DNA of 64,000 bases from Branchiostoma floridae. Its lineage: Eukaryota > Chordata > Leptocardii > Amphioxiformes > Branchiostomatidae. The stretch covers positions 8,014,124-8,078,123 of the forward strand of contig NC_049989.1 of the NCBI RefSeq assembly GCF_000003815.2. Reading direction: 5' to 3'. This document shows positions 1 through 64,000 of the stretch, one piece after another (the stretch's first letter is position 1; each line of letters opens with the position of its first letter). Under the pieces are notes generated by a model that was not told the DNA's origin, did not search any database, and saw only the letters and a list, made by a program, of their open reading frames with translations. The position numbers and the translations under genes are program-made.

Positions 1-1994
1 ATTATACAGGTTAAATTTCGGCTTCCTACAGTAGTTATAAGAGGGTCAAATCTAAAGGAACTAATCTTCTGACAAACTTCCAGGGGTATGGTTATCTTAA
101 AATCAACTCAGTTGCTCATAAAAATTTTAACAACAAATTGAGATATTCTAATCTCAAGAGGAGATATGCCTTTACCTTTGTGCCAAATTTCATCTCATTC
201 GAGAAAAAAATGAGCCTGTTATAAAACTAGTGACATTACTTTTTGAAGCACCCTCGTAGATGAGTCCAATGTTTGCCATGTAAAACCATGTCTTTGGCAT
301 TTTCGGGTAACGTCTGTAAAACAAATCACCATGCTACTTTAGCATATACCCTGACTAAATAGCAATTCGAATGTAAGAGAAAGAAGTCGGAGAATGGACT
401 GCTCAACAGAATGTTTTTACACCAATACAATGATTGCAATGGTTGGGGTCAGATGGGAAGATGCAGAGGCTTAAACCAAGCAGGGAATGAGAAAAAACAG
501 TGACCAAGCGTTAAATTGGAGGCGGATCGTAGAGATTGTGCAGAGATGGTCGGTAGATACAATGTCTAGCAGCTAACAAGGGTCAGTGCAGAACAATAAC
601 GACCTGTCTTACTACTTTTATCCATGCAAGCAAATTATTAGATATGCAGCGAAGATAATGATGACCATGATGACTTTTAAGGCAACATAAAATGCGGTCT
701 GTCTTTGATGGAAGAGACAGCTAGTTGATATCATCAAGGCGGCGCCAACCGTTGATTCTGTATCATGGACTGATCATGACAGCGTGTGTGTGGTCCTGAT
801 TCTCAATCCTTCATTTATATCCCGCTGGTCATGGATAATTCAGAAAGATGTATCTTATCACTCTTAAAGACAGGATTCAAACCGTCAGTGGTATTGATTA
901 TAATACCCTAAAACCCTCTATGACGTTAACATTATTGACTTATTGATGTTAAACTAACAGATAGTCCCTTCTTGGATCTTCTTGGCATTGGTGGGCTAAC
1001 AAATTTTCGACGACGATATTTTTTCTACTTAAAAGTCGATGAAGATTAGGCATCCGGGAAGTCAATGACACTAGGTAAGATCTTTAACTGATGGGTATTT
1101 AACCAATAACTATGAATTATTAGATATCAGACATGTCTTTGTCCAACATTTTATAGATAGTTCACAGTGTATTTATTTCCCCACATCATTCCATTGCCAT
1201 TGATATTTTCTGGGGTCATATTTTTCAGGGTCACTTTTAAAAGACATGATATGGCCTTCAATTAGTGTTCTAGTTGTGATGATTTGTTTTGTTGTTCCCA
1301 GAAAGATTTATATTCAAGTATCTATTGTGTCGTCAGTAATGAGAGGTTAGGCTATATGGCGGACAGGGATATCTAGAGCGATTCTTGACCCTCCTCGCTT
1401 GACGTTGTATTGTGTCTTTCGGGAGAGCACTTTTCACGACGTATAAAGATGAGAATCGGTTGCAATTGGGGAGGTAAAAAGACACACGTAGTTGAAAGAG
1501 GAGGATGAAGTCCGCCTTCGAACCATAACCTGCCCAAGAGATCAACAGCCTAACCTCAAAACGGCTATGTTCTTTTACATTTACCTGGCTCTTGACAATA
1601 TTGCGATCCCTGTGCTGTATATAATGTTAATTGAATCATTACAATTGAAGTCACTACTGAGTTGGGTGGGACATTTGGTTCATCTCCAAATCTTTTTTTC
1701 ATTAGCATGTGAGACAGGGCAGTTGTCGTACACTCGATCCTGAAAGCAACTCACGCTGTCGCCACAGTGACAACTAAAAGCCTTTACAATACTAGAAACA
1801 ATCTAAAACACTTCGAGGACACACTAAAAAGCAGCATTAACAGTTACAAGGACACGCACACCCATCAAAAAGCAATTTGCTGAGCTACAAGGACACACTT
1901 ACCAGCAATCCACATGGCATGCACCTTGCGAAACCAAGGTCATCATAGTGGATACACTGCAGCTCTTCCTACAAGGGACGTGGCATCATGTACG
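1..1994. other. No supportable feature
   Basis: AT-rich sequence with only short open frames that lack splice or start context. A faint repetition of AAGGACACRC motifs occurs around 1815-1895. Confidence 0.5.
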
Positions 1995-2386
1995 TAAGCC
2001 TTAATTTTATGGATGACATCATCTGGACACCCTCAAAACTAACGTGGGCGCGGAAATATCCAGCAAAAAATATTGCTAAACCACAAGACTAAACATCCAG
2101 ATAATTTTTTCCCTATTTGCATTGTCTTATGTTCACCTCTAGTAAGACTGTAAGAGACTATCGTCGCCATTTCAATCATATTTATATTGTCATTTTTGTT
2201 TAAAGAAGAAACAAGGGCGCAGTGGCCCCATCCCCTGACCATGTGCCCTGATTCTCTGGCAAGCATGAAATTCTTATTGAACAGCATCCAGTGCTACTGT
2301 GTAACGTGTGGCCATTTGTTTTAAGAACAGGCAAAAATCAATGGGCGCGAGGATGTCATCCATAGAATTAAATCAGTGTGGCCTTA
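1995..2386. mobile_element. TAAGGCC-family inverted-repeat transposon, copy 1
   Basis: Left end TAAGCC then TTAATTTTATGGATGACATC (2001-2020). Right end, inverted, TAAGGCC then AATTCTATGGATGACATCC (2386 down to 2351). 392 bp, no transposase frame, so a MITE. The terminal motif recurs at 13259, 14075, 34288, 60477, 61374 and 61575. Confidence 0.65.
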
Positions 2387-2884
2387 CTGAGAGGAAAGTG
2401 CTAGGGAGAAACCATGCAGTCTTTAAGTCTCAGTTGAGATACCTGCGGTCCGTTATAAAGAGAGCTATCTTCACCCAAGAGGCACACAGGAAGAGAGACG
2501 CTAATATCAGCCTTAATGGAAAAAACTGGATCGTTGACAGTAGATATAGTCAAGAAAGCCGAATTGTCAAAACATTGTAGAATAAAATACAATTAAATGA
2601 AATCAAAATTCGAATAAGATGAAATAAAATAGAATAAAACAAAAATCGAAATGAACCAAATCATTTATCAAATCAAATACAAGGGAGGGATAACATTACC
2701 AGTGAGTCGTGCTCTATGCATGCACGCGTCTAAGACTTTACTAGCTTGTTAATATTAATTTGCAATCAATATGTATTGGTCATAAAAGGTATCTGTATAG
2801 ACATATTGTAAATTCACCGAGGACTCACATTTTACGTTCTGCAGGGCAGGTAGGTTTTACCTGAATCCACTGTGTGTGAGTTAT

Positions 2885-3270
2885 TGTTATAGTTATTGTT
2901 ATTGGGTGGGCCGACTACTCTCTCTTTGCAGCCAGGGGCTGAATTGCGAGGAGCTTACAATAGGCGGGGCTAAATCGCAAGGGTATGGAGCGAACTGCCA
3001 TTCGGCGCCACTCAGGTGACTTAAATACAACTGTCGCAAGTGTCTGGAGCGAGCTGCCATTCGGCGCCACTCAGTTGACCTCAATACGACAGTAATTGCC
3101 CCAGGTGCGGCCAAGGTACTGTAGGTTTTGAACCACTCACACCGCACCATCGCAAGTGTGGCGGGTTCTTTAACGTGCCTGAGGTATGGCTCTCCCATGT
3201 GAGGCACCCCTCTAGTCAGGAGAAATTTCGAGTACTCCGACATTGTTGCCAAAGCAAGCAAGTCCCTAGG
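2885..3270 (-). repeat. SINE-like or composite repeat with an internal 59-bp duplication
   Basis: Contains two tandem copies of a 59-bp unit (about 2975-3033 and 3034-3092) around GCCATTCGGCGCCACTCAG. On the - strand at 3179-3160 it has GGCACGTTAAAGAACCCGCC, which is found again at 39256-39275 on the + strand. This motif is common in invertebrate SINE-type repeats. The overlapping 120-codon frame is not a gene. Confidence 0.45.
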
Positions 3271-3340
3271 ACGATAACGTTGAACCTCTTTGTAGGACCT
3301 TCATTCACCTCCCCAAAGTTTTAGACTTCCTGATTTCCTT

Positions 3341-3433
3341 CTCCTACGCAGAGGCACCCCAGTCGTGTCGAAACTCCTTGGGGTCACAATAGGCTGAGTT
3401 AACTAGCCGTTGGGGACCGTGTGTAGGATGATG
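3341..3433. mobile_element. Deleted or diverged relative of the 4272-4573 MITE
   Basis: The right end GGGGACCGTGTGTAGGATG and its preceding AATAGGC...AGCC match the right end of the 4272-4573 element. The left end CTCCTACGCAGAGGCACCCC is a degenerate left end. The interior is almost wholly lost. Confidence 0.35.
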
Positions 3434-4271
3434 TCTGATTGAAGACGTTCTGTTATGCATTACAACACGACGTAAATCTAGGACAAACTTGTCGTACTGT
3501 AAGAATAGGTGGGTCTGGGGACGATAGCTTCTATATCATCTTATCAGAAACTCAGAGTCAAACCAGTTCGATAACTATTTGTGAGCCACGTTTATTCAAT
3601 CTGTGCTATACTCGAGTATCAGACAATACAAGGTGCTTCTATATAGTTGCAGCAGGTCTACAGTTACGGGCTTAGGATACAGTGTGTCGATTAGCCAATG
3701 CTAGTTGAGTAACAATACAGAAGTAGTGGGTCTAAGATACAGACAGAGTTCAGGTCAACTAGCATACAACCTTATACGCTACAGAGTGACCAGCTTACAT
3801 GTCCACATACCCGAGACTAGATAACTTCATACAATCCCTGAGCTCACTTTGGTTAACAAAAGGTTGTCTAAAAGCCAATTAGGTATGGCACTCTCACTAC
3901 CCAACCAATCAGGGCCTAGGAATTATCTAACGTGGTATAACATGTAAATCCCGCCTCCCATATGGTCTAGTCAATACATAATTACATCACATGTCAAAGT
4001 CCATGGGCGTTACATTACTACCCTGGCCTGTGTTGTAGATGTGAAAAAGAATGCATATGATTTAAAAGACAACAAAACAAACAAAATGTTGAGAAAAATC
4101 GAAGGAATGGTCTACATTTTGTGTGCATTTCTCGATATACTAGTACACTTTTTTGTTGTCGTAGACAGCTTGGCCGGCCGCCACCGCTTTGGAAATGTAT
4201 CCGGAGGATTTTTCTACAAAACTGTTCATGCCCTTCTTATCACCAACTTTATATGAGCTTCTATGACTTTC

Positions 4272-4573
4272 CATCCTCCTACGCACGGTCCCCAACAGGT
4301 TGATCGCCTATGTGGGGACCCTGCTATCTGAAGGATCACCTCCGGTTACTGTGAGCGTCGCCACAAACCAGCTGTCAGCCAATCAGAGAATAGCCATTTA
4401 GTTTTTAAAAGGAATCTCACAAACGCCTGATTGGGCGCTGATTGCCTGGTCCCCATATAAGGGTAAGCTCATTAATATTCATAAGCAGGGCGGTTAGTAA
4501 CCGGGATGGCCCTTCAGATAGCCGGGTCCCCACATAGGCGATTAGCCAGCTGGGGACCGTGCGTAGGAGGATG
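4272..4573. mobile_element. MITE with long terminal inverted repeats
   Basis: The left end CATCCTCCTACGCACGGTCC is exactly inverted at 4573. Similarity continues inward through CGCCTATGTGGGGACC and TATCTGAAGG, about 65 bp per arm with few mismatches. 302 bp, no coding frame. No convincing target-site duplication. Confidence 0.7.
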
Positions 4574-4699
4574 TATGCTGCACGCAGATAAGCATGTGTT
4601 CAAAATTGTAGCACTGTGCATTTTGAAACAAAGTGAATTCTATTTTCTGCTCAGTGTAACGTTTCGATTATTCTTTGAAATTACCAGGTGAACAAGAAG

Positions 4700-4962
4700 T
4701 ATCTTTTCACCACTCCTATTGTTTGCGGACTCCCAGTCCAGATGTTCTCCAAGCAGCTGGTGAGCTTTGGGGAGTTTCTTTACACACGAGACGCTAATTA
4801 GTAACTTACGCAACTAATTGGGGACGAAATAATTGGCTGTAATCCGCAGGCCATGTGCGCCCCTTCTGTATGGTTATGGGCTTGTGGGCGATGACAATTA
4901 ATCATTGACGCTCACAGACCCTGGATGTGAATAAAGGCAAAGTCAAAGTCAAAGTCAAGACC
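4700..4962 (+). mobile_element. Probable LINE or SINE 3' end with (AAAGTC)n tail
   Basis: GGGCTTGTGGGCGATGACAA, then GTGAATAAAGG, then three to four AAAGTC repeats (about 4937-4962). A simple-repeat tail of this form is typical of CR1/L2-like retroposon 3' ends. Confidence 0.4.
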
Positions 4963-6363
4963 TTACACAACGTTATACAACAGGCAACATTTCTGTAATG
5001 ACGGGAACATCTGTACAGTTGCCCCCACAAGTTAGGGACCTTTGGGAAGTTTAATTTTAGTAGTAATTTTTCCGGAATGGTTTAAAAGTTTGCACCACTA
5101 GTGCCACTAATAAACATACTTCATACATCGTATCTCATCTTTTCTATTAATTGACACTACCAAGCAATGGGAATGCTACTTAGTTCACTTTTCCTGCATG
5201 ATTGACAGTAGTTATGCCATTGTGGTATCCTCCAGACGCTTTTCCAGGAACACACCGGTGACATTTGGCAGACGACGTTATCTCCTGGAAGGCAGGGGGT
5301 TTCTACATATTACGATACTACAGATACACTAGTCAATTTTAACACCACTTTGTAGAAGAAGAAGAACTTTTTTGCTTGACAATTATACATGGTACAAAGT
5401 ATGGCAACAACTATTACATAAAGTACAAAATGGAGGTATAGGATAAAGCTTAACAACCTAGTTAACATAACAATAAGGGCTAACATCATTCATTCATATA
5501 GTATCATAATGAAGTAGGCTAATCATTAGCTTCAAAATCCTTTCTAATAGCGAAGCAGTCCTTGATATATTTGCCTATTTTTGCATTATGGGAGTTCTAA
5601 ATATATGTGCAAATTTGTCTGTAGCATCGAGTCTATTGAAATATTATGTGTTTGACACTAATTGTCATCCTGTCGACATTTTGTTTTTCAGGAAATATCT
5701 CGAAAGCGCACTGACCCACCATGGCCACATGGAGCTACTTCATAAAAAACAATGAATAAACAACACTAGGATAATTCTAGTAAATTTTGAAAAATAGTTC
5801 TCAAATCAGTTTCCTCTGCGAAAAATTGACGTGAAAATAGCATCTCATCGTTGAGTAAGTCACGGCTATAATTCAAGAAAAATGTAAAGGGACCAACAGA
5901 TATGTAATAAGTTACCAATGAGAATTGCTTGAATAAAGTGCAGCTAATATTTGAGAAGGGCTAAACAAGAGAAATTCGATATTTTTTATAAATATAGCAT
6001 AAAGAAAAAAAATACTTAGTCGATGCTGCTACATGTACAACTTATCATTTCCGAATCACCCAAAAAATATCAATATATGATTCATTGAAAAAACATTGAT
6101 TATAGGTTAAAGAAATAATCTATCAAATAATTCTTGCATAACATTTTACATTTATCTTGATCCCAACATAACAATAACGTTTACATCATTGACATTGAGC
6201 ATCTTCATACTCTAATCAGTTGTTTACATAAACAAAAGGAGATATATACTTCTCTAAATGTGTTATTTTGGTTTTACATTGACATTGGATTTTAATAGCT
6301 GTTTTAAAGCGAATTTGTAAAATTAAATTAACTATAAAACCGTGACAATTAGCATCTGTGCAA
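4963..6363. other. Receptor 1 upstream region, nothing resolved
   Basis: AT-rich. Should contain the receptor 1 promoter and any 5' UTR exon, but I see no clear TATA box, initiator or CpG cluster to place them. Confidence 0.4.
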
Positions 6364-6685
6364 ATGGAATTTACAGAAGGTTTCTTGACCAGTGAATCCA
6401 ATGACACCAACATGGATCTTAACACCACCCTCTCCCAAAATTCCACGGGAGATCCAAGTTTGCAGGCTTGGAAACAACCACTATACGTCCGGTACCTTCT
6501 CATCATTGGTTACGCCACCGTTATCCTATTAAACGTCATCGGAAATCCGTTAGTGTGTCTGGTGGTGGCCAAGAACAAAAACATGCGGAACGTCACCAAC
6601 CTCTTCATAACTAACGTGGCCGTCAGTGACTTTCTGGTGGGAGCGATCTGCATGCCATTGGCGTTGGTGGACAACTTGAAAGCAG
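6364..6685 (+). CDS. Receptor 1 exon 1 (N-terminus, TM1, TM2)
   Basis: Encodes residues 1-107 and the first base of codon 108. It carries the glycosylated N-terminus, TM1 (about 42-66) and TM2 (about 78-102). The donor is GCAG|GTATGA at 6685/6686, phase 1. An alternative in-frame ATG at codon 17 would still keep two of the three sequons, so 6364 is chosen for context and length. Confidence 0.9.
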
Positions 6686-8932
6686 GTATGATTAACATGA
6701 ATTTAACATTGTTTTGGTTTTAAATGTACTTTTTCAAACAGAAAGATTTTCGTCCAGTCTTCTTCAGGATAACTGAGGACCCAGTTGCTAAGAACACGTC
6801 ACACCTGCCAGAAGTGTGACGTAAGCAACGAGTCAAAGGTGGTTCCTCGTTGGTACAATGAAGGCTTGATGCTGGTTGATTAATAGTTTAGTGTCAATAC
6901 GCATATTCATATTGTTAATACAGCTTAACCGTGGTATTAAATTTGACGTTAACAAGATGTCTAAAGCTGTTAGTTGTGTTTGGACTTTTAAGCGCTCGCC
7001 ATGTGCAAACGTTAATGCCAGATGGCAGTGGTAATGGTCTCCTCGACATTTCCTTGGACCTGTCTCCTTATAAACTGTGGATAGCGCATTGTGTTTGACA
7101 TTTTAACTAAGTTGCCAGATCTACTTTACCTCACATGCCTCTCTATTACACCTGAGGTGTGATTCCATAAACGGATTGGAAGCCTATTCCTTTCGCTTCG
7201 AAGACGAACGATGCTCAAATTTTCCACTCAACTGATCCTTCGGAATGCTCGTTTGTTGTCCACTAGATCGAAGACAGTTCTGCCATTTTATAGCTGCGAA
7301 TTGATGTAAAAAATCCAAACAACCAGTGCAGTAATATTGCTTTGAACGACATTTTCTCCAATAAAATACCATAAAAGCTAAGTGAAAGAACATGAAATCG
7401 GCTGAAGCCAGCACCATTAAGGGCACCGTTCTATTCGTCATGCAATAGGTTAGCTGTAGAAAAGTGAGGACATTCTTCACACGGTCGTGCATGTCCTGTA
7501 CAAAATTCTACAGGCTTGTGACAGTTAAGATTAACACTGGTCCTTGCCGTACAGTCGTCAGAGCTTCGCTGAAAATCGTCCGACAAAGATCGTACGATTG
7601 GTCGACAAAACATCGCACGACTGCGCCTAAACTACGCCAGCTGATGTTATATTTGCTTACATGTCAGCCGTTTCTTCCCACCTTAGGCTGGGTGTTTGGA
7701 GAAGCGATGTGTACCATCCTCCCAATGATCATGGGGATGACAGTTACTGCCTCGGTGCTCACTCTGGTCGCTATTGCCGTTGACAGGTACGTTAATGAAA
7801 TTTCCTTTCTTATTCAATCATCAGCTATGTTTCTTAAGGACGCATAGGATCCATTAAGGGCGTTGAAAATAGTGTTAATCATATTTTCTTTATGGATGTC
7901 GTATTTGCCATTACTTTCGTTCGAAACTTTTACATCTGTATCTGTATTTATAGAGCCGGTATAATCGCCCTTCGGCGCGATAAATCAGCTTCGCAGGCAC
8001 GCGGCGCGGCAGCAGCTGTTTATATTGCACAACTGTTGTAAGTGCAGCCACATATTTCTAGACACCACAGACTAGAACGGTCTTCCATATAAAACTCTTG
8101 TTGACAACTTTACTTCAGGTACCTGGCCGTTATGAGACCAACTGATGACAAGATCAGCAACAAGATGACCTGTATCGTGATAGCAGCCATCTGGATAGCC
8201 GCTAGCGTCATCATGATCCCTGGTGCCATGATGTCAGAGTACAAAGATGCTGACGGACATCCTACCTGCCACGAGAAGTGGTCCTACGTCGAGAGCAAGC
8301 AGGCGTATTCCGTTTCCCTCTTTGTCTTCTGCTACCTCATCCCACTCTCTGCCATTTCTGGTTTATACCTCCGTGCAGGTGTCCGCCTGTACAACAGAAC
8401 TGTCCACCGCACACCATCACCTAACGACGCCCGACACGAAAGAGGTAACCAGGTCCACAAACTTGGCAACAAGGCCCGCGTGTTTAAGATGATGGTTGCC
8501 GTCGTTGTCCTCTTCGCCTGCCTACACTTACCCATGTATATAGCCAATCTGCTGAATGACCTCGCACCACTTGGAAAACCAGGAAGGACTGTGCTGTACA
8601 AGTACATCTACCCGATTGCACACTGGTTAGCGCACGCCAATAGCTGCATGAACCCTATCGTGTACGCTGTACTGAACAGAAACTTTCGCCAAGGGTTTCG
8701 GCATGCGTTCATGCCACGAAGAACTCGTGGCGTCAACGTGCCGAAGGTGACATACAAAAGAGCGGCAGTGGCTGACCAACCTGACAGAGTGGAGGTCCAC
8801 TGTCGGTTGGGACAGGAGTCTCCCAATGATAGTAGGCTGCAGCGGCCGTTACCGTCACCGGCAACACTCGAGGCGGTCAACCATGACTGTTCACCGGGCG
8901 AACCTCACTTTCTACATGAGGTCAATCAATAG
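6364..8932 (+). CDS. Receptor 1: NPFF/RFamide-type neuropeptide GPCR, three exons, intact
   Basis: Join 6364-6685, 7687-7786, 8119-8932: 1236 nt, 411 residues plus TAG. It should be a seven-helix plasma-membrane receptor coupling a neuropeptide to G proteins. Seen: three N-glycosylation sequons (N13, N20, N26), N1.50 = N61, D2.50 = D89, TM3 Cys C116 and loop-2 Cys C191 for the conserved disulfide, DRY at 140-142, P5.50 = P216, NPIVY at 319-323. The LVDNLKAGW stretch at the TM2/loop-1 junction and YIYPIAHWL in TM7 are NPFF-receptor signatures. D6.59 (D288) is kept. Oddity: H277 occupies 6.48, normally Trp. The ATG at 6364 has A at -3 and G at +4 and follows an in-frame TGA at 6343. Length is normal for the family. 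The RFamide ligand is inferred; a QRFP- or NPY-like ligand is the alternative. Confidence 0.93.
7687..7786 (+). CDS. Receptor 1 exon 2 (loop 1, TM3)
   Basis: 100 bp, acceptor CACCTTAG| and donor GACAG|GTACGT. It encodes the GWVFGEAMC loop-1 segment and TM3 up to the Arg of DRY, whose codon is split (phase 2). Receptor 2 has an exon of the same length and phases. Introns flanking it are 1001 and 332 bp. Confidence 0.9.
8119..8932 (+). CDS. Receptor 1 exon 3 (TM4-TM7 and C-tail)
   Basis: Acceptor TACTTCAG| at 8117-8118. The exon holds TM4, TM5 (FCYLIP), TM6 with the unusual CLHLP, TM7 and a roughly 75-residue tail after LNRNFRQGF. The tail is rich in Pro, Ser and Arg and shows no obvious PDZ-type end. 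The stop is TAG 8930-8932. Confidence 0.92.
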
Positions 8933-8969
8933 CTCCGCAAAATCCTAACGATATAAGCCAAACGGTAGG

Positions 8970-8975
8970 AATAAA
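8970..8975 (+). promoter_or_regulatory. Possible poly(A) signal for receptor 1
   Basis: AATAAA 38 bases past the stop codon. It would give a very short 3' UTR, so a distal signal may be the one used. Confidence 0.3.
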
Positions 8976-11900
8976 CCTTAAATAGGTTTCCTGAGCACAC
9001 AGCTGGAAATTAACATGTATTTCACGAAAGCATTTGATGTGAACTGAAGACTAATTTTGTCCGCCAACAGCACACAATTTTCCTAGTTCACCAGATATCT
9101 TTTTTTTTTCCTTTCAAAGAGAGAAAATGATACTGCGAGCGATCGGTAGTATGTAATCTAATTAGTACACCATCTGAGGGTCATATGTACTATATTTTTA
9201 GTACTTTTTGAAAAAAAAATACAACTGCTAAAAGCGTATATCTGAATGTTGGAATATCATTGATTAATTCTAGTCCTGAACTAATGTAATTGATTTTTGT
9301 TGTCAGCGTAGCGAGTGTCAGCAAGCATGTTCAACAGTTGCTGTATCACCATTTGTAGCTATACTAAATGTTGTTTTTAACGTATCTTATCTCAGCATTG
9401 CAGGAGTAAAGCTTTTACCCACGACAATTTGCCTTGTCATATAAATGTTGTAGTTTAGATGTGAATATTTGATGGTCTCCATTAGAAGCAAGCACTAGAG
9501 GTTTGGCAGCCTATATATCTAAAACTGCGCTGGTTATGAATTTAAACTGGTCACTGCTAGCACCCACCTCTATACAGTACGACAGTGTTCTATAAAATGA
9601 ATATGACAACCCAACTCCTAAACTGGGGTTTCGTGATTAATTACAAAGACAAATATCAAAGAGAGAGTAACATGATTAGTAATGTAATTATTGAATGATG
9701 TTTATGATCACGTGCTGTATAGGGACATTCAAAGAAAATTCTTTAAATGTTTGTAGAATATATGTTTGTAGCATCAGTGGATCATCGAAGGTACCGACTC
9801 TCGTGAACTTTTTGTGTTTCTCTGTGGGGGAATCAACATATAGAAACGTACATTTCTTGCATACTGTAGGCTAAAGTCTACGAAATACTTAGACATGTGT
9901 GTAAGACGTGTGTGTAGACAAACTGTAAACGGATCTTAGATTTCTTATTAATTATCAGTCATTGTACTTCAGTAAGATGATGGCATTGTATTAGTTACAT
10001 TGCGTTTATTGATAATGTTGTAAAACATGTGCCGATCATGATCCGTATGTACGTACGTGTAAGCCTGTGTCAGAAGTAACTGAACCGTCCAGGTGAATCA
10101 TAGATTACAGGCTACCTAACACTGGAAATTAGGGTTCTTGGTTCACAACCAGTATATTGCAGACGAATCTGCGATATCCGGTCCCACATATTAAGCACTG
10201 TCATATGTGCGGTTCCGAACTTTATGTATTGTCCCAAATCTATATGTATTTATCGTAAATGTTTAAAGAGTACAACAGTGAACACACATCGGAGACTGTG
10301 AAAAAGAAAGTGCCAATACGTAATGTGAACATGTGAGGAATTCTCCCAGTCTTGTGGTATTTGGACAAATAGCGACAATGTGTCTTTGAAAAAGGCAATT
10401 TGCCATATGTGTGACACTCAGTGTGAAATATCTAATGCCAATCTCATCGAAAAGGAAATTAAAGAAATTAAGGATAAAGGGAATTATATATGTTTTTTTT
10501 CCATATCACAGAGTTTTCACTAGTTCTTCATTTTGCTCCTCTATAGATTGCCAGTAGTTCAGTAATCTTCTAAAGCTTCAAGACTGTCCTCGGAGCTGAC
10601 TTACTGCAGGTCGACGACCTGGGGCTGAAAGATCACACCTCTACAGAGTCCATCATTCTGACGTCCTTTAGATGATAAGATGCTCCCTGGCATTCTAAAC
10701 TGTCGACAAACATTTAGAAACCGATTCCCAGCCATTAGGCCAGGCCTGAATGGCCTTTAATGGCAAGAGTACATGTGACAGGGTCACATCAAAGTGGATA
10801 AGTGAACATTAGCAAAGGTTAGATGTGCCTTTTGTAAGGTCACACGCTGGACCTACATATTTTCCAAGGCTAAGGTGCAGTATGACTTGTGTTTTCACTA
10901 GGACTTACTGCATTGAAACTTTCCTTCAAAAATACACCAGATGATTATCAAAGAATAAGGTCTATATGCCCACGCACATTAGTTCTCATTGCAAACAAGG
11001 CACAGAGTTCGTGGCCGGTAGTAAGATATTCAAAAACTTAGGTGGGTCAAGGGTTAGGGCAAGGCTCCACTTATAATTTTATCGCTTCGCATCAAACCAA
11101 CGTTACCCGTAACACCTACGCAACGCCAACGATCACCTAGCTTCCAACAACACCTGCATTGTCATTCTATCTAATGCTACAAAAAGAGAGAAAGGCAGCC
11201 ATGTTGAAGAGAGAAAGAAAGGCATGTTTTAAGAGAAAGTAAGACACGTTTCAACCTGATTAGAGAAAGACAAGTCTTGGACACGATTTCTCTCGCCAAA
11301 CCGAATTGCTGGACGATCGTCAGTGTTGTAAAAAGGTTGTGAGAGAGGAAACAAAGTTCCACTGAGAATTTTCCCCCACGAGTGCTCACTGTAATTATTG
11401 CCACAGGGACGGGTGTGGAATTATTAGCTGAATCCTACCAACTTGATTGATTGGTTCTTAAATTTTTGCAGAAAATAATGATCGAGTAGGTGACCAAACA
11501 TCCAACAAAGTAACATATCAGGCCAGTATATTGCCAAATAATGAACTTGAAAACATCAATGCACTTGTCCAACCCAAATAAAAGTATTAAACTAAGATTG
11601 CAAGTACTTGCTTCAACTGTTGCACATTTGTTCATATTGTGAACCAAACGTATATTTTTCATATCAGATATACATGAAGCGATAAATCAAAGAACCACGA
11701 TATCAATTAGGTTTGACTATGCCTTCCAAAAGACCGTTGAACTTTTGGGAAAAGGCCAGGGTTGGCATGGTTGTTTAAGCAAAATCGATCCAGGTAGAAT
11801 TACATTCAGCGGTCTCAAACTGGCTTCATCTGGCTGCATCCGCCGTGCGTGGATGTGGACAATAGCCCCTTTGACTCCTTGATCCATTCATTCAATGATA

Positions 11901-13258
11901 GGTTCATTTATCAACAATACTAGGAAAACTTATCAGTACAGCAGGCAGTTGATGCGTCAAGTGATAACTTATATGTTAAACGCCTTGCCAAAGATGCTGC
12001 CATTACGATATACTATTATCCGTATTTATATGACACTCTAGCATGTGGCAGAAGCTATGATTTCGGCCATAAACCATTCTAATATTTTGTTTCATCATGG
12101 ACAACCTGCCCAAACCCATATCATTTGACAGAATCCCCAATTGACTTCAGCTCCACGAAAATATAGGGATCGGAAGCTGAAGAATTTAGCATATGCATGT
12201 AATAGAAGGCAAACAAACTAGCACTTAAGCTAATCTATTTTTCGCCAAATAGCAATTACTTAACAACTGAATATGATTTTGGAAACGGTAATCAATATGT
12301 TTGCCCATAGATTTCTATATAGGCTTCCTCTGCGGTATTATATTAGCTGTCAGGTATTTGCAAGCCTCAAATCACCTGATAAAAGCATAGAGTAAATACC
12401 AATAATTCTGAAGCGCATCTCAACCACGTTGTACTCACTGGAGATAAAAACCTCATTACGTTACACACTTTACAGTGGGTGCTGGGAGATCATCAGAAAT
12501 GGATTGAGTTCGAGAGAGCACGGTTCAAAGCACAAACTTAGACTTTGATCAGAGACGATGTCTAAGATGAGTAGGTCTTTCAAGTACCATTTTCTAAGGC
12601 TAGAAGTTTGCCCGTCAGCGAAATAAGCTTTCATATAATCCTAACATTCATTGGGTGCTTCCTGGAGGTTTCGTGATGAAGTTATATATTCTCCCCACGC
12701 CTGACGATCAGACAGAGACATTTCATATTGCCCCATGCGTGGGCCTTAGGTTCATCATAAATTGTGTAGAGCTTGGAAGTCAATCAAATCACAGTTTCAC
12801 TAGCTATTGGTTTCTGTACTCAATACTAGCGAAGTTATAAGACCTGAAGGCTGGTACCTGGAGTTCGTGGGTTACGTGAATAGAACTGGAACAGCGTCTC
12901 CTCTCCCTACGGTGGACCCATCATAGTCAACAAGAAGCTCGACCACTGACAGGCAGACATTTAGGAATAACTAAAGAAACAAGTGAAGCAAGGGTACGGA
13001 GGCTCATAGGAACATTCCCTACCTCATTGATTCAACAAATTCAAAAGATGAATGCGGAATTACCAGATGATACACAGATTACAGAAATGTGTGAGTGACG
13101 TGATGCACTTTAATACAGTTGGATTTTCTTCAGGAATGACTTGGAGGGAAACTATATCCCTTTCAGTATCACTTCTGCTTAAAAGCAGAACGATACAAGA
13201 CTATGAAAGACTAACTTACTATACATTATAAGCAATATGAATTTCTCACAGATAAACA
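8976..13258. other. Receptor 1 downstream region, no gene seen
   Basis: AT-rich, with no coding exon I can support. A purine-rich GAGAGAAAG stretch lies near 11180-11270. Open frames here are short and lack splice context. Confidence 0.5.
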
Positions 13259-14075
13259 TTAGGCCATGTTGATTTGATTATATGGATGACATCCTCCGGG
13301 AACTGCAAAATTGATGCGAGCGAGCGAATAAAAAAAAGTTTGGCAAAAGTTGGCTTCAGTATGTAATCAAAGTGGCCAGGAAGGTTGAACATAGGACTAC
13401 AAACACATAGTATGGTATACCAACAGTTAGATGTTGCGACCAGTAGATCATACGGGTGCAAAACATTTTTTTTCTTCTTGGACCAATCTGAAATAAACAG
13501 ACCTGAAAAAAAATCAGACGAACGGGGTTCGCCAATTGCAAAATGGACACACTATGTCGGCGGGTGTTTGGGGTCTTACCGGGCCAAAAAGACAACAAAA
13601 GCGAAGTGAGTAGAGGTTATAGTCACTTGTACCAAGTTTCTACAGGCAAAGGTACAGAGACAGTTAGCCTTTATTACATGAAGATGGGATTTTAAAATGC
13701 CAGTGGTAGTCCAATGATCCTTTGTAGAGATTCCTTTGTAGCAAAATTGACCAATTAGCATTGTTTTGAGTATTATCAGTTCTCAAGTTTCCACAGACAA
13801 TCAGGTCCAGGTTCACGTCCACCTGGAAATGATCCTCTGGACCTGAACGGGGCCTATCCTGAATTTATTCTTTGACTTTTGAGATTTATTTTGGCATTCT
13901 ATGGCATCAGTTATCGATTTTCTGATACTTTTTTTTCAATCTACGGCATATATGTGCTCATTTTACAGCTGCTTTGCACAATTTACTGTGTGGTCCAAGA
14001 CTTTTTTTTTTGAAAATGGCCGAAAATTGGTGCGAGCTCGGATGTCATCAATATAATCAAATCAACATGGCCTTA
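13259..14075. mobile_element. TAAGGCC-family transposon, copy 2, with a second element inside
   Basis: Left TTAGGCCATG then TTGATTTGATTATATGGATG; right end inverted TAAGGCCATG then TTGATTTGATTATATTGATG. The inverted repeat is about 35 bp and nearly perfect. The interior at about 13470-13870 is a diverged copy of the 37309-37771 element (shared TACCAAGTTTCTACAG, TTACATGAAGAT, TTTCCACAGACAAT / TTTTCACAGACAAT, CCTCTGGACCTG). Confidence 0.6.
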
Positions 14076-14099
14076 TGGTTAAAAATATAAAAGCTTGAT

Positions 14100-14640
14100 A
14101 AAGCGGGGTTGGCAATTCAAGCGAACGCCGGCCGAATTTGTAGTTCGGTCAGAGGTCGCCGAATTTCAACATCGCCCAAGCATCGGCTGTATTTTTCGCT
14201 TAAAATCTGCCCCTTACAAATTGGACTAGGTTCGGGCGACGTCTACCCAACGCTAATAATTATATATCCCCTATGAGATGGTAATATCTCTTGGACATGG
14301 ACGAATTGAGGATGGACTGATCCGGCAACATATTGATATTTGGATCAACTTCTTTGATCAACTTCGTTCGGAGTTTTGGGAAATATGTAGGACAACGTGG
14401 GGTGGACAGGCACCCCCAAGCAAATATATTAACAGGAATTTTGCGATAGACAAATCCAAAACATCATACAAAGTTCAAAAATCGTCGCCGAGGTCTCGCC
14501 GGTGAAAGCGCAGCAGTAAGTGCCCCGCAAACGCCGGCCGAGATGCTAAAAATCGCTCGAGGCCCGCATAATCGCCAAAATGCCGGTTATACTCCGGCCG
14601 AAATTGCTAAATTGGATCTCGCCAACATGTCTAAATTCTT
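14100..14640. repeat. GC-rich segment with repeated CGCCGGCCGA motif
   Basis: AACGCCGGCCGA occurs near 14125 and 14530, and CTCCGGCCGAAATT near 14597. CpG-rich against AT-rich surroundings. No open frame worth calling; probably a decayed mobile element. Confidence 0.25.
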
Positions 14641-15134
14641 GATTTGTAATAGGGGCTTAAAGAGAGCTTAAGGAATACGACTATAGATATTTCATCGGAT
14701 AATCATTAAAGTTTCCGTCAGTGCAATGAACCGATATTCAGTGAAAGGAAGCTTGAGATATTTTTGGTACAGTTCCCAGTGACAACCCCCAAAGGTTACT
14801 TAAATATGTTCATCTTAAAGGTGCAATATCGTCTAACATCCGGCTGCTCCCCTACTCAAGGGAGGAAGGTGCAGGAAATGATCGGTCTTCAGTTGTGAAC
14901 AATTCTCTCTTCTAGGGCTAAGGGACTAATGTGAATAATTCATGTCCGATCTAGAGTTCCACGAACGCATACCTTCGCTAAATAAACAAGGAATATTCTG
15001 AAGAATACAATTAGTTTCCGTACTCCATTGAAGGCAAATATCACTGGTGAGGTAATTGGGTTAGATTTATGAGCCAAGGTCATAATCTCATCACAAGTGT
15101 ATCAAAATGGTGCAATTCATTCTTATACATGTAT

Positions 15135-15195
15135 AAACTTTCTCATGCAACTTCCTACGGAATAAACTTTCTCCATGGCAACTTCCTACGGAATC
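15135..15195. repeat. Short direct repeat, about 31 bp, two copies
   Basis: CAACTTCCTACGGAATAAAC and CAACTTCCTACGGAATCAAC, each preceded by ACTTTCTC and CATG. Confidence 0.6.
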
Positions 15196-15467
15196 AACAA
15201 TTCTCACGAGAATTACAATTGTCTGAATCGTGGTTGTTACACGATATTTAAACCCAAGACAACCCTGCGTTGAGACGCATACTGAGGGACGCATACTGAG
15301 TTCAGATATAGTAGTAAACACAATATAAATTTTACTAGAGTTAAGAATTTGCGCCTTTGCATCAAACACAAACAGATTCCCAAGGACTACACTATCACAG
15401 ATCAGAGACTATGGGCGTTGCCATGACTACTACTTTTATTTCATGTTTTTCAATTCTCACACTAAGC

Positions 15468-15632
15468 AATTGATCGCATGACATGACATGGCATTTCACC
15501 CATAACTTACACTAACCGAGAGAAATTACATCTAATCGAATTAAAGCGATTGATCACATGACATGAGTGCTACATTTCACCCATAACTTACACTAACCGA
15601 GAGAAATTACATCTAATCGAATTAAAGCGAGA
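15468..15632. repeat. 81-bp tandem duplication
   Basis: Two copies, the shared core running from TTTCACCCATAACTTACACT to TCGAATTAAAGCGA with hardly any difference. A recent duplication. Confidence 0.75.
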
Positions 15633-15949
15633 TACACTACATGTTTTCTCTTTAACATAAATGACACTAAAACGCAAACCTGTTCGTATTGGCTGTACAG
15701 TGCAGTACAGATATGTAAAGTCTAGCGATTCTTCCCCTGTCATCCTCTGCGGCGTACAATGATCTCTACATAACATGAAGGTCACCACCTGACAACATGT
15801 GTTGAGCGGAGTCCACAAGGGAGACGCCTGGAGGTAAAGACTGACAGCCGAGGTCACATCCGGTAACCTGCAGTATTTCTGAGCTTAGCTATCATGTAGT
15901 TCAAATTATGAAAGTCTTATCTTAGCTATTGCAAAGTTATTGTATCATT

Positions 15950-16830
15950 TAATCGTAGATTATGTTAATGAGACCCTGATTTGCAAGATTTTTATTTGAT
16001 AATAATGTTCACCTTTATTTAGTTTCCAATTGCCGCAACAATGAAATTCACATCATTTACCACTATTTTATAATGCATTTTCTCATCAATTATGCAAATT
16101 AGGTATACATATGCTTAACTGTTGTCTATCGACGTTTCACTATTTTCAGTTAGATATGCCACTATCCTATTATGAAATGCAATTAAATGAAACTTTCTTT
16201 ATTAATTATGCAGATTAGGTCATGATTTGTATATTCAATATCTGGTTATGAAAAGCACCACTGAAGCTTTCTACATACCAAAAATCATTGATTTCTAAAA
16301 CCTCAAAACGAAAACGCTTACTGTAGCTCCACACGAATTCGTATGTCACCCAAACGCCACCATTTACTACCTACCCCAATACCATCCACTACTAAAAATC
16401 ATGAACCTGCCACTTGCAGAATGTTTGACCTCCAATTTTGAAGCTGTTGTACCGTAGCTCACAGCTAGGGGTCCATGATCAAAGTTGACCATGATTTTCG
16501 CGACCCTTGTCCATCCACCAAATATCATGCAGAATGAGCTATTGTTTCTCAGAGAGTTATGTTATTGACAGACACACACACTTGACCTTCCGTCCTATAT
16601 CTTCCGTCCGACCACTACCCACCTGCTTAATTTCATGAAGATCAGTAAACAGCTTCTCAAGAAAAATTCGGATCCTGCGCATGCTGCAGTACCGACGGAA
16701 AATGCCAAGTAAACCATTTTTGAACTTGACCTTTCCGCTACTTAGCTGCTAAATATCATGAAAATCCATCAACAGTTTCTCATGTTATGCTCTTGACCTA
16801 CATACGGACCCATACCATGGCATAACCGAA
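15950..16830. repeat. Degenerate dispersed repeat with ~110-125 bp tandem subunits
   Basis: The segment around AATTATGCAAATTAGG repeats near 16085 and 16205. Then AAATATCATGCAGAATGAG (16519), AATTTCATGAAGATCAG and AAATATCATGAAAATCCATC (16751) mark successive diverged subunits, each followed by a TTCTC motif. The same style of unit appears at 22.4-23.1 kb and in single form near 59.4 and 62.1 kb. Confidence 0.4.
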
Positions 16831-17640
16831 AACATAACCTCCTTGACAAAGGTAATAATACATGTACACTGTTAGTCCGTGAGGCCAGGGAAGTTTTAGC
16901 TTTCGAATAACATTACACCAGCGTTTGAACGCACATGAGACAAAAGAACTGTAGAGGAAGGTAAAATCATGAGCAATTTGATCATATTTATAAGAGATAA
17001 GAGATTTATAAGAGATTTATACAAGAAAGATATGTTGCATAGTGCAAAATGTATGCTTCTCATTAATGTAGAATATAGTTAGGAATAGCACAAATAACTG
17101 CTGCCATTAAAACTGCGTACCATTAACACGTCGTAAATTGCGCACATGTTATATGGAATATGTCAAGTTGGGTCATAAAATGTAATTTTTGAGTGTTAAA
17201 CATCGCCTAGCTATTGATATTTATGAAAGGAAACTAAGCTAGTCAAATCTCGAGATACCTGTAGATGTCAACAGGCTATCCACATTGAGACAGCGCTGAA
17301 TAATGTGAGCATTATTGATGTGGTACTCTTTGCACCAATGGATTAACTTAGAATCTCAACGGATAGAGAATTATGAGAGCGTACAGTTAGAAATACTGAT
17401 CAATCGCCTTACACGCTTTACTTTGTGCCGAAGCCTAATTCATCATTGTAACAAGTTAGTTTAAGACTGAAGTTAGTCTAAGACTGAAGTAGTTGAATGC
17501 CGATTGTTCCAGTCGTCATGTGTTTAGGTTTCCCTGTTTATTATATGTGACTAGAGTAAATTAAAGAAGAAGCTGTCATAAAACACTATTAGGCATGTAT
17601 CAACAAAATGATTACTTATCACCAGTAAACCTACAACCAA

Positions 17641-17745
17641 TTATTTATTTATTTTATTCTCATTCGTTTTTTGAGCATTGGACAAGAAGCTCACAATGAG
17701 CTTATGGAGGTCTTCTGCTCTGTATTACATACAATGACGATCAAA
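17641..17745 (-). mobile_element. Probable LINE 3' end
   Basis: On the - strand: CCTCCATAAGCTCATTGTGA, then AATGAGAATAAAATAAATAA. This is the look of a CR1-like LINE 3' terminus with an A/T-rich tail. No reverse-transcriptase frame is attached. Confidence 0.4.
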
Positions 17746-18944
17746 AGTAACAAAATTGAGATTATAATGAAACGTATAACTTAAAATGACATGAACATAA
17801 ACGTCATTTTGCAACATAAGAATAACATAAATACTAACAACAAAAACGGGCTAAAGCGCATACAAGGCTGGCATTACCAATCAATTTCAAATCAAAATAC
17901 AACCAATTAATGCTTAAGCAGTCGAAAGGTAGTCTGCCCGGCGCCCACCTCCCACTGAGACTAGTATTTTGCAGCATGAAATCGCCCAAATAAATAAGCC
18001 GATCCCTTCAATTTCAGTGTTTATTAACCTTTTCCAGTGTTCAGTTTTCTCTCGCCATCTTGCACCATTATGATTAGCGGTGTGCTGCCAAACATTTGGG
18101 CTAGAATCTTAACTTTAATCTGTACATAATTTTCTTATCTATTTATTTCACATTGATTACGAATAACCAAATTATATTAAATTTGATCATTAACAAAATC
18201 ACGCCTTATGATATGAAGATAGTATTCACGAACACATGAATAATTTAAATGTCAGCGAGCAACAACTTCTGTTACATGACTGCAAGTATCGGGAAACAGT
18301 CTTCTCTACTAGACACTTACGTCGTATGTCAGTATGGGACAAGTCTTCAGCCTTTCCTAGAATGTTGCTGTTGTTTCTTATGAATTGCCGAATATTCACA
18401 AGGGATTACCGCATGTAGCTATCATGATACATCCATGGCGACAGGCTGATTAAACATAAAGAGCAGCTTGACGCTAATACGTGCTAATAGTTTCCCCAAG
18501 AGCTTGATCTTTACACCCTATAACTCACATCTATGACTAGTAAGCGCACCAAGTACGGTTATCATTGGAAGATCATAGAGGCAGATTCTATGATTGACTC
18601 ATTCAATTTACGAGATGATGAGCTTATGAATGAAGTGCCGGATCTGGGAGATGAGTCATCTTCAACAGACGATGATACATATGAAGTTTGGTATCATGTT
18701 TGTAAGTCCTTATATGATTGATAGAGGCTGTCGGCGTGTTGGTACCAAAGCTTCTCTTTGGGATCAAGATTGCATCGAATTATCGGGTTGGTTAAAAGCA
18801 TCGAGTTTGTTATGAATATGGCCAAATGATAGGGATAAGAATCAAGACGATTTATGGCTAAATCGTATATGAATAATAAGAATCAGTGTGTTTTTCCTAG
18901 ATCCTCACGACATCTTATAAGTGAGAATCAGTTAAGTTTCAGTT

Positions 18945-19690
18945 CAGTTTATCTATATTTATTTATCCAGGAAAGTCACATCGCCTACTGTCAATATGTT
19001 TTACATGGAAACATTTAAACTTTAGTAGCTATGTAAGTAGAAAGATGTGAATTAAATCTGACTGGCTCTGTTACATATACATTGGCTAAATCGCGCTTTT
19101 AGTAACCGTTCCAATTGCCTAGCCCTTGGAAGCTTGATGCCCATGTATACGTTAGGAGAATCCGATGCATACGTGCTGAAATTGACATTGACTAAAGAGC
19201 TGTCACCATGTAATGTGATGACTAGTTACCATGGAAACAGAGCTCCTATTAGTACTCCTCCTTGTTTAAACCATTCCGTAGAACTATTGATTAGTGCTGA
19301 ACGATCACATGTACAGACACTGTGAAAAGAGGGCCCAAAATAGACCCGGTAGATGGAGTTTAACATAGATTGATTCTGTCAAGAGCAAAGCAACAACGTA
19401 CATGCTTTAATTAACTCTGTTACGCCAAGATACACCAGAAGGTCAAGGTACTCACAACTTCTTCTTCTTTCGTTTGAGGCTGCCGCCCTCATCATGTTGA
19501 GGATTCTGCATCCTTTAAATCCCATGAGGTCTGCTGCGTAGGTCGGGAGGGGGGTTGAACTTTTGGACTTAAATGTTGAAAGAGATGTCGAGAGTGCCAC
19601 CTCCGATGGGAGATTATTCCACTCTCTGATCGTACGTGGAATAAAGGTGTTTTGTCTGTATAGTGTTCTACTGGTAGGGATCTGCTATAC
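18945..19690 (-). mobile_element. LINE 3' fragment (end of reverse-transcriptase ORF plus 3' UTR)
   Basis: The - strand frame from about 19690 reads QIPTSRTLYRQNTFIPRTIR, EWNNLPSEVA and FKSKS, the usual C-terminus of non-LTR reverse-transcriptase proteins. It continues open to about 19379. A stop just upstream shows decay. The 3' side ends in a TAAATAAATA tail at about 18955. Non-LTR elements insert as 5'-truncated copies, which fits. Confidence 0.6.
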
Positions 19691-20264
19691 CGCAGAGTGG
19701 GCCAGATGTGAACTTCTAGTTTGTACAGTAGGTATGGGCTTAGTCTTTAAGTTGATGGTTAGCTGACTTTTTGGTATCCGCCACAACTTTTAGATAAATC
19801 ACCTACCGCAACAAGTGATGGGAGACGGAGCCAATGACGTCACTAGACACTATGAAGACTCGATGACAAGATTGATGTTGTTCAAGTTCAACGGATGATG
19901 GAGCCCTTGTAATTGCACATTACATTGAGGAAGCCACCAGTTGGTCTTATCAAGTACAAACACATCAATCAAAAGTAAGTGGATTTTCCCAAGAGCACCA
20001 GACTGAAAAGTGAAGTAGTTTGTACATGTTCAGATCAAGCTATAGATTGGTCATCAAAATATACACAAGTCGCTGTATCTATTTTCATAAGGCTGCAGCA
20101 AATCCCTCTAGGTATAAGATACATGTCATGGCTTTACTACTTACTGCTCATCAAGTCCTGAGACTTATTTTGTCTAATTACTGCTCTGTGAAGGCTGGAG
20201 GAAACTGGCTAGACGAAGGTGATGGTAAAATTTACTGTTGTCAGTGACCATCAAAGTTGGAAGT

Positions 20265-20810
20265 AGTTCAGTTAGCTAGACGTTAAGGCGTAATCTTGCA
20301 ATCCGATCTCAAGTGGTCGGCTAATGTTAACTCTATAGTCAGTAAGGCCAACCGTAGGCTCTACCTAGTACGAGTCTTAAAGAAACATGGAGTTGCTGAC
20401 AATGGCTTAAATCTTGTTTTACGTGGGTTTGTGAGGCCTTGTTAGAGTATGCTTGTCCGGTGTGGCATCCAGGCCTCACCACTCTCCAGTCTAAGTGCAT
20501 TGAATCTGTACAAAAGAGGGCGAGCAGAATAATTCTAGGTAGACACTATGCTGGCTACGACAGAGCCTTATAACAGCTGTCCCTTACTTCCCTGTACCCA
20601 AGACGCCGTAGTCTTTGTTTGAAATTTACATAGTCTGTGTCTATTCTCTGGTTGGTTACCCCCGAAAAGTGTTCATGGCAGGGAACTACGTACAAAGGAC
20701 AACTACACACAGTTTAGATACATGTCATACAGATTCAAAAGCAGCGCACTACCTTTTATCGTATCATTGTTGAACGAATGTCAATGTATTTTTAACAAAT
20801 GTTTTATGTA
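20265..20810 (+). mobile_element. LINE reverse-transcriptase fragment, decayed
   Basis: Frames read LQSDLKWSANVNSIVSKANR, RLYLVRVLKKHGV, then (after a lost base) LEYACPVWHPGLTTLQS, KRASRIILGRHYAGY, PRRRSLCLKFT and finally YRFKSSALPFIVSLLNE. This is the thumb and C-terminal part of a CR1/L2-like reverse transcriptase. Several stops and frameshifts make it inactive. It is oriented opposite to, and about 600 bp from, the 18945-19690 fragment, and is a different copy. Confidence 0.7.
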
Positions 20811-20984
20811 TCATACACCAATTCAGCCGTGTATGGCAAGATATGTACATGTATTTGCGCACTTGTTTTGCGCTAATAAAGCAGTCATTCGTAAACCAGT
20901 CATTCATTCAAGGAGAAAAAATCGTCATCATTGTACATGTGTACTTAAAACGGGCGGGAGGAGAGTGTAATCAGGTTGGGGTCG

Positions 20985-22400
20985 AGGGTCAAGGCCCCGG
21001 ATGTTCCAGTTGAAACCAGTTGAGTTCTGTCGATGTTGAGACAACTTAGCGTGCACACCTATTGTAGGCTAGTTTGGGTTACATTCGGAAACGCACGTCC
21101 AGGCATGACCGCGACAAGGGAAAGGGCGCTGCTAGGAAGTCGCTAAATACGTACAGGAAGGTAGGACAGACCATTACGTTTCACACAGTATAAAATACAG
21201 TACAGGAACTACAGCATTAGTTCTGCACACAATTAAAGGAGCAAAATTCTAATCTTACTAATAAACAAACATAAAATGAAACACGGAATACCCTTAAAGT
21301 CTTGCATAGACCATGGTTGCCACTTTTGAAGGTCTTTTGGAAGTTCAGTCGACAAGTAAGAGGCGGTAACCAACGTCAGACACATGAGGTCGTGCTTTCA
21401 GTGACCTCTGACCCCTAGTTCTTGACCTATTACCTATGAGAAATGACATAGTTTTCATCCAGTCTGAGCAGCTTCAAATTTGTAGTAGGATACCCATACA
21501 ATTATCGAATACGTTTGTCTGCAGGTGTAAAACATGCGAAAACAAGAGTTCGTAGACCTCAGACCTGCATGAAATGTATTGGATGTCTGTAGACCTATTG
21601 TGTATTTTTTTTTTCCTTTTCGTCCGTGGTACGTGGTTGGGGCTATTTACCGTCACGGTGTTGGTTGTGCAACATGCAAAAGTCTGAAATTCCATTTTCG
21701 GAATTTGTAAGTTTGGGCATGGATGAACATTACTTATTTTGAATTTCTTAAACGTTAAGCATGTAACCAACCACAGTACCTTGAAGTTGTTGAGACGACT
21801 TTTCCTACCTTTTTTTTGTCTCAGGTGGCCCATGTAGTTATTCTGTCACATATGATATATTCAGTACTGATATCTTCCTATTTCAATGTACTGACCTAAT
21901 GCAGCTGCTAAATCTCCTTAGTGTGCCAATGATATTCATTAAAGATTTATTTCTGGAGTGTTATATCAATGACAAAATGCAACAAACGATACCAAATTTA
22001 AAACAGAACAAAGCCCGTACTATAGATTAAGCTGGCCCAAAAGTCAAGCGAATATGACTAGCCCCAAACAACAAATTACCTGCATACAATACGGAAATGG
22101 CATCCCCAAAGAAACAACAAAAAACACAGGAAAAATCATACACATACCTTTCTCTTACACTCAAGCTCTATACATTTCTCCTCCACTTTAGAAAGTTGTA
22201 TCTTCTGCTGATTGAACTTTAAACTCAGTACTACACAGCTCTCAAAACACCACAAAGACTAAGAAACAAGCTCAAATTGTACTTAACTAATACAGCAACA
22301 GATAGTAGTATATCATCTGACCGCTGTTGCCAGTAACAAAGTAACCTGATACGTTGAAGGTGGCACAGGCCACTGCAAAAACAGATAATGGTTCCACAAG
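20985..22400. other. No supportable feature
   Basis: Moderately AT-rich, with poly-T runs near 21607 and 21813. Short frames only. Confidence 0.45.
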
Positions 22401-22401
22401 T

Positions 22402-23110
22402 AAACTTAAAGACCTATCAATCAACTCAACCCCAACCATCACCTGTTTTCACAACCATGCAGATATTAGGGGGGATGCCCCAACCAAAAAAACAGCATCA
22501 GCCTACAATGTTAAGTTCAAACACAAGGAGATAAAAATTCATACTTGACCATCAGGGCACAACCACCAACCCATGTACCAAATACCAACACAATGGCACC
22601 TTGCGTTCTGGAGATACAGCGCACGCGCCGTGCCCGCACAAAAGGTAACCTGCAGTGTCAAGTTCAAACACCAAGAGCGACAAAATCAAAATTGAGAATT
22701 ATTCAACCACCACCAACACATGTGCCAAATACCATTGCACCCGCACCATCCGTTCAGAAGATACAACGCCGGAAAACCCCCTTCCGGACACATAAATCGA
22801 CCTGCCGTGTCAATTTCAAACACGACAAGGCCCAAAATCAATCCTAAGCAGCAAACAACAACCCCCCACCCATACACCAAAAATCGTGGCCTTCGTGCCA
22901 TTCGTCCAGGAGATACAGCGTCGAAAATGCCCCCAAAACACAAAGAGTGCAACCTGCAATGTTAAGTTTAAACGCCAGGAGGCCCAAAATTAAACCTAAA
23001 TGTCAGGCCATCACCCCCAACCCACGTACCAAAAATCATCGCGATCGCACGATTCGTTCTCGAGATACAGCGCCGAAAAGCCACAGCTTCCACACATTCC
23101 CACGCTACTG
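22402..23110. repeat. Diverged ~150-bp tandem repeat, four to five units
   Basis: The landmark CCAACCCATGTACCAAATAC recurs, with changes, near 22567, 22713, 22867 and 23019 (steps 146, 154, 152). Each is followed by a (T/C)CCGTTC..GAGATACAGCGCC-type motif and GTCAAGTTCAAACAC. Overlapping frames of up to 100 codons are by-products of the repeat. Confidence 0.65.
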
Positions 23111-25483
23111 CATTACATGCAGGTAATGAGCTTAAAGTGAAAGCTCCCGATATGACGCCCAGCGGAGGTCAGGTTAACTGCAGCCAGCGCCAGCAGTTGG
23201 AGAGCATTTGGAGAACTATCATATACACATGTACCAGAAGCAAACTAAATCGGGAAACCAACTGGTACTATCTCAAAACTAACACATTCCTCTTCCATTC
23301 AGCACATCCAGTTTCCGCCTTGCTGACGTATACAGGAAATCAGAAGAATATTTGCGACTTCTTCAAGTATTGTGAAGCACTACTTCCTACCCAATTACTA
23401 CTATTTTGATCGCGGAACAAAATTGTCGGTTGTATCTTGTACCAAATTTGGTGCAGATGCCAACATTTACGAGCGACGAAGGATTTTTTATGTTACTGAA
23501 GATTGTTATGTTATTTCAAAATTTTGATGGTAGCATGCATCAATGGCCACTATGTGGCTACATTAAGTGTTACCAGACATTCATATCGTCTGAACCAATG
23601 TTTGCAATGTCAGCATATATACAGTGCCCTAGCCTAGTACATGTATTGGAAAATATTTCTTGAGTTGTGAATTGTTGGGCTTTAAGAGCCATGCATTAGG
23701 TAGAAGAGTTCCCTTTCCCAAGTGACGATTACACAGGCTACGCCGGAAATTGGATTTGTGGGTCTCCCCCGGCTAACCTTATGGGCTGACCGCCTACGGC
23801 GCGAACGCGATAACAGCAAAATCACATTTCGGGTTTACTAAAACTCTCGTCGTTTGTAAGCGACGTTAACCCAATCAACACCTGTGGGCGGTCCGTGGTG
23901 ACTGGAATTTGAATTATGAAACGCCATTGCCAACTCCAGATAAATCACGTCTGCAAGCAAAACATATACATAGAAATCGTCGTAATCCAATGCTTAACCT
24001 TAATGCTTTTCGTATTTTCTCGTTAACTGTGCAATTAAGATATTAATTAAAGATGAACTTTACCATTCATCCAATGTCTATATAGATACAGGGGCGCACA
24101 TAATGTTAAATATACCGAATAAACTGCCATGGGACTAAGTTGTAATCTTTTTCTACTTCACATATTGGATATTGAGTCGAGTGGCTATGCTAGCCCATAG
24201 CGGACACAAGATTGAGAGGTCACGGATTAACAAGAGATATTTTGACGACTTTCCTAACATTGCCCTGGTGCAATTTACAGTTGGGGATGTAAAAGTCATT
24301 AGAAGAAAAGAGATTAGCTCCGCATGTCAATATATCGTGCCCATGGCATAGATGCCAACAACCCACCGGTTTCTTATCTCCACACTACCAATGTGTTTTG
24401 CATGCAGACGTTTTGATTCGATAACCTTTCTGCCACCATCCTCCGGGACAAGAAGTATTAACCGTAAGGGCGGTAGCAGAAAAGTCACCGGAATGTCGCC
24501 AGACAAAATCACTTGGCTGTGTTGATAAGAACCCAATAAACATGTAAAAACTTTTACAACTTTTTTTCCACTTTTTCCACATCATCAGGTTTGACCCAGG
24601 ACTGCACCGTTGAACCCTGGTCAGTGAAATCTTAGACGATTTCTGATCATGTATCAATGAACCCAATTCTACTATGTTTGCAGGAACATCGTAGTTGATA
24701 ACCTGTGGTCAAAAGGACAAGAGACTAGACTAATGGGCTAGATACGAAAAATCAGTGAGCGAGTGAGTCATTGCAGCCATGGCATAAGACCGATGGCGTT
24801 GACGCTCTGTACTTCCACACTGAATCCTTGCATGGTTACGGCATGGCACGGTATACGTACAGGGGTGTTTTCGAAATCATTTGGTAGAATGTTGGTATGT
24901 GTATCGCGGGTTGGTCATGTGAGGTTGTGCAGCATAGCTGTATGAGGTATTGTTGATTTCGTGCAAGGTATTGAGTCACCCCAAATGGTGGATATCAGTG
25001 AGTGGTTGGGAGACCTTAGCAGATGATAACTCAGGCAAGGTTTATGAATTTCCTTGTCACCTTATTAGTACACCCCAACCGAAACCAACCTCTACAGGAA
25101 GAATACGTAAGCTAACACGAAGATTATGTTGGCACTTGCGAATCACCCCACTGAATAGCTAACATAAGCCTTGAATATTTGGTGAAGGTATGATACCGTG
25201 AAGCTTTAGTTGAGAGTTGGAATCCTGTGTATAATTTGAGTGATAGAATACTTAGTCTAGTTAATGTGTATATATTCTTAGCTATGTACATCATCACGGA
25301 ATCAAGACTGTCAGATGTGTCAAGTTTCCCCAATCATACAGGGCAGACGTCGAAGTTATGGCTGTCGATAGGAAAGCATGTTAAAATACACAGAAAGAAG
25401 GCTTCAAAAAGTACTAACCCATATTTTAATCTTAAAAATGTGTGGAAGTACATGTGCAGTACCCCAGAAGGATTGGATCACTG
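23111..25483. other. No gene supported
   Basis: Several frames of 60-93 codons. The only one with splice context is on the - strand near 24525-24420 (AACACAG| then PSDFVWRHSGDF and CPGGWWQKGY), but an overlapping frame is equally open, so I leave it uncalled. Confidence 0.35.
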
Positions 25484-25548
25484 AAGCTCAAATGAAAAAT
25501 CAGGTCACATCTGCATCATGATTTCACATCCGAAGGACATCTAAGGCC
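25484..25548 (+). repeat. Dispersed repeat shared with 36496-36555
   Basis: AGCTCAAATGAAAAATCAGG, CACATCTGCAT and GAAGGACATCT occur in the same order in both places. Confidence 0.5.
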
Positions 25549-25878
25549 GTCCTGTCCTACTTCCGCTTGGTACGTTATTTAGATAATGGGTCAAAAGCTA
25601 AGTAGGCCAAGGGAACTTGCATAACTTGCATAACGCTAGTTCGCCTTTATCAGTGGGATAACCTATATACGATCAGAAATAGGTATTTAGCGATATCAGG
25701 TCTACGGACGGTAGTTTCAAATTACAATATTTTGAACATATAACAACTTAAAATATTCCTTAAAACCGTGTTGGTAAACACAACGAATATAGGTAACCCT
25801 GCGGATAAAGGTGAACTAGCGTTACCCTTATTCGGCACGATCTTTCGTAAGCGAGGAATATTTACCGCAAGGTTGATC

Positions 25879-26169
25879 TTTTTGTTTCACAAAAATGAAT
25901 TTATGCCTACCTTCTCGGCCGTTATAGTTATTCAGAAAGAACCCATAATCACTCCACACTAAATGTTTCTTGGTGGGAATACCAGCAACTTTTATTGACT
26001 GGCATAAAGCATAACAAATACGACAAACTTTACAAACCAAAATGGAAATAATTTTGCACAAATTGTCATGTCTGACATATACGATCATTACACTTATTGT
26101 GTATCTGAAAATGTTTTACAAACGTTGTAATATTATAACCAACAATCAATCACGATTTTTCCACCCGCC
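25879..26169. repeat. Perfect 291-bp direct repeat, copy 1
   Basis: From TTTTTGTTTCACAAAAATGA to CGATTTTTCCACCCGCC. I compared it along its length with 32097-32387 and saw no difference. No terminal inverted repeat. Contains the 194-bp exon-like unit with both splice sites. Confidence 0.85.
25911..26104 (-). pseudogene. Second copy of the 194-bp exon (YTISV exon)
   Basis: Base-for-base the same as 32129-32322, with identical acceptor and donor. I find no matching copy of its upstream or downstream partner exons beside it. A 5' neighbour with an open frame (near 26313-26230, after TTTCTAG|) exists but does not match the partner at 32411-32619. It may be an orphan duplicate exon, part of a second gene copy, or an assembly duplication. 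Confidence 0.45.
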
Positions 26170-27228
26170 TACAACAAATTAGCATTCGTGCAAAGTTGAA
26201 TATACTTGCAGCAAGAATGGTAAGGTTACTCCGGCAAAAGAAGAAATAACGATATGGGCTAACGAGTCCAACAGCGAAGCCTAGAAATCACAGCTTGGCA
26301 CATGAATAGCTATGTGCTACATAAACAAGGAACAGCGAAGATAATATAAGTTGGCACTTGCCACACTTTAAACTTACCAGGTTATTTCTTTAGCTTTGAA
26401 AGCAACTATCTAGGAGTCAACAACAGGCTAACCAAATGGATAACCATAAGTATAAATATGAACAAATGCTAGGGAACTGAATGTACAAAACTTACGTAAG
26501 AGTCTATTATGGAGCAAAAGGTGTACATGTCACAGGTTCTGGGCATTTAATATACCGCGAGATGGTTATTAATATGATCTGTAAAGTAACAACGTGTTTC
26601 TTAGATCTTCTTCCGTTCTCAGTTAGGTTATGACAACTGTATCTAGAACATATGCATATGTAACTATCCATATAGCAAGTACGTTAAGGATAATGACACA
26701 TATCTTTATAAACAACACTTATGCAGATAATACATGGCCGTTCACCACTATACTATCAGAAAATTAAGTGTACTACAGTGTCATAGAAAAGTATGACCAG
26801 GAGAAACATGTTTTAGCAATCCTATCAATTGGATCTGTTTCAAGGCTGATGAAAGATGTAGTAGTTCTTGAATGGTAACCCTACACTCCTGCAATTTATC
26901 AAGGGACAGACGTGACCCCAATATTAATCAGTGTAGTAAGGTCGTTGTTGTTTTTGGATGAGTTTTTCTTCTGCCTGTGGTACTCCCACATCCTGATCCC
27001 TATCACTGGAAACTGTAAGATCACGTTCATAAGATGCGTATGTGCTATTATCGAACATAAAAACATCAGTAATATAAGTGGGATAACATATGTTCAACTT
27101 CCTTACTGCTATCCAATGAAGCGCGGTGCTAACTGTTACAACGATGGCACTTGCGCAAGACGTAAAATATCCCACGGGCAAACACCAAATGTAATAGTAA
27201 CCGTCCTTAAAGAAGAAACCTAACAGAT
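26170..27228. other. Exon-like pieces only, no gene called
   Basis: On the - strand a 26-bp unit (TTGTAACAG| to ATAGCA|GTAAGG, about 27146-27121) and a terminal-like unit after TCTTACAG| (from about 27016) could splice in phase to a short tail. A + strand frame of 103 codons overlaps without an ATG. Too weak to call. Confidence 0.3.
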
Positions 27229-27787
27229 GTCTGCTGGTAACACTCCCAGCAGGCTGGTCCTACATGTCCTTCACAAATCACCCCATTTGTAGAGCTGGGC
27301 AGTAGGCCTGCTGGTAACCTACCCAGCAGTCCTACATGTCCTTCACGAGTCATCCCTCTTGTAGAGCTGGGCAGTAGGCCTGCTGGTAACCTACCTAGCA
27401 GGCTGGTCCTACATGTCCTTCACAAATCACCCCATTTGTAGAGCTGGGCAGTAGGCCTGCTGGTAACCTACCTAGCAGGCTGGTCCTACATGTCCTTCAC
27501 AAATCACCCCATTTGTAGAGCTGGGCAGTAGGCCTGCTGGTAACCTACCTAGCAGGCTGGTCCTACATGTCCTTCACAAATCACCCCATTTGTAGAGCTG
27601 GGCAGTAGGCCTGCTGGTAACCTACCTAGCAGTCCTACATGTCCTTCACGAGTCATCCCACTTGTTGAGCTGGGCAGTAGGCCTGCTGGTAACCTACCTA
27701 GCAGACTGGTCCTACACGTCCTTCACGAGTCACCCCACTTGTAGAGCTGGGCAATGGGCCTGCTGGTAGCCTACCTAGCACGCTAGT
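27229..27787. repeat. 77-bp minisatellite, about seven units
   Basis: GGCCTGCTGGTAACCTACC recurs at 27377, 27454, 27531, 27608, 27680 and 27757: steps 77, 77, 77, 72, 77. The 72-bp units lack GCTGG. Each unit has an inverted pair (CCTGCT / AGCAGG) that could form a small hairpin. The right edge meets the TAG of the candidate terminal exon. Confidence 0.9.
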
Positions 27788-27951
27788 GTTGCCCGCCGAT
27801 GTTGTTCTCGGTAGAATAAATGTTGTATGTTGTAGTAGGGGGAACAATTGAAGTCGTACTAGAAGGAGTGTGGGCAATGACGGCTGAAGGTCCGTTACTT
27901 GTCACTTTGCGTTCTTCCTTCCGTCGTTCAGGGCTGGCGGTATCGATGGAA
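27783..27951 (-). CDS. Candidate terminal exon of the membrane-protein locus
   Basis: A pyrimidine-rich acceptor (TTTTCTCTCC then TTCGGAG|) is followed by 55 open codons ending in TAG at 27785-27783. The peptide is tail-like: charged (SPERRKEERK), then Ser/Thr/Pro-rich, ending NNIGGQH. The stop codon lies at the very edge of the 77-bp minisatellite, as if the array grew in the 3' UTR. The phase needed (one base to complete a codon) does not follow directly from the exon at 31851, so an exon is missing or a shorter frame is used. Confidence 0.35.
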
Positions 27952-28195
27952 CTCCGAACAAGGAGAGAAAATAAATCAAGTAATTGATGAAGAATGTTTC
28001 GATAGAGAAAGTGTAATATTTACTGTCATGATTCAACATAGTATGTGATCGAATATATTGTGAGATAGTAAAATTCTATGTGATCACTGCAAGAAACATT
28101 AAAATAGTATACCTCAATGTAAGGTATAAAATCATCCTTCATATGTATAAAGTACAAACTTAGATGCAGATGACCATATACGAACTATCACTCAC

Positions 28196-28231
28196 TGGCG
28201 TCCTTAGGTAACTCACCATCAGGAATCCAGT
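28196..28231 (-). CDS. Possible 36-bp micro-exon
   Basis: Bounded by acceptor GCTAAAACAG| and donor GCCA|GTGAGT. All three frames are open, so it cannot be proved from coding content. It lies between the 80-bp minisatellite and the candidate terminal exon, where a join from 31851 to 27951 would need a middle exon if the long terminal frame is the used one. Confidence 0.22.
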
Positions 28232-28420
28232 CTGTTTTAGCGGTAGACTCTCATAACTCAAACTGTGACACACCAAGGTCAACATTCCATGTCCAAGAAC
28301 ACATAATTGAGCATCCCTCAAATCGACAGTCCTACAGTATCCACGCCAAGGATTACCCTGTTGCCCATACCTCTCACTGTCTCAGATTTTATTTTGAGAA
28401 TCTCAATCAATAAATAATTG

Positions 28421-29579
28421 AATAAGAGAATGGCCCGTGTATCATACAGTCACACAGCCAAATATAACCTATGCTAGCCCTCCTACCTGGTCACACAGGT
28501 AAAAAAGATAAGAGAATGGTCTGTGAGTCATACGGTCACACAGCCAAAATTAACCTGTGATAAAGCTGGCAGGTGGCACAGGTAGATGAAAGAAGAAAAT
28601 AGTCTGTGAGCCATACGGTCGCACAGCCATAAATAACCTGTGAGTTATACGTTCTCACAGGTAAATAAAAATAAGAAAATGGACTGTGAGTCATACGGTC
28701 GCACAGCCATAAATAACCTGTGAGTTATACGTTCTCACAGGTAAATAAAATTAAGAAAATGGACTGTGAGTTATACGGTCGCACAGCCATAAATAACCTG
28801 TGAGTTATACGTTCTCACAGGTAAATAAAAATAAGAAAATGGTCTGTGAGTCATACGGTCGCACAGCCATAAATAACATGTGAGTTATACGTTCTCACAG
28901 GTAAATAAAAATAAGAAAATGGACTGTGAGTCATACGGTCGCACAGCCATAAATAACCTGTGTTAACCCTTCAAGCAGGTGGCACAGGTAAATAAAAATA
29001 AGAAAATGGTCTGTGAGTCATACGGTCGCACAGCCATAAATAACCTGTGAGTTATACGTTCTCACAGGTAAATAAAAATAAGAAAATGGACTGTGAGTCA
29101 TACGGTCGCACAGCCATAAATAACCTGTGTTAACCCTTCAAGCAGGTGGCACAGGTAAATAAAATTATGAAAATGGACTGTGAGTCATACGGTCGCACAG
29201 CCATAAATAACCTGTGTTAACCCTTCAAGCAGGTCGCACAGGTAAATAAAAATAAGAAAATGGACTGTGAGTCATACGGTCGCACAGCCATAAATAACCT
29301 GTGTTAACCCTTCAAGCAGGTCACAGGTAAATAAAAATAAGAAAATGGACTGTGAGTCATACGGTCGCACAGCCATAAATAACATGTGAGTTATACGTTC
29401 TCACAGGTAAATAAAAATAAGAAAATGGACTGTGAGTCATACGGTCGCACAGCCATAAATAACCTGAGTTAACCCTTCAAGCAGGTGGCCCAGGTAAATA
29501 ATATAAGAGGATGGTCTATGAGTCAAACGGTCGATCAGTCAATTATAACCTGTGAGTTATACATTTACACAGATAAATG
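28421..29579. repeat. 80/87-bp minisatellite with two dyads per unit, about 14 units
   Basis: Unit: CTGTGAGTCATACGGTCGCA CAG, then CCATAAATAA, then CCTGTGAG to CTCACAGG (a dyad), then TAAATAAAAATAAGAAAATG. The regular step is 80 (28681, 28761, 28841, 28921). A variant unit replaces the second dyad with TGTTAACCCTTCAAGCAGG and is 87 bp. The first units are diverged, the middle ones nearly identical. Confidence 0.92.
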
Positions 29580-30027
29580 GGTAGCTGGTTTCACCTGCCG
29601 AACAATCCTTCTGGGAACTGAATTGTTACATTTTTACTACTTGAATTCTTCGTTTCTTCTCAGGCGACACCAACTTTTTAGGGAGTGAAATCACACCAGT
29701 GGCTATAATGATCTCCCAATCGGTTAAGCAACATGAAAGTTGTGGTGCATATTTTTTAAACATTATAGGGGTTGTGAAAAATGAAGGAACCAGTGATGTT
29801 GTCTAATTTGCTCCATATCAAGTCATAAAGGCAGGCGACAGCATTTTTTACATTTCAATAAGAACGAGCCTAATGTGTCCCTGCCTTTGTTTCCACCCTG
29901 TAGACAGTCTGGGATTTCTAATAAATCTATGTATTTATAGGGTACAATTCACCCTTGTAGCTACTGGGATGGTCACAGTAGGGAATACTTCCTTGGTACT
30001 TTACCCAGGGAACACGGGATTCCTGTT
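29580..30027. other. Unique spacer between two related minisatellites
   Basis: About 450 bp with no unit of the array. No inverted ends or target duplication seen, so whether it was inserted or the arrays grew separately is open. Confidence 0.45.
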
Positions 30028-31575
30028 TAAGAGAATGGTCTAAGAGTCACACAGTCATTGACCCAAAATAACCCGTGGTAACCCTCCTATCAGGTCGCAC
30101 AGGTAAATAGAATAAGAGAATGGTCTGTGAGCCATACGACCACACAGCAAATTATACATGTAAGTCCTACTTTCGGACAGGTAAATAGAATAAGAGAATG
30201 GTCTGTGAGCCATACGACCACACAGCCAAATTATACATGTAAGTCCTACTTTCGGACAGGTAAATAGAATAAGAGAATGGTCTGTGAGCCATTCAGCCAC
30301 ACAGCCGAAATATAACCTGTAAGTCCTACTTTTGCACAGGTAAATAGAATAAGAGAATGGTCTGTGAGTCATACGGTCACACAGCCAATATATAACATGT
30401 GAGTCCTACTTTCGCACAGGTAAATAGAATAAGAGAATGGTCTGTGAGCCATACGACCACACAGCCAAATTATACATGTAAGTCCTACTTTCGGACAGGT
30501 AAATAGAATAAGAGAATGGTCTGTGAGTCATACGACCACACAGCCAAATTATACATGTAAGTCCTACTTTCGGACAGGTAAATAGAATAAGAGAATGGTC
30601 TGTGAGCCATACGACCACACAGCCAAATTATACATGTAAGTCCTACTTTCGGACAGGTAAATAGAATAAGAGAATGGTCTGTGAGCCATACGACCACACA
30701 GCCAAATTATACATGTAAGTCCTACTTTCGGACAGGTAAATAGAATAAGAGAATGGTCTGTGAGCCATACGACCACACAGCCAAATTATACATGTAAGTC
30801 CTACTTTCGCACAGGTAAATAGAATAAGAGAATGGTCTGTGAGTCATACGACCACACAGCCAAATTATACATGTAAGTCCTACTTTCGGACAGGTAAATA
30901 GAATAAGAGAATGGTCTGTGAGCCATTCAGCCACACAGCCGAAATATAACCTGTAAGTCCTACTTTTGCACAGGTAAATAGAATAAGAGAATGGTCTGTG
31001 AGTCATACGGTCACACAGCCAATATATAACATGTGAGTCCTACTTTCGCACAGGTAAATAGAATAAGAGAATGGTCTGTGAGCCATACGACCACACAGCC
31101 AAATTATACATGTAAGTCCTACTTTCGGACAGGTAAATAGAATAAGAGAATGGTCTGTGAGCCATTCAGCCACACAGCCAATATATAACATGTGAGTCCT
31201 ACTTTCGCACAGGTAAATAGAATAAGGGAATGGTCTGTGAGCCATTCAGCCACACAGCCGAAATATAACATGTGAGTCCTACTTTCGCATAGGATAATAG
31301 AATAAAAGAATGGTCTGTGAGTCATACGGTCACACAGCCAATATATAACATGTGAGTCCTACTTTCGCACAGGTAAATAGAACAAGAGAATGGTCTGAGA
31401 GCCATACAGCCACACAGCCGAAATATAACATGTGGGTCCTACTTTCGCATAGGTAAATAGAATAAAAGAATGGTCTGTGAGTCATACGGTCACACAGCCT
31501 AAACATAACCTGTGAGTCATACTTTCGCACCGGTAAATAGAAAAGAAGAAAAATGGTCTGTACGGTGACACATTT
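30028..31575. repeat. 79-bp minisatellite, same family, about 19 units
   Basis: Step 79. Unit: GAGAATGGTCTGTGAGYCAT, ACGRYCACACAGCC, an (A/C)ATGTAAG or ATGTGAG segment, TCCTACTTTCGCACAGG, TAAATAGAATAA. It shares the AGAATGGTCTGTGAGTCATA core with the 28421-29579 array but has a different second half. Subtypes with GGACAGG and GCACAGG alternate, which points to higher-order homogenisation. A stray half-unit lies at about 31628-31652. The - strand frames of 60-105 codons seen here are artefacts of the step not being a multiple of three. Confidence 0.92.
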
Positions 31576-31850
31576 TAAAATTAACTTCGCAGTATTGAGT
31601 CAACAATCAGCCATGAACAAATACTAACTGTGAGCCATACGGTCACACAGCAGATCTTTATGATAAATAAACCAGGTCACATAACGGGTAAAGAGCATGA
31701 CCTGATATTGAGCTAATTTCATGATGTATAAACCCAAGGAGGTTAAAAAATATCATAACAGGCAAAAACCTGACTTGAATTAATTTTCGAATTAAAAAGA
31801 AACAAATTATGATACAAAATAATCCACAATAATCAGCTAACCAAACTCAC

Positions 31851-31942
31851 TCGGGACTGGGTGGGAGGGCACAAAAACATGCGATTAACTCCCCAATTCG
31901 GGCGTGGAGCTCGGGGAATTTCAAACTGCCCTTCTTCTATCT
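31851..31942 (-). CDS. Candidate exon downstream of 32129-32322
   Basis: 92 bp, acceptor TTCTTGACAG| and a good donor CCCGA|GTGAGT. It enters with two bases that complete the codon left by the previous exon and reads EGQFEIPRAPRPNWGVNRMF and on to PPTQSR. The intron before it is 186 bp. A soluble, Pro-rich tail-like segment following the membrane part. A copy of most of it lies upstream at 33849-33921. Confidence 0.5.
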
Positions 31943-31958
31943 CTGTCAAGAATGATTC
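31870..31958. repeat. Perfect 89-bp direct repeat, copy 1
   Basis: CACAAAAACATGCGATTAAC to TCAAGAATGATTC, the same as 33849-33937. Covers 73 bases of an exon-like unit plus 16 bases of upstream intron (- strand). Confidence 0.85.
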
Positions 31959-32096
31959 AGCGTTCGAATCTCTGAACACTGCTTGTTTGAAGGGCGCTGA
32001 TTGGTTGTTCGAAAAGAACTTCGGTTTGATGCTTGGCCCCTGTAACGTTGGGCCAAATCAAAATATATCGGCCGTCACGTCCGGCCTAAATTTTTA

Positions 32097-32387
32097 TTTT
32101 TGTTTCACAAAAATGAATTTATGCCTACCTTCTCGGCCGTTATAGTTATTCAGAAAGAACCCATAATCACTCCACACTAAATGTTTCTTGGTGGGAATAC
32201 CAGCAACTTTTATTGACTGGCATAAAGCATAACAAATACGACAAACTTTACAAACCAAAATGGAAATAATTTTGCACAAATTGTCATGTCTGACATATAC
32301 GATCATTACACTTATTGTGTATCTGAAAATGTTTTACAAACGTTGTAATATTATAACCAACAATCAATCACGATTTTTCCACCCGCC
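32097..32387. repeat. Perfect 291-bp direct repeat, copy 2
   Basis: Partner of 25879-26169 at a distance of 6218 bp in the same orientation. Here it lies between the membrane-segment exon and the 92-bp exon with phases that fit, so this copy looks like the native one. Confidence 0.85.
32129..32322 (-). CDS. Candidate exon of the same membrane protein, inside the 291-bp repeat
   Basis: 194 bp, acceptor ACATTTTCAG| and donor GAGAAG|GTAGGC. Only one frame is open across it; it enters at phase 2 and leaves at phase 1. The peptide begins YTISVMIVYVRH, has a Cys-rich hydrophobic middle (CKVCRICYALC) and ends NNYNGRE. Its exit phase matches the next exon (31942-31851) and its entry phase the preceding one. 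The whole exon with its splice sites is repeated without change at 25911-26104. Confidence 0.55.
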
Positions 32388-32410
32388 AATGGAGCGATAG
32401 CGACGAAAAC

Positions 32411-32619
32411 CCCCCCCCAAAGCGAGCCGCTAGGCGATTTAGAAAGGCCAGTAAGGTAGGCATGAACAAAATGATGATCCCTGGAAACGTGACCATCAGA
32501 TTCAGATACCCCTTTCCACGATACTGTGCTGTTTCTCTCATGAACAAATAAATGCCATACAATAAGCACTCATAAACACCGGATAGTGAAATTACCCCTC
32601 CTAATTTACCTTGTTTCAT
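32411..32619 (-). CDS. Candidate exon of an unidentified membrane protein (two hydrophobic segments)
   Basis: An open frame of about 70 codons from ATG 32619 with two strongly hydrophobic stretches: around GVYECLLYGIYLF and around FPGIIILFMPTLLAFLNRL, separated by a charged loop. A stop lies just before the ATG, so either this is a first exon or the true start is an acceptor a few codons in. A donor at the end of a nine-G run (32410/32409) would leave phase 2, which fits the next exon. Without the splice the frame runs on to TGA at 32368. The G run makes the reading sensitive to a one-base error. I do not recognise the family. Confidence 0.42.
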
Positions 32620-33845
32620 TTATGCACAATGTCAAAATTTTGAAATCCACTCTGTGGTACTTCTGTCGTCACTGTTAAACAGTTACCATCTATGACATTG
32701 CTTGAATGCTTGAAAGTCCTGAATTCCATTTTTCTCGGCAGGATTTATAACGTTATAGATTCTATGCAAAGTTTTGGAATCGTGTCGATACATAAGATAA
32801 CGTTAGTAACGGCACGGAACTTTAATCGGATACTTTTCAAAACCCATCTGTCAGTCAAAAACTAGCTCCGGTATGCAAAATATTTTCAGTGCTTTACAAA
32901 TCGGTAAGATATACGACTTAAAACCTTGTTAAGTTTGAGCCCATAAAGATTGCACATTGCAACGACAAGTTAATCAATCTTCCGGTATGTTTTCAAGCCA
33001 ATAAATTAAATTCGTGGGAGAGGGGCAGCGATTGGAGTTTCAAGAAATTATACTTTACATCCTCACATTACACTTTTATCATCACAGAGAATATAAAACA
33101 AATTAATAAAATGTCCGTCTAAGGCAACGGATATGCCCTGAAGTGTCCTTCTTTCAAGTACATCTTCAGTCTTTGTCAATCTAAATTGGGCGGAAATCAG
33201 AACACGTGCCATTTTGAATCATGCCTCAGCACGCCATTTCACCCCTATTATTGAAAATGCTCACATCCAAAAGCTAGCAATATGGACCTCACGGCCATAC
33301 CAACAGCCCCCACGTGGGGAACGTACAGTAGAGAGTTTGTAATGTGTTATTCGAACCCTATTTGATATTAAAACGCCTGTATTAAGTTCCCTCATCCTGA
33401 CTAGAAACGTTCAGATAAACACCAAATCGCAGTTATACTACCATTGACTTAACAGTTTTCAGTCAAGTAAATCTGTAGAAAGTTTCGTGAAGACTCCATA
33501 GCCTTTTCGTCACCCACGCTGACAACAAACCGTTCTTTGTAACACAAACAATCGTCTGCTGTTTGCTTCCCGTCTTGCTACTAGTAGACTAGTGACTGAG
33601 ATAAACTGTGAATGAACACAGGCTACATACCCCAATACTTATATGGATAAAAAAAGAAAGACCTGGGGCATCAGTGTACATGTGCCCGGAAAGTTTCCAA
33701 ACTCATATTGTGGAAACGAACGTTACCAATGTCAAGATACGAATATCTCACTTACCGCAACAGTGTACGTTAACGTTCAAATCCAGCGCTGTAAATTCCC
33801 CCAAAGAGACGATTCACAAAACAACAAAAGATAAGATAAACTCAC

Positions 33846-33921
33846 AAACACAAAAACATGCGATTAACTCCCCAATTCGGGCGTGGAGCTCGGGGAATTT
33901 CAAACTGCCCTTCTTCTATCT
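33846..33921 (-). pseudogene. Second copy of the 92-bp exon, with an altered 3' end
   Basis: The same acceptor and the first 73 exon bases as 31851-31942. The last coding bases and CCCGA are replaced by TTT before a GTGAGT donor. This shifts the exit phase and, read on, meets TGA. A well-formed 33-bp exon-like unit (33788-33756, TTTACAG| to |GTAAGTG) follows, but the phases do not join. Probably a broken duplicate. Confidence 0.4.
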
Positions 33922-33937
33922 CTGTCAAGAATGATTC
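33849..33937. repeat. Perfect 89-bp direct repeat, copy 2
   Basis: Partner of 31870-31958 at 1979 bp, same orientation. Its flanks are unrelated except for a retained GTGAGTTT. Confidence 0.85.
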
Positions 33938-34287
33938 GAAGGTTTTTCTTTATCCTACATTGGGCACAGCTATATCAACGTGTTGTGTTGAACGTTGTAC
34001 ATATACGTGTGACCTGGGGCCGGGCAGAGTAACTTCATTTATTCTTATTATATAAATATCGCCATGCAACTGCTATTATCAGGGAAAGAATGCTGCTACA
34101 CTGATTATTTCCTAATATCACAGCGTAATAAATAACTCGATTACGTACTGCGTCCGCAAGACGTGCGTCACGCCTCTAACCATGTACATTAAGTATTACC
34201 CTAAAAATGCACTGTGTTGATTGTTTTTAAAAAAAATGTCCTTAGAAGTATCTATTCGATCCTAGTATTTCATTCTGTTCTTACGAT

Positions 34288-34420
34288 TTAGGCCATCGCC
34301 AGTAAATTTTATGGATGACGCGCGCATTATTTTTTACCTGATTTCAGAAAATAAACAAGAATTTCTTTTTCCTTCGGAGATGGTCAACATGACGAGAAAG
34401 TACCAAAATGGGCAAATATG
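34288..34420 (+). mobile_element. TAAGGCC-family transposon, one end
   Basis: TTAGGCCATC then AGTAAATTTTATGGATGAC, followed further in by CAACATGACGAGAAAGTACC, which is also in the 60477 copy. The opposite end is not found. Confidence 0.45.
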
Positions 34421-36495
34421 TTGTGTTGTAGGTTAATGGTTGTACTTGTAGAAGTGACACAAGCCAGGTATCCATGGCTGTTACAGAAGTGAAACTAAAA
34501 ATTTAGTTAAATAGTTGTAAAAGTGGCCCCAATATGGAAGCCATGAGTGTACTTGCCATGTTGGTAAGTGATACCAGGGCAATCTTACAATGACCCGTCT
34601 TAGATTCACCCATTTAACATATCTTCTTCTTCCTCTTGTTCTTTTCGCCCAGAAAAGTTTAGCAGGTTTAACTACCTACTTTGTCTAGTCCATATACGCA
34701 CAGTCAGACGCGTCCACGTAGTGACCACACACGGAACATGGTCAGGTGGCTTCTGTAGATGGAATCTAAAGGGAGGGTCATAATTAAGGTGGTCTGTAAA
34801 ATATGAGTGTTAGACATCCATTTAAAGCAATGCAATATTTACAACTACATAAAAAAATATCTACCTTCGGATGTTTCGAGTGAAATCCACCGCTCTCCTT
34901 CAACGTCCTTGCTGACCAGTTGGTTCTTTGAATGATCACTGCTACAGGTCTGTATTCCATAATTGTTAATTACCTTGTCCATATACTAACATGATGTAAA
35001 ACGTAAACCTTATAAATTGTCTTTAAGGGTCTGTGGCGCTTAGTTACAATAGCCTTCCCCTGCATGAGCTCTTACCACTGCATAATCTCCATAGAAGTCT
35101 ATAACTGGAACATGTTACTGGTATATAATCACGTCATGAAGGCAATCATGTTGAATGCTTGCTGATCCGGACTCCCCATTAAGACCACACACAGGTGTTG
35201 TTGTCCATGATTGAAGCCCTTTTTGTGCTTTTTATTTTCATCATCAGATCTGACATGTAGTAATTGCTGCCCCGTACGTCCTGCTAAGATCACAAATCAT
35301 CTTTTTTTATATAGGAACACCTAGCCTTTGATCGTGTTCAAAGCTGAAGAAATAACTCGATCAGCTAATATCATAGCTGAAGAAATAACTCGATCAGCTA
35401 ATATCATAGCTGAAATAATAACTCGATCACGTATTACGCAAGCAAGACGTTGTCACATCCTTCGCCAAACGTATGTACTTAAAATATAACCCTTAAGAAT
35501 GCACTGTGTTGATAGCAAAACTTTTGGAATTTTGCCACTTTCAGGGTATATGTGGAGAATTCATTGTGTTTCATTCTGTTCTTACACTAATTATCTAGGA
35601 ATACTTGAAATGACTTGTAACGGTTTAAACCTGCAGGGTATCCATATGCTTGGTTAAATGAAAGGCTGAAACTGATACAAACCTTGCTGATGTATTCCCA
35701 TTGTCTCATGAGTAAAGGAAACAAAAGAACGCGTTTACGGTGTCCGGTTTTGAAGCCAAGCAAGGAAAATTTATGTCTTACTTTTAATTGCCTACTTTTA
35801 GTATTGTCCAATCGTGAAATCACACATACATGAATCCATTAGTGACCGAACAAGAAAGTTAAAGAATACGGTCAGGTCAAGGTCTTAAAATAATATGGAA
35901 TTTTCATGCTTGGGTCACTGAGGAATATTCGAATACAATCTAAAAAGACGGTCAAATAGAGGCCATGTAAATATGCATTAAAGTACTTGCTACAAACGTT
36001 ACATGATTGTTATATCTTCGTTAATTTCTTAGTCAACATTAAAAACTTATGGACGGTCCATAACGATCCGTGCCACTAAGTTACAATGGTCTTCCCCCGC
36101 ATGTTTTTCCCATTGCATATTAAACAATATGTGACTAACACGTATTATTGACATTTAATCATATCATGACAGGTAATCATGTGGGATGATTGCTGCTCCC
36201 GACGCCCCACTGAGACCACAGGTGTAGGCGTACATGATTGAAGCACCTTTTGTATTTTCTTTACATTCATTATCAGAGCTGACATGTACTAATTGCTGCT
36301 CCGTACTCCCTACCAAGACCACAAATAGGATCCTATAATCTACAAACATCTAGCATTTACCTGTGTTCAATGTACAATTAAGTGGAATAGCTTTCTCGCC
36401 ACATGTGTTTTTTAATTCTTTTTCTTTTGGTATTTGAGTGATGTGTTTCTCACATCAAGATATGACATGGCGTACAACCAAGTATAAAAGAATCT

Positions 36496-36555
36496 GTAGC
36501 TCAAATGAAAAATGCAGGCCACATCTGCATATTTCACATTGGAAGGACATCTTAC
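36496..36555 (+). repeat. Dispersed repeat shared with 25484-25548
   Basis: AGCTCAAATGAAAAATGCAGG region, CACATCTGCATATTTCACAT, GGAAGGACATCT. Confidence 0.5.
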
Positions 36556-37307
36556 GATAGAATACATTCTCCCTGCCAAGACCACTAATAGGTTTCTGAT
36601 TTAGAACATCTAGCTTTTGATCGTTTTCAATGGACTCTTTGTTGGCTTTCTAAGTACACATATCTTATTCATTTTTGTGTAATCGATAGGTATCTCCGTA
36701 TTTTTAGATAGATCTTGTGTTGGTTCTCGTCCCTTTGGGTGGTATTAGATCAAGTGTACTTTATCCATCAAAGACTTGTTACAATGTTGTAAAGTGTTGT
36801 TAAAATGTGACACTACCGCACTGGATAAAAGTCCAAATGACTCAGTCATTGGCCATTACGTTTTCCGCACAGTTTGAGGTTTATTTCTTTGGAAACAGTA
36901 CAACACATTAGGCAATGATCAATAAGTACAATTACAATTGGAAAAGCAGTCAAAACGGTACGGTGCAGTTACACATTTGCATCTTTGAAGTAATCAAACC
37001 TTTACCACAATCATCTGATATAATTACGAGTAAATTTCAGGAGAACCCACGCGAAGATCACTACATAGCAGATTCAACCAAGACATAACACCACAACCAA
37101 CTACAAAAGTGTCATGTTGATTTTATACTACAACCATAATTTAACATCAGTTTCGAAATCCATATCTTGGAGACAACAACCAGACCGACACTTTCTCTGC
37201 ACATATCGCATGTCCATAACTGACAACTTCCTGGTAGCAGTTTGGCGTATTTTCCAATTGATGAAAGAAAATAAACCTGTCTAATGTCATAGATGAGGCA
37301 TGACTAT

Positions 37308-37771
37308 GGGTGGGTACATGTACAAAACCATTCTTTTCTTGTTGGACTGGTCCTGAAAAACCGGACCTGAATAAAATCAGTGGACCGGATTTTGGACCGA
37401 TTAAAAAATTGACAGATTATACCGGCAGGTGTTATCGTGTTTGGGGACCGGGCTTATACCGACCCAAGAAAATAACAATAGCAAAGTAGATGAAAGAATT
37501 TATATTGTCATTTTTACCAAGTTTCTACAGTCAAACATGGTGGTCTAAGTTAATAGAGACAGTATTGTTGTTTACATGAAGATAGGATTTTAAAACGCCG
37601 GTAGAATTCGGATACTCCACTAAACAGATTACTTGGTAGCGAAATGGACCATTGTTTTAAGTATTGAACATTCAAGTTTTCACAGACAATAAGGTCCAGA
37701 TCCGGACCTGGACCTGATCCTCTGGACCTGGGCCTTACCTGTACCTGAATTTTTTGTACTGGTACCCACCC
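37308..37771. mobile_element. Small transposon with GGGTGGGTAC ends
   Basis: Left end GGGTGGGTACATGTACAAAA; right end inverted GGGTGGGTACCAGTACAAAA. About 464 bp, non-coding. A diverged internal copy lies at about 13470-13870. Repeated GGACCGG / GGACCTG motifs occur inside. Target duplication not clear. Confidence 0.6.
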
Positions 37772-37932
37772 TTATACATGACGGTATATCATATCATTTT
37801 TGTACAATTGTCCTCAATTTTACAAAACAGTAAAAGGGCAGTCACAAATTCTGTCTTGTAAACATGTCAATTTACGAGCCTTGTCAACACTAGCCAAGAA
37901 TACTTTATCCATTTGTATAACGCTACACTTAA

Positions 37933-38503
37933 AGGGGCATTCCACTCCACACGGGAGTGTTATTTTCCGATAGATATTCATTTTAGGAAGTGATAACTGC
38001 ATACGACTTCACATTATACGATAAAGTACCCAGTTGCTCCGCATGCCTCAAAAGCATTCAGTCTTCTACTAAACTCCCCAAGTACCCTCTAATTGAATAA
38101 ATCCTATGGCTGAATACACTGTATTAGTTTGAAATTAGTTTGGTAACCTTACCTAAAAGTTCTGCGGCAGAACTTTTAGGTAAGGTTACCAAACTAATTT
38201 CAGGTTCGCTAAGAAATTTCGTATTGTTCTTGTATTCTTTGCTATCTTAAGAGAAATTTGCCTTCTCGGTGTGCTCAGCGTACCTCATTTATTACGTAAA
38301 TATGTACGATAAACTAAGTGTCTATGCGTATAGGGAATGCATGGGTACGGTCTGCATGGGTTTAGTGAGTGTCATTATTGTTTTATAAAACACACATCAC
38401 GTAATTCATCCCAAGGTGAATTCCACAAAATTCGGCTGATTGTGTATTCATTGACACATTATTTATTGGAAAACAAGACTCCCTTCTGGAGTGGAATGCC
38501 CCT
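37933..38503. mobile_element. TTAA-flanked MITE carrying a perfect central palindrome
   Basis: Flanked by TTAA at 37929-37932 and 38504-38507. The ends AGGGGCATTCCACTCCA are exactly inverted and the match continues for 36 bp with four differences. TTAA duplication is the hallmark of piggyBac-type insertion, so this is inferred to be a piggyBac-mobilised MITE. No transposase. Confidence 0.75.
38131..38201. repeat. Perfect 71-bp palindrome (35-bp arms, 1-nt centre)
   Basis: Left arm GAAATTAGTTTGGTAACCTT onwards to 38165, single G, exact inverse to 38201. It sits near the middle of the TTAA-flanked element. Confidence 0.92.
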
Positions 38504-38507
38504 TTAA

Positions 38508-40380
38508 TTGGTTCATATCAAAACATTCATGATGTTCTGATCGGTATCATGTATGACCGATAATACGGTATGTAATAATGATTAGGAATTGCTCTTAGGC
38601 ATATGTGTGATATATACAGATGATAGCTAATATTTTCAATGAAGAACCAGTTATCCACAAAATTCAGCATTATTACGGGTCAATCATATTCTTTAAACAT
38701 ATATTAATATAGAAATCTCCGAGTAATAAAGATTATAGCATCATTACATTGTTCATGGACATTATAACATGTACAAGTTATTGATAGTCATAGTGTCTCT
38801 CAAACAAATATCAAAATCTTTAGATAAATATGGATATTAAGGAAAGTGATCCACAATGCAGTCAGTGCTGTTCAATGAATGACGTTACTGCATCAATAAT
38901 CTAAGCTACAGATAAGTTAAGATATTATATCAACATCAAACAAGAACAATACTGTTACTCACTGTATACTACTGGTATTGTAATGACCATGTAAGATTAA
39001 CAACCTATATCCAGTTGAATTAACTTAGTACTCATACAACACTGAAATGAACCGTTTATATATCAGGCAACATGTTCGACAGCAATTTATTGTCTGATTG
39101 TTCGGCAACCTATATAATAGATTTAGTAAAACGCTAATGATTTGGAATCCAAGTTAAAGAATTCCAGTTAAAAAGAGTACCTAGCTTCGGCTAGGGCCGT
39201 CCCTCGTATATAGGAGTTGAATAGAGGTCCTGTGTCTGGGAAGAGTCATACCCCGGGCACGTTAAAGAACCCGCCGCACTTATCGAAAAGAGTAGGGGAC
39301 CTTCCCGGTGTGGATCAAACCATTCCGGCTAACTAACTGGGTAGGGAATTTCCCGAGCAGTCTCGTAACCCCTGCTCCGTCTATTGAGTCAGTTAGTCAA
39401 ACTTGCAGAAGCTCGATGTTTCTGACTTAGGCAGAAGATATGCTGCCACAGTGAGCGTAGTTCAATGCGTAGAAGTGGTCAATGTCTTTGCACTAAGCAA
39501 ACTCGTTAAAAAAATGAAATAAAAGAAGTCAAACCCTAAAAGCTTAGATTGTACTGCGTGGCAGTTTTTGTTTGACTACTATTGGTCACTTGTTCCAGTT
39601 GCCACCTTTGTTGTCTTGCACTATCTTTATAACTTTTTTTTCTATTCACTTTTCCGGTACTTTGTACTAGTAATAAGGCTTCGGACAAGAACTTGCAATT
39701 AAAACTGTTATCAATATATCATCAGGTACCGACCAGTTTTGTTGTGTGTTTGCAAAATATAGGGACGCTTCGTCAAAAATGGACTTCATTTCCGTATTAC
39801 ATATGATAAGACCCATGCATTACTTAAATGCCACATATCCTGTTGCACTATGGCTTTAATGTCACTGTGGATTGCCTCGAACATGGACTCAACGTAAGGT
39901 AGTTCCTTGTGATTTACTTTTCAAAGTAATCTGTCGAATGATTACTTCGTAGGTGTTGCCACACCACCCGTAGCGCCATGGCACACTTATGACCTACCTC
40001 TACCGGTAAACAACCATCATCGGTAATTAGCTATCACTGAGAAACAGCAGGATATTGGGCTCTAACTTTCGGGGACCACAGCTCATCAGCGCAACGCCCT
40101 GATTTAATGAACTCTTGTCTGGCTGTGATCCCAGTACTTGTCACTGAAAAGCCTGTGGGTACGGTACTCAAACCACCAGAGAGCACGGAGCTTATCACCT
40201 AAATGTCACGAGGGCTGACCCCCGACCTCCTGAAGAGCATAGGGCAAATCAGGGAACAGCCTCGGGTTCTGTAGCCGGACCTCCCGGAGAGTACAAGGCT
40301 CATCATGGTGCTGTACGTCGATATCTCATAGTCCAAACGGCTCATTAACGATTACGTCCTGTCATTCATGTAAAAACGAT
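38508..40380. other. Mostly unresolved; a SINE-like motif inside
   Basis: 39180-39480 is GC-richer and holds GGCACGTTAAAGAACCCGCC at 39256-39275, the same 20-mer found inverted at 3160-3179. This suggests a decayed SINE-type repeat of about 300 bp. The rest shows nothing. Confidence 0.4.
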
Positions 40381-40386
40381 TTTATT
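40381..40386 (-). promoter_or_regulatory. Possible poly(A) signal for receptor 2
   Basis: AATAAA on the - strand about 640 bases past the receptor 2 stop. It is the first clear hexamer I noticed downstream. Confidence 0.25.
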
Positions 40387-41022
40387 TGATAATACATTGG
40401 GCTTCACGTTCGGCGTCGTTTAGTTCTGAGACAATCTATGTTGTTAGAGTGGCATTTACCACAACTTTCAGAAAGTGCAATGTGGCTCAATTTCTAACGC
40501 ATGATATTGTGTAAGGTTGTTGCATTCCTGTGATATATTTCAAGATGACCTTCCTAGCCAGTCAAGGTTTTAATGTGCACTAAGTATCATCTGATGTCTG
40601 CATCAATACTTTGGTTGCCTCAACTTCAAAATGTTCATCTATGTTAGAAGAAGTCATTCTGGATCAAGGTTGAATTGGAATTGTCCAGTTCATTTATAGT
40701 TTAACTTTGATCCAAAATGACTTTGGTAGTCTGCCTTCAACGCCCATCAACTGTTTCTGACATTATTTAGTTTGCCGCTTCTCCTGATACCAAATGTACA
40801 GTTTGTATATGGCATATTGAGCATATATGTTTGCGTTCAATTTCTGAAGGAGGAGCAGAACTTTTTGTGACAGCTCCACAAATGCCCGGCTTTATCCCCC
40901 TTTGCAGGTCTTCTAGAAGCACCGGCAATTATTTTCTTGTGAGCGCTGATTCACGATTTTCAACATATATAAAGGCCAGGATCTTATGCCGGCAGATCGT
41001 CGCTAAAAATCCGGAAAGGAAG

Positions 41023-41789
41023 CTAGTTGGGCACCTCATCCATAGCTGTTCCCGGTGTTGTGGGGGTAGCTCGCCGCTGCCGACTTTCATCAGGGGTTAC
41101 AAGTGTCAGCCGACACTGGGCCCTGTCCTGTCGTGCACGACCGCCTTGCCTTTTGTAATCTACTTTGGGTGTTTGAGCTCCGCTGTACTTTTTAGTCTTG
41201 ACGAAGGCTTTGATAAACCCTTGTCGGAAGTTCCTGTTCAGGAACGCGTACAAAATGGGGTTCACACAACTGTTGGCAAACGCCAGCCAGTGGGCAACCG
41301 GGTAGATGTACGTGTACAAGACCACACCTAACTCTTTCGTAGGCGTTGCGAAGTCGTTTAGCAGGGTTGCGACCCACAGAGGCAAGTGCAGAGATGCAAA
41401 CAGGGCAACGACGGCCACCATCATTCTAAAGATACGGACGTTAGCGGGTCTGTTAGCAGTTTGGGTCTTAGTGGAAAGCTGGGAGACTTGTTCTGCCGTG
41501 CGGTTGCGTCTCGCGCTTCTTTTGTACAGACGGAACCCAGCACGGAGATACAGACCAGTTATGGCCGTGAGGGGGACTAGATAGCAGATAACGAACAGGG
41601 ACATAGTGTACGCTTGCTTGCTCTCCAGTGAAGACCAAGTCTCGTAGCAGGTAGGGTTGCCGTCATGGTCCTTGTACTGCGGCTGACGGAATCATCACAG
41701 CACAGGCGATTCCCCAGATGGTCGCGATGATGACTGACATTGTCTTCTTGTTCAGTTTGCCATCCGTTGGTTTCATCACAGCTAAGTAC
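41023..41789 (-). CDS. Receptor 2 exon 3, frame broken near 41677-41684
   Basis: Acceptor TTCTCCAG| at 41791-41790. The first part (TM4) reads in the frame of exon 2 and stops at 41663. The second part, loop 2 to C-terminus, reads in the next frame. The tail after LNRNFRQGF is about 70 residues, rich in Arg, Thr and Pro, and shares a PKVxYKR motif with receptor 1. Confidence 0.85.
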
Positions 41790-42207
41790 CTGGAGAATAG
41801 CACAATACTATGGTTCCACACAATTCTTTCCATCCCGAAGCATTTTTCTACATAATGTTGGTTTTAAATATTCATTCTGGTTGTTGCTTTAGGGTGTAAA
41901 CGGATACCTGGTTACTTAATTTTGTCCATTAGCGTCCGAACACATAGATTTGTAAGTAGCTAATCTTTCTAAACATAAGTATGGATATACGAAATACATG
42001 CACAGCTAATATTCAGATTACTGTACAAGAAGCTCCTGTCAAGACTTTCTAGCGGATTGTATGCTATTTGGCAAAATGTTTCATACAGACATGGACCTGT
42101 ATATGAAAGTCTTTTTGTAGCATTTCTTTTTTACTCCATTAGTCTGAATGTGCTTCTGCTGGCATAGCGTGCCCTGTGAGCATGGTGTGTGAATTGAATG
42201 AGATTAC

Positions 42208-42307
42208 CTGTCAATAGCAATGGCCACTAGAGTATACACGGACCCCACTATCGCCATGCCCATCAGCATAGGTAGGATTGTGCACATCACCTCTCCAAAC
42301 ACCCAGC
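42208..42307 (-). CDS. Receptor 2 exon 2 (loop 1, TM3)
   Basis: Exactly 100 bp, acceptor TTCCACAG| and donor GACAG|GTAATC. Encodes GWVFGEVMC and TM3 up to the split Arg codon of DRY. Flanking introns are 882 and 418 bp. Confidence 0.9.
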
Positions 42308-42851
42308 CTGTGGAACGATAAGGCACAAAAATACATTGTCAATTCCTTTGAAAATCATACACACACACATCCGGGATACAGCCTACATGTACGTCATCAA
42401 GATGGCGACTGGCGTGGCACAGCCGAGCAAAGAGCGATGGAACGCCATCATTTATATCGTCCTCCAAGGAGACGGCAAAGTATCTCAGATCATCTTAATA
42501 CGTATAAAATCATCGCCATGTCTTTATATCAAGTCGCAATGTAGTGAGCACAGGTGTGGAATGGCGACATCGCCTTTAGAAGGCGCTCCTACAACTCGGC
42601 GTGATTTAAAGACACAGGGATGACTTTCTAAGATTAGAAGGCCGCATCAAATACTAGGCTGGCCTACATATCGACCTCCCTGAAGGGCGCTAGCTAGAGG
42701 AGGACACTGTGGCGCTCTACCACTCCCTGTGTGACTACCCCCCACCATGTTTATGACGTAGGCTGAGTCAGTGCTGTATCCCATGATACAGGCAAAGGAG
42801 CATGACGACTAAAGGTTACTATTGGGTCGTGGGGATAAATGGTTCCTATAT

Positions 42852-42865
42852 ATATATATACTGGG
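42852..42865. repeat. (TA)n microsatellite in receptor 2 intron 1
   Basis: Seven TA units after TTCC. Confidence 0.6.
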
Positions 42866-43189
42866 AGACTTAATTGCGCAAGAATTGTACAAGGTACAGC
42901 GCAGAGAAAATCGTAAAATCGTTGAAAGGGTTTGCAGTTTGCTGGCATTAGGAGTGCAACGCTGATTTGTCCAGTAGCCGTTATGCAGTAGCCGTTTGCA
43001 TGCAAGATACGAAAACTTGCGCTCATTTCGGTGTGGTCAACTGAAGCTTTTAAAGACATGTTTAGTTACATTCTAAGCATGTTTGATTACAGTTTACATA
43101 TAAGATGTATTATTTGATGGTACGATTCCCATTCCGTGCCTTGGTAAGACAAAACTAGTAATTCTCCTAAGTCAATTCAGCATCTTTAC

Positions 43190-43454
43190 CTGATTTCAAG
43201 TTGTTCACCAGAGTAAACGGCATGCATATTCCACCCACGAAGAAGTCACTCAAGGCCACATTCACGATGAAGAAGTTGGTGACGTTCCACATGTTTTTGT
43301 TCTTCGCCACCACCAGACACACCAGCGGGTTCCCAACAATGTTCAACAAGAACACGGCGCCGTAGCCAATGATTATAAGGCATCGGACGTATAACGGCTG
43401 TTTCCAACCGGTCAGATCCGTGCCATTCAATGGGAAACTGAAATTTGTGTCCAT
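43190..43454 (-). CDS. Receptor 2 exon 1 (N-terminus, TM1, TM2)
   Basis: 88 codons plus one base, donor TCAG|GTAAAG, phase 1 as in receptor 1. Shares GWKQPLYVR before TM1 and KNKNMWNVTN in intracellular loop 1 with its paralogue, but has LVNNLKSG where receptor 1 has LVDNLKAG. Confidence 0.9.
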
Positions 43455-44539
43455 ATTTTTGTATGAATGAAACAAACTCTTTACAGGGTTGAATATGATA
43501 TTTCCGGTTTGAGCAAACCAGTGACTTTTTTTGCGATGATTTACGTGATGAATTTCGAAAAAAGAGCCAATTCCGAAATAAAATTAGGAAAGTTCTATAG
43601 AAATATCTGAGCCAAGGTGTTTGGTCGTAATTCTATTAATCAAGTACCGTCGATACTATATCATATTTGTAGGTAGTCTTTAGCAAGGGTAGCAAATACG
43701 CCTTCAATAAGAGCTACTCTAGGAAGTCTATAATGGATCTGTTGGAGTATTGCCGAGCCAAACGTTTTACAAAGCTTTTTTTCTCTCTTGAATCGTGTGT
43801 CCTCATTGAGATTGTAGGAACATCAACGGTGCTCCTGGAGAAGAGACAAATATTAGACATGTTAACAAAAAACCCTGTCATTGATTAATAGTTATAATAC
43901 GGAGATCTCTGGAACTGGAGATTATATGTATATTCATTACGTAAAGAAATAGCTTGGTGAATTATCCGGATGCACTTAAGGGTTTTGATTCCCTTATTTC
44001 AAATTGCCCATATATGTATTTCTGGTTCAACATCATAAGAAAGACATCGGAAGGGACTTGTTTTATTCTTTCCTTTACATAACACCCCTAACAAAAAACC
44101 TTCCTGCCTAGCAGTAAATGGAAAATGAATCTCCATTGTAGAAATCTTCTCGTAATTAGTCGACTTGAGGCAGAAATGGAATACTAGACTCTCTAGGCTA
44201 CAATGCCATTAGCTATGCTGAAAAGCAGAGTTCCGGAATCTAGTGTGTACTTGGAGGCCATTAGCGCTAAATTGCATCCTGTTCCCTTAGATAAATCCTT
44301 GGGTAATTTGATGTATTTTATTTGAAATTCCTAGTTGAAAGCCACCCCGAGCAATATACTCACTCAGGAAGTACAGCATACTCACAATAAATGCTTGCTA
44401 TTTCTGTGTGGAAAAAAAAGTGAGAATAATACGATAATGATGTAATCGACTTGTAACGTGGGCCTTAGGGTTGTAAAATTTGATCTTTGAGACCGGTGTT
44501 ACTAAATGGATCAATTTAAGATAACGTTCTTTCAATGTT

Positions 44540-45400
44540 ACTCTTTGTTAAGCTCGTTATGTGATGTTAGGGCCATTTATTTTCTCTTGTAACGTATGTC
44601 TAAATGAAGACACACACGTCTTAACTATGGCAAGGTATGTTATGTAGTTTCACCGACGCTCAAAGTCAAGGGGAACCGTAGCTATTTTTATCGCTTAAAA
44701 CATATTTGAATGGCAGCCAAGTCGTACATTTAAGCAATGACAAAACCGTTTATTGATATTATACTCGTTGAAAGAGGTCCCTAGCGTGTTCCGTAACTGT
44801 TGTTCGCCTGTAAAATATGTTTGAAAGGCGTCCAAGTCGTACATTTCAGCAACGACAAAGTCGTTGTGTGATGTTCTACTCGTTGGCAAGGGTCTCTAAC
44901 GTATTCCGTAACTGTTGTTTGCCTGTAATATATGTTTGAAAGGCGGCCAAGTCGTACGTTTAAGCAATGGCAAAACCGTTTGGTGATGTTATTCTCGTTG
45001 AAAGAGGTCCCTTACGTGTTCCGTAAGTGTTGTTAGCCTGTAATGTATATTTTAGAACCATCCCAGTAGTACATCTAAGCAATCTATTGATTTTATACTC
45101 GTTGAAAGAGGTCCCTAACGTGTCCCGTAACTGTTGTTTGCATGTAATCTATGTTTGAGAGACATACAAGTCTTACATTTAAGCAATGCCAAAACTCGTT
45201 GTGTGATGCTATACTCGTTGAAAGAGGTCCCTAACGTGTTCTGTATCTGTCTGTAACTCCCTTTCTCCTCTAACATATGTCTGAAGAAAAATAAGCCCAT
45301 ACGTCGTGTGATGTTAGTCCCTAATGTCTCCTTGAAGTTTTCGTCTTCTGTGATACATGTATATAATTTAGTGAAGATCGATCTATATATAAACTCTGAC
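44540..45400. repeat. 115-bp diverged tandem array, about six units
   Basis: AAGTCGTACATTTAAGCAA-like landmarks step at 44721, 44836, 44951, 45066 and 45170 (115, 115, 115, 104). Each is followed by CTCGTTGAAAGAGGTCCCT and a TTCCGTAACTGTTGTT motif. Outer units fade at both ends. Confidence 0.85.
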
Positions 45401-45597
45401 TTAGTATGATGTTAGACTCATAGACTCCTTTTACTGTTCCTCCCTGCAGCGTGATATACGTTTGAATGATCATGAATGAATGGATGGTCATCGAGTGAAT
45501 ACAACAACATACAATGGCAGCCTATTTCGGCTGAATTGCAATATGCTTGAGAATTGAAATGAACAGCAATTAAAATACAAAACGTACATTTTTTACT

Positions 45598-45738
45598 TTA
45601 AAATAACCTCTGGCACCTTGACTTGTTGAGCATGTCGACAAGGTAGTGTGGTTTTCCTATACCTAGCAGTTCTACAGTGTTATCTGGTGTTTGGACCTGA
45701 GATTTCTGCCATGTAGGCTCACACGGTTTGGCGGCAGC
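45598..45738 (-). CDS. Possible short ORF or first exon starting MAAAKP
   Basis: ATGGCTGCCGCC in strong start context (AAA before, GCT after), then 46 codons to TAA. An internal AAG|GTGCC could be a donor. No family recognised. Confidence 0.2.
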   Translation of the reverse strand, partial: AAAKPCEPTWQKSQVQTPDNTVELLGIGKPHYLVDMLNKSRCQRLF

Positions 45739-46830
45739 CATTTTGAGAAGGGCGAAGAGCTTAGAAAAGAAGTACCAAACTTTGTACAGAGTTCGTGCCG
45801 TCTGTTGCATGCACAGGGACGGAAGAGACAATTGATCTAAAGCTATGCCGTAACTAACAAGGGGGGTAGGGCAAGAACTATGCGGCAAGCTCTTATCTGT
45901 GCGTTTGAAGTTCATTGTGTGATACCAGGCTCTTATCGGAATATGTCATATTATTCTATTTCGTCCATGATTGACGTTTGGTGAAGCTCGTCTTATACGG
46001 CTAGCTAGTTTATAATGCCTGGCCGTGGATAAAAAGAAAGTTTATTTACTATATTACTACAAGTTGTAAAAGGGAATGCTGCAATACTAGTGTTGGCTAT
46101 ATCTAGACAGATTAGGTTTGACATCTTTTTGGGAAGTAGAGGAAGACAAAAAATCTGTACATTAATGCATTTGCTTCTACTGTAGCAACAGACATGATAA
46201 TTCAATTGTTTAATTAGTAGACTTTTAAGTTCTATTTTGTAGTCTTTTTCTTTTAGTTTAGAGTTGACCATACAAAAAGTCAAAGTACTTTTTTGTCGTG
46301 TCAATGAGGCTTGAATCATTCATCCTTCAACTTATTCTTTCAGATATGTTACTATTTGATTTCCTCATAAAGACGTGAAAACGTCTTGTTTTTGCCACCT
46401 TTACTCTTCAGCTGGCCTTATCTAAATATGGGTAGTCACGATACCAAAACGCGAACAGATGTGCCTGGCATTTCCATTAATCTAAACGTAATGGTTTAGT
46501 AGTGGCAGACTTTTAGCCTGAAGTTGTTTTATACGACCTCTGCTCTATGCTTTTGCGTTGGTGTGCCATTCATCATAAACTGTCGTTAAACATACATGCC
46601 GTCAAAGATGAAATCTCAGTATAACGCTTAACTCTGGTAACGCCAATTTGGCAGGGTTAAGGCAGTATATCACTGCACTTGGGGCACAGGTGCGGCACTG
46701 CGGACTTCGTTTCACTGCGGCACTGTTGTGTTATTTTCGTCGATTTTTTTTTTATAATTCAGATATTGCGTAAAACGTAAAAGTATGACTTAGCAGACAA
46801 TAAACTACACAAAGCGTTAGAGAATTTGCT

Positions 46831-46986
46831 AAAAAGCAATTACGCATTGACAAGCAACTGGATATGATTTTCAAAACGGTCAGACGTTTCAACTGGCTCA
46901 GTGTCACTGACGAAAACTGGTGGATGCCAGTTGAAACGTCTGACCGTTTCCAAAATCATATCCAGTTGCTTGAGTAATTGCTTTTT
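46831..46986. repeat. Long inverted repeat with a hammerhead-like core
   Basis: Arms 46831-46896 and 46927-46986, about 60 bp, few mismatches, 30-nt loop. Across the loop and right arm: CTGACGA (46907-46913), a perfect AACTGG/CCAGTT hairpin, then GAAAC (46933-46937). This is the order of the hammerhead catalytic strands around stem II. The arms would form a stem III after a GUU triplet, but no convincing stem I exists. Confidence 0.6.
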
Positions 46987-47736
46987 ATCTTTATTATTAT
47001 TTTTATTATTATTTCTTATCATTAAGATATTACCGGGATGTCTATCCTTCGTCGACATTAGAAAATTCGTTCTTCATCTCTAAAGTTTGTCATCTACGAA
47101 CAGGTGCCCCAAGTGAGTGAGATGTTACTTTCAGTGTAACGGAAAAACAAATAAACACTGTTTCCTTAAACCTGCATTTATCCTCTTTTGTAGCATTTGT
47201 TTATAACAAATGTAGATATAGAATTTCTAATTCAGAGAATAAAGGGACGCCATTGGAGTAATTGTGTTTTTTGCCTTTTTTTACAGAACTAGATTCAGAC
47301 TATTCAACTGGTAATTGTAGATATGAAACTTCCATGGAAGAACTATCATATTCTCCTTTTTTTAAATTGGAAATAAGATTGACATTTCTTGTTTGTATAG
47401 GTCATTTAATTGTTTGAAAAGTACTCCAAACTGAGCAGTATTTTATTCAGTCCCCAGACACCTTGACGGATTCACAAAGCACACATAAGTGATGACTGAG
47501 TGCGTACGGGAATTCCTTAGCGCATGAAAACCAAGGTGGAAAATTGGTAAGTAAATAGGAGTATTACCTTAATGCGTTTCAATGCCGAGGGAGATTTTGT
47601 ACGCTTAGATGAATACCAGCAACAGCGCGATTTTATGATAGCATGCCTGGGGGCATTCTGAAGAGAAACATCTTATTCAGTCTCTTCATCAAGCTGAAGG
47701 CAACTAACTCAGATCTTAAGACTACGCACCGGCCTC

Positions 47737-47949
47737 CTACAGGTTGGCGCCAATTCGTCCCATTGACAAAGAAGTAGCGTCGTGCTGTGTATGACTGAAG
47801 AGGTGTTTTTGTGTTTGGTAATATTCAATTTCCTTCTTATCATAGCGAGAGATATGGGTCGTCCCGTCGACAGGAAATATCATTTTTGTCCAGCTCACAT
47901 AGACAGGAATAATTTTCATCCATTCACGCACTACTGGGGATGGGTATGA
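47737..47949 (-). CDS. Possible terminal exon, unidentified
   Basis: About 68 open codons after a pyrimidine-rich acceptor (CATCCCCAG|), ending in a stop at 47737. Includes REWMKIIPVYVSW and IEYYQTQKHLF. It lies beyond the stop of the 48425 exon, so it is another gene, an alternative end, or chance. Confidence 0.25.
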   Translation of the reverse strand, partial: SYPSPVVREWMKIIPVYVSWTKMIFPVDGTTHISRYDKKEIEYYQTQKHLFSHTQHDATSLSMGRIGANL

Positions 47950-48009
47950 AAAGTGTGGTTAGTTCTCCGACGTGTTTGTTGTGTGACCTTCAAACACGGG
48001 GTACTTATT

Positions 48010-48175
48010 TATATGTAATGTTCTATTAGAGAGGCGCCCTTAACTAAAGCATTTTCCACTGCTAGAAAAAAGAGTGAAGTGAGGAAACTGCATTGGAGCT
48101 TGTCAGGGATTCGAACCCAGAACTTCTAGATTTCAGGTCAAACACAATACTTATTAGGCAACATGGGGTAATAGT
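48010..48175 (-). mobile_element. tRNA-derived SINE, copy 1
   Basis: The - strand has GGTTCGAATCC (48117-48107), a perfect tRNA-type B box. Before it TTGCCTAATAAGTATTG resembles an A box, and after it AGTTTCCTCACTTCACTC continues into a body. The head does not fold into a full tRNA cloverleaf, so not a functional tRNA gene. Confidence 0.5.
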
Positions 48176-48383
48176 ACTGTTTTGTTGTAGATAAAGAGGT
48201 AGTCACCGTCAACAGGCGGTAGGTTCTTTTACGTGATACTAGTTTTGAAAGTAACACCGAAATTTCACCATGCACGGGGCCGCCAGCATAAGGTTACCAA
48301 CCGAAATAACGATTGCAGTCCTTTGCAACATATAGCAATGGTAGCTGGTGTGTTACGCCGAACTGCGGTTTTACCGGCTATGT

Positions 48384-48410
48384 AGATACAGATACAGATA
48401 CAGATACAGA
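48384..48410. repeat. (GATACA)n microsatellite
   Basis: About four and a half hexamer units. Confidence 0.8.
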
Positions 48411-48424
48411 CCCTAGGACCCACG

Positions 48425-48609
48425 TCATTTGATCCAGTACTGTGGTTGCATTACCACATGGGCGTTTGTTGTAACTACCTCTGAACTCCGCAAAGGAGTA
48501 TCAGGTGTATACTCAATCTCATATAAGCCCAGATTAGCCACCGCTCTCTCGAAGATTACGTCTACAATCTTTCTGAGAAATATCATACCGTCGTGCTGAG
48601 AATGTATTC
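48425..48609 (-). CDS. Candidate terminal exon of the same unidentified gene
   Basis: 185 bp, acceptor CTTTGTACAAG|, 61 codons ending in TGA at 48427-48425. Two leading bases complete the codon left by 49942. The peptide begins IHSQHDGMIFLRKIVDVIFE and ends HVVMQPQYWIK. The intron before it would be 1.3 kb and contains the 49147-49201 palindrome. Three exons with three matching phases and a clean end make chance unlikely, but no homologue is known to me. Confidence 0.48.
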
Positions 48610-49146
48610 CTTGTACAAAGATCATATTGTGGGAAATTCATTTCATGGAATATGACAAAGTCTAGAAATATATGAGTAAGTAGGATTTCCTTCTGTGCCC
48701 ATAACACGCACTATAAAAATTACACTTCTCGAATGTCGTTGATACTGTATTTCAAAGGCTCTAGGTTCGATGTTCAACGTTGTTTTCTTGTTAAAGGCAC
48801 TAACACATTAATGTATTGACACAAATGAAAGTTAGTACCGAGCTTTGGTCATTGATGTAGTTCTCTCTGACGTGACCTTAACTTATAGAACTGACTTGTT
48901 TTGCCAGTTTTTTAACAGTGTTTCAGGAGAGCCACAACTCGAGCATGTTAAAGACCCGAGAGGAAGGACGCAACCAAGTATGAGATGATTGAAACCTTTT
49001 AGGTTTTTGGATTGACATCACCTAGTACCTATTTACATGTCGTGGCTTTTAAACTTCGTGTTTTTAAGAGGCCCCAATTTCAGTAATGGGTGACCAAAAC
49101 CCACGTCAAACCGACTAAACTCACGTCAGATATACATGAATTTTGT

Positions 49147-49201
49147 TGCCATATGTTTAGAAAAAACTATTCACTGAATAGTTTTGTTTAAACATATGGC
49201 A
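49147..49201. repeat. 55-bp near-palindrome (27-nt arms)
   Basis: TGCCATATGTTTAGAAAAAA in the left arm against TGCCATATGTTTAAACAAAA in the inverted right arm, one-base centre. Lies in the inferred intron between 49942 and 48609. Confidence 0.8.
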
Positions 49202-49941
49202 GAACGTTTATGTACAATACAATGCAAACTTTAACTAGATTCTAGGATCCAATAAACAGATTAATCGACTACGGGGACATCTGTTCTTAAGCTGTCTCGT
49301 TTATCAGATAGTGCTCTCTGATCTCCCTTCAACAGTACTACCATGGGCCATCGCGTTGTCTTTCTGTCCTTTTCAGACCAATCAGGATCAAGATCGGTCG
49401 GCAAAATGAAAGACTAGTGCGTGCTAAAGGAAATGTTTGAACTTGCGGCTAGTTCCGTCCAAGGGAAAGGGGGACTAGGTCATGTGTAAAGATCTCGCGG
49501 AAAATCTCACGAAAACGAAGGAGATTATGAATGTGGAATTGCTTCTCGCAAAATGATGGACATTTCCTGAATTTGATTCAGGACAGCATTGTTTCCCATC
49601 CGGGGTAGGAATAACTAACAACAATAGAATTCGTGTTAGATACATGTACACGTTTTAAAACTATTGCCTGAAAGGTTTGTGTTGTTGCCAATACGTCAAC
49701 CCTGTACACATACTTTACAAATACTAAAACTACATCTACCGGCATTCACCCCTCGCTCCAGCTATGGATATACAATGAATATTCAATACCCGTTCCTATA
49801 GGCGGAGGATATATTGTTGGAAATTCAGCTTTACTCGTTAATGATTTTTCAATTTGCTGAAAACTTTGCAAGTCTGTTACTGTCTAAATTGTTTTCATAA
49901 CAGATTCAGAAAATAACGAATCTTCCAAGGATGTCCAATAC

Positions 49942-50186
49942 CTTTATCAAACCACAACACACGATGATGATACAAAGATTGCACCAGTCGATAGCCATTG
50001 CTTGTTACCGAGCTATACGCCAGCCAGTACAGATTGATGGGTTTGAAGCCGCTTTTCATATCAAGGCGGTATGGATTCAAGTAGTTGAACAGATATGACA
50101 AACGGGCGTCGGAAGATGAAACTTCAGTGTGATGGCTTGTATGTAGCCAGAGAGCACACGTAGAAAGAAAGTCAATACTTGACTGC
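49942..50186 (-). CDS. Candidate internal exon of the same unidentified gene
   Basis: 245 bp and about 81 open codons between CCGCAG| and GATAAAG|GTATTG. The peptide has ordinary coding character: SSIDFLSTCALWLHTSHH, then LSYLFNYLNPYR, then NLYWLAYSSVTSNGYRLV. Mixed aromatic and charged residues suggest a folded soluble domain rather than membrane helices. Exit phase 1 matches the next exon. No family recognised. If unspliced, the frame runs 18 codons further to TGA. Confidence 0.5.
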
Positions 50187-50467
50187 CTGCGGTTTCAATA
50201 TGGATTTCCCGCTTTCATTCACCACAGTAGGAGGACCGAGGGTGATTCGTCTAGCTGTGAAACGAAGTTGAATTTTGTTTTGTATATTGAGTATATTTCC
50301 CACATGCCACTGGCATGAAATATATATTTTATTTCAAAAATGACAGAGCCATGGTTAATATGATATTCGATTCACATTCCCACCGAAACGTTGCTTTTCA
50401 AACCTGATGAATAGATTTTAATGAGACTGAACTACTGAGTACGGAGATACAAGCGACTTAAAGAAAC

Positions 50468-50519
50468 CACACGAAAATAGCTTCTTCTGTCAAAGACAGA
50501 TATCTATGATTTGGAGTAC
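50468..50519 (-). CDS. Candidate exon 1 (of those seen) of an unidentified gene
   Basis: 52 bp, acceptor GCATCTTTCAG| at 50521-50520 and donor GTGTG|GTTTCT. Only one frame is open and reads TPNHRYLSLTEEAIFVW. It exits at phase 2, which is what the next exon needs with its acceptor at 50188-50187. Upstream exons are not identified. Confidence 0.4.
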
Positions 50520-50960
50520 CTGAAAGATGCGTTGCAGAACCCACGGGAATTGTTTTCCATTACGCTTGGCAATCCATCAGAACCCGGTAACTATCAGATG
50601 CAGAAAACATCGCGTATTTACGGATGGGAGGCTACCTGAAGAAGAAGAACACTAATTGAAAACATCTACAAACATCTACGATGTATCTACACTATACATT
50701 ATGGTTCTCCTGTCGGTTCGACAGATGAGCAGGCAGACAGGCATTACCTGTTTTGCCTGACCTGCACATGACTTTTTATGGTGAAGGAGGGGTGTGCAAT
50801 TCCTTTTCCACCCTCTCGTCTACTGGAGCACTAAGTCTCACAGGGACAGAACTGTATGACACGTGTGAGACGGCTTCAGCAGATGCAGCTTTGTTTTTCG
50901 GAGTATCCGTCTCCTAGGAGGACTTCCGACCAAGGATGTAAGGGGTTCCTCCTACCCCAA

Positions 50961-51467
50961 TTACTCTTACGTATTCCGAGATGACACAGGGAGAGAGCTT
51001 CGCGGTTTGGGGCATATATGATGTCTTTATTCTGCTCGATGAGAGGCTTACAGGTTGTGCAAAGACATCAACGGCCTAAGACCAAGGTCTTGCCGATTAT
51101 AACAAACAATGAAGGGTCGAAGACCAGGATCTTGGCTATTACAACAAACAATGCAGTGAATGTACATACACATGTAGTGGTACGGTTTAACATTCTGTGA
51201 AAGGAAACTTCAATGCGACAAGGGTGGGATGGTGGGTAAGCGAGAGGCGAGCCCTGCCGTGACTCAGACGGCGGATGTCGCTCAGTGAGGTCGAAGGTCA
51301 CTTCCTACAGAGAAATTCCACACGATTGCTCTATTAGCAATCCTACCATAATTACTCTTACGTATTCCGAGATGACACAGGGAGAGAGCTTCGCGGTTTG
51401 GGGCATATATGATGTCTTTATTCTGCTCGATGAGAGGCTTACAGGTTGTGCAAAGACATCAACGGCC
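50961..51467 (+). repeat. Direct repeat X (about 117 bp), two copies
   Basis: 50961-51077 and 51351-51467, from ATTACTCTTACGTATTCCGA to CAAAGACATCAACGGCC, essentially identical. The first copy is followed by two related units (AGACCAAGGTCTTG... and AGACCAGGATCTTGG..., each with TTACAACAAACAATG / TTATAACAAACAATG). Confidence 0.8.
51238..51352 (+). repeat. Direct repeat Y, copy 1 (about 115 bp)
   Basis: AAGCGAGAGGCGAGCCCTGC to GCTCTATTAGCAATCCTACC. It abuts the second X copy. Confidence 0.8.
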
Positions 51468-51559
51468 AAGCCGAGCGTAGTGAGGTGGCCCCAAACCGCG
51501 TAGCGGAAAATGTGTGAAGAAAGGTGGTATTGTTATTGTAGTAAATTAGAGAGAATATA

Positions 51560-52260
51560 AAATTCCAGTTCAATTGACAAAGAAACAGTCCAGGACTTGT
51601 GAAGATCCGCCTGCAGAACGCCGCTGGGCACTGTCGAACAGCGTAGACTCGGGCCGTAAACAGGTGCGTCGGCGCGGTGAGCCTAACGTAGTACTGCGAA
51701 GTGAGGGGTCCTGAGGGTCCTCAGCACACCGCTGGAGCTGGTTTCCTTGTGTTGTCGATGGTGAACAGAAGGAACGCGGAGAAGGAAGTGTCACTCGTGT
51801 ACGTAGCTGTCGCGCCGCTGATGGAACCCTGATTGTCACGGGAAATCACGGACATCTCGCGAGAACGACCCTAGAATTCGAGAAGATTCGGTGGAACTGT
51901 TGGGGTGGGGGGCGGTCGACGTTTGGTCTCCAATAGGACTGTACGTCCCCGATGAGAGAGGGCAAGTCCTTCGTAGCATCTGCAAGGTTGTCTGAGACAG
52001 AGTTTCAGTGACGTGATGTTTCGTAGCCCCAGGTAGAGCGAGTTACTGGCTGTCGAAAGCGGCTAGACGGCGCGCCTGGCCATGCATGGCGTGGTGTTCG
52101 GACAGCTCGCCCGTCGTGGTGATGCACTTTATCGGCCCGTTCCGTGAGCAATCCAGCGGTCCCAGATCGTCTACTGGTGGAATCGTGTGCCTCAGTAGTT
52201 CATACACGCTGTACACTGGGTAGACGCTCTTGATCAGAGCTAAAATTCAGAAATTTTGGA
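51560..52260 (-). other. GC-rich block with degenerate coding-like frames
   Basis: CpG-rich against the surroundings. On the - strand, after an ATTTTAG| site (52241), a frame reads IKSVYPVYSVYELLRHTIPP, then HAMHGQARRLAAFDSQ to a TAA at 52045-52043. A second frame just past it reads LYLGLRNITSLKLCLRQ. Together they suggest a frameshifted gene fragment or an exapted exon. Flanked by X and Y repeats. Not recognised. Confidence 0.3.
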
Positions 52261-52266
52261 CGAAAA

Positions 52267-52380
52267 GATAAGCGAGAGGCGAGCCCTGCCGTGACTCAGA
52301 CGGCGGATGTCGCTCAGTGAGGTCGAAGGTCACTTCCTACAGAGAAATTCCACACGATTGCTCTATTAGCAATCCTACCA
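52267..52380 (+). repeat. Direct repeat Y, copy 2
   Basis: Same as 51238-51352 and in the same orientation, 1029 bp away, so X, Y and the GC-rich block look like one duplicated cassette. Confidence 0.8.
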
Positions 52381-52383
52381 TGT

Positions 52384-52614
52384 GTGCCATGGCGGGTGCG
52401 TCATGCCCGAACATGCCCCTAAGGCCTGTCTCGGCCACAAAGCCCCGCCAAGACCACTAGCCGCAGCTAGATACTCATTTACACCTGAGTTAAGTGAGGA
52501 AAGTCGTGTAAAGTGCCTTTCCCAAGGGCACAAGATCGGTGACACTGCAGTCGGATTCGAACCCGCAACCTCTCAGTCTCGAGCCGAATATGCTGCCACT
52601 GCGCCACGCGGCCC
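52384..52614 (-). mobile_element. tRNA-derived SINE, copy 2 (well preserved)
   Basis: On the - strand the head begins GGCCGCGTGGCGCAGTGG with an A box (52606-52596), and has the B box GGTTCGAATCC (52563-52553). The body contains CCTTGGGAAAGGCACTTTAC, a motif shared by many deuterostome SINEs. Possible target duplication ACYATGTG at both sides. The overlapping + strand frame of 103 codons is not a gene. Confidence 0.75.
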
Positions 52615-52616
52615 CA

Positions 52617-54420
52617 CTATGTGGTTACACTATACATACGATAGAGTCGACGTTGCATTCGGTGAAGGCTGTCGTACGACTTTGATGCACTAGAATTTTC
52701 GAGAAGACTCGAGAACCCCCCTTTACCACCTTAGGAACAAAGGAAGCTCTTTTTGTAACAAGACAGCTTAAGTTTGCACGTCATATGCATGACTATCTCC
52801 AGACATTTAGTGACCGTATGACAATCGCACTACGTATATGAACCGGCACTTAAAAAGCACCATTAGACTTCCATTCCCTTGCATGGGATCATTAGAACAC
52901 ATTTTATCGCCAAGCAAACGATTTGAAATTGGAGAATAACAACGGTAATGGTAGCAGTAATTGGCACGATTGTGGGCTGGCAAATAAAAATGCTTTTAAT
53001 CATACACATTTCAGTCACTTAGCGTCGTTGTACTAGCATAAAAATCTATATTGGTTGATATTTCTTATACAAGTATTGTTCTTATGCTGTACCCGCTCAT
53101 GTATCCGCTCATGCTGTAAATGATTATTTCAATGACTATGCCACTCCACGTTAGCATCTCATCGCGATAATTGGTCTCGTGTTTGGCGCATAAACCTAGT
53201 TACTGGGAGACTAACGTCTTTCTCAGCCAATTCGTCGTAGACAAAATTTGATTGATTTTGGAATAATTGCCTTTTTAGCTCCGTAATGGTTTTTCAACCT
53301 TCACTGTATACAGTGAGTGTGCAAGACAACGTTTGGAATGTTTAGACCTTGTTTAGGGGTTCTGACGTCACTGCAGGAGATTTCGGTAAACACACACACA
53401 TTAGATATATTTATGAATAAACTCGTCATGATTTCAATTGATATAATCGGTGAAAAATGTATGTATTGAAGAGCAACGTATGACCTCATTTGCGGAACGA
53501 TATCTACACCATGTCAGGGAATATTAAAAAAATGAAGAATCATGATAGTAGATTTAGTAGTGCCTAAAAAATTTCACACGAAAACTAATTCTAATTTGCG
53601 AGCAAAAAATGTCATTAACGACGAAACGATTGCTCATTCCCTATTACACTGCTCTACCTATAATTACCAGTGCTCAGTCCTCCTCGGCAAGCTTTCTGAG
53701 ATACTTGGACATTAAATTTAGCTGATTTCAGCGCTATAACATTGCTACAAATATGTAAATTTTACGTGGTAGTGCTCTCTATTCCTTTAAAGTTAACTAC
53801 ATATAGCATAATGCTGGCCACACAGGATTACATCATATCTACAAATCTTTTTAAGTTCAGGTACTATTCTCTGCTTTGACTTTCTACCGAGAGGGGTTTT
53901 TGACTCACGTACATTATGCATTTTCATGTATGTATTTACTTATTATAGTCCTGTCTAATATATCGTTTTCAACATTTGTATAAGTGGCGGCGCTAAAATA
54001 AGTTAAGTACAATTTGAGTCAGCCGTCACTTTGAGTTTGCACCTTTCTTTGTATTTATTTCATGTATTTCTCAATAAGGAAAAGAATTTAAAAAACATAG
54101 AGTTACATTTGTGCGACAGCTATGACCATTACCTAGGCATTGTCAGCAACTGGTGGTAGGTACTCGGTAGACACAACGTTGAATTTCATCAACATTATGC
54201 TGAAATGCTTAAGAAATATGACTTTTAGTTCCCTAGTAATCACTGATGAATATCAACAGGTTGAAATGTAGCATACAGAATCTGCAGAATAAAAAAACAA
54301 ATTCAGTCCGATTACGATATCTCTGATACATACTATGCTATTATATGAAAGCTTTGGCAGCCCAACAAGATATACTAGTACGTGAGGGAGTTGTGAGTAA
54401 AGTATAAGCTGAGTAAGTCC
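52617..54420. other. No supportable feature
   Basis: AT-rich, only short frames. Confidence 0.5.
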
Positions 54421-54422
54421 TT

Positions 54423-54545
54423 ACCTACTTCCTGCACCTGCGGCCTGCTCTGGGTGCCAGATGGGTGCGCTCCGCTGGCTGAATGACCAGAGATCCGCAG
54501 CGGTACGGCGTTATTCTCAGCAAATCTGCATAATCGTACAACCTA
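54423..54545 (-). CDS. Possible internal exon, unidentified
   Basis: Open frame between ATTTTAG| and GAAGTAG|GTAAGG, reading FAENNAVPLRISGHS and a Ser/Gly/Pro/Gln-rich end. An overlapping frame with an ATG is also open, so coding is not certain. GC-rich compared with the flanks. Confidence 0.25.
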
Positions 54546-54759
54546 AAATGGTATGCACTGCGCATGGCATCTGCGCATCCATTTTGTGTCCATTTCAATT
54601 GACATTTTCCGACAAGTATTTTGTTGGAAGGGGGAGCTAGGACGTTATCGTGATACATTATTCCATTAACCTTCAAACAGTGACGTCCAAAGAGCTAAAT
54701 ACAAAAGTAAACAAGATGGCCTTGTGGTACAGCTTGTTGACTTAGAATATGTCTATAAA

Positions 54760-54890
54760 GGTTAGACATCAAGGTTAACAGTATTCAAATGCAATTCAAT
54801 CTCAACAACGGGATAAAAAATGGAAATTTTTCTTCCAGACGTTTCGAGTGAGATCTATTACTCACTAGAATGAGCTGGCAGAACAATCCA
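54760..54890 (-). mobile_element. Repeat with hammerhead-like CGAAACGTC motif
   Basis: The - strand reads GAGTAATAGATCTCACTCG then AAACGTCTGGAAG and later TTTATCCCGTTGTTGAGATT. The same order is found on the + strand at 56685-56800. A related, more decayed copy is on the - strand at about 34905-34840. Confidence 0.45.
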
Positions 54891-55359
54891 AAACAAGTGC
54901 AGCTAGACTAACTAGAAAAAATGGTTGAACATGCCAATTCACTAACTCCTAAGGATCGTATGCAAGCGTCATTCAAATGTAAATCATGTTTTCATAGTTC
55001 CCTATGGTAAAGACAATACAATAATAATAACCTCCTTTGTGAAACGGAGTGTTTGTTTGTCAGAACGATGTTTGTCATCAAGATAACTAGAGAACGCATG
55101 GATGGATTGTTTCGATATTTGGTATATGTGAATAGGTCTTTGGACGAAGAAGAAATGCTATGAAGCATTTTTTCTTTAATGGCTTCGGACAGTTTTGCAG
55201 GGGATGTTTGTACTTGAAAAGTAAGTCGATTACGGTTTTTCTCTCCTCCTGCACCTGAGTGTGGGTATTACGTAATAGTGTTATATGTTGGTGGTGGGCG
55301 TGCGGACGCAAGTCAGAAGCGTGCATGTGATGTGGTTTGTGTCAGAAAAACTGGTTCCG

Positions 55360-55388
55360 TGTTTGTTTGTTTGTTTGTTTATTTATTT
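55360..55388. repeat. (TTTG/TTTA)n simple repeat
   Basis: GTTTGTTTGTTTGTTT then ATTTATTTG. Confidence 0.7.
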
Positions 55389-55659
55389 GTTCGCACAAAA
55401 TACATGAATCAATACAGAAAAAGAATGCATAAAAACACTACAGGTGCAGGAGGAGAGAAAAACCGTAATCGACTTATACTAAGCCCTTCTCCTCTACACT
55501 CTACAACACAAATGATAGTCAATAATTAAGAAAAAAGCAATTGGGATATGATAATAATGCAAAATAATAGTAAAATGATAATAGAAAAGTAATTTGAGAT
55601 AAGAAAATAACTGAGACTATTGTAAGGGGCTAGGGTGGTTTATGAGATGGGTCTATGAT

Positions 55660-56010
55660 GTTTTTTACAGAATATTATCAGTGTTAAGATATTTAAGCAG
55701 TCGATTGTAAACTAGCCTTTCATACTGTTTTGACATGCTGGGCAAGACTGAAATCGGTCTATAGTTGGGTCTCCCTCCTTGAACATGGGTATAAACTTAG
55801 CAATCTTTGTTCCGGTTGGAACATCTACACTTAGTACTGACATGTTAAGAATATGAGTTAGAGGAGTAAGGATGTGGGGAAGGGCTGATCTTAGGGCTTT
55901 CGATTTAATTTCGTCATAACCAGCGGCAGAGTCTTTTAAGTTTAAAACAATTTCCTCTACCTCTTTGGTCGTGTTAGAAGGAGACCGCGGCAATCGTTGG
56001 AAGTCAGGAG
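55660..56010 (-). mobile_element. LINE reverse-transcriptase fragment (fingers region)
   Basis: The - strand frame reads EVEEIVLNLKDSAAGYDEI, ALPHILTPLTHILNMS, KIAKFIPMFKEGDPT, then after a one-base frameshift NYRPISVLPSMSKQYERLVY. This is the N-terminal reverse-transcriptase region of a non-LTR element (motifs 0 to 2). The rest of the element is not seen. Confidence 0.75.
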
Positions 56011-56684
56011 AGAAAAGATTTGAAAATGGATGAGAAAGGTAGGGGAACTTTTAGTGTTAGCGTTAAGGTGAGATGTTAACGTGTTGGGCTTAATCTCTGA
56101 CATGGGGTCTTAAGCTTCAAGAATTCTACATCCCTTCTGAAATTGGTAAGATTCCCGAACAGCTTAGCTCTCATTTGATACATATATCAACCAAACACCC
56201 CAGAGCATCAGTCCCGCAATATCATAGAACTAGTGATTACTTCATCAGCTTACATCACCTACACAAACAACTACTTTGTGGTAAAAAAAATCGATCATTC
56301 CCCACACATAGTCAAACGCCATAACAAACTACCTACTAATGCGGCAAAGAAATCCTAAGAAAGAACTGCAACCAGCAGAACTACAGCACTCCATCAAAAG
56401 AACTAAGTCCTTTCAAACAGAACAAAAACAAACTTCAACCACCACACGATCAGCTATTTCACGGAGGTCTCCGAACGTTTGTTGTCCTTTGTGATGCAAA
56501 GTGGGGTCCCATGTTCTGGAGAGTTCTACGCGGAGTCCTCCCTTCCGGTTTAAGGTGGGGTTGTAGATTCGCTCGTAGATGGCCTCCCTGGCTCCCCGTT
56601 TGGACCACCGTGGTACGAATCATTCAACCAGTCTGTCTAGTTATCTGTACGTGTATTGAATTGTTCTGTCAGTTCATTCAAGTG

Positions 56685-56800
56685 ATGCTGAAGAAGAGTG
56701 ATGGATGTCATTTAAAACGTCCAGAAGTAAATCTCGTTTGTTTATCCCGTTGTAGAGATTGAATTGTATTTAAATATTGACCTAGAAGGACAGGTTCTGA
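56685..56800 (+). mobile_element. Repeat with hammerhead-like motif, second copy
   Basis: GCTGAAGAAGAGTGATGGATG, AAAACGTCCAGAAG, TTTATCCCGTTGTAGAGATT in the order of the 54760-54890 copy. The overlapping 83-codon frame is not a gene. Confidence 0.4.
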
Positions 56801-57426
56801 ATCCAAATCTCAACGTTGTACCATTGAAAAGGCGTTTTATAGGGATCGTTCATTATTATCTTTGAGCAGTGTTTATTCAATCTATGCTAAACTAAAGTAA
56901 CATATAATACAATGTACTCCAATACGTACGGTTACAGCAAGTTTACAGTTATAGTATACAGGTCTATGGATAAGGTAATAATACAGAGATCTAAATATAT
57001 ACAGGGAGAGTTGGACTAACCTTGCCTTAGCCCTGTGGGCACCAGACTGACAAATATCTTCGAACACCCTCTATGATTGTTTCCATTGTTACATATATGT
57101 ACTTCTTACCATGTGGCCTGTACTTGGCCCAGTGGAGCAAAAATATGCAATAAAGGTCTTCATTCTTATTATTGTAATAAACTGCCGCCATAGGTATCAA
57201 AGGAGAAGGGGTCAATCTCCCTGGTTGGATATGAGTGAATCAAACCTATACATCTGGTCTTCAAGTTTATTTGTTCGCCACTGTCGATTATAAATCCACT
57301 CTTAAGAGCAGCTTAAGAAAGCCGCCAAGGACGCAGAGCATTAAGTACACTATTCATCTGTTTTGTCAGTGCCGGTGGCGGTGGTTGTGATGTGTTGTGC
57401 GAACGTGACTAGATGGACAATAACTC

Positions 57427-57450
57427 ACCTCACCTCACCTCACCTCACCG
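57427..57450. repeat. (CACCT)n microsatellite
   Basis: CACCTCACCTCACCTCACCT followed by CACC. Confidence 0.8.
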
Positions 57451-57848
57451 GTCCCATAGCCTCACCGGCCGTAGGTTTTGGTGCAGTGGAGGGGAAATGG
57501 CAATTTCTCCGTCCCAAAATAGAGACACTTTCGCAGCCGGTGGTCAATCTCTGCCACTTCCCCACGGTACAGGAAGGTTAGGAGTAAATAATACCATTGA
57601 ATCGCGGGCTTATTTTAGCGACCTCACCTTGGCCTGTTTTTGAATCGCTCTAAAGCATTATTCAGAACGATGGTATTCCGCTTTTTTGATTGCCTTGCAG
57701 TTGCTGGATCAGATAAAGTAATAACGTTTGAACATTCTTGAAGTAAGTTGCCCTGGACAAGGCGTTCGTTGAATGAAAACCATTGAACAGTTTTTAATTA
57801 ACATGTCAAAAACTTTCGGGCCAGCCAAAAGAAAGGGCATAAGTAGCT

Positions 57849-58060
57849 GGAACGCAGTGAGAATTTTTGGAACACACTACCAATTGCCAGGAATTGCCAG
57901 GAATAGAAAACAATTTTCATTCAGACGGCATTCCGGCTCATTCTTGCTCTCGTGTGAAGGGGGCTTTAATCATACGAGAAGCGGAATCAGCCGGAATGCC
58001 ATCTGAATGACTTTTCTTCGTACTTTCCTGGGTATTCTCTAAATTCTCACTGCGTTTTTG
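57849..58060. mobile_element. Foldback element (long imperfect hairpin)
   Basis: Inner arms 57917-57957 and 57970-58010, 41 nt each with only a few differences (TCATTCAGACGGCATTCCGG against TCATTCAGATGGCATTCCGG), 12-nt loop. Outer arms share ACGCAGTGAGAATTT (from 57850) with its inverse ending near 58058. No coding frame. Confidence 0.75.
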
Positions 58061-59199
58061 AATAGTTATTCTTATGGCATTTCGGCACATTTCTTTCTCA
58101 TAAAGGGGATACATAAGTTCCATTTGGAATTTCCATCCGAATGTGGCGCGAATTTTGCCGGCTGGTTCTGCTTGCTTTTACTCATTTGGTTTCAGTGTGA
58201 AGGCCCTATAACTGGAGGATGTTTTCCTCAACGCATTCTCAACTCCGTAAACACACACTTAGTGACTTAAAACTGTGAACCTCCTTCCCAACACCCTGTG
58301 AGATAACAACGTTCGGATAAAAAGATATTTGGTTTAAATACTCGGAACAGAGGTCATTAATTTTGACATTATCCAGGCTCACTTGAACATCGACGGTAGT
58401 TTGCGTTAACGAGGACGGACGCAAGCTGATTGCATCAAGCAATAAAGTGCAGATAATGGCTTTCCTTTGATTCACCTCAAGCAAGTCTTACACAGATAGC
58501 ATGTCATAATCAACTGCGTAATAAGCATCGTAACCCATCGTGTTTTCTGGAGCATGATTCCGATTATTAAATGAACACAAATGTACAAAATGAAGCACTA
58601 AAGATCAAATTACTTGTATCACAGCAACCGTGTCTTCTCTCCATGAATGCTTTGAAAAGATGCTGCAGTTTATATGATTTAAGCATCTAGATACATTATT
58701 TAGCGTTGATGGAACTCTTTGAAGCCTCAGTCCGTGACATGTGTATGTAATAGTTCCCTACATTGAAAGTTATTTGAATAGATAATGATTTTTATACAAG
58801 GTAAAATGCTCGAATTCCATTGTCTCTTTCTCTGTGCAAATGGGGCATTGCGTGGTTTATCCAGCGTGTCTTTGGCATGTTAATGGAGGACGGATCCCAC
58901 TCTTACCCTACCATTTCTCGCACTAATTTGCATTAGAGCTCGATTTCGTTTACGTTTACAATTAGAAGTGAATCAGTTCTGTCGTACAGAGTACTTAGGG
59001 CGCGATTTTCACGTTTGCTGCGCATGGTGCACCCAGCATCCACCATATTGGGTCCGGGTAGGTATGGTGCTAAGATGACCAAGCCTACACCACTTCTTCC
59101 TCACATAAAGGCTACTCCTTCAGCAAAAAAAATAAGATAACAGCATGCCCAGGGCAGAAGATACAGCCCAGGGTTGCTGTACGAAGACGAATCGCCAGA

Positions 59200-59960
59200 G
59201 GGTCCCCAATCAACCCTGACCTTGATCTTTTCAAGGCCAATTGGAGCACCAAATACCAACACAGTTTATGGAGATATCATTCGTAGCTTGGGAAAATGAC
59301 AGCTCAGAGACGACGGTATTCTACCGGTTTCGACTTTAATATGTCTTTTTCAAGAATCTACACAGTTTATGGAGGTTATATTTTCACTTAGTGTTTGTGT
59401 GTGCGTCTGTCTGTGAACAAGATAACTCAAGAACGGCCTGATGGATTGATTTAATACTTGTGTTGGTGGTTTGTGACAAACACTAGAAAAAATTAGATTT
59501 TTGGGTCCCTAGCGGCTTTCCTTGGTACTGCAGCGGAAACTCATGATTTGATATCTCGCGTTCTGAACAAGCTATGGTCGCTATGGTTACGGTGTTTAAG
59601 CGTTAGATAGCTCTTTTGCCCCTGAAGAAGTGACGTAGGTGTGGGTCCTCTAACGGCTTGGATTGGGAAAAACAATCCGAAGAGGTAAACTCAAGTAAGG
59701 AATAACGGATTTTCATAATTTTTGGCATGAAGATAGCTAGGTGGCCTTTGGGTGGCAGACAGCTTTCAACGTCAGGACAAGGTGGATCAGGTTTGAGCCC
59801 CCTAACGTTTAATTTTGAAACTGCAGGGGCGTTTTTGTCAAGATATTCCAAGTAGGATCTATGCAAAAATGGCAAAACAGATAACTGATGAATGATGGGA
59901 ATTTTATACTTTTGACATTTGTCAATGTTAAACATCACCATGCACAATTATGTAAATATG
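59200..59960. repeat. Decayed dispersed repeat block
   Basis: ACAAGATAACTCAAGAACGG then TGATGGATTGAT at about 59413 resembles AAGATAACTAGAGAACGCAT then GGATGGATTG at 55078. GGGTCCCTAGCGGCTTTCC and GGGTCCTCTAACGGCTTGG repeat about 140 bp apart. The 114-codon - strand frame has no start or splice context I trust. Confidence 0.35.
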
Positions 59961-60476
59961 TAAGTCATTTGCATAGAATTTACAAAAGCTCTAAATATTC
60001 AGCTCTAAATATAACAATGGAAAGTTTCGAAGCGTTAAAAACGTTATTAACATTAGAATTTGATTTGATATAATTATGTTATCCCTGGGTCGTGATAACG
60101 TTGGAAACGGGTGTTCCGGGCCAATCAATATTTTACGTTATCACAAGGATTTATTTCGAACGCGCTTCATGTATTGGAGTGCCGGATTAGGAAGATGGAA
60201 ATAAAATTCTTAAATGTTTTGTTTGTTAGAAGACAACTAATTCTATAAACGTAAGCTTCTGACGCTTTTCGCAGTGAAACGTGTGTTTACCTGGGTGGCT
60301 GTGACATGAAAAATAGACCCAACACCGGTATACATCATGATATTACCATCAGTCCCAGCCCTCCCGCGGGCGTCTCGGCTATGCGATCAGTGGTTACCAA
60401 GGCCTGGCACCCTTTGTGTGATACGGAATATACGGCGCTGTATCCCACAGGGTGGAAGGATGCATAAATGTCCCAC

Positions 60477-60700
60477 TGAGGCCACACCAAGTAAATTTTA
60501 TGGATGATCTCCGCACGCTCATTAATTTTCGCATTGAAATATTTTTGTCTATATCAGAGACTGTCAACATGACGAGAAAGTACCAAAATGGGAAATATAT
60601 GTATACTGTTGCCATACATTGTATCATGTATAATTTTCGTGCAATTAAGTTATTCTACAATAATTTTGTTTAACCTGATTGGACTTGCAGAAGTGGCACT
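60477..60700 (+). mobile_element. TAAGGCC-family transposon, one end
   Basis: TGAGGCCACACCAAGTAAAT then TTTATGGATGATCTCC, and further in CAACATGACGAGAAAGTACC as in the 34288 copy. Confidence 0.5.
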
Positions 60701-61027
60701 GTTAGACGCCCATTTGAGGCATAAGACATGGTCACGGACAAAAAAGATGAAAAAATCACGGTTGGCCAAATCAGACTGTCAAAGTGCCCACGGAAACGTA
60801 CGGCCCGGTCCGGAACACCCGTATCGAACGTTTTCGCGTCACAGGTATGACATAAAAGTACTTAGCAAATAGTGCTATCAGCGTTTTATCAAGTTAGGAA
60901 ATAAGTTTGAGATGCCTTTGAAGTAAAAGACAGCAATTTGTAAGGTGTTACAATAGGTTGCCTCGATCGTGGGTAAAGTGAACTGGCGATACCCCACGAA
61001 GACTTTTTGCATGTAACGATAAAGAAA

Positions 61028-61373
61028 GGAAACAAACTGTGTCAATTTGAATGACACATTTATAGAACAGCGCCGTAAGAACTGTATATAGCTAACTAAT
61101 AGCGGAAAACGTGTTCAGGAGACAAACTGTGTCAATTTGAATGATACATTTATATAAAGGCGCCTTAATAACTTAGCTGTATATTGCTAACTAATAGCAG
61201 CAGAAAACGTGTTCAGGAGACAAACTGTGTCAATTTGCATGACTCACTTTTAGAATAGCGCCGTAAGAACTTTATATGGCTAACTAATAGCGGAAAACGT
61301 GTTCGGGAGACAAACTGTGTCAATTTGAATGACACATTTATAGAACATCTCCCTTAGAACTTTATATTGCTAA
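61028..61373. repeat. 90-98 bp tandem array, four units
   Basis: ACAAACTGTGTCAATTTG starts at 61032, 61122, 61220 and 61310. Each has the dyad GTGTCA...TGACAC and ends GCGGAAAACGTGTTCAGG. It abuts the 61374 MITE. Confidence 0.85.
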
Positions 61374-61575
61374 TAAGGCTGTACAGCAAGTAAATTTCAT
61401 TGATGAAATCCTCTACAAACGACAAAAATAGTGAGATAGGGCAACAAAAAAACAGGATGGGTAAAAAAAACAAGATGACTAAATTATGGTTGCCAGCTTG
61501 TAAGTGATACCAGTCTCATTATGTTTTTGAAGTCTGCATAGGATACCATCCATAAAATTACTTGCTGTAACCTTA
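61374..61575. mobile_element. TAAGGCC-family MITE, complete short copy
   Basis: Left TAAGGCTGTACAGCAAGTAA, right inverted TAAGGTTACAGCAAGTAATT, then GATG and ATCC. Arms of about 36 bp, 202 bp in total. Confidence 0.7.
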
Positions 61576-61967
61576 GTGTCAACCTGCCTATTCTATGCTA
61601 ACTGTTACTATCTATGCATACATGGACATAGATTATGTTTGGAACACTACGATATTGCCAACAAAATATTTGTGGTTTTAGAGTCGCTTTGTCTCAATTC
61701 ACACATTACTGTTCAAATTTTACCTGCTTTTCGTTGAATTTACTGCCTAGCAAACACCTGGCGTGCTTTGCTCTGTTTTGTTGTACTTTGCCTTTGGATA
61801 AGTCCCGAGCTTACCTTGGGTAACGCAGGTAAATGTTAATAAGCAACACGATACATCTGCCGAATATAGAACCCACTTACTGCACTTTATCCACTTTATC
61901 ACGCTTTTTCCGCTTATATATACTCTAATCTCATACTGTGACATCTCAGCTGTCTAATGTACTATTG

Positions 61968-61982
61968 TGGGGGGGGGGGGGG
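61968..61982. repeat. Poly-G run
   Basis: About 15 G in a row; a likely length-variable or mis-sequenced site. Confidence 0.9.
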
Positions 61983-62029
61983 GCTATAGCGGTCTGGAAC
62001 AGCTGAAGCCGGTTTAGTTTCAGACTTTT

Positions 62030-63055
62030 AATTCGAAGGAGAATAACTCAGATCATCATGATTTGAAGCAGATCATGGTTTTTCGCATGTAGATAGCTTA
62101 AGTGATATAAATTGATGGTAATTAGTGGTAATAAGTGGTAAATGACGGAAATTTCGTACTTGTCGTATTAGGAACGAAGTTACATCGAAGGTAACCATCG
62201 TTGAATATAAATTATGCAAATGAGGGCATTTTGTGCATAGATGATAAAAAAAGCTATTGCCTTTTTTTAAATTATCGTCTACATCTGTTGTTTGGGTGGT
62301 ATAGATGATTAGCTAATATATTTCATGCAAATATGCGATATTATTATAATGATTATGATCAAACCGTTATGCATTGAGGGAAGGTATGAGGTCGTGGAAG
62401 TCTAGTTTGATATCTAATTAGCGCTCTCGTGAAAGCAAAAACGTTCTATACAATTGTATGCAAGGTCTTTGTATTATTTCATGTATCTCGATTATCCAGA
62501 CTGCGCCATATTCCCATTTAACATTGAAAATCTTTTACGAGAAACGTAGGAAAAGACAAATCATGTTTCTCAGTCTTAATGAAAAGAATTCAGTAAATGT
62601 TCACAATTACAGGTGATCCTCCACCATATACCCGTGATTTGAATGCACTTTCGTTGCGTGGTGCTTAGTGATTTTCGCTCTCCTTTTGGGACCATAAAGG
62701 ATTGTTTTGAAAATGTGCCCCGAGTCATATTTAAGATTTTACCACGTATATTGTATAATCTACGTCACAAACGACAAGGCTAGGTTTTGCGCTCTGTTTG
62801 AACTCTATAATTAGTATCAAATGGGTGATATTTTTCCCAGTGACTAGATGTAAAGTGCAGCGTAACGGCGATGAAAGCCTACAGGGCCGGTAGGTGCCAA
62901 TTAGGGAATGGAAATCTAACGACATCTGACAAACTGATGACGAGGCGGATTTTCGTGTCATTTCCGGACCCGTGTATATGAAGGTCAGGGCAAAATGCCT
63001 TCTCATAGATTTTAATGAGAAAATTCAGTCCATCGTACTTTCGCATACATTCCAA
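62030..63055. other. Decayed repeat at the left, otherwise nothing
   Basis: 62050-62240 (AGATAGCTTAAG, TAAATTATGCAAATGAGG) resembles the repeat blocks at 15.95-16.26 and 59.2-59.96 kb. No gene seen before the receptor 3 3' region. Confidence 0.35.
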
Positions 63056-63061
63056 TTTATT
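63056..63061 (-). promoter_or_regulatory. Possible poly(A) signal for receptor 3
   Basis: AATAAA on the - strand about 410 bases beyond the receptor 3 stop. Confidence 0.25.
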
Positions 63062-63471
63062 ATATTGTTTTTTAAAACACTCTATATCACAAAATATTGC
63101 CTTCCAATGGTCCACAGACTACACAGACAAGTCATATCAAGCATACACCATCATACATTATCAACAGAGACAAAGGAAAAAAAAAATATTTCATCGTGTT
63201 TGGGCTAAGAGAGCATTTCCCAATAAGCCTAGTAGTACTATTGTCTAGTATATAGCTATAAGTCGTTATTGATTACAATTCATTGTACCTTGATTGTTAT
63301 CCATTGTACCTTGTACAACTGTTGAGCAACAAAGTTCATTCATATTTTACTACATCTAAACTACTTATATGGCTAAGAAAGTATTCTGTTCGATATCACA
63401 GCACATTCTTGAATTTACTAATGTAATCAAAGTCATGATTCTGGAAAACCAGTCTAACCAGCATAATCTAT

Positions 63472-64000
63472 TTAGACTGCGGTTTCCAGTATACGTGGTA
63501 CATGCACTTCGCGGGAGGACACGTTTGGAACAGATTTCATCTTGATATGGCCAATCAGTGTTGAGCCAGTTGTAGACAGAGAGGTGCTGTTGGTAATGCC
63601 ATGGGGACTTTCTATGACAGCGGTGGTGAGTAGGAGCGTGGCCGGTCGCACTGCTCGAGTTGGGCGGTCACCTGCCGTTGCTGTTGTCTGGCTCATCGGA
63701 GTTGGCATGTGTGAACGGTCACAGTCGTTCGAAATCCTCCGTGTTTTACTAAGATCAGGTGTCTCCACGTGCAGTTTTGGTTTTTGCCTTCTTCTTTGCT
63801 TCCACACGAAAGAACACGTGCACGCGTTGGACGTGCTTGACGTTCTGTTGTTCCAAAACGCAGCCCGAAAACCTTTCCGAAAGTTTCTGTTCAGCAGGGC
63901 ATAGACGAAGGGGTTAACACACGTGTGAATGAACATAAGCCAGTGGCTGACTGGGAAGGCGTACGCATAGATAGGTCTCTTCTCAACGTCATTCAAGCTT
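63472..64000 (-). CDS. Receptor 3: NPFF/RFamide-type GPCR, 3' end only
   Basis: Partial; the gene continues past the window edge. About 175 codons are seen, ending TAA at 63474-63472. They start at the top of TM6/loop 3 (SLND, so D6.59 is present), then TM7 with YAFPVSHWL, NPFVY and LLNRNFRKGF, close to receptors 1 and 2. The C-tail of about 130 residues is longer than theirs and rich in Ser, Thr, Pro and basic residues, with a CTC pair that could be palmitoylated. No intron lies in this part, as expected if TM4 to the tail is a single exon. Residue 6.48 lies just outside the window. Confidence 0.85.
   Translation of the reverse strand, partial: SLNDVEKRPIYAYAFPVSHWLMFIHTCVNPFVYALLNRNFRKGFRAAFWNNRTSSTSNACTCSFVWKQRRRQKPKLHVETPDLSKTRRISNDCDRSHMPTPMSQTTATAGDRPTRAVRPATLLLTTAVIESPHGITNSTSLSTTGSTLIGHIKMKSVPNVSSREVHVPRILETAV

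Follow-up and report, generated by a model that had tools for sequence, protein, structure and literature searches.

Whether the toggle tryptophan W6.48 drives the activation of class A receptors or merely tunes it is disputed (PMC12814323, PMC3610275). According to these two papers, W6.48 is present in 68% of class A receptors (PMC12814323), and in the non-olfactory receptors of the class in 78%, compared with 71% for C6.47 and 98% for P6.50 (PMC3610275). These figures do not agree with the initial annotation of the locus described here, in which W6.48 was ranked with the residues of class A that are conserved most strongly. They imply that a residue other than Trp is not rare class-wide; it is rare within the NPFF-receptor family.

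The role of the residue has been described for several class A receptors. In NPFFR2, Q3.32 is reported to bond the terminal amide of the peptide and V3.36 to touch the peptide's Phe, and TM3 to rise by about 2 Å, upon which F6.44 and W6.48 shift and the inner side opens (PMC12069643). In QRFPR the terminal Phe of the ligand was described as touching W6.48 directly, and mutagenesis indicated that RF-amide receptors need Q3.32 (PMC11148045; for the latter also PMC13107563). Roles around the Arg and the amide have been assigned to E45.52, D/E6.59 and H/Q7.39 (PMC13107563, PMC11148045). According to its authors, Y1R devoid of W6.48 still signals, in a manner that they call detuned (PMC12814323). 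The W6.48F replacement in A3 was reported to impair G-protein coupling and to introduce bias (PMC4128046), thus loss of the Trp is not free everywhere. In amphioxus the NPFF receptors, with 39 sequences, constitute the largest Rhodopsin expansion in a published survey (PMC2246102), and two amphioxus receptors of NPFF/GnIH type have been described, of which PQRFa-R1 lowered cAMP signalling and PQRFa-R2 gave no response in the reported assays (PMC4077772).

Receptor 1 and its histidine at position 6.48

The window, a stretch of 64,000 nucleotides of Branchiostoma floridae DNA (C11:8014124-8078123), contains long tandem arrays at 28421-31546, with related units of about 80, 167 and 239 bases; at 30095-31546 a 79-base unit is repeated 18 times. 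It also contains two short open frames on the minus strand (19379-19684 and 55712-56050) that by eye resemble reverse-transcriptase remnants.

Receptor 1 (R1) is encoded on the plus strand by three exons with GT-AG borders. Coding exon 1 (6364..6685), an open frame followed by a GT donor at 6686 and matching NPFF receptors in phmmer, extends from the N-terminus to the end of TM2/ECL1. Exon 2 (7687..7786; AG acceptor at 7685-7686, GT donor at 7787) carries TM3 with M3.32, V3.36 and the DR of DRY, and exon 3 (8119..8932), identified by Pfam 7tm_1, runs from TM4 to the C-terminus and ends with a TAG stop at 8930-8932. Joined together, the exons encode 411 residues without an intervening stop codon; the gene is intact, in keeping with the earlier statement that the rest of the receptor looks functional. 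Exon 3 matched PF00001 (7tm_1) with an E value of 2.5e-28, and R1 has the class A landmarks N1.50, D2.50, DRY, W4.50, P5.50, P6.50 and NPIVY (as NPxxY). The CWxP toggle of TM6, which is common in class A though not universal, is absent: R1 and a second receptor of the window, R2, read LHLP.

When R1 was compared by phmmer with all solved structures, NPFFR2 (E 7.6e-66) and NPFFR1 (E 4.4e-62) were the best relatives, and the first seven distinct sequences among the matches listed were all one or the other of these two; PrRP, NPY Y2 and orexin receptors came after them. The residues surrounding Arg and amide in RF-amide receptors are present in R1 as E45.52, D6.59 and H7.39. The amide-holding Q3.32 is replaced by Met in R1 and R2, and it is present in the related receptors R3, L012 and L041 described below. 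Since Q3.32 is missing in R1 and R2, and T2.61 also in R1, the ligand may not be an RF-amide; judged from its sequence, R1 is therefore regarded as NPFF-receptor-like by kinship and is not filed as an RF-amide receptor.

The 6.48 codon of R1 is CAC (8525..8527, plus strand), which encodes H277 in the motif LFACLHLP. In the phmmer alignments H277 stood opposite the Trp of NPFFR2 (9m54) and NPFFR1 (9m0r), and because these alignments are gap-free over the whole of TM6 and TM7, no other residue fits position 6.48. The initial annotation had read His at this position with P6.50 and F6.44 retained (P279 and F273) and had stated that vertebrate NPFF receptors have Trp; the alignment bears out both readings, the latter for the two solved receptors that were compared.

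All loci considered in this work come from one assembly, and the His could in principle be an artefact of sequencing error, misalignment or gene conversion. No point in favour of this explanation was found. The replacement of TGG by CAC or CAT takes three base changes and CAC is also found in R2 and at two further loci, thus the codon is not a point error or a single variant. The codons flanking it differ silently on both sides between R1 and R2, which disfavours recent gene conversion, and the gap-free alignment to NPFFR1 and NPFFR2 speaks against misalignment. Taking these observations together, an artefact appears extremely unlikely.

Among open-licence PMC papers no mention of His at 6.48 (H6.48 or His6.48) was found, W6.48H did not occur among the published W6.48 mutants examined there, and none of the papers listed there for amphioxus or Branchiostoma in connection with 6.48 or the toggle switch concerned NPFF receptors, as judged by title. 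What stands out is the loss of Trp inside the NPFF-receptor family, together with His as its substitute.

Five related genes on one contig

The occurrence of residues at 6.48 was surveyed in the assembly that contains the window, which has 513,431,437 bases and 431 contigs. R1 exon 3, used as query, found 134 places at E values up to 1e-3. The number of genes is lower, since some places represent additional exons of a gene already matched. Position 6.48 was read at 42 of these places (40 with flanks and two over TM6 only; 92 unread) and was W at 36, H at four, F at one and Y at one. The Tyr belongs to a separate NPFF-receptor-like gene, L034 (C3:23976365-23983440), which also has F6.52 and N7.39. 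All four His loci use CAC and lie on the same contig: R1 (L009), R2 (L010), L041 (C11, 10.47 Mb) and L012 (C11, 10.69 Mb). L012 and L041 have an apparent extra intron after ECL2 without counterpart in R1 and R3, and L041 an apparent additional intron near the start of TM6.

Receptor 2 lies on the minus strand of the window. Its coding exon 1 (43190..43454) begins with a start codon chosen by eye, exon 2 (42208..42307) carries M3.32 and I3.36, and exon 3 (41023..41789) contains the 6.48 codon CAC (41386..41388) in the motif LFASLHLP. In the assembly the frame of exon 3 is broken near 41677-41687, both halves being otherwise conserved. Between the end of TM4 and the residues YKD on the ECL2 side (41640-41800, minus strand) the exon is 8 bases shorter than that of R1, as counted by hand, and has an early TGA. 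The break may be allelic, may stem from faulty assembly or may be a sign of decay, thus R2, as one of the four genes with His, may be degenerating.

The fifth gene, Receptor 3 (R3; locus L003/L011, C11:8077455-8084548), is on the same contig and extends beyond the window. The part inside it (63832..64000, minus strand) comprises ECL3, TM7 with H7.45, and helix 8; TM6 lies just past the window end and has Phe (TTC) at 6.48. The His of R3 thus stands next to the position, 6.48, at which its sisters carry theirs; at two other loci, L016 and L039, H7.45 is combined with W6.48.

To relate these genes to each other, a tree was built from 40 rows over 300 columns, from which 6.47, 6.48, 3.32 and 3.36 were omitted. 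The rows were tblastn matches projected onto R1 positions (at 23.50 the R1 row shows M from intron read-through, the true residue being W109), and two of the 40 flanked loci, L046 and L048, both without H7.39, served as outgroup. R1, R2, R3, L012 and L041 formed one clade with a support of 99/97.8, within which R1 grouped with R2 (100/99), L012 with L041 (99/94), and R3 with R1 and R2 (91/86). In a tree of 34 rows, built without the long or gappy rows L024, L038, L040, L042, L044 and L047 and again without the trait columns, the corresponding values were 100/97 for the five-gene clade and 93/87 for R3 with R1 and R2. A grouping of the four His genes without R3 was not rejected (p-AU 0.0503 with 40 rows and 0.126 with 34 rows).

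On the 40-row tree at least three changes of state are needed at 6.48. Read by hand, and by parsimony, this count would correspond to a replacement of Trp by His in the ancestor of the clade, a later change of that His to Phe in R3, and an independent replacement of Trp by Tyr in L034. The sequences thus fit a single loss of Trp, which probably took place in the common ancestor of the five genes. Given the Phe of R3, members of the clade do not need His at 6.48. When L012 was used as query, exactly these five C11 genes ranked first, followed by Trp-bearing relatives, therefore no large further set without Trp is expected, with 92 of the 134 places unread. The clade is taken to be one branch of the 39-sequence amphioxus expansion. 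The change had originally been described as a feature of Receptor 1; the residue was confirmed, but that description was too narrow, since the trait belongs to a clade of five genes and is accompanied by changes at neighbouring positions.

The dN/dS ratio between R1 and R2 was 0.153 over 287 codons and varied from 0.148 to 0.186 by gene part. For nine of the ten pairs in the clade it was 0.14-0.37, at a dS that is near saturated, the R2/R3 pair being beyond saturation. There is purifying selection between the paralogues, and His was kept through near-saturated synonymous divergence. The suggestion that the change is tolerated is supported by the retention of His in four paralogues and by the R1/R2 ratio (0.15-0.19). 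A change in activation or basal activity, which the initial annotation also raised, may accompany it.

These values also bear on the possibility that normal signalling no longer exists in the clade, with 6.48 drifting freely in relaxed or decaying receptors. Such decay could account for the frame of R2, broken between TM4 and ECL2, and for the further difference of R3 at 6.48. It is, however, difficult to reconcile with the intact R1 gene, with the low dN/dS at near-saturated dS, with the retention of CAC in four genes whose flanking codons differ silently between R1 and R2, and with the conservation of DR, F6.44, P6.50 and the NPxxY residues in all five genes. We consider it improbable.

Residues that changed with position 6.48 and residues that stayed

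The five clade rows were compared with the other 35, of which 30 were readable at 3.32 and 29 at 3.36, and 14 were unread at 2.57. Of the 35 other rows 34 have Trp at 6.48, whereas no clade row does, and Leu occupies 6.47 in all five compared with 3/35 elsewhere. Residue 3.36 faces 6.48 in the receptor fold. It is V, I, M, Y and Y in R1, R2, R3, L012 and L041, respectively, that is, other than Val in four of the five, compared with three of the 29 readable others (Val in 26/29). Position 7.43 is His in R1 and Phe in R2, R3, L012 and L041, and Tyr predominates among the other rows (25/35). E45.52, D6.59, H7.39, F6.44, P6.50, N7.49, P7.50 and Y7.53, as well as DR at 3.49-3.50, were kept in all five genes. 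Taking into account that the outer and inner residues are conserved and that 6.47, 3.36 and 7.43 are altered, these observations show that the signalling path has remained stable at both ends and that the layer between them has been rebuilt.

Other replacements are confined to part of the clade. Met at 3.32 occurs in R1 and R2 only, Q being present in 22 of the 30 readable rows outside the clade (the V recorded for L035 comes from a weak match), and R1 alone has A2.61, where T is found in 19 of 21 readable others, and H7.43, which occurs in none of the 39 other rows. A coupled swap, in which loss of Q3.32 accompanied gain of H6.48, was ruled out by L012 and L041, which have H6.48 with Q3.32. 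A site of three His residues as a clade-wide basis was weakened by the restriction of H7.43 to R1.

The partial replacements could indicate that the ligand of the clade, or of its R1/R2 branch, has another peptide end or is not a peptide at all, and that the His is a ligand contact rather than a moving switch. The exchange of the amide-holding Gln for M3.32, together with A2.61 and H7.43, would fit such a change of ligand, as would the contact reported in QRFPR between W6.48 and the terminal Phe (PMC11148045). The lack of response of amphioxus PQRFa-R2 to PQRFa peptides, to which PQRFa-R1 responded in the same report, may point in the same direction (PMC4077772). On the other hand, E45.52, D6.59 and H7.39, placed around Arg and amide, are kept in all five genes, and L012, L041 and R3 retain Q3.32, which shows that its loss is not tied to His6.48. 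A new ligand as the explanation of the His is therefore considered unlikely, if less so than decay.

Proposed working of the His receptors and comparison with known receptors

The five genes are probably best explained as NPFF-receptor-like class A receptors descended from an ancestor that had lost W6.48. Most of them carry His there, and they would still function as peptide receptors by means of a switch that is smaller and polar. The conserved outer pocket of R1 would most likely bind an amidated, arginine-bearing peptide, and the signal would cross the rebuilt middle layer through H6.48, L6.47 and the altered 3.36 partner. H6.48 would then move F6.44, and TM6 would open in the ordinary way, that is, coupling would be normal. 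The His may be held by hydrogen bonds to its neighbours, comparable to Q6.48 of CCR6, CCR7 and CCR9; the likeliest partner would be N7.45 in R1 and R2, and perhaps Y3.36 in L012 and L041. Structure models, obtained for R1 exon 3 alone (pLDDT 50.9, pTM 0.29) and for TM4 to helix 8 with R2 as second row (pLDDT 48.5, pTM 0.28), were too poor to use.

If the charge or hydrogen bonding of H6.48 in the clade can be tuned, pH or a metal ion might set the ease of activation. In R1, three His (6.48, 7.39 and 7.43) would lie along one side of the pocket floor and might together make up a proton or metal site. We regard such tuning as improbable; if true, it would mean that protons or metal ions tune the toggle of a neuropeptide receptor.

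In the clade the toggle Trp has been replaced naturally, by His in four members and by Phe in one, which does not in itself amount to a new mechanism. It offers a natural experiment, with probably one loss of Trp giving four His and one Phe, to be set against 36 places with Trp in one genome. Single-residue swaps between close paralogues, in which the path ends are unchanged, could probe the role of the toggle.

Receptors that function without the toggle Trp are known from other branches: GPR4 and the delta branch have F, Y or L at 6.48 and MrgD has Ser, and His is not reported for them in the available text of the two papers (PMC12134361, PMC9287403). A polar residue in place of the Trp has been described in CCR6, CCR7 and CCR9, working class A receptors with Gln at 6.48 (PMC7295996). 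These are chemokine receptors, in CCR6 the ligand is reported to bind shallowly, and the residue is Gln, not His, so the likeness to R1 is one of analogy, not kinship. The combination of Q6.48, Y3.32 and N6.52 that characterizes their toggle is not present in R1, which has H6.48, M3.32 and Y6.52; what they have in common is no more than the principle of a polar toggle. The closest solved relatives over TM1 to helix 8 are NPFFR2 and NPFFR1 (GPR74 and GPR147), with which R1 shares E45.52, D6.59, H7.39, C2.57 and V3.36, and from which it differs in having His instead of Trp at 6.48, Met instead of Gln at 3.32, Ala instead of Thr at 2.61, Leu instead of Ser at 6.47, Tyr instead of Trp at 6.52 and His instead of Phe at 7.43.
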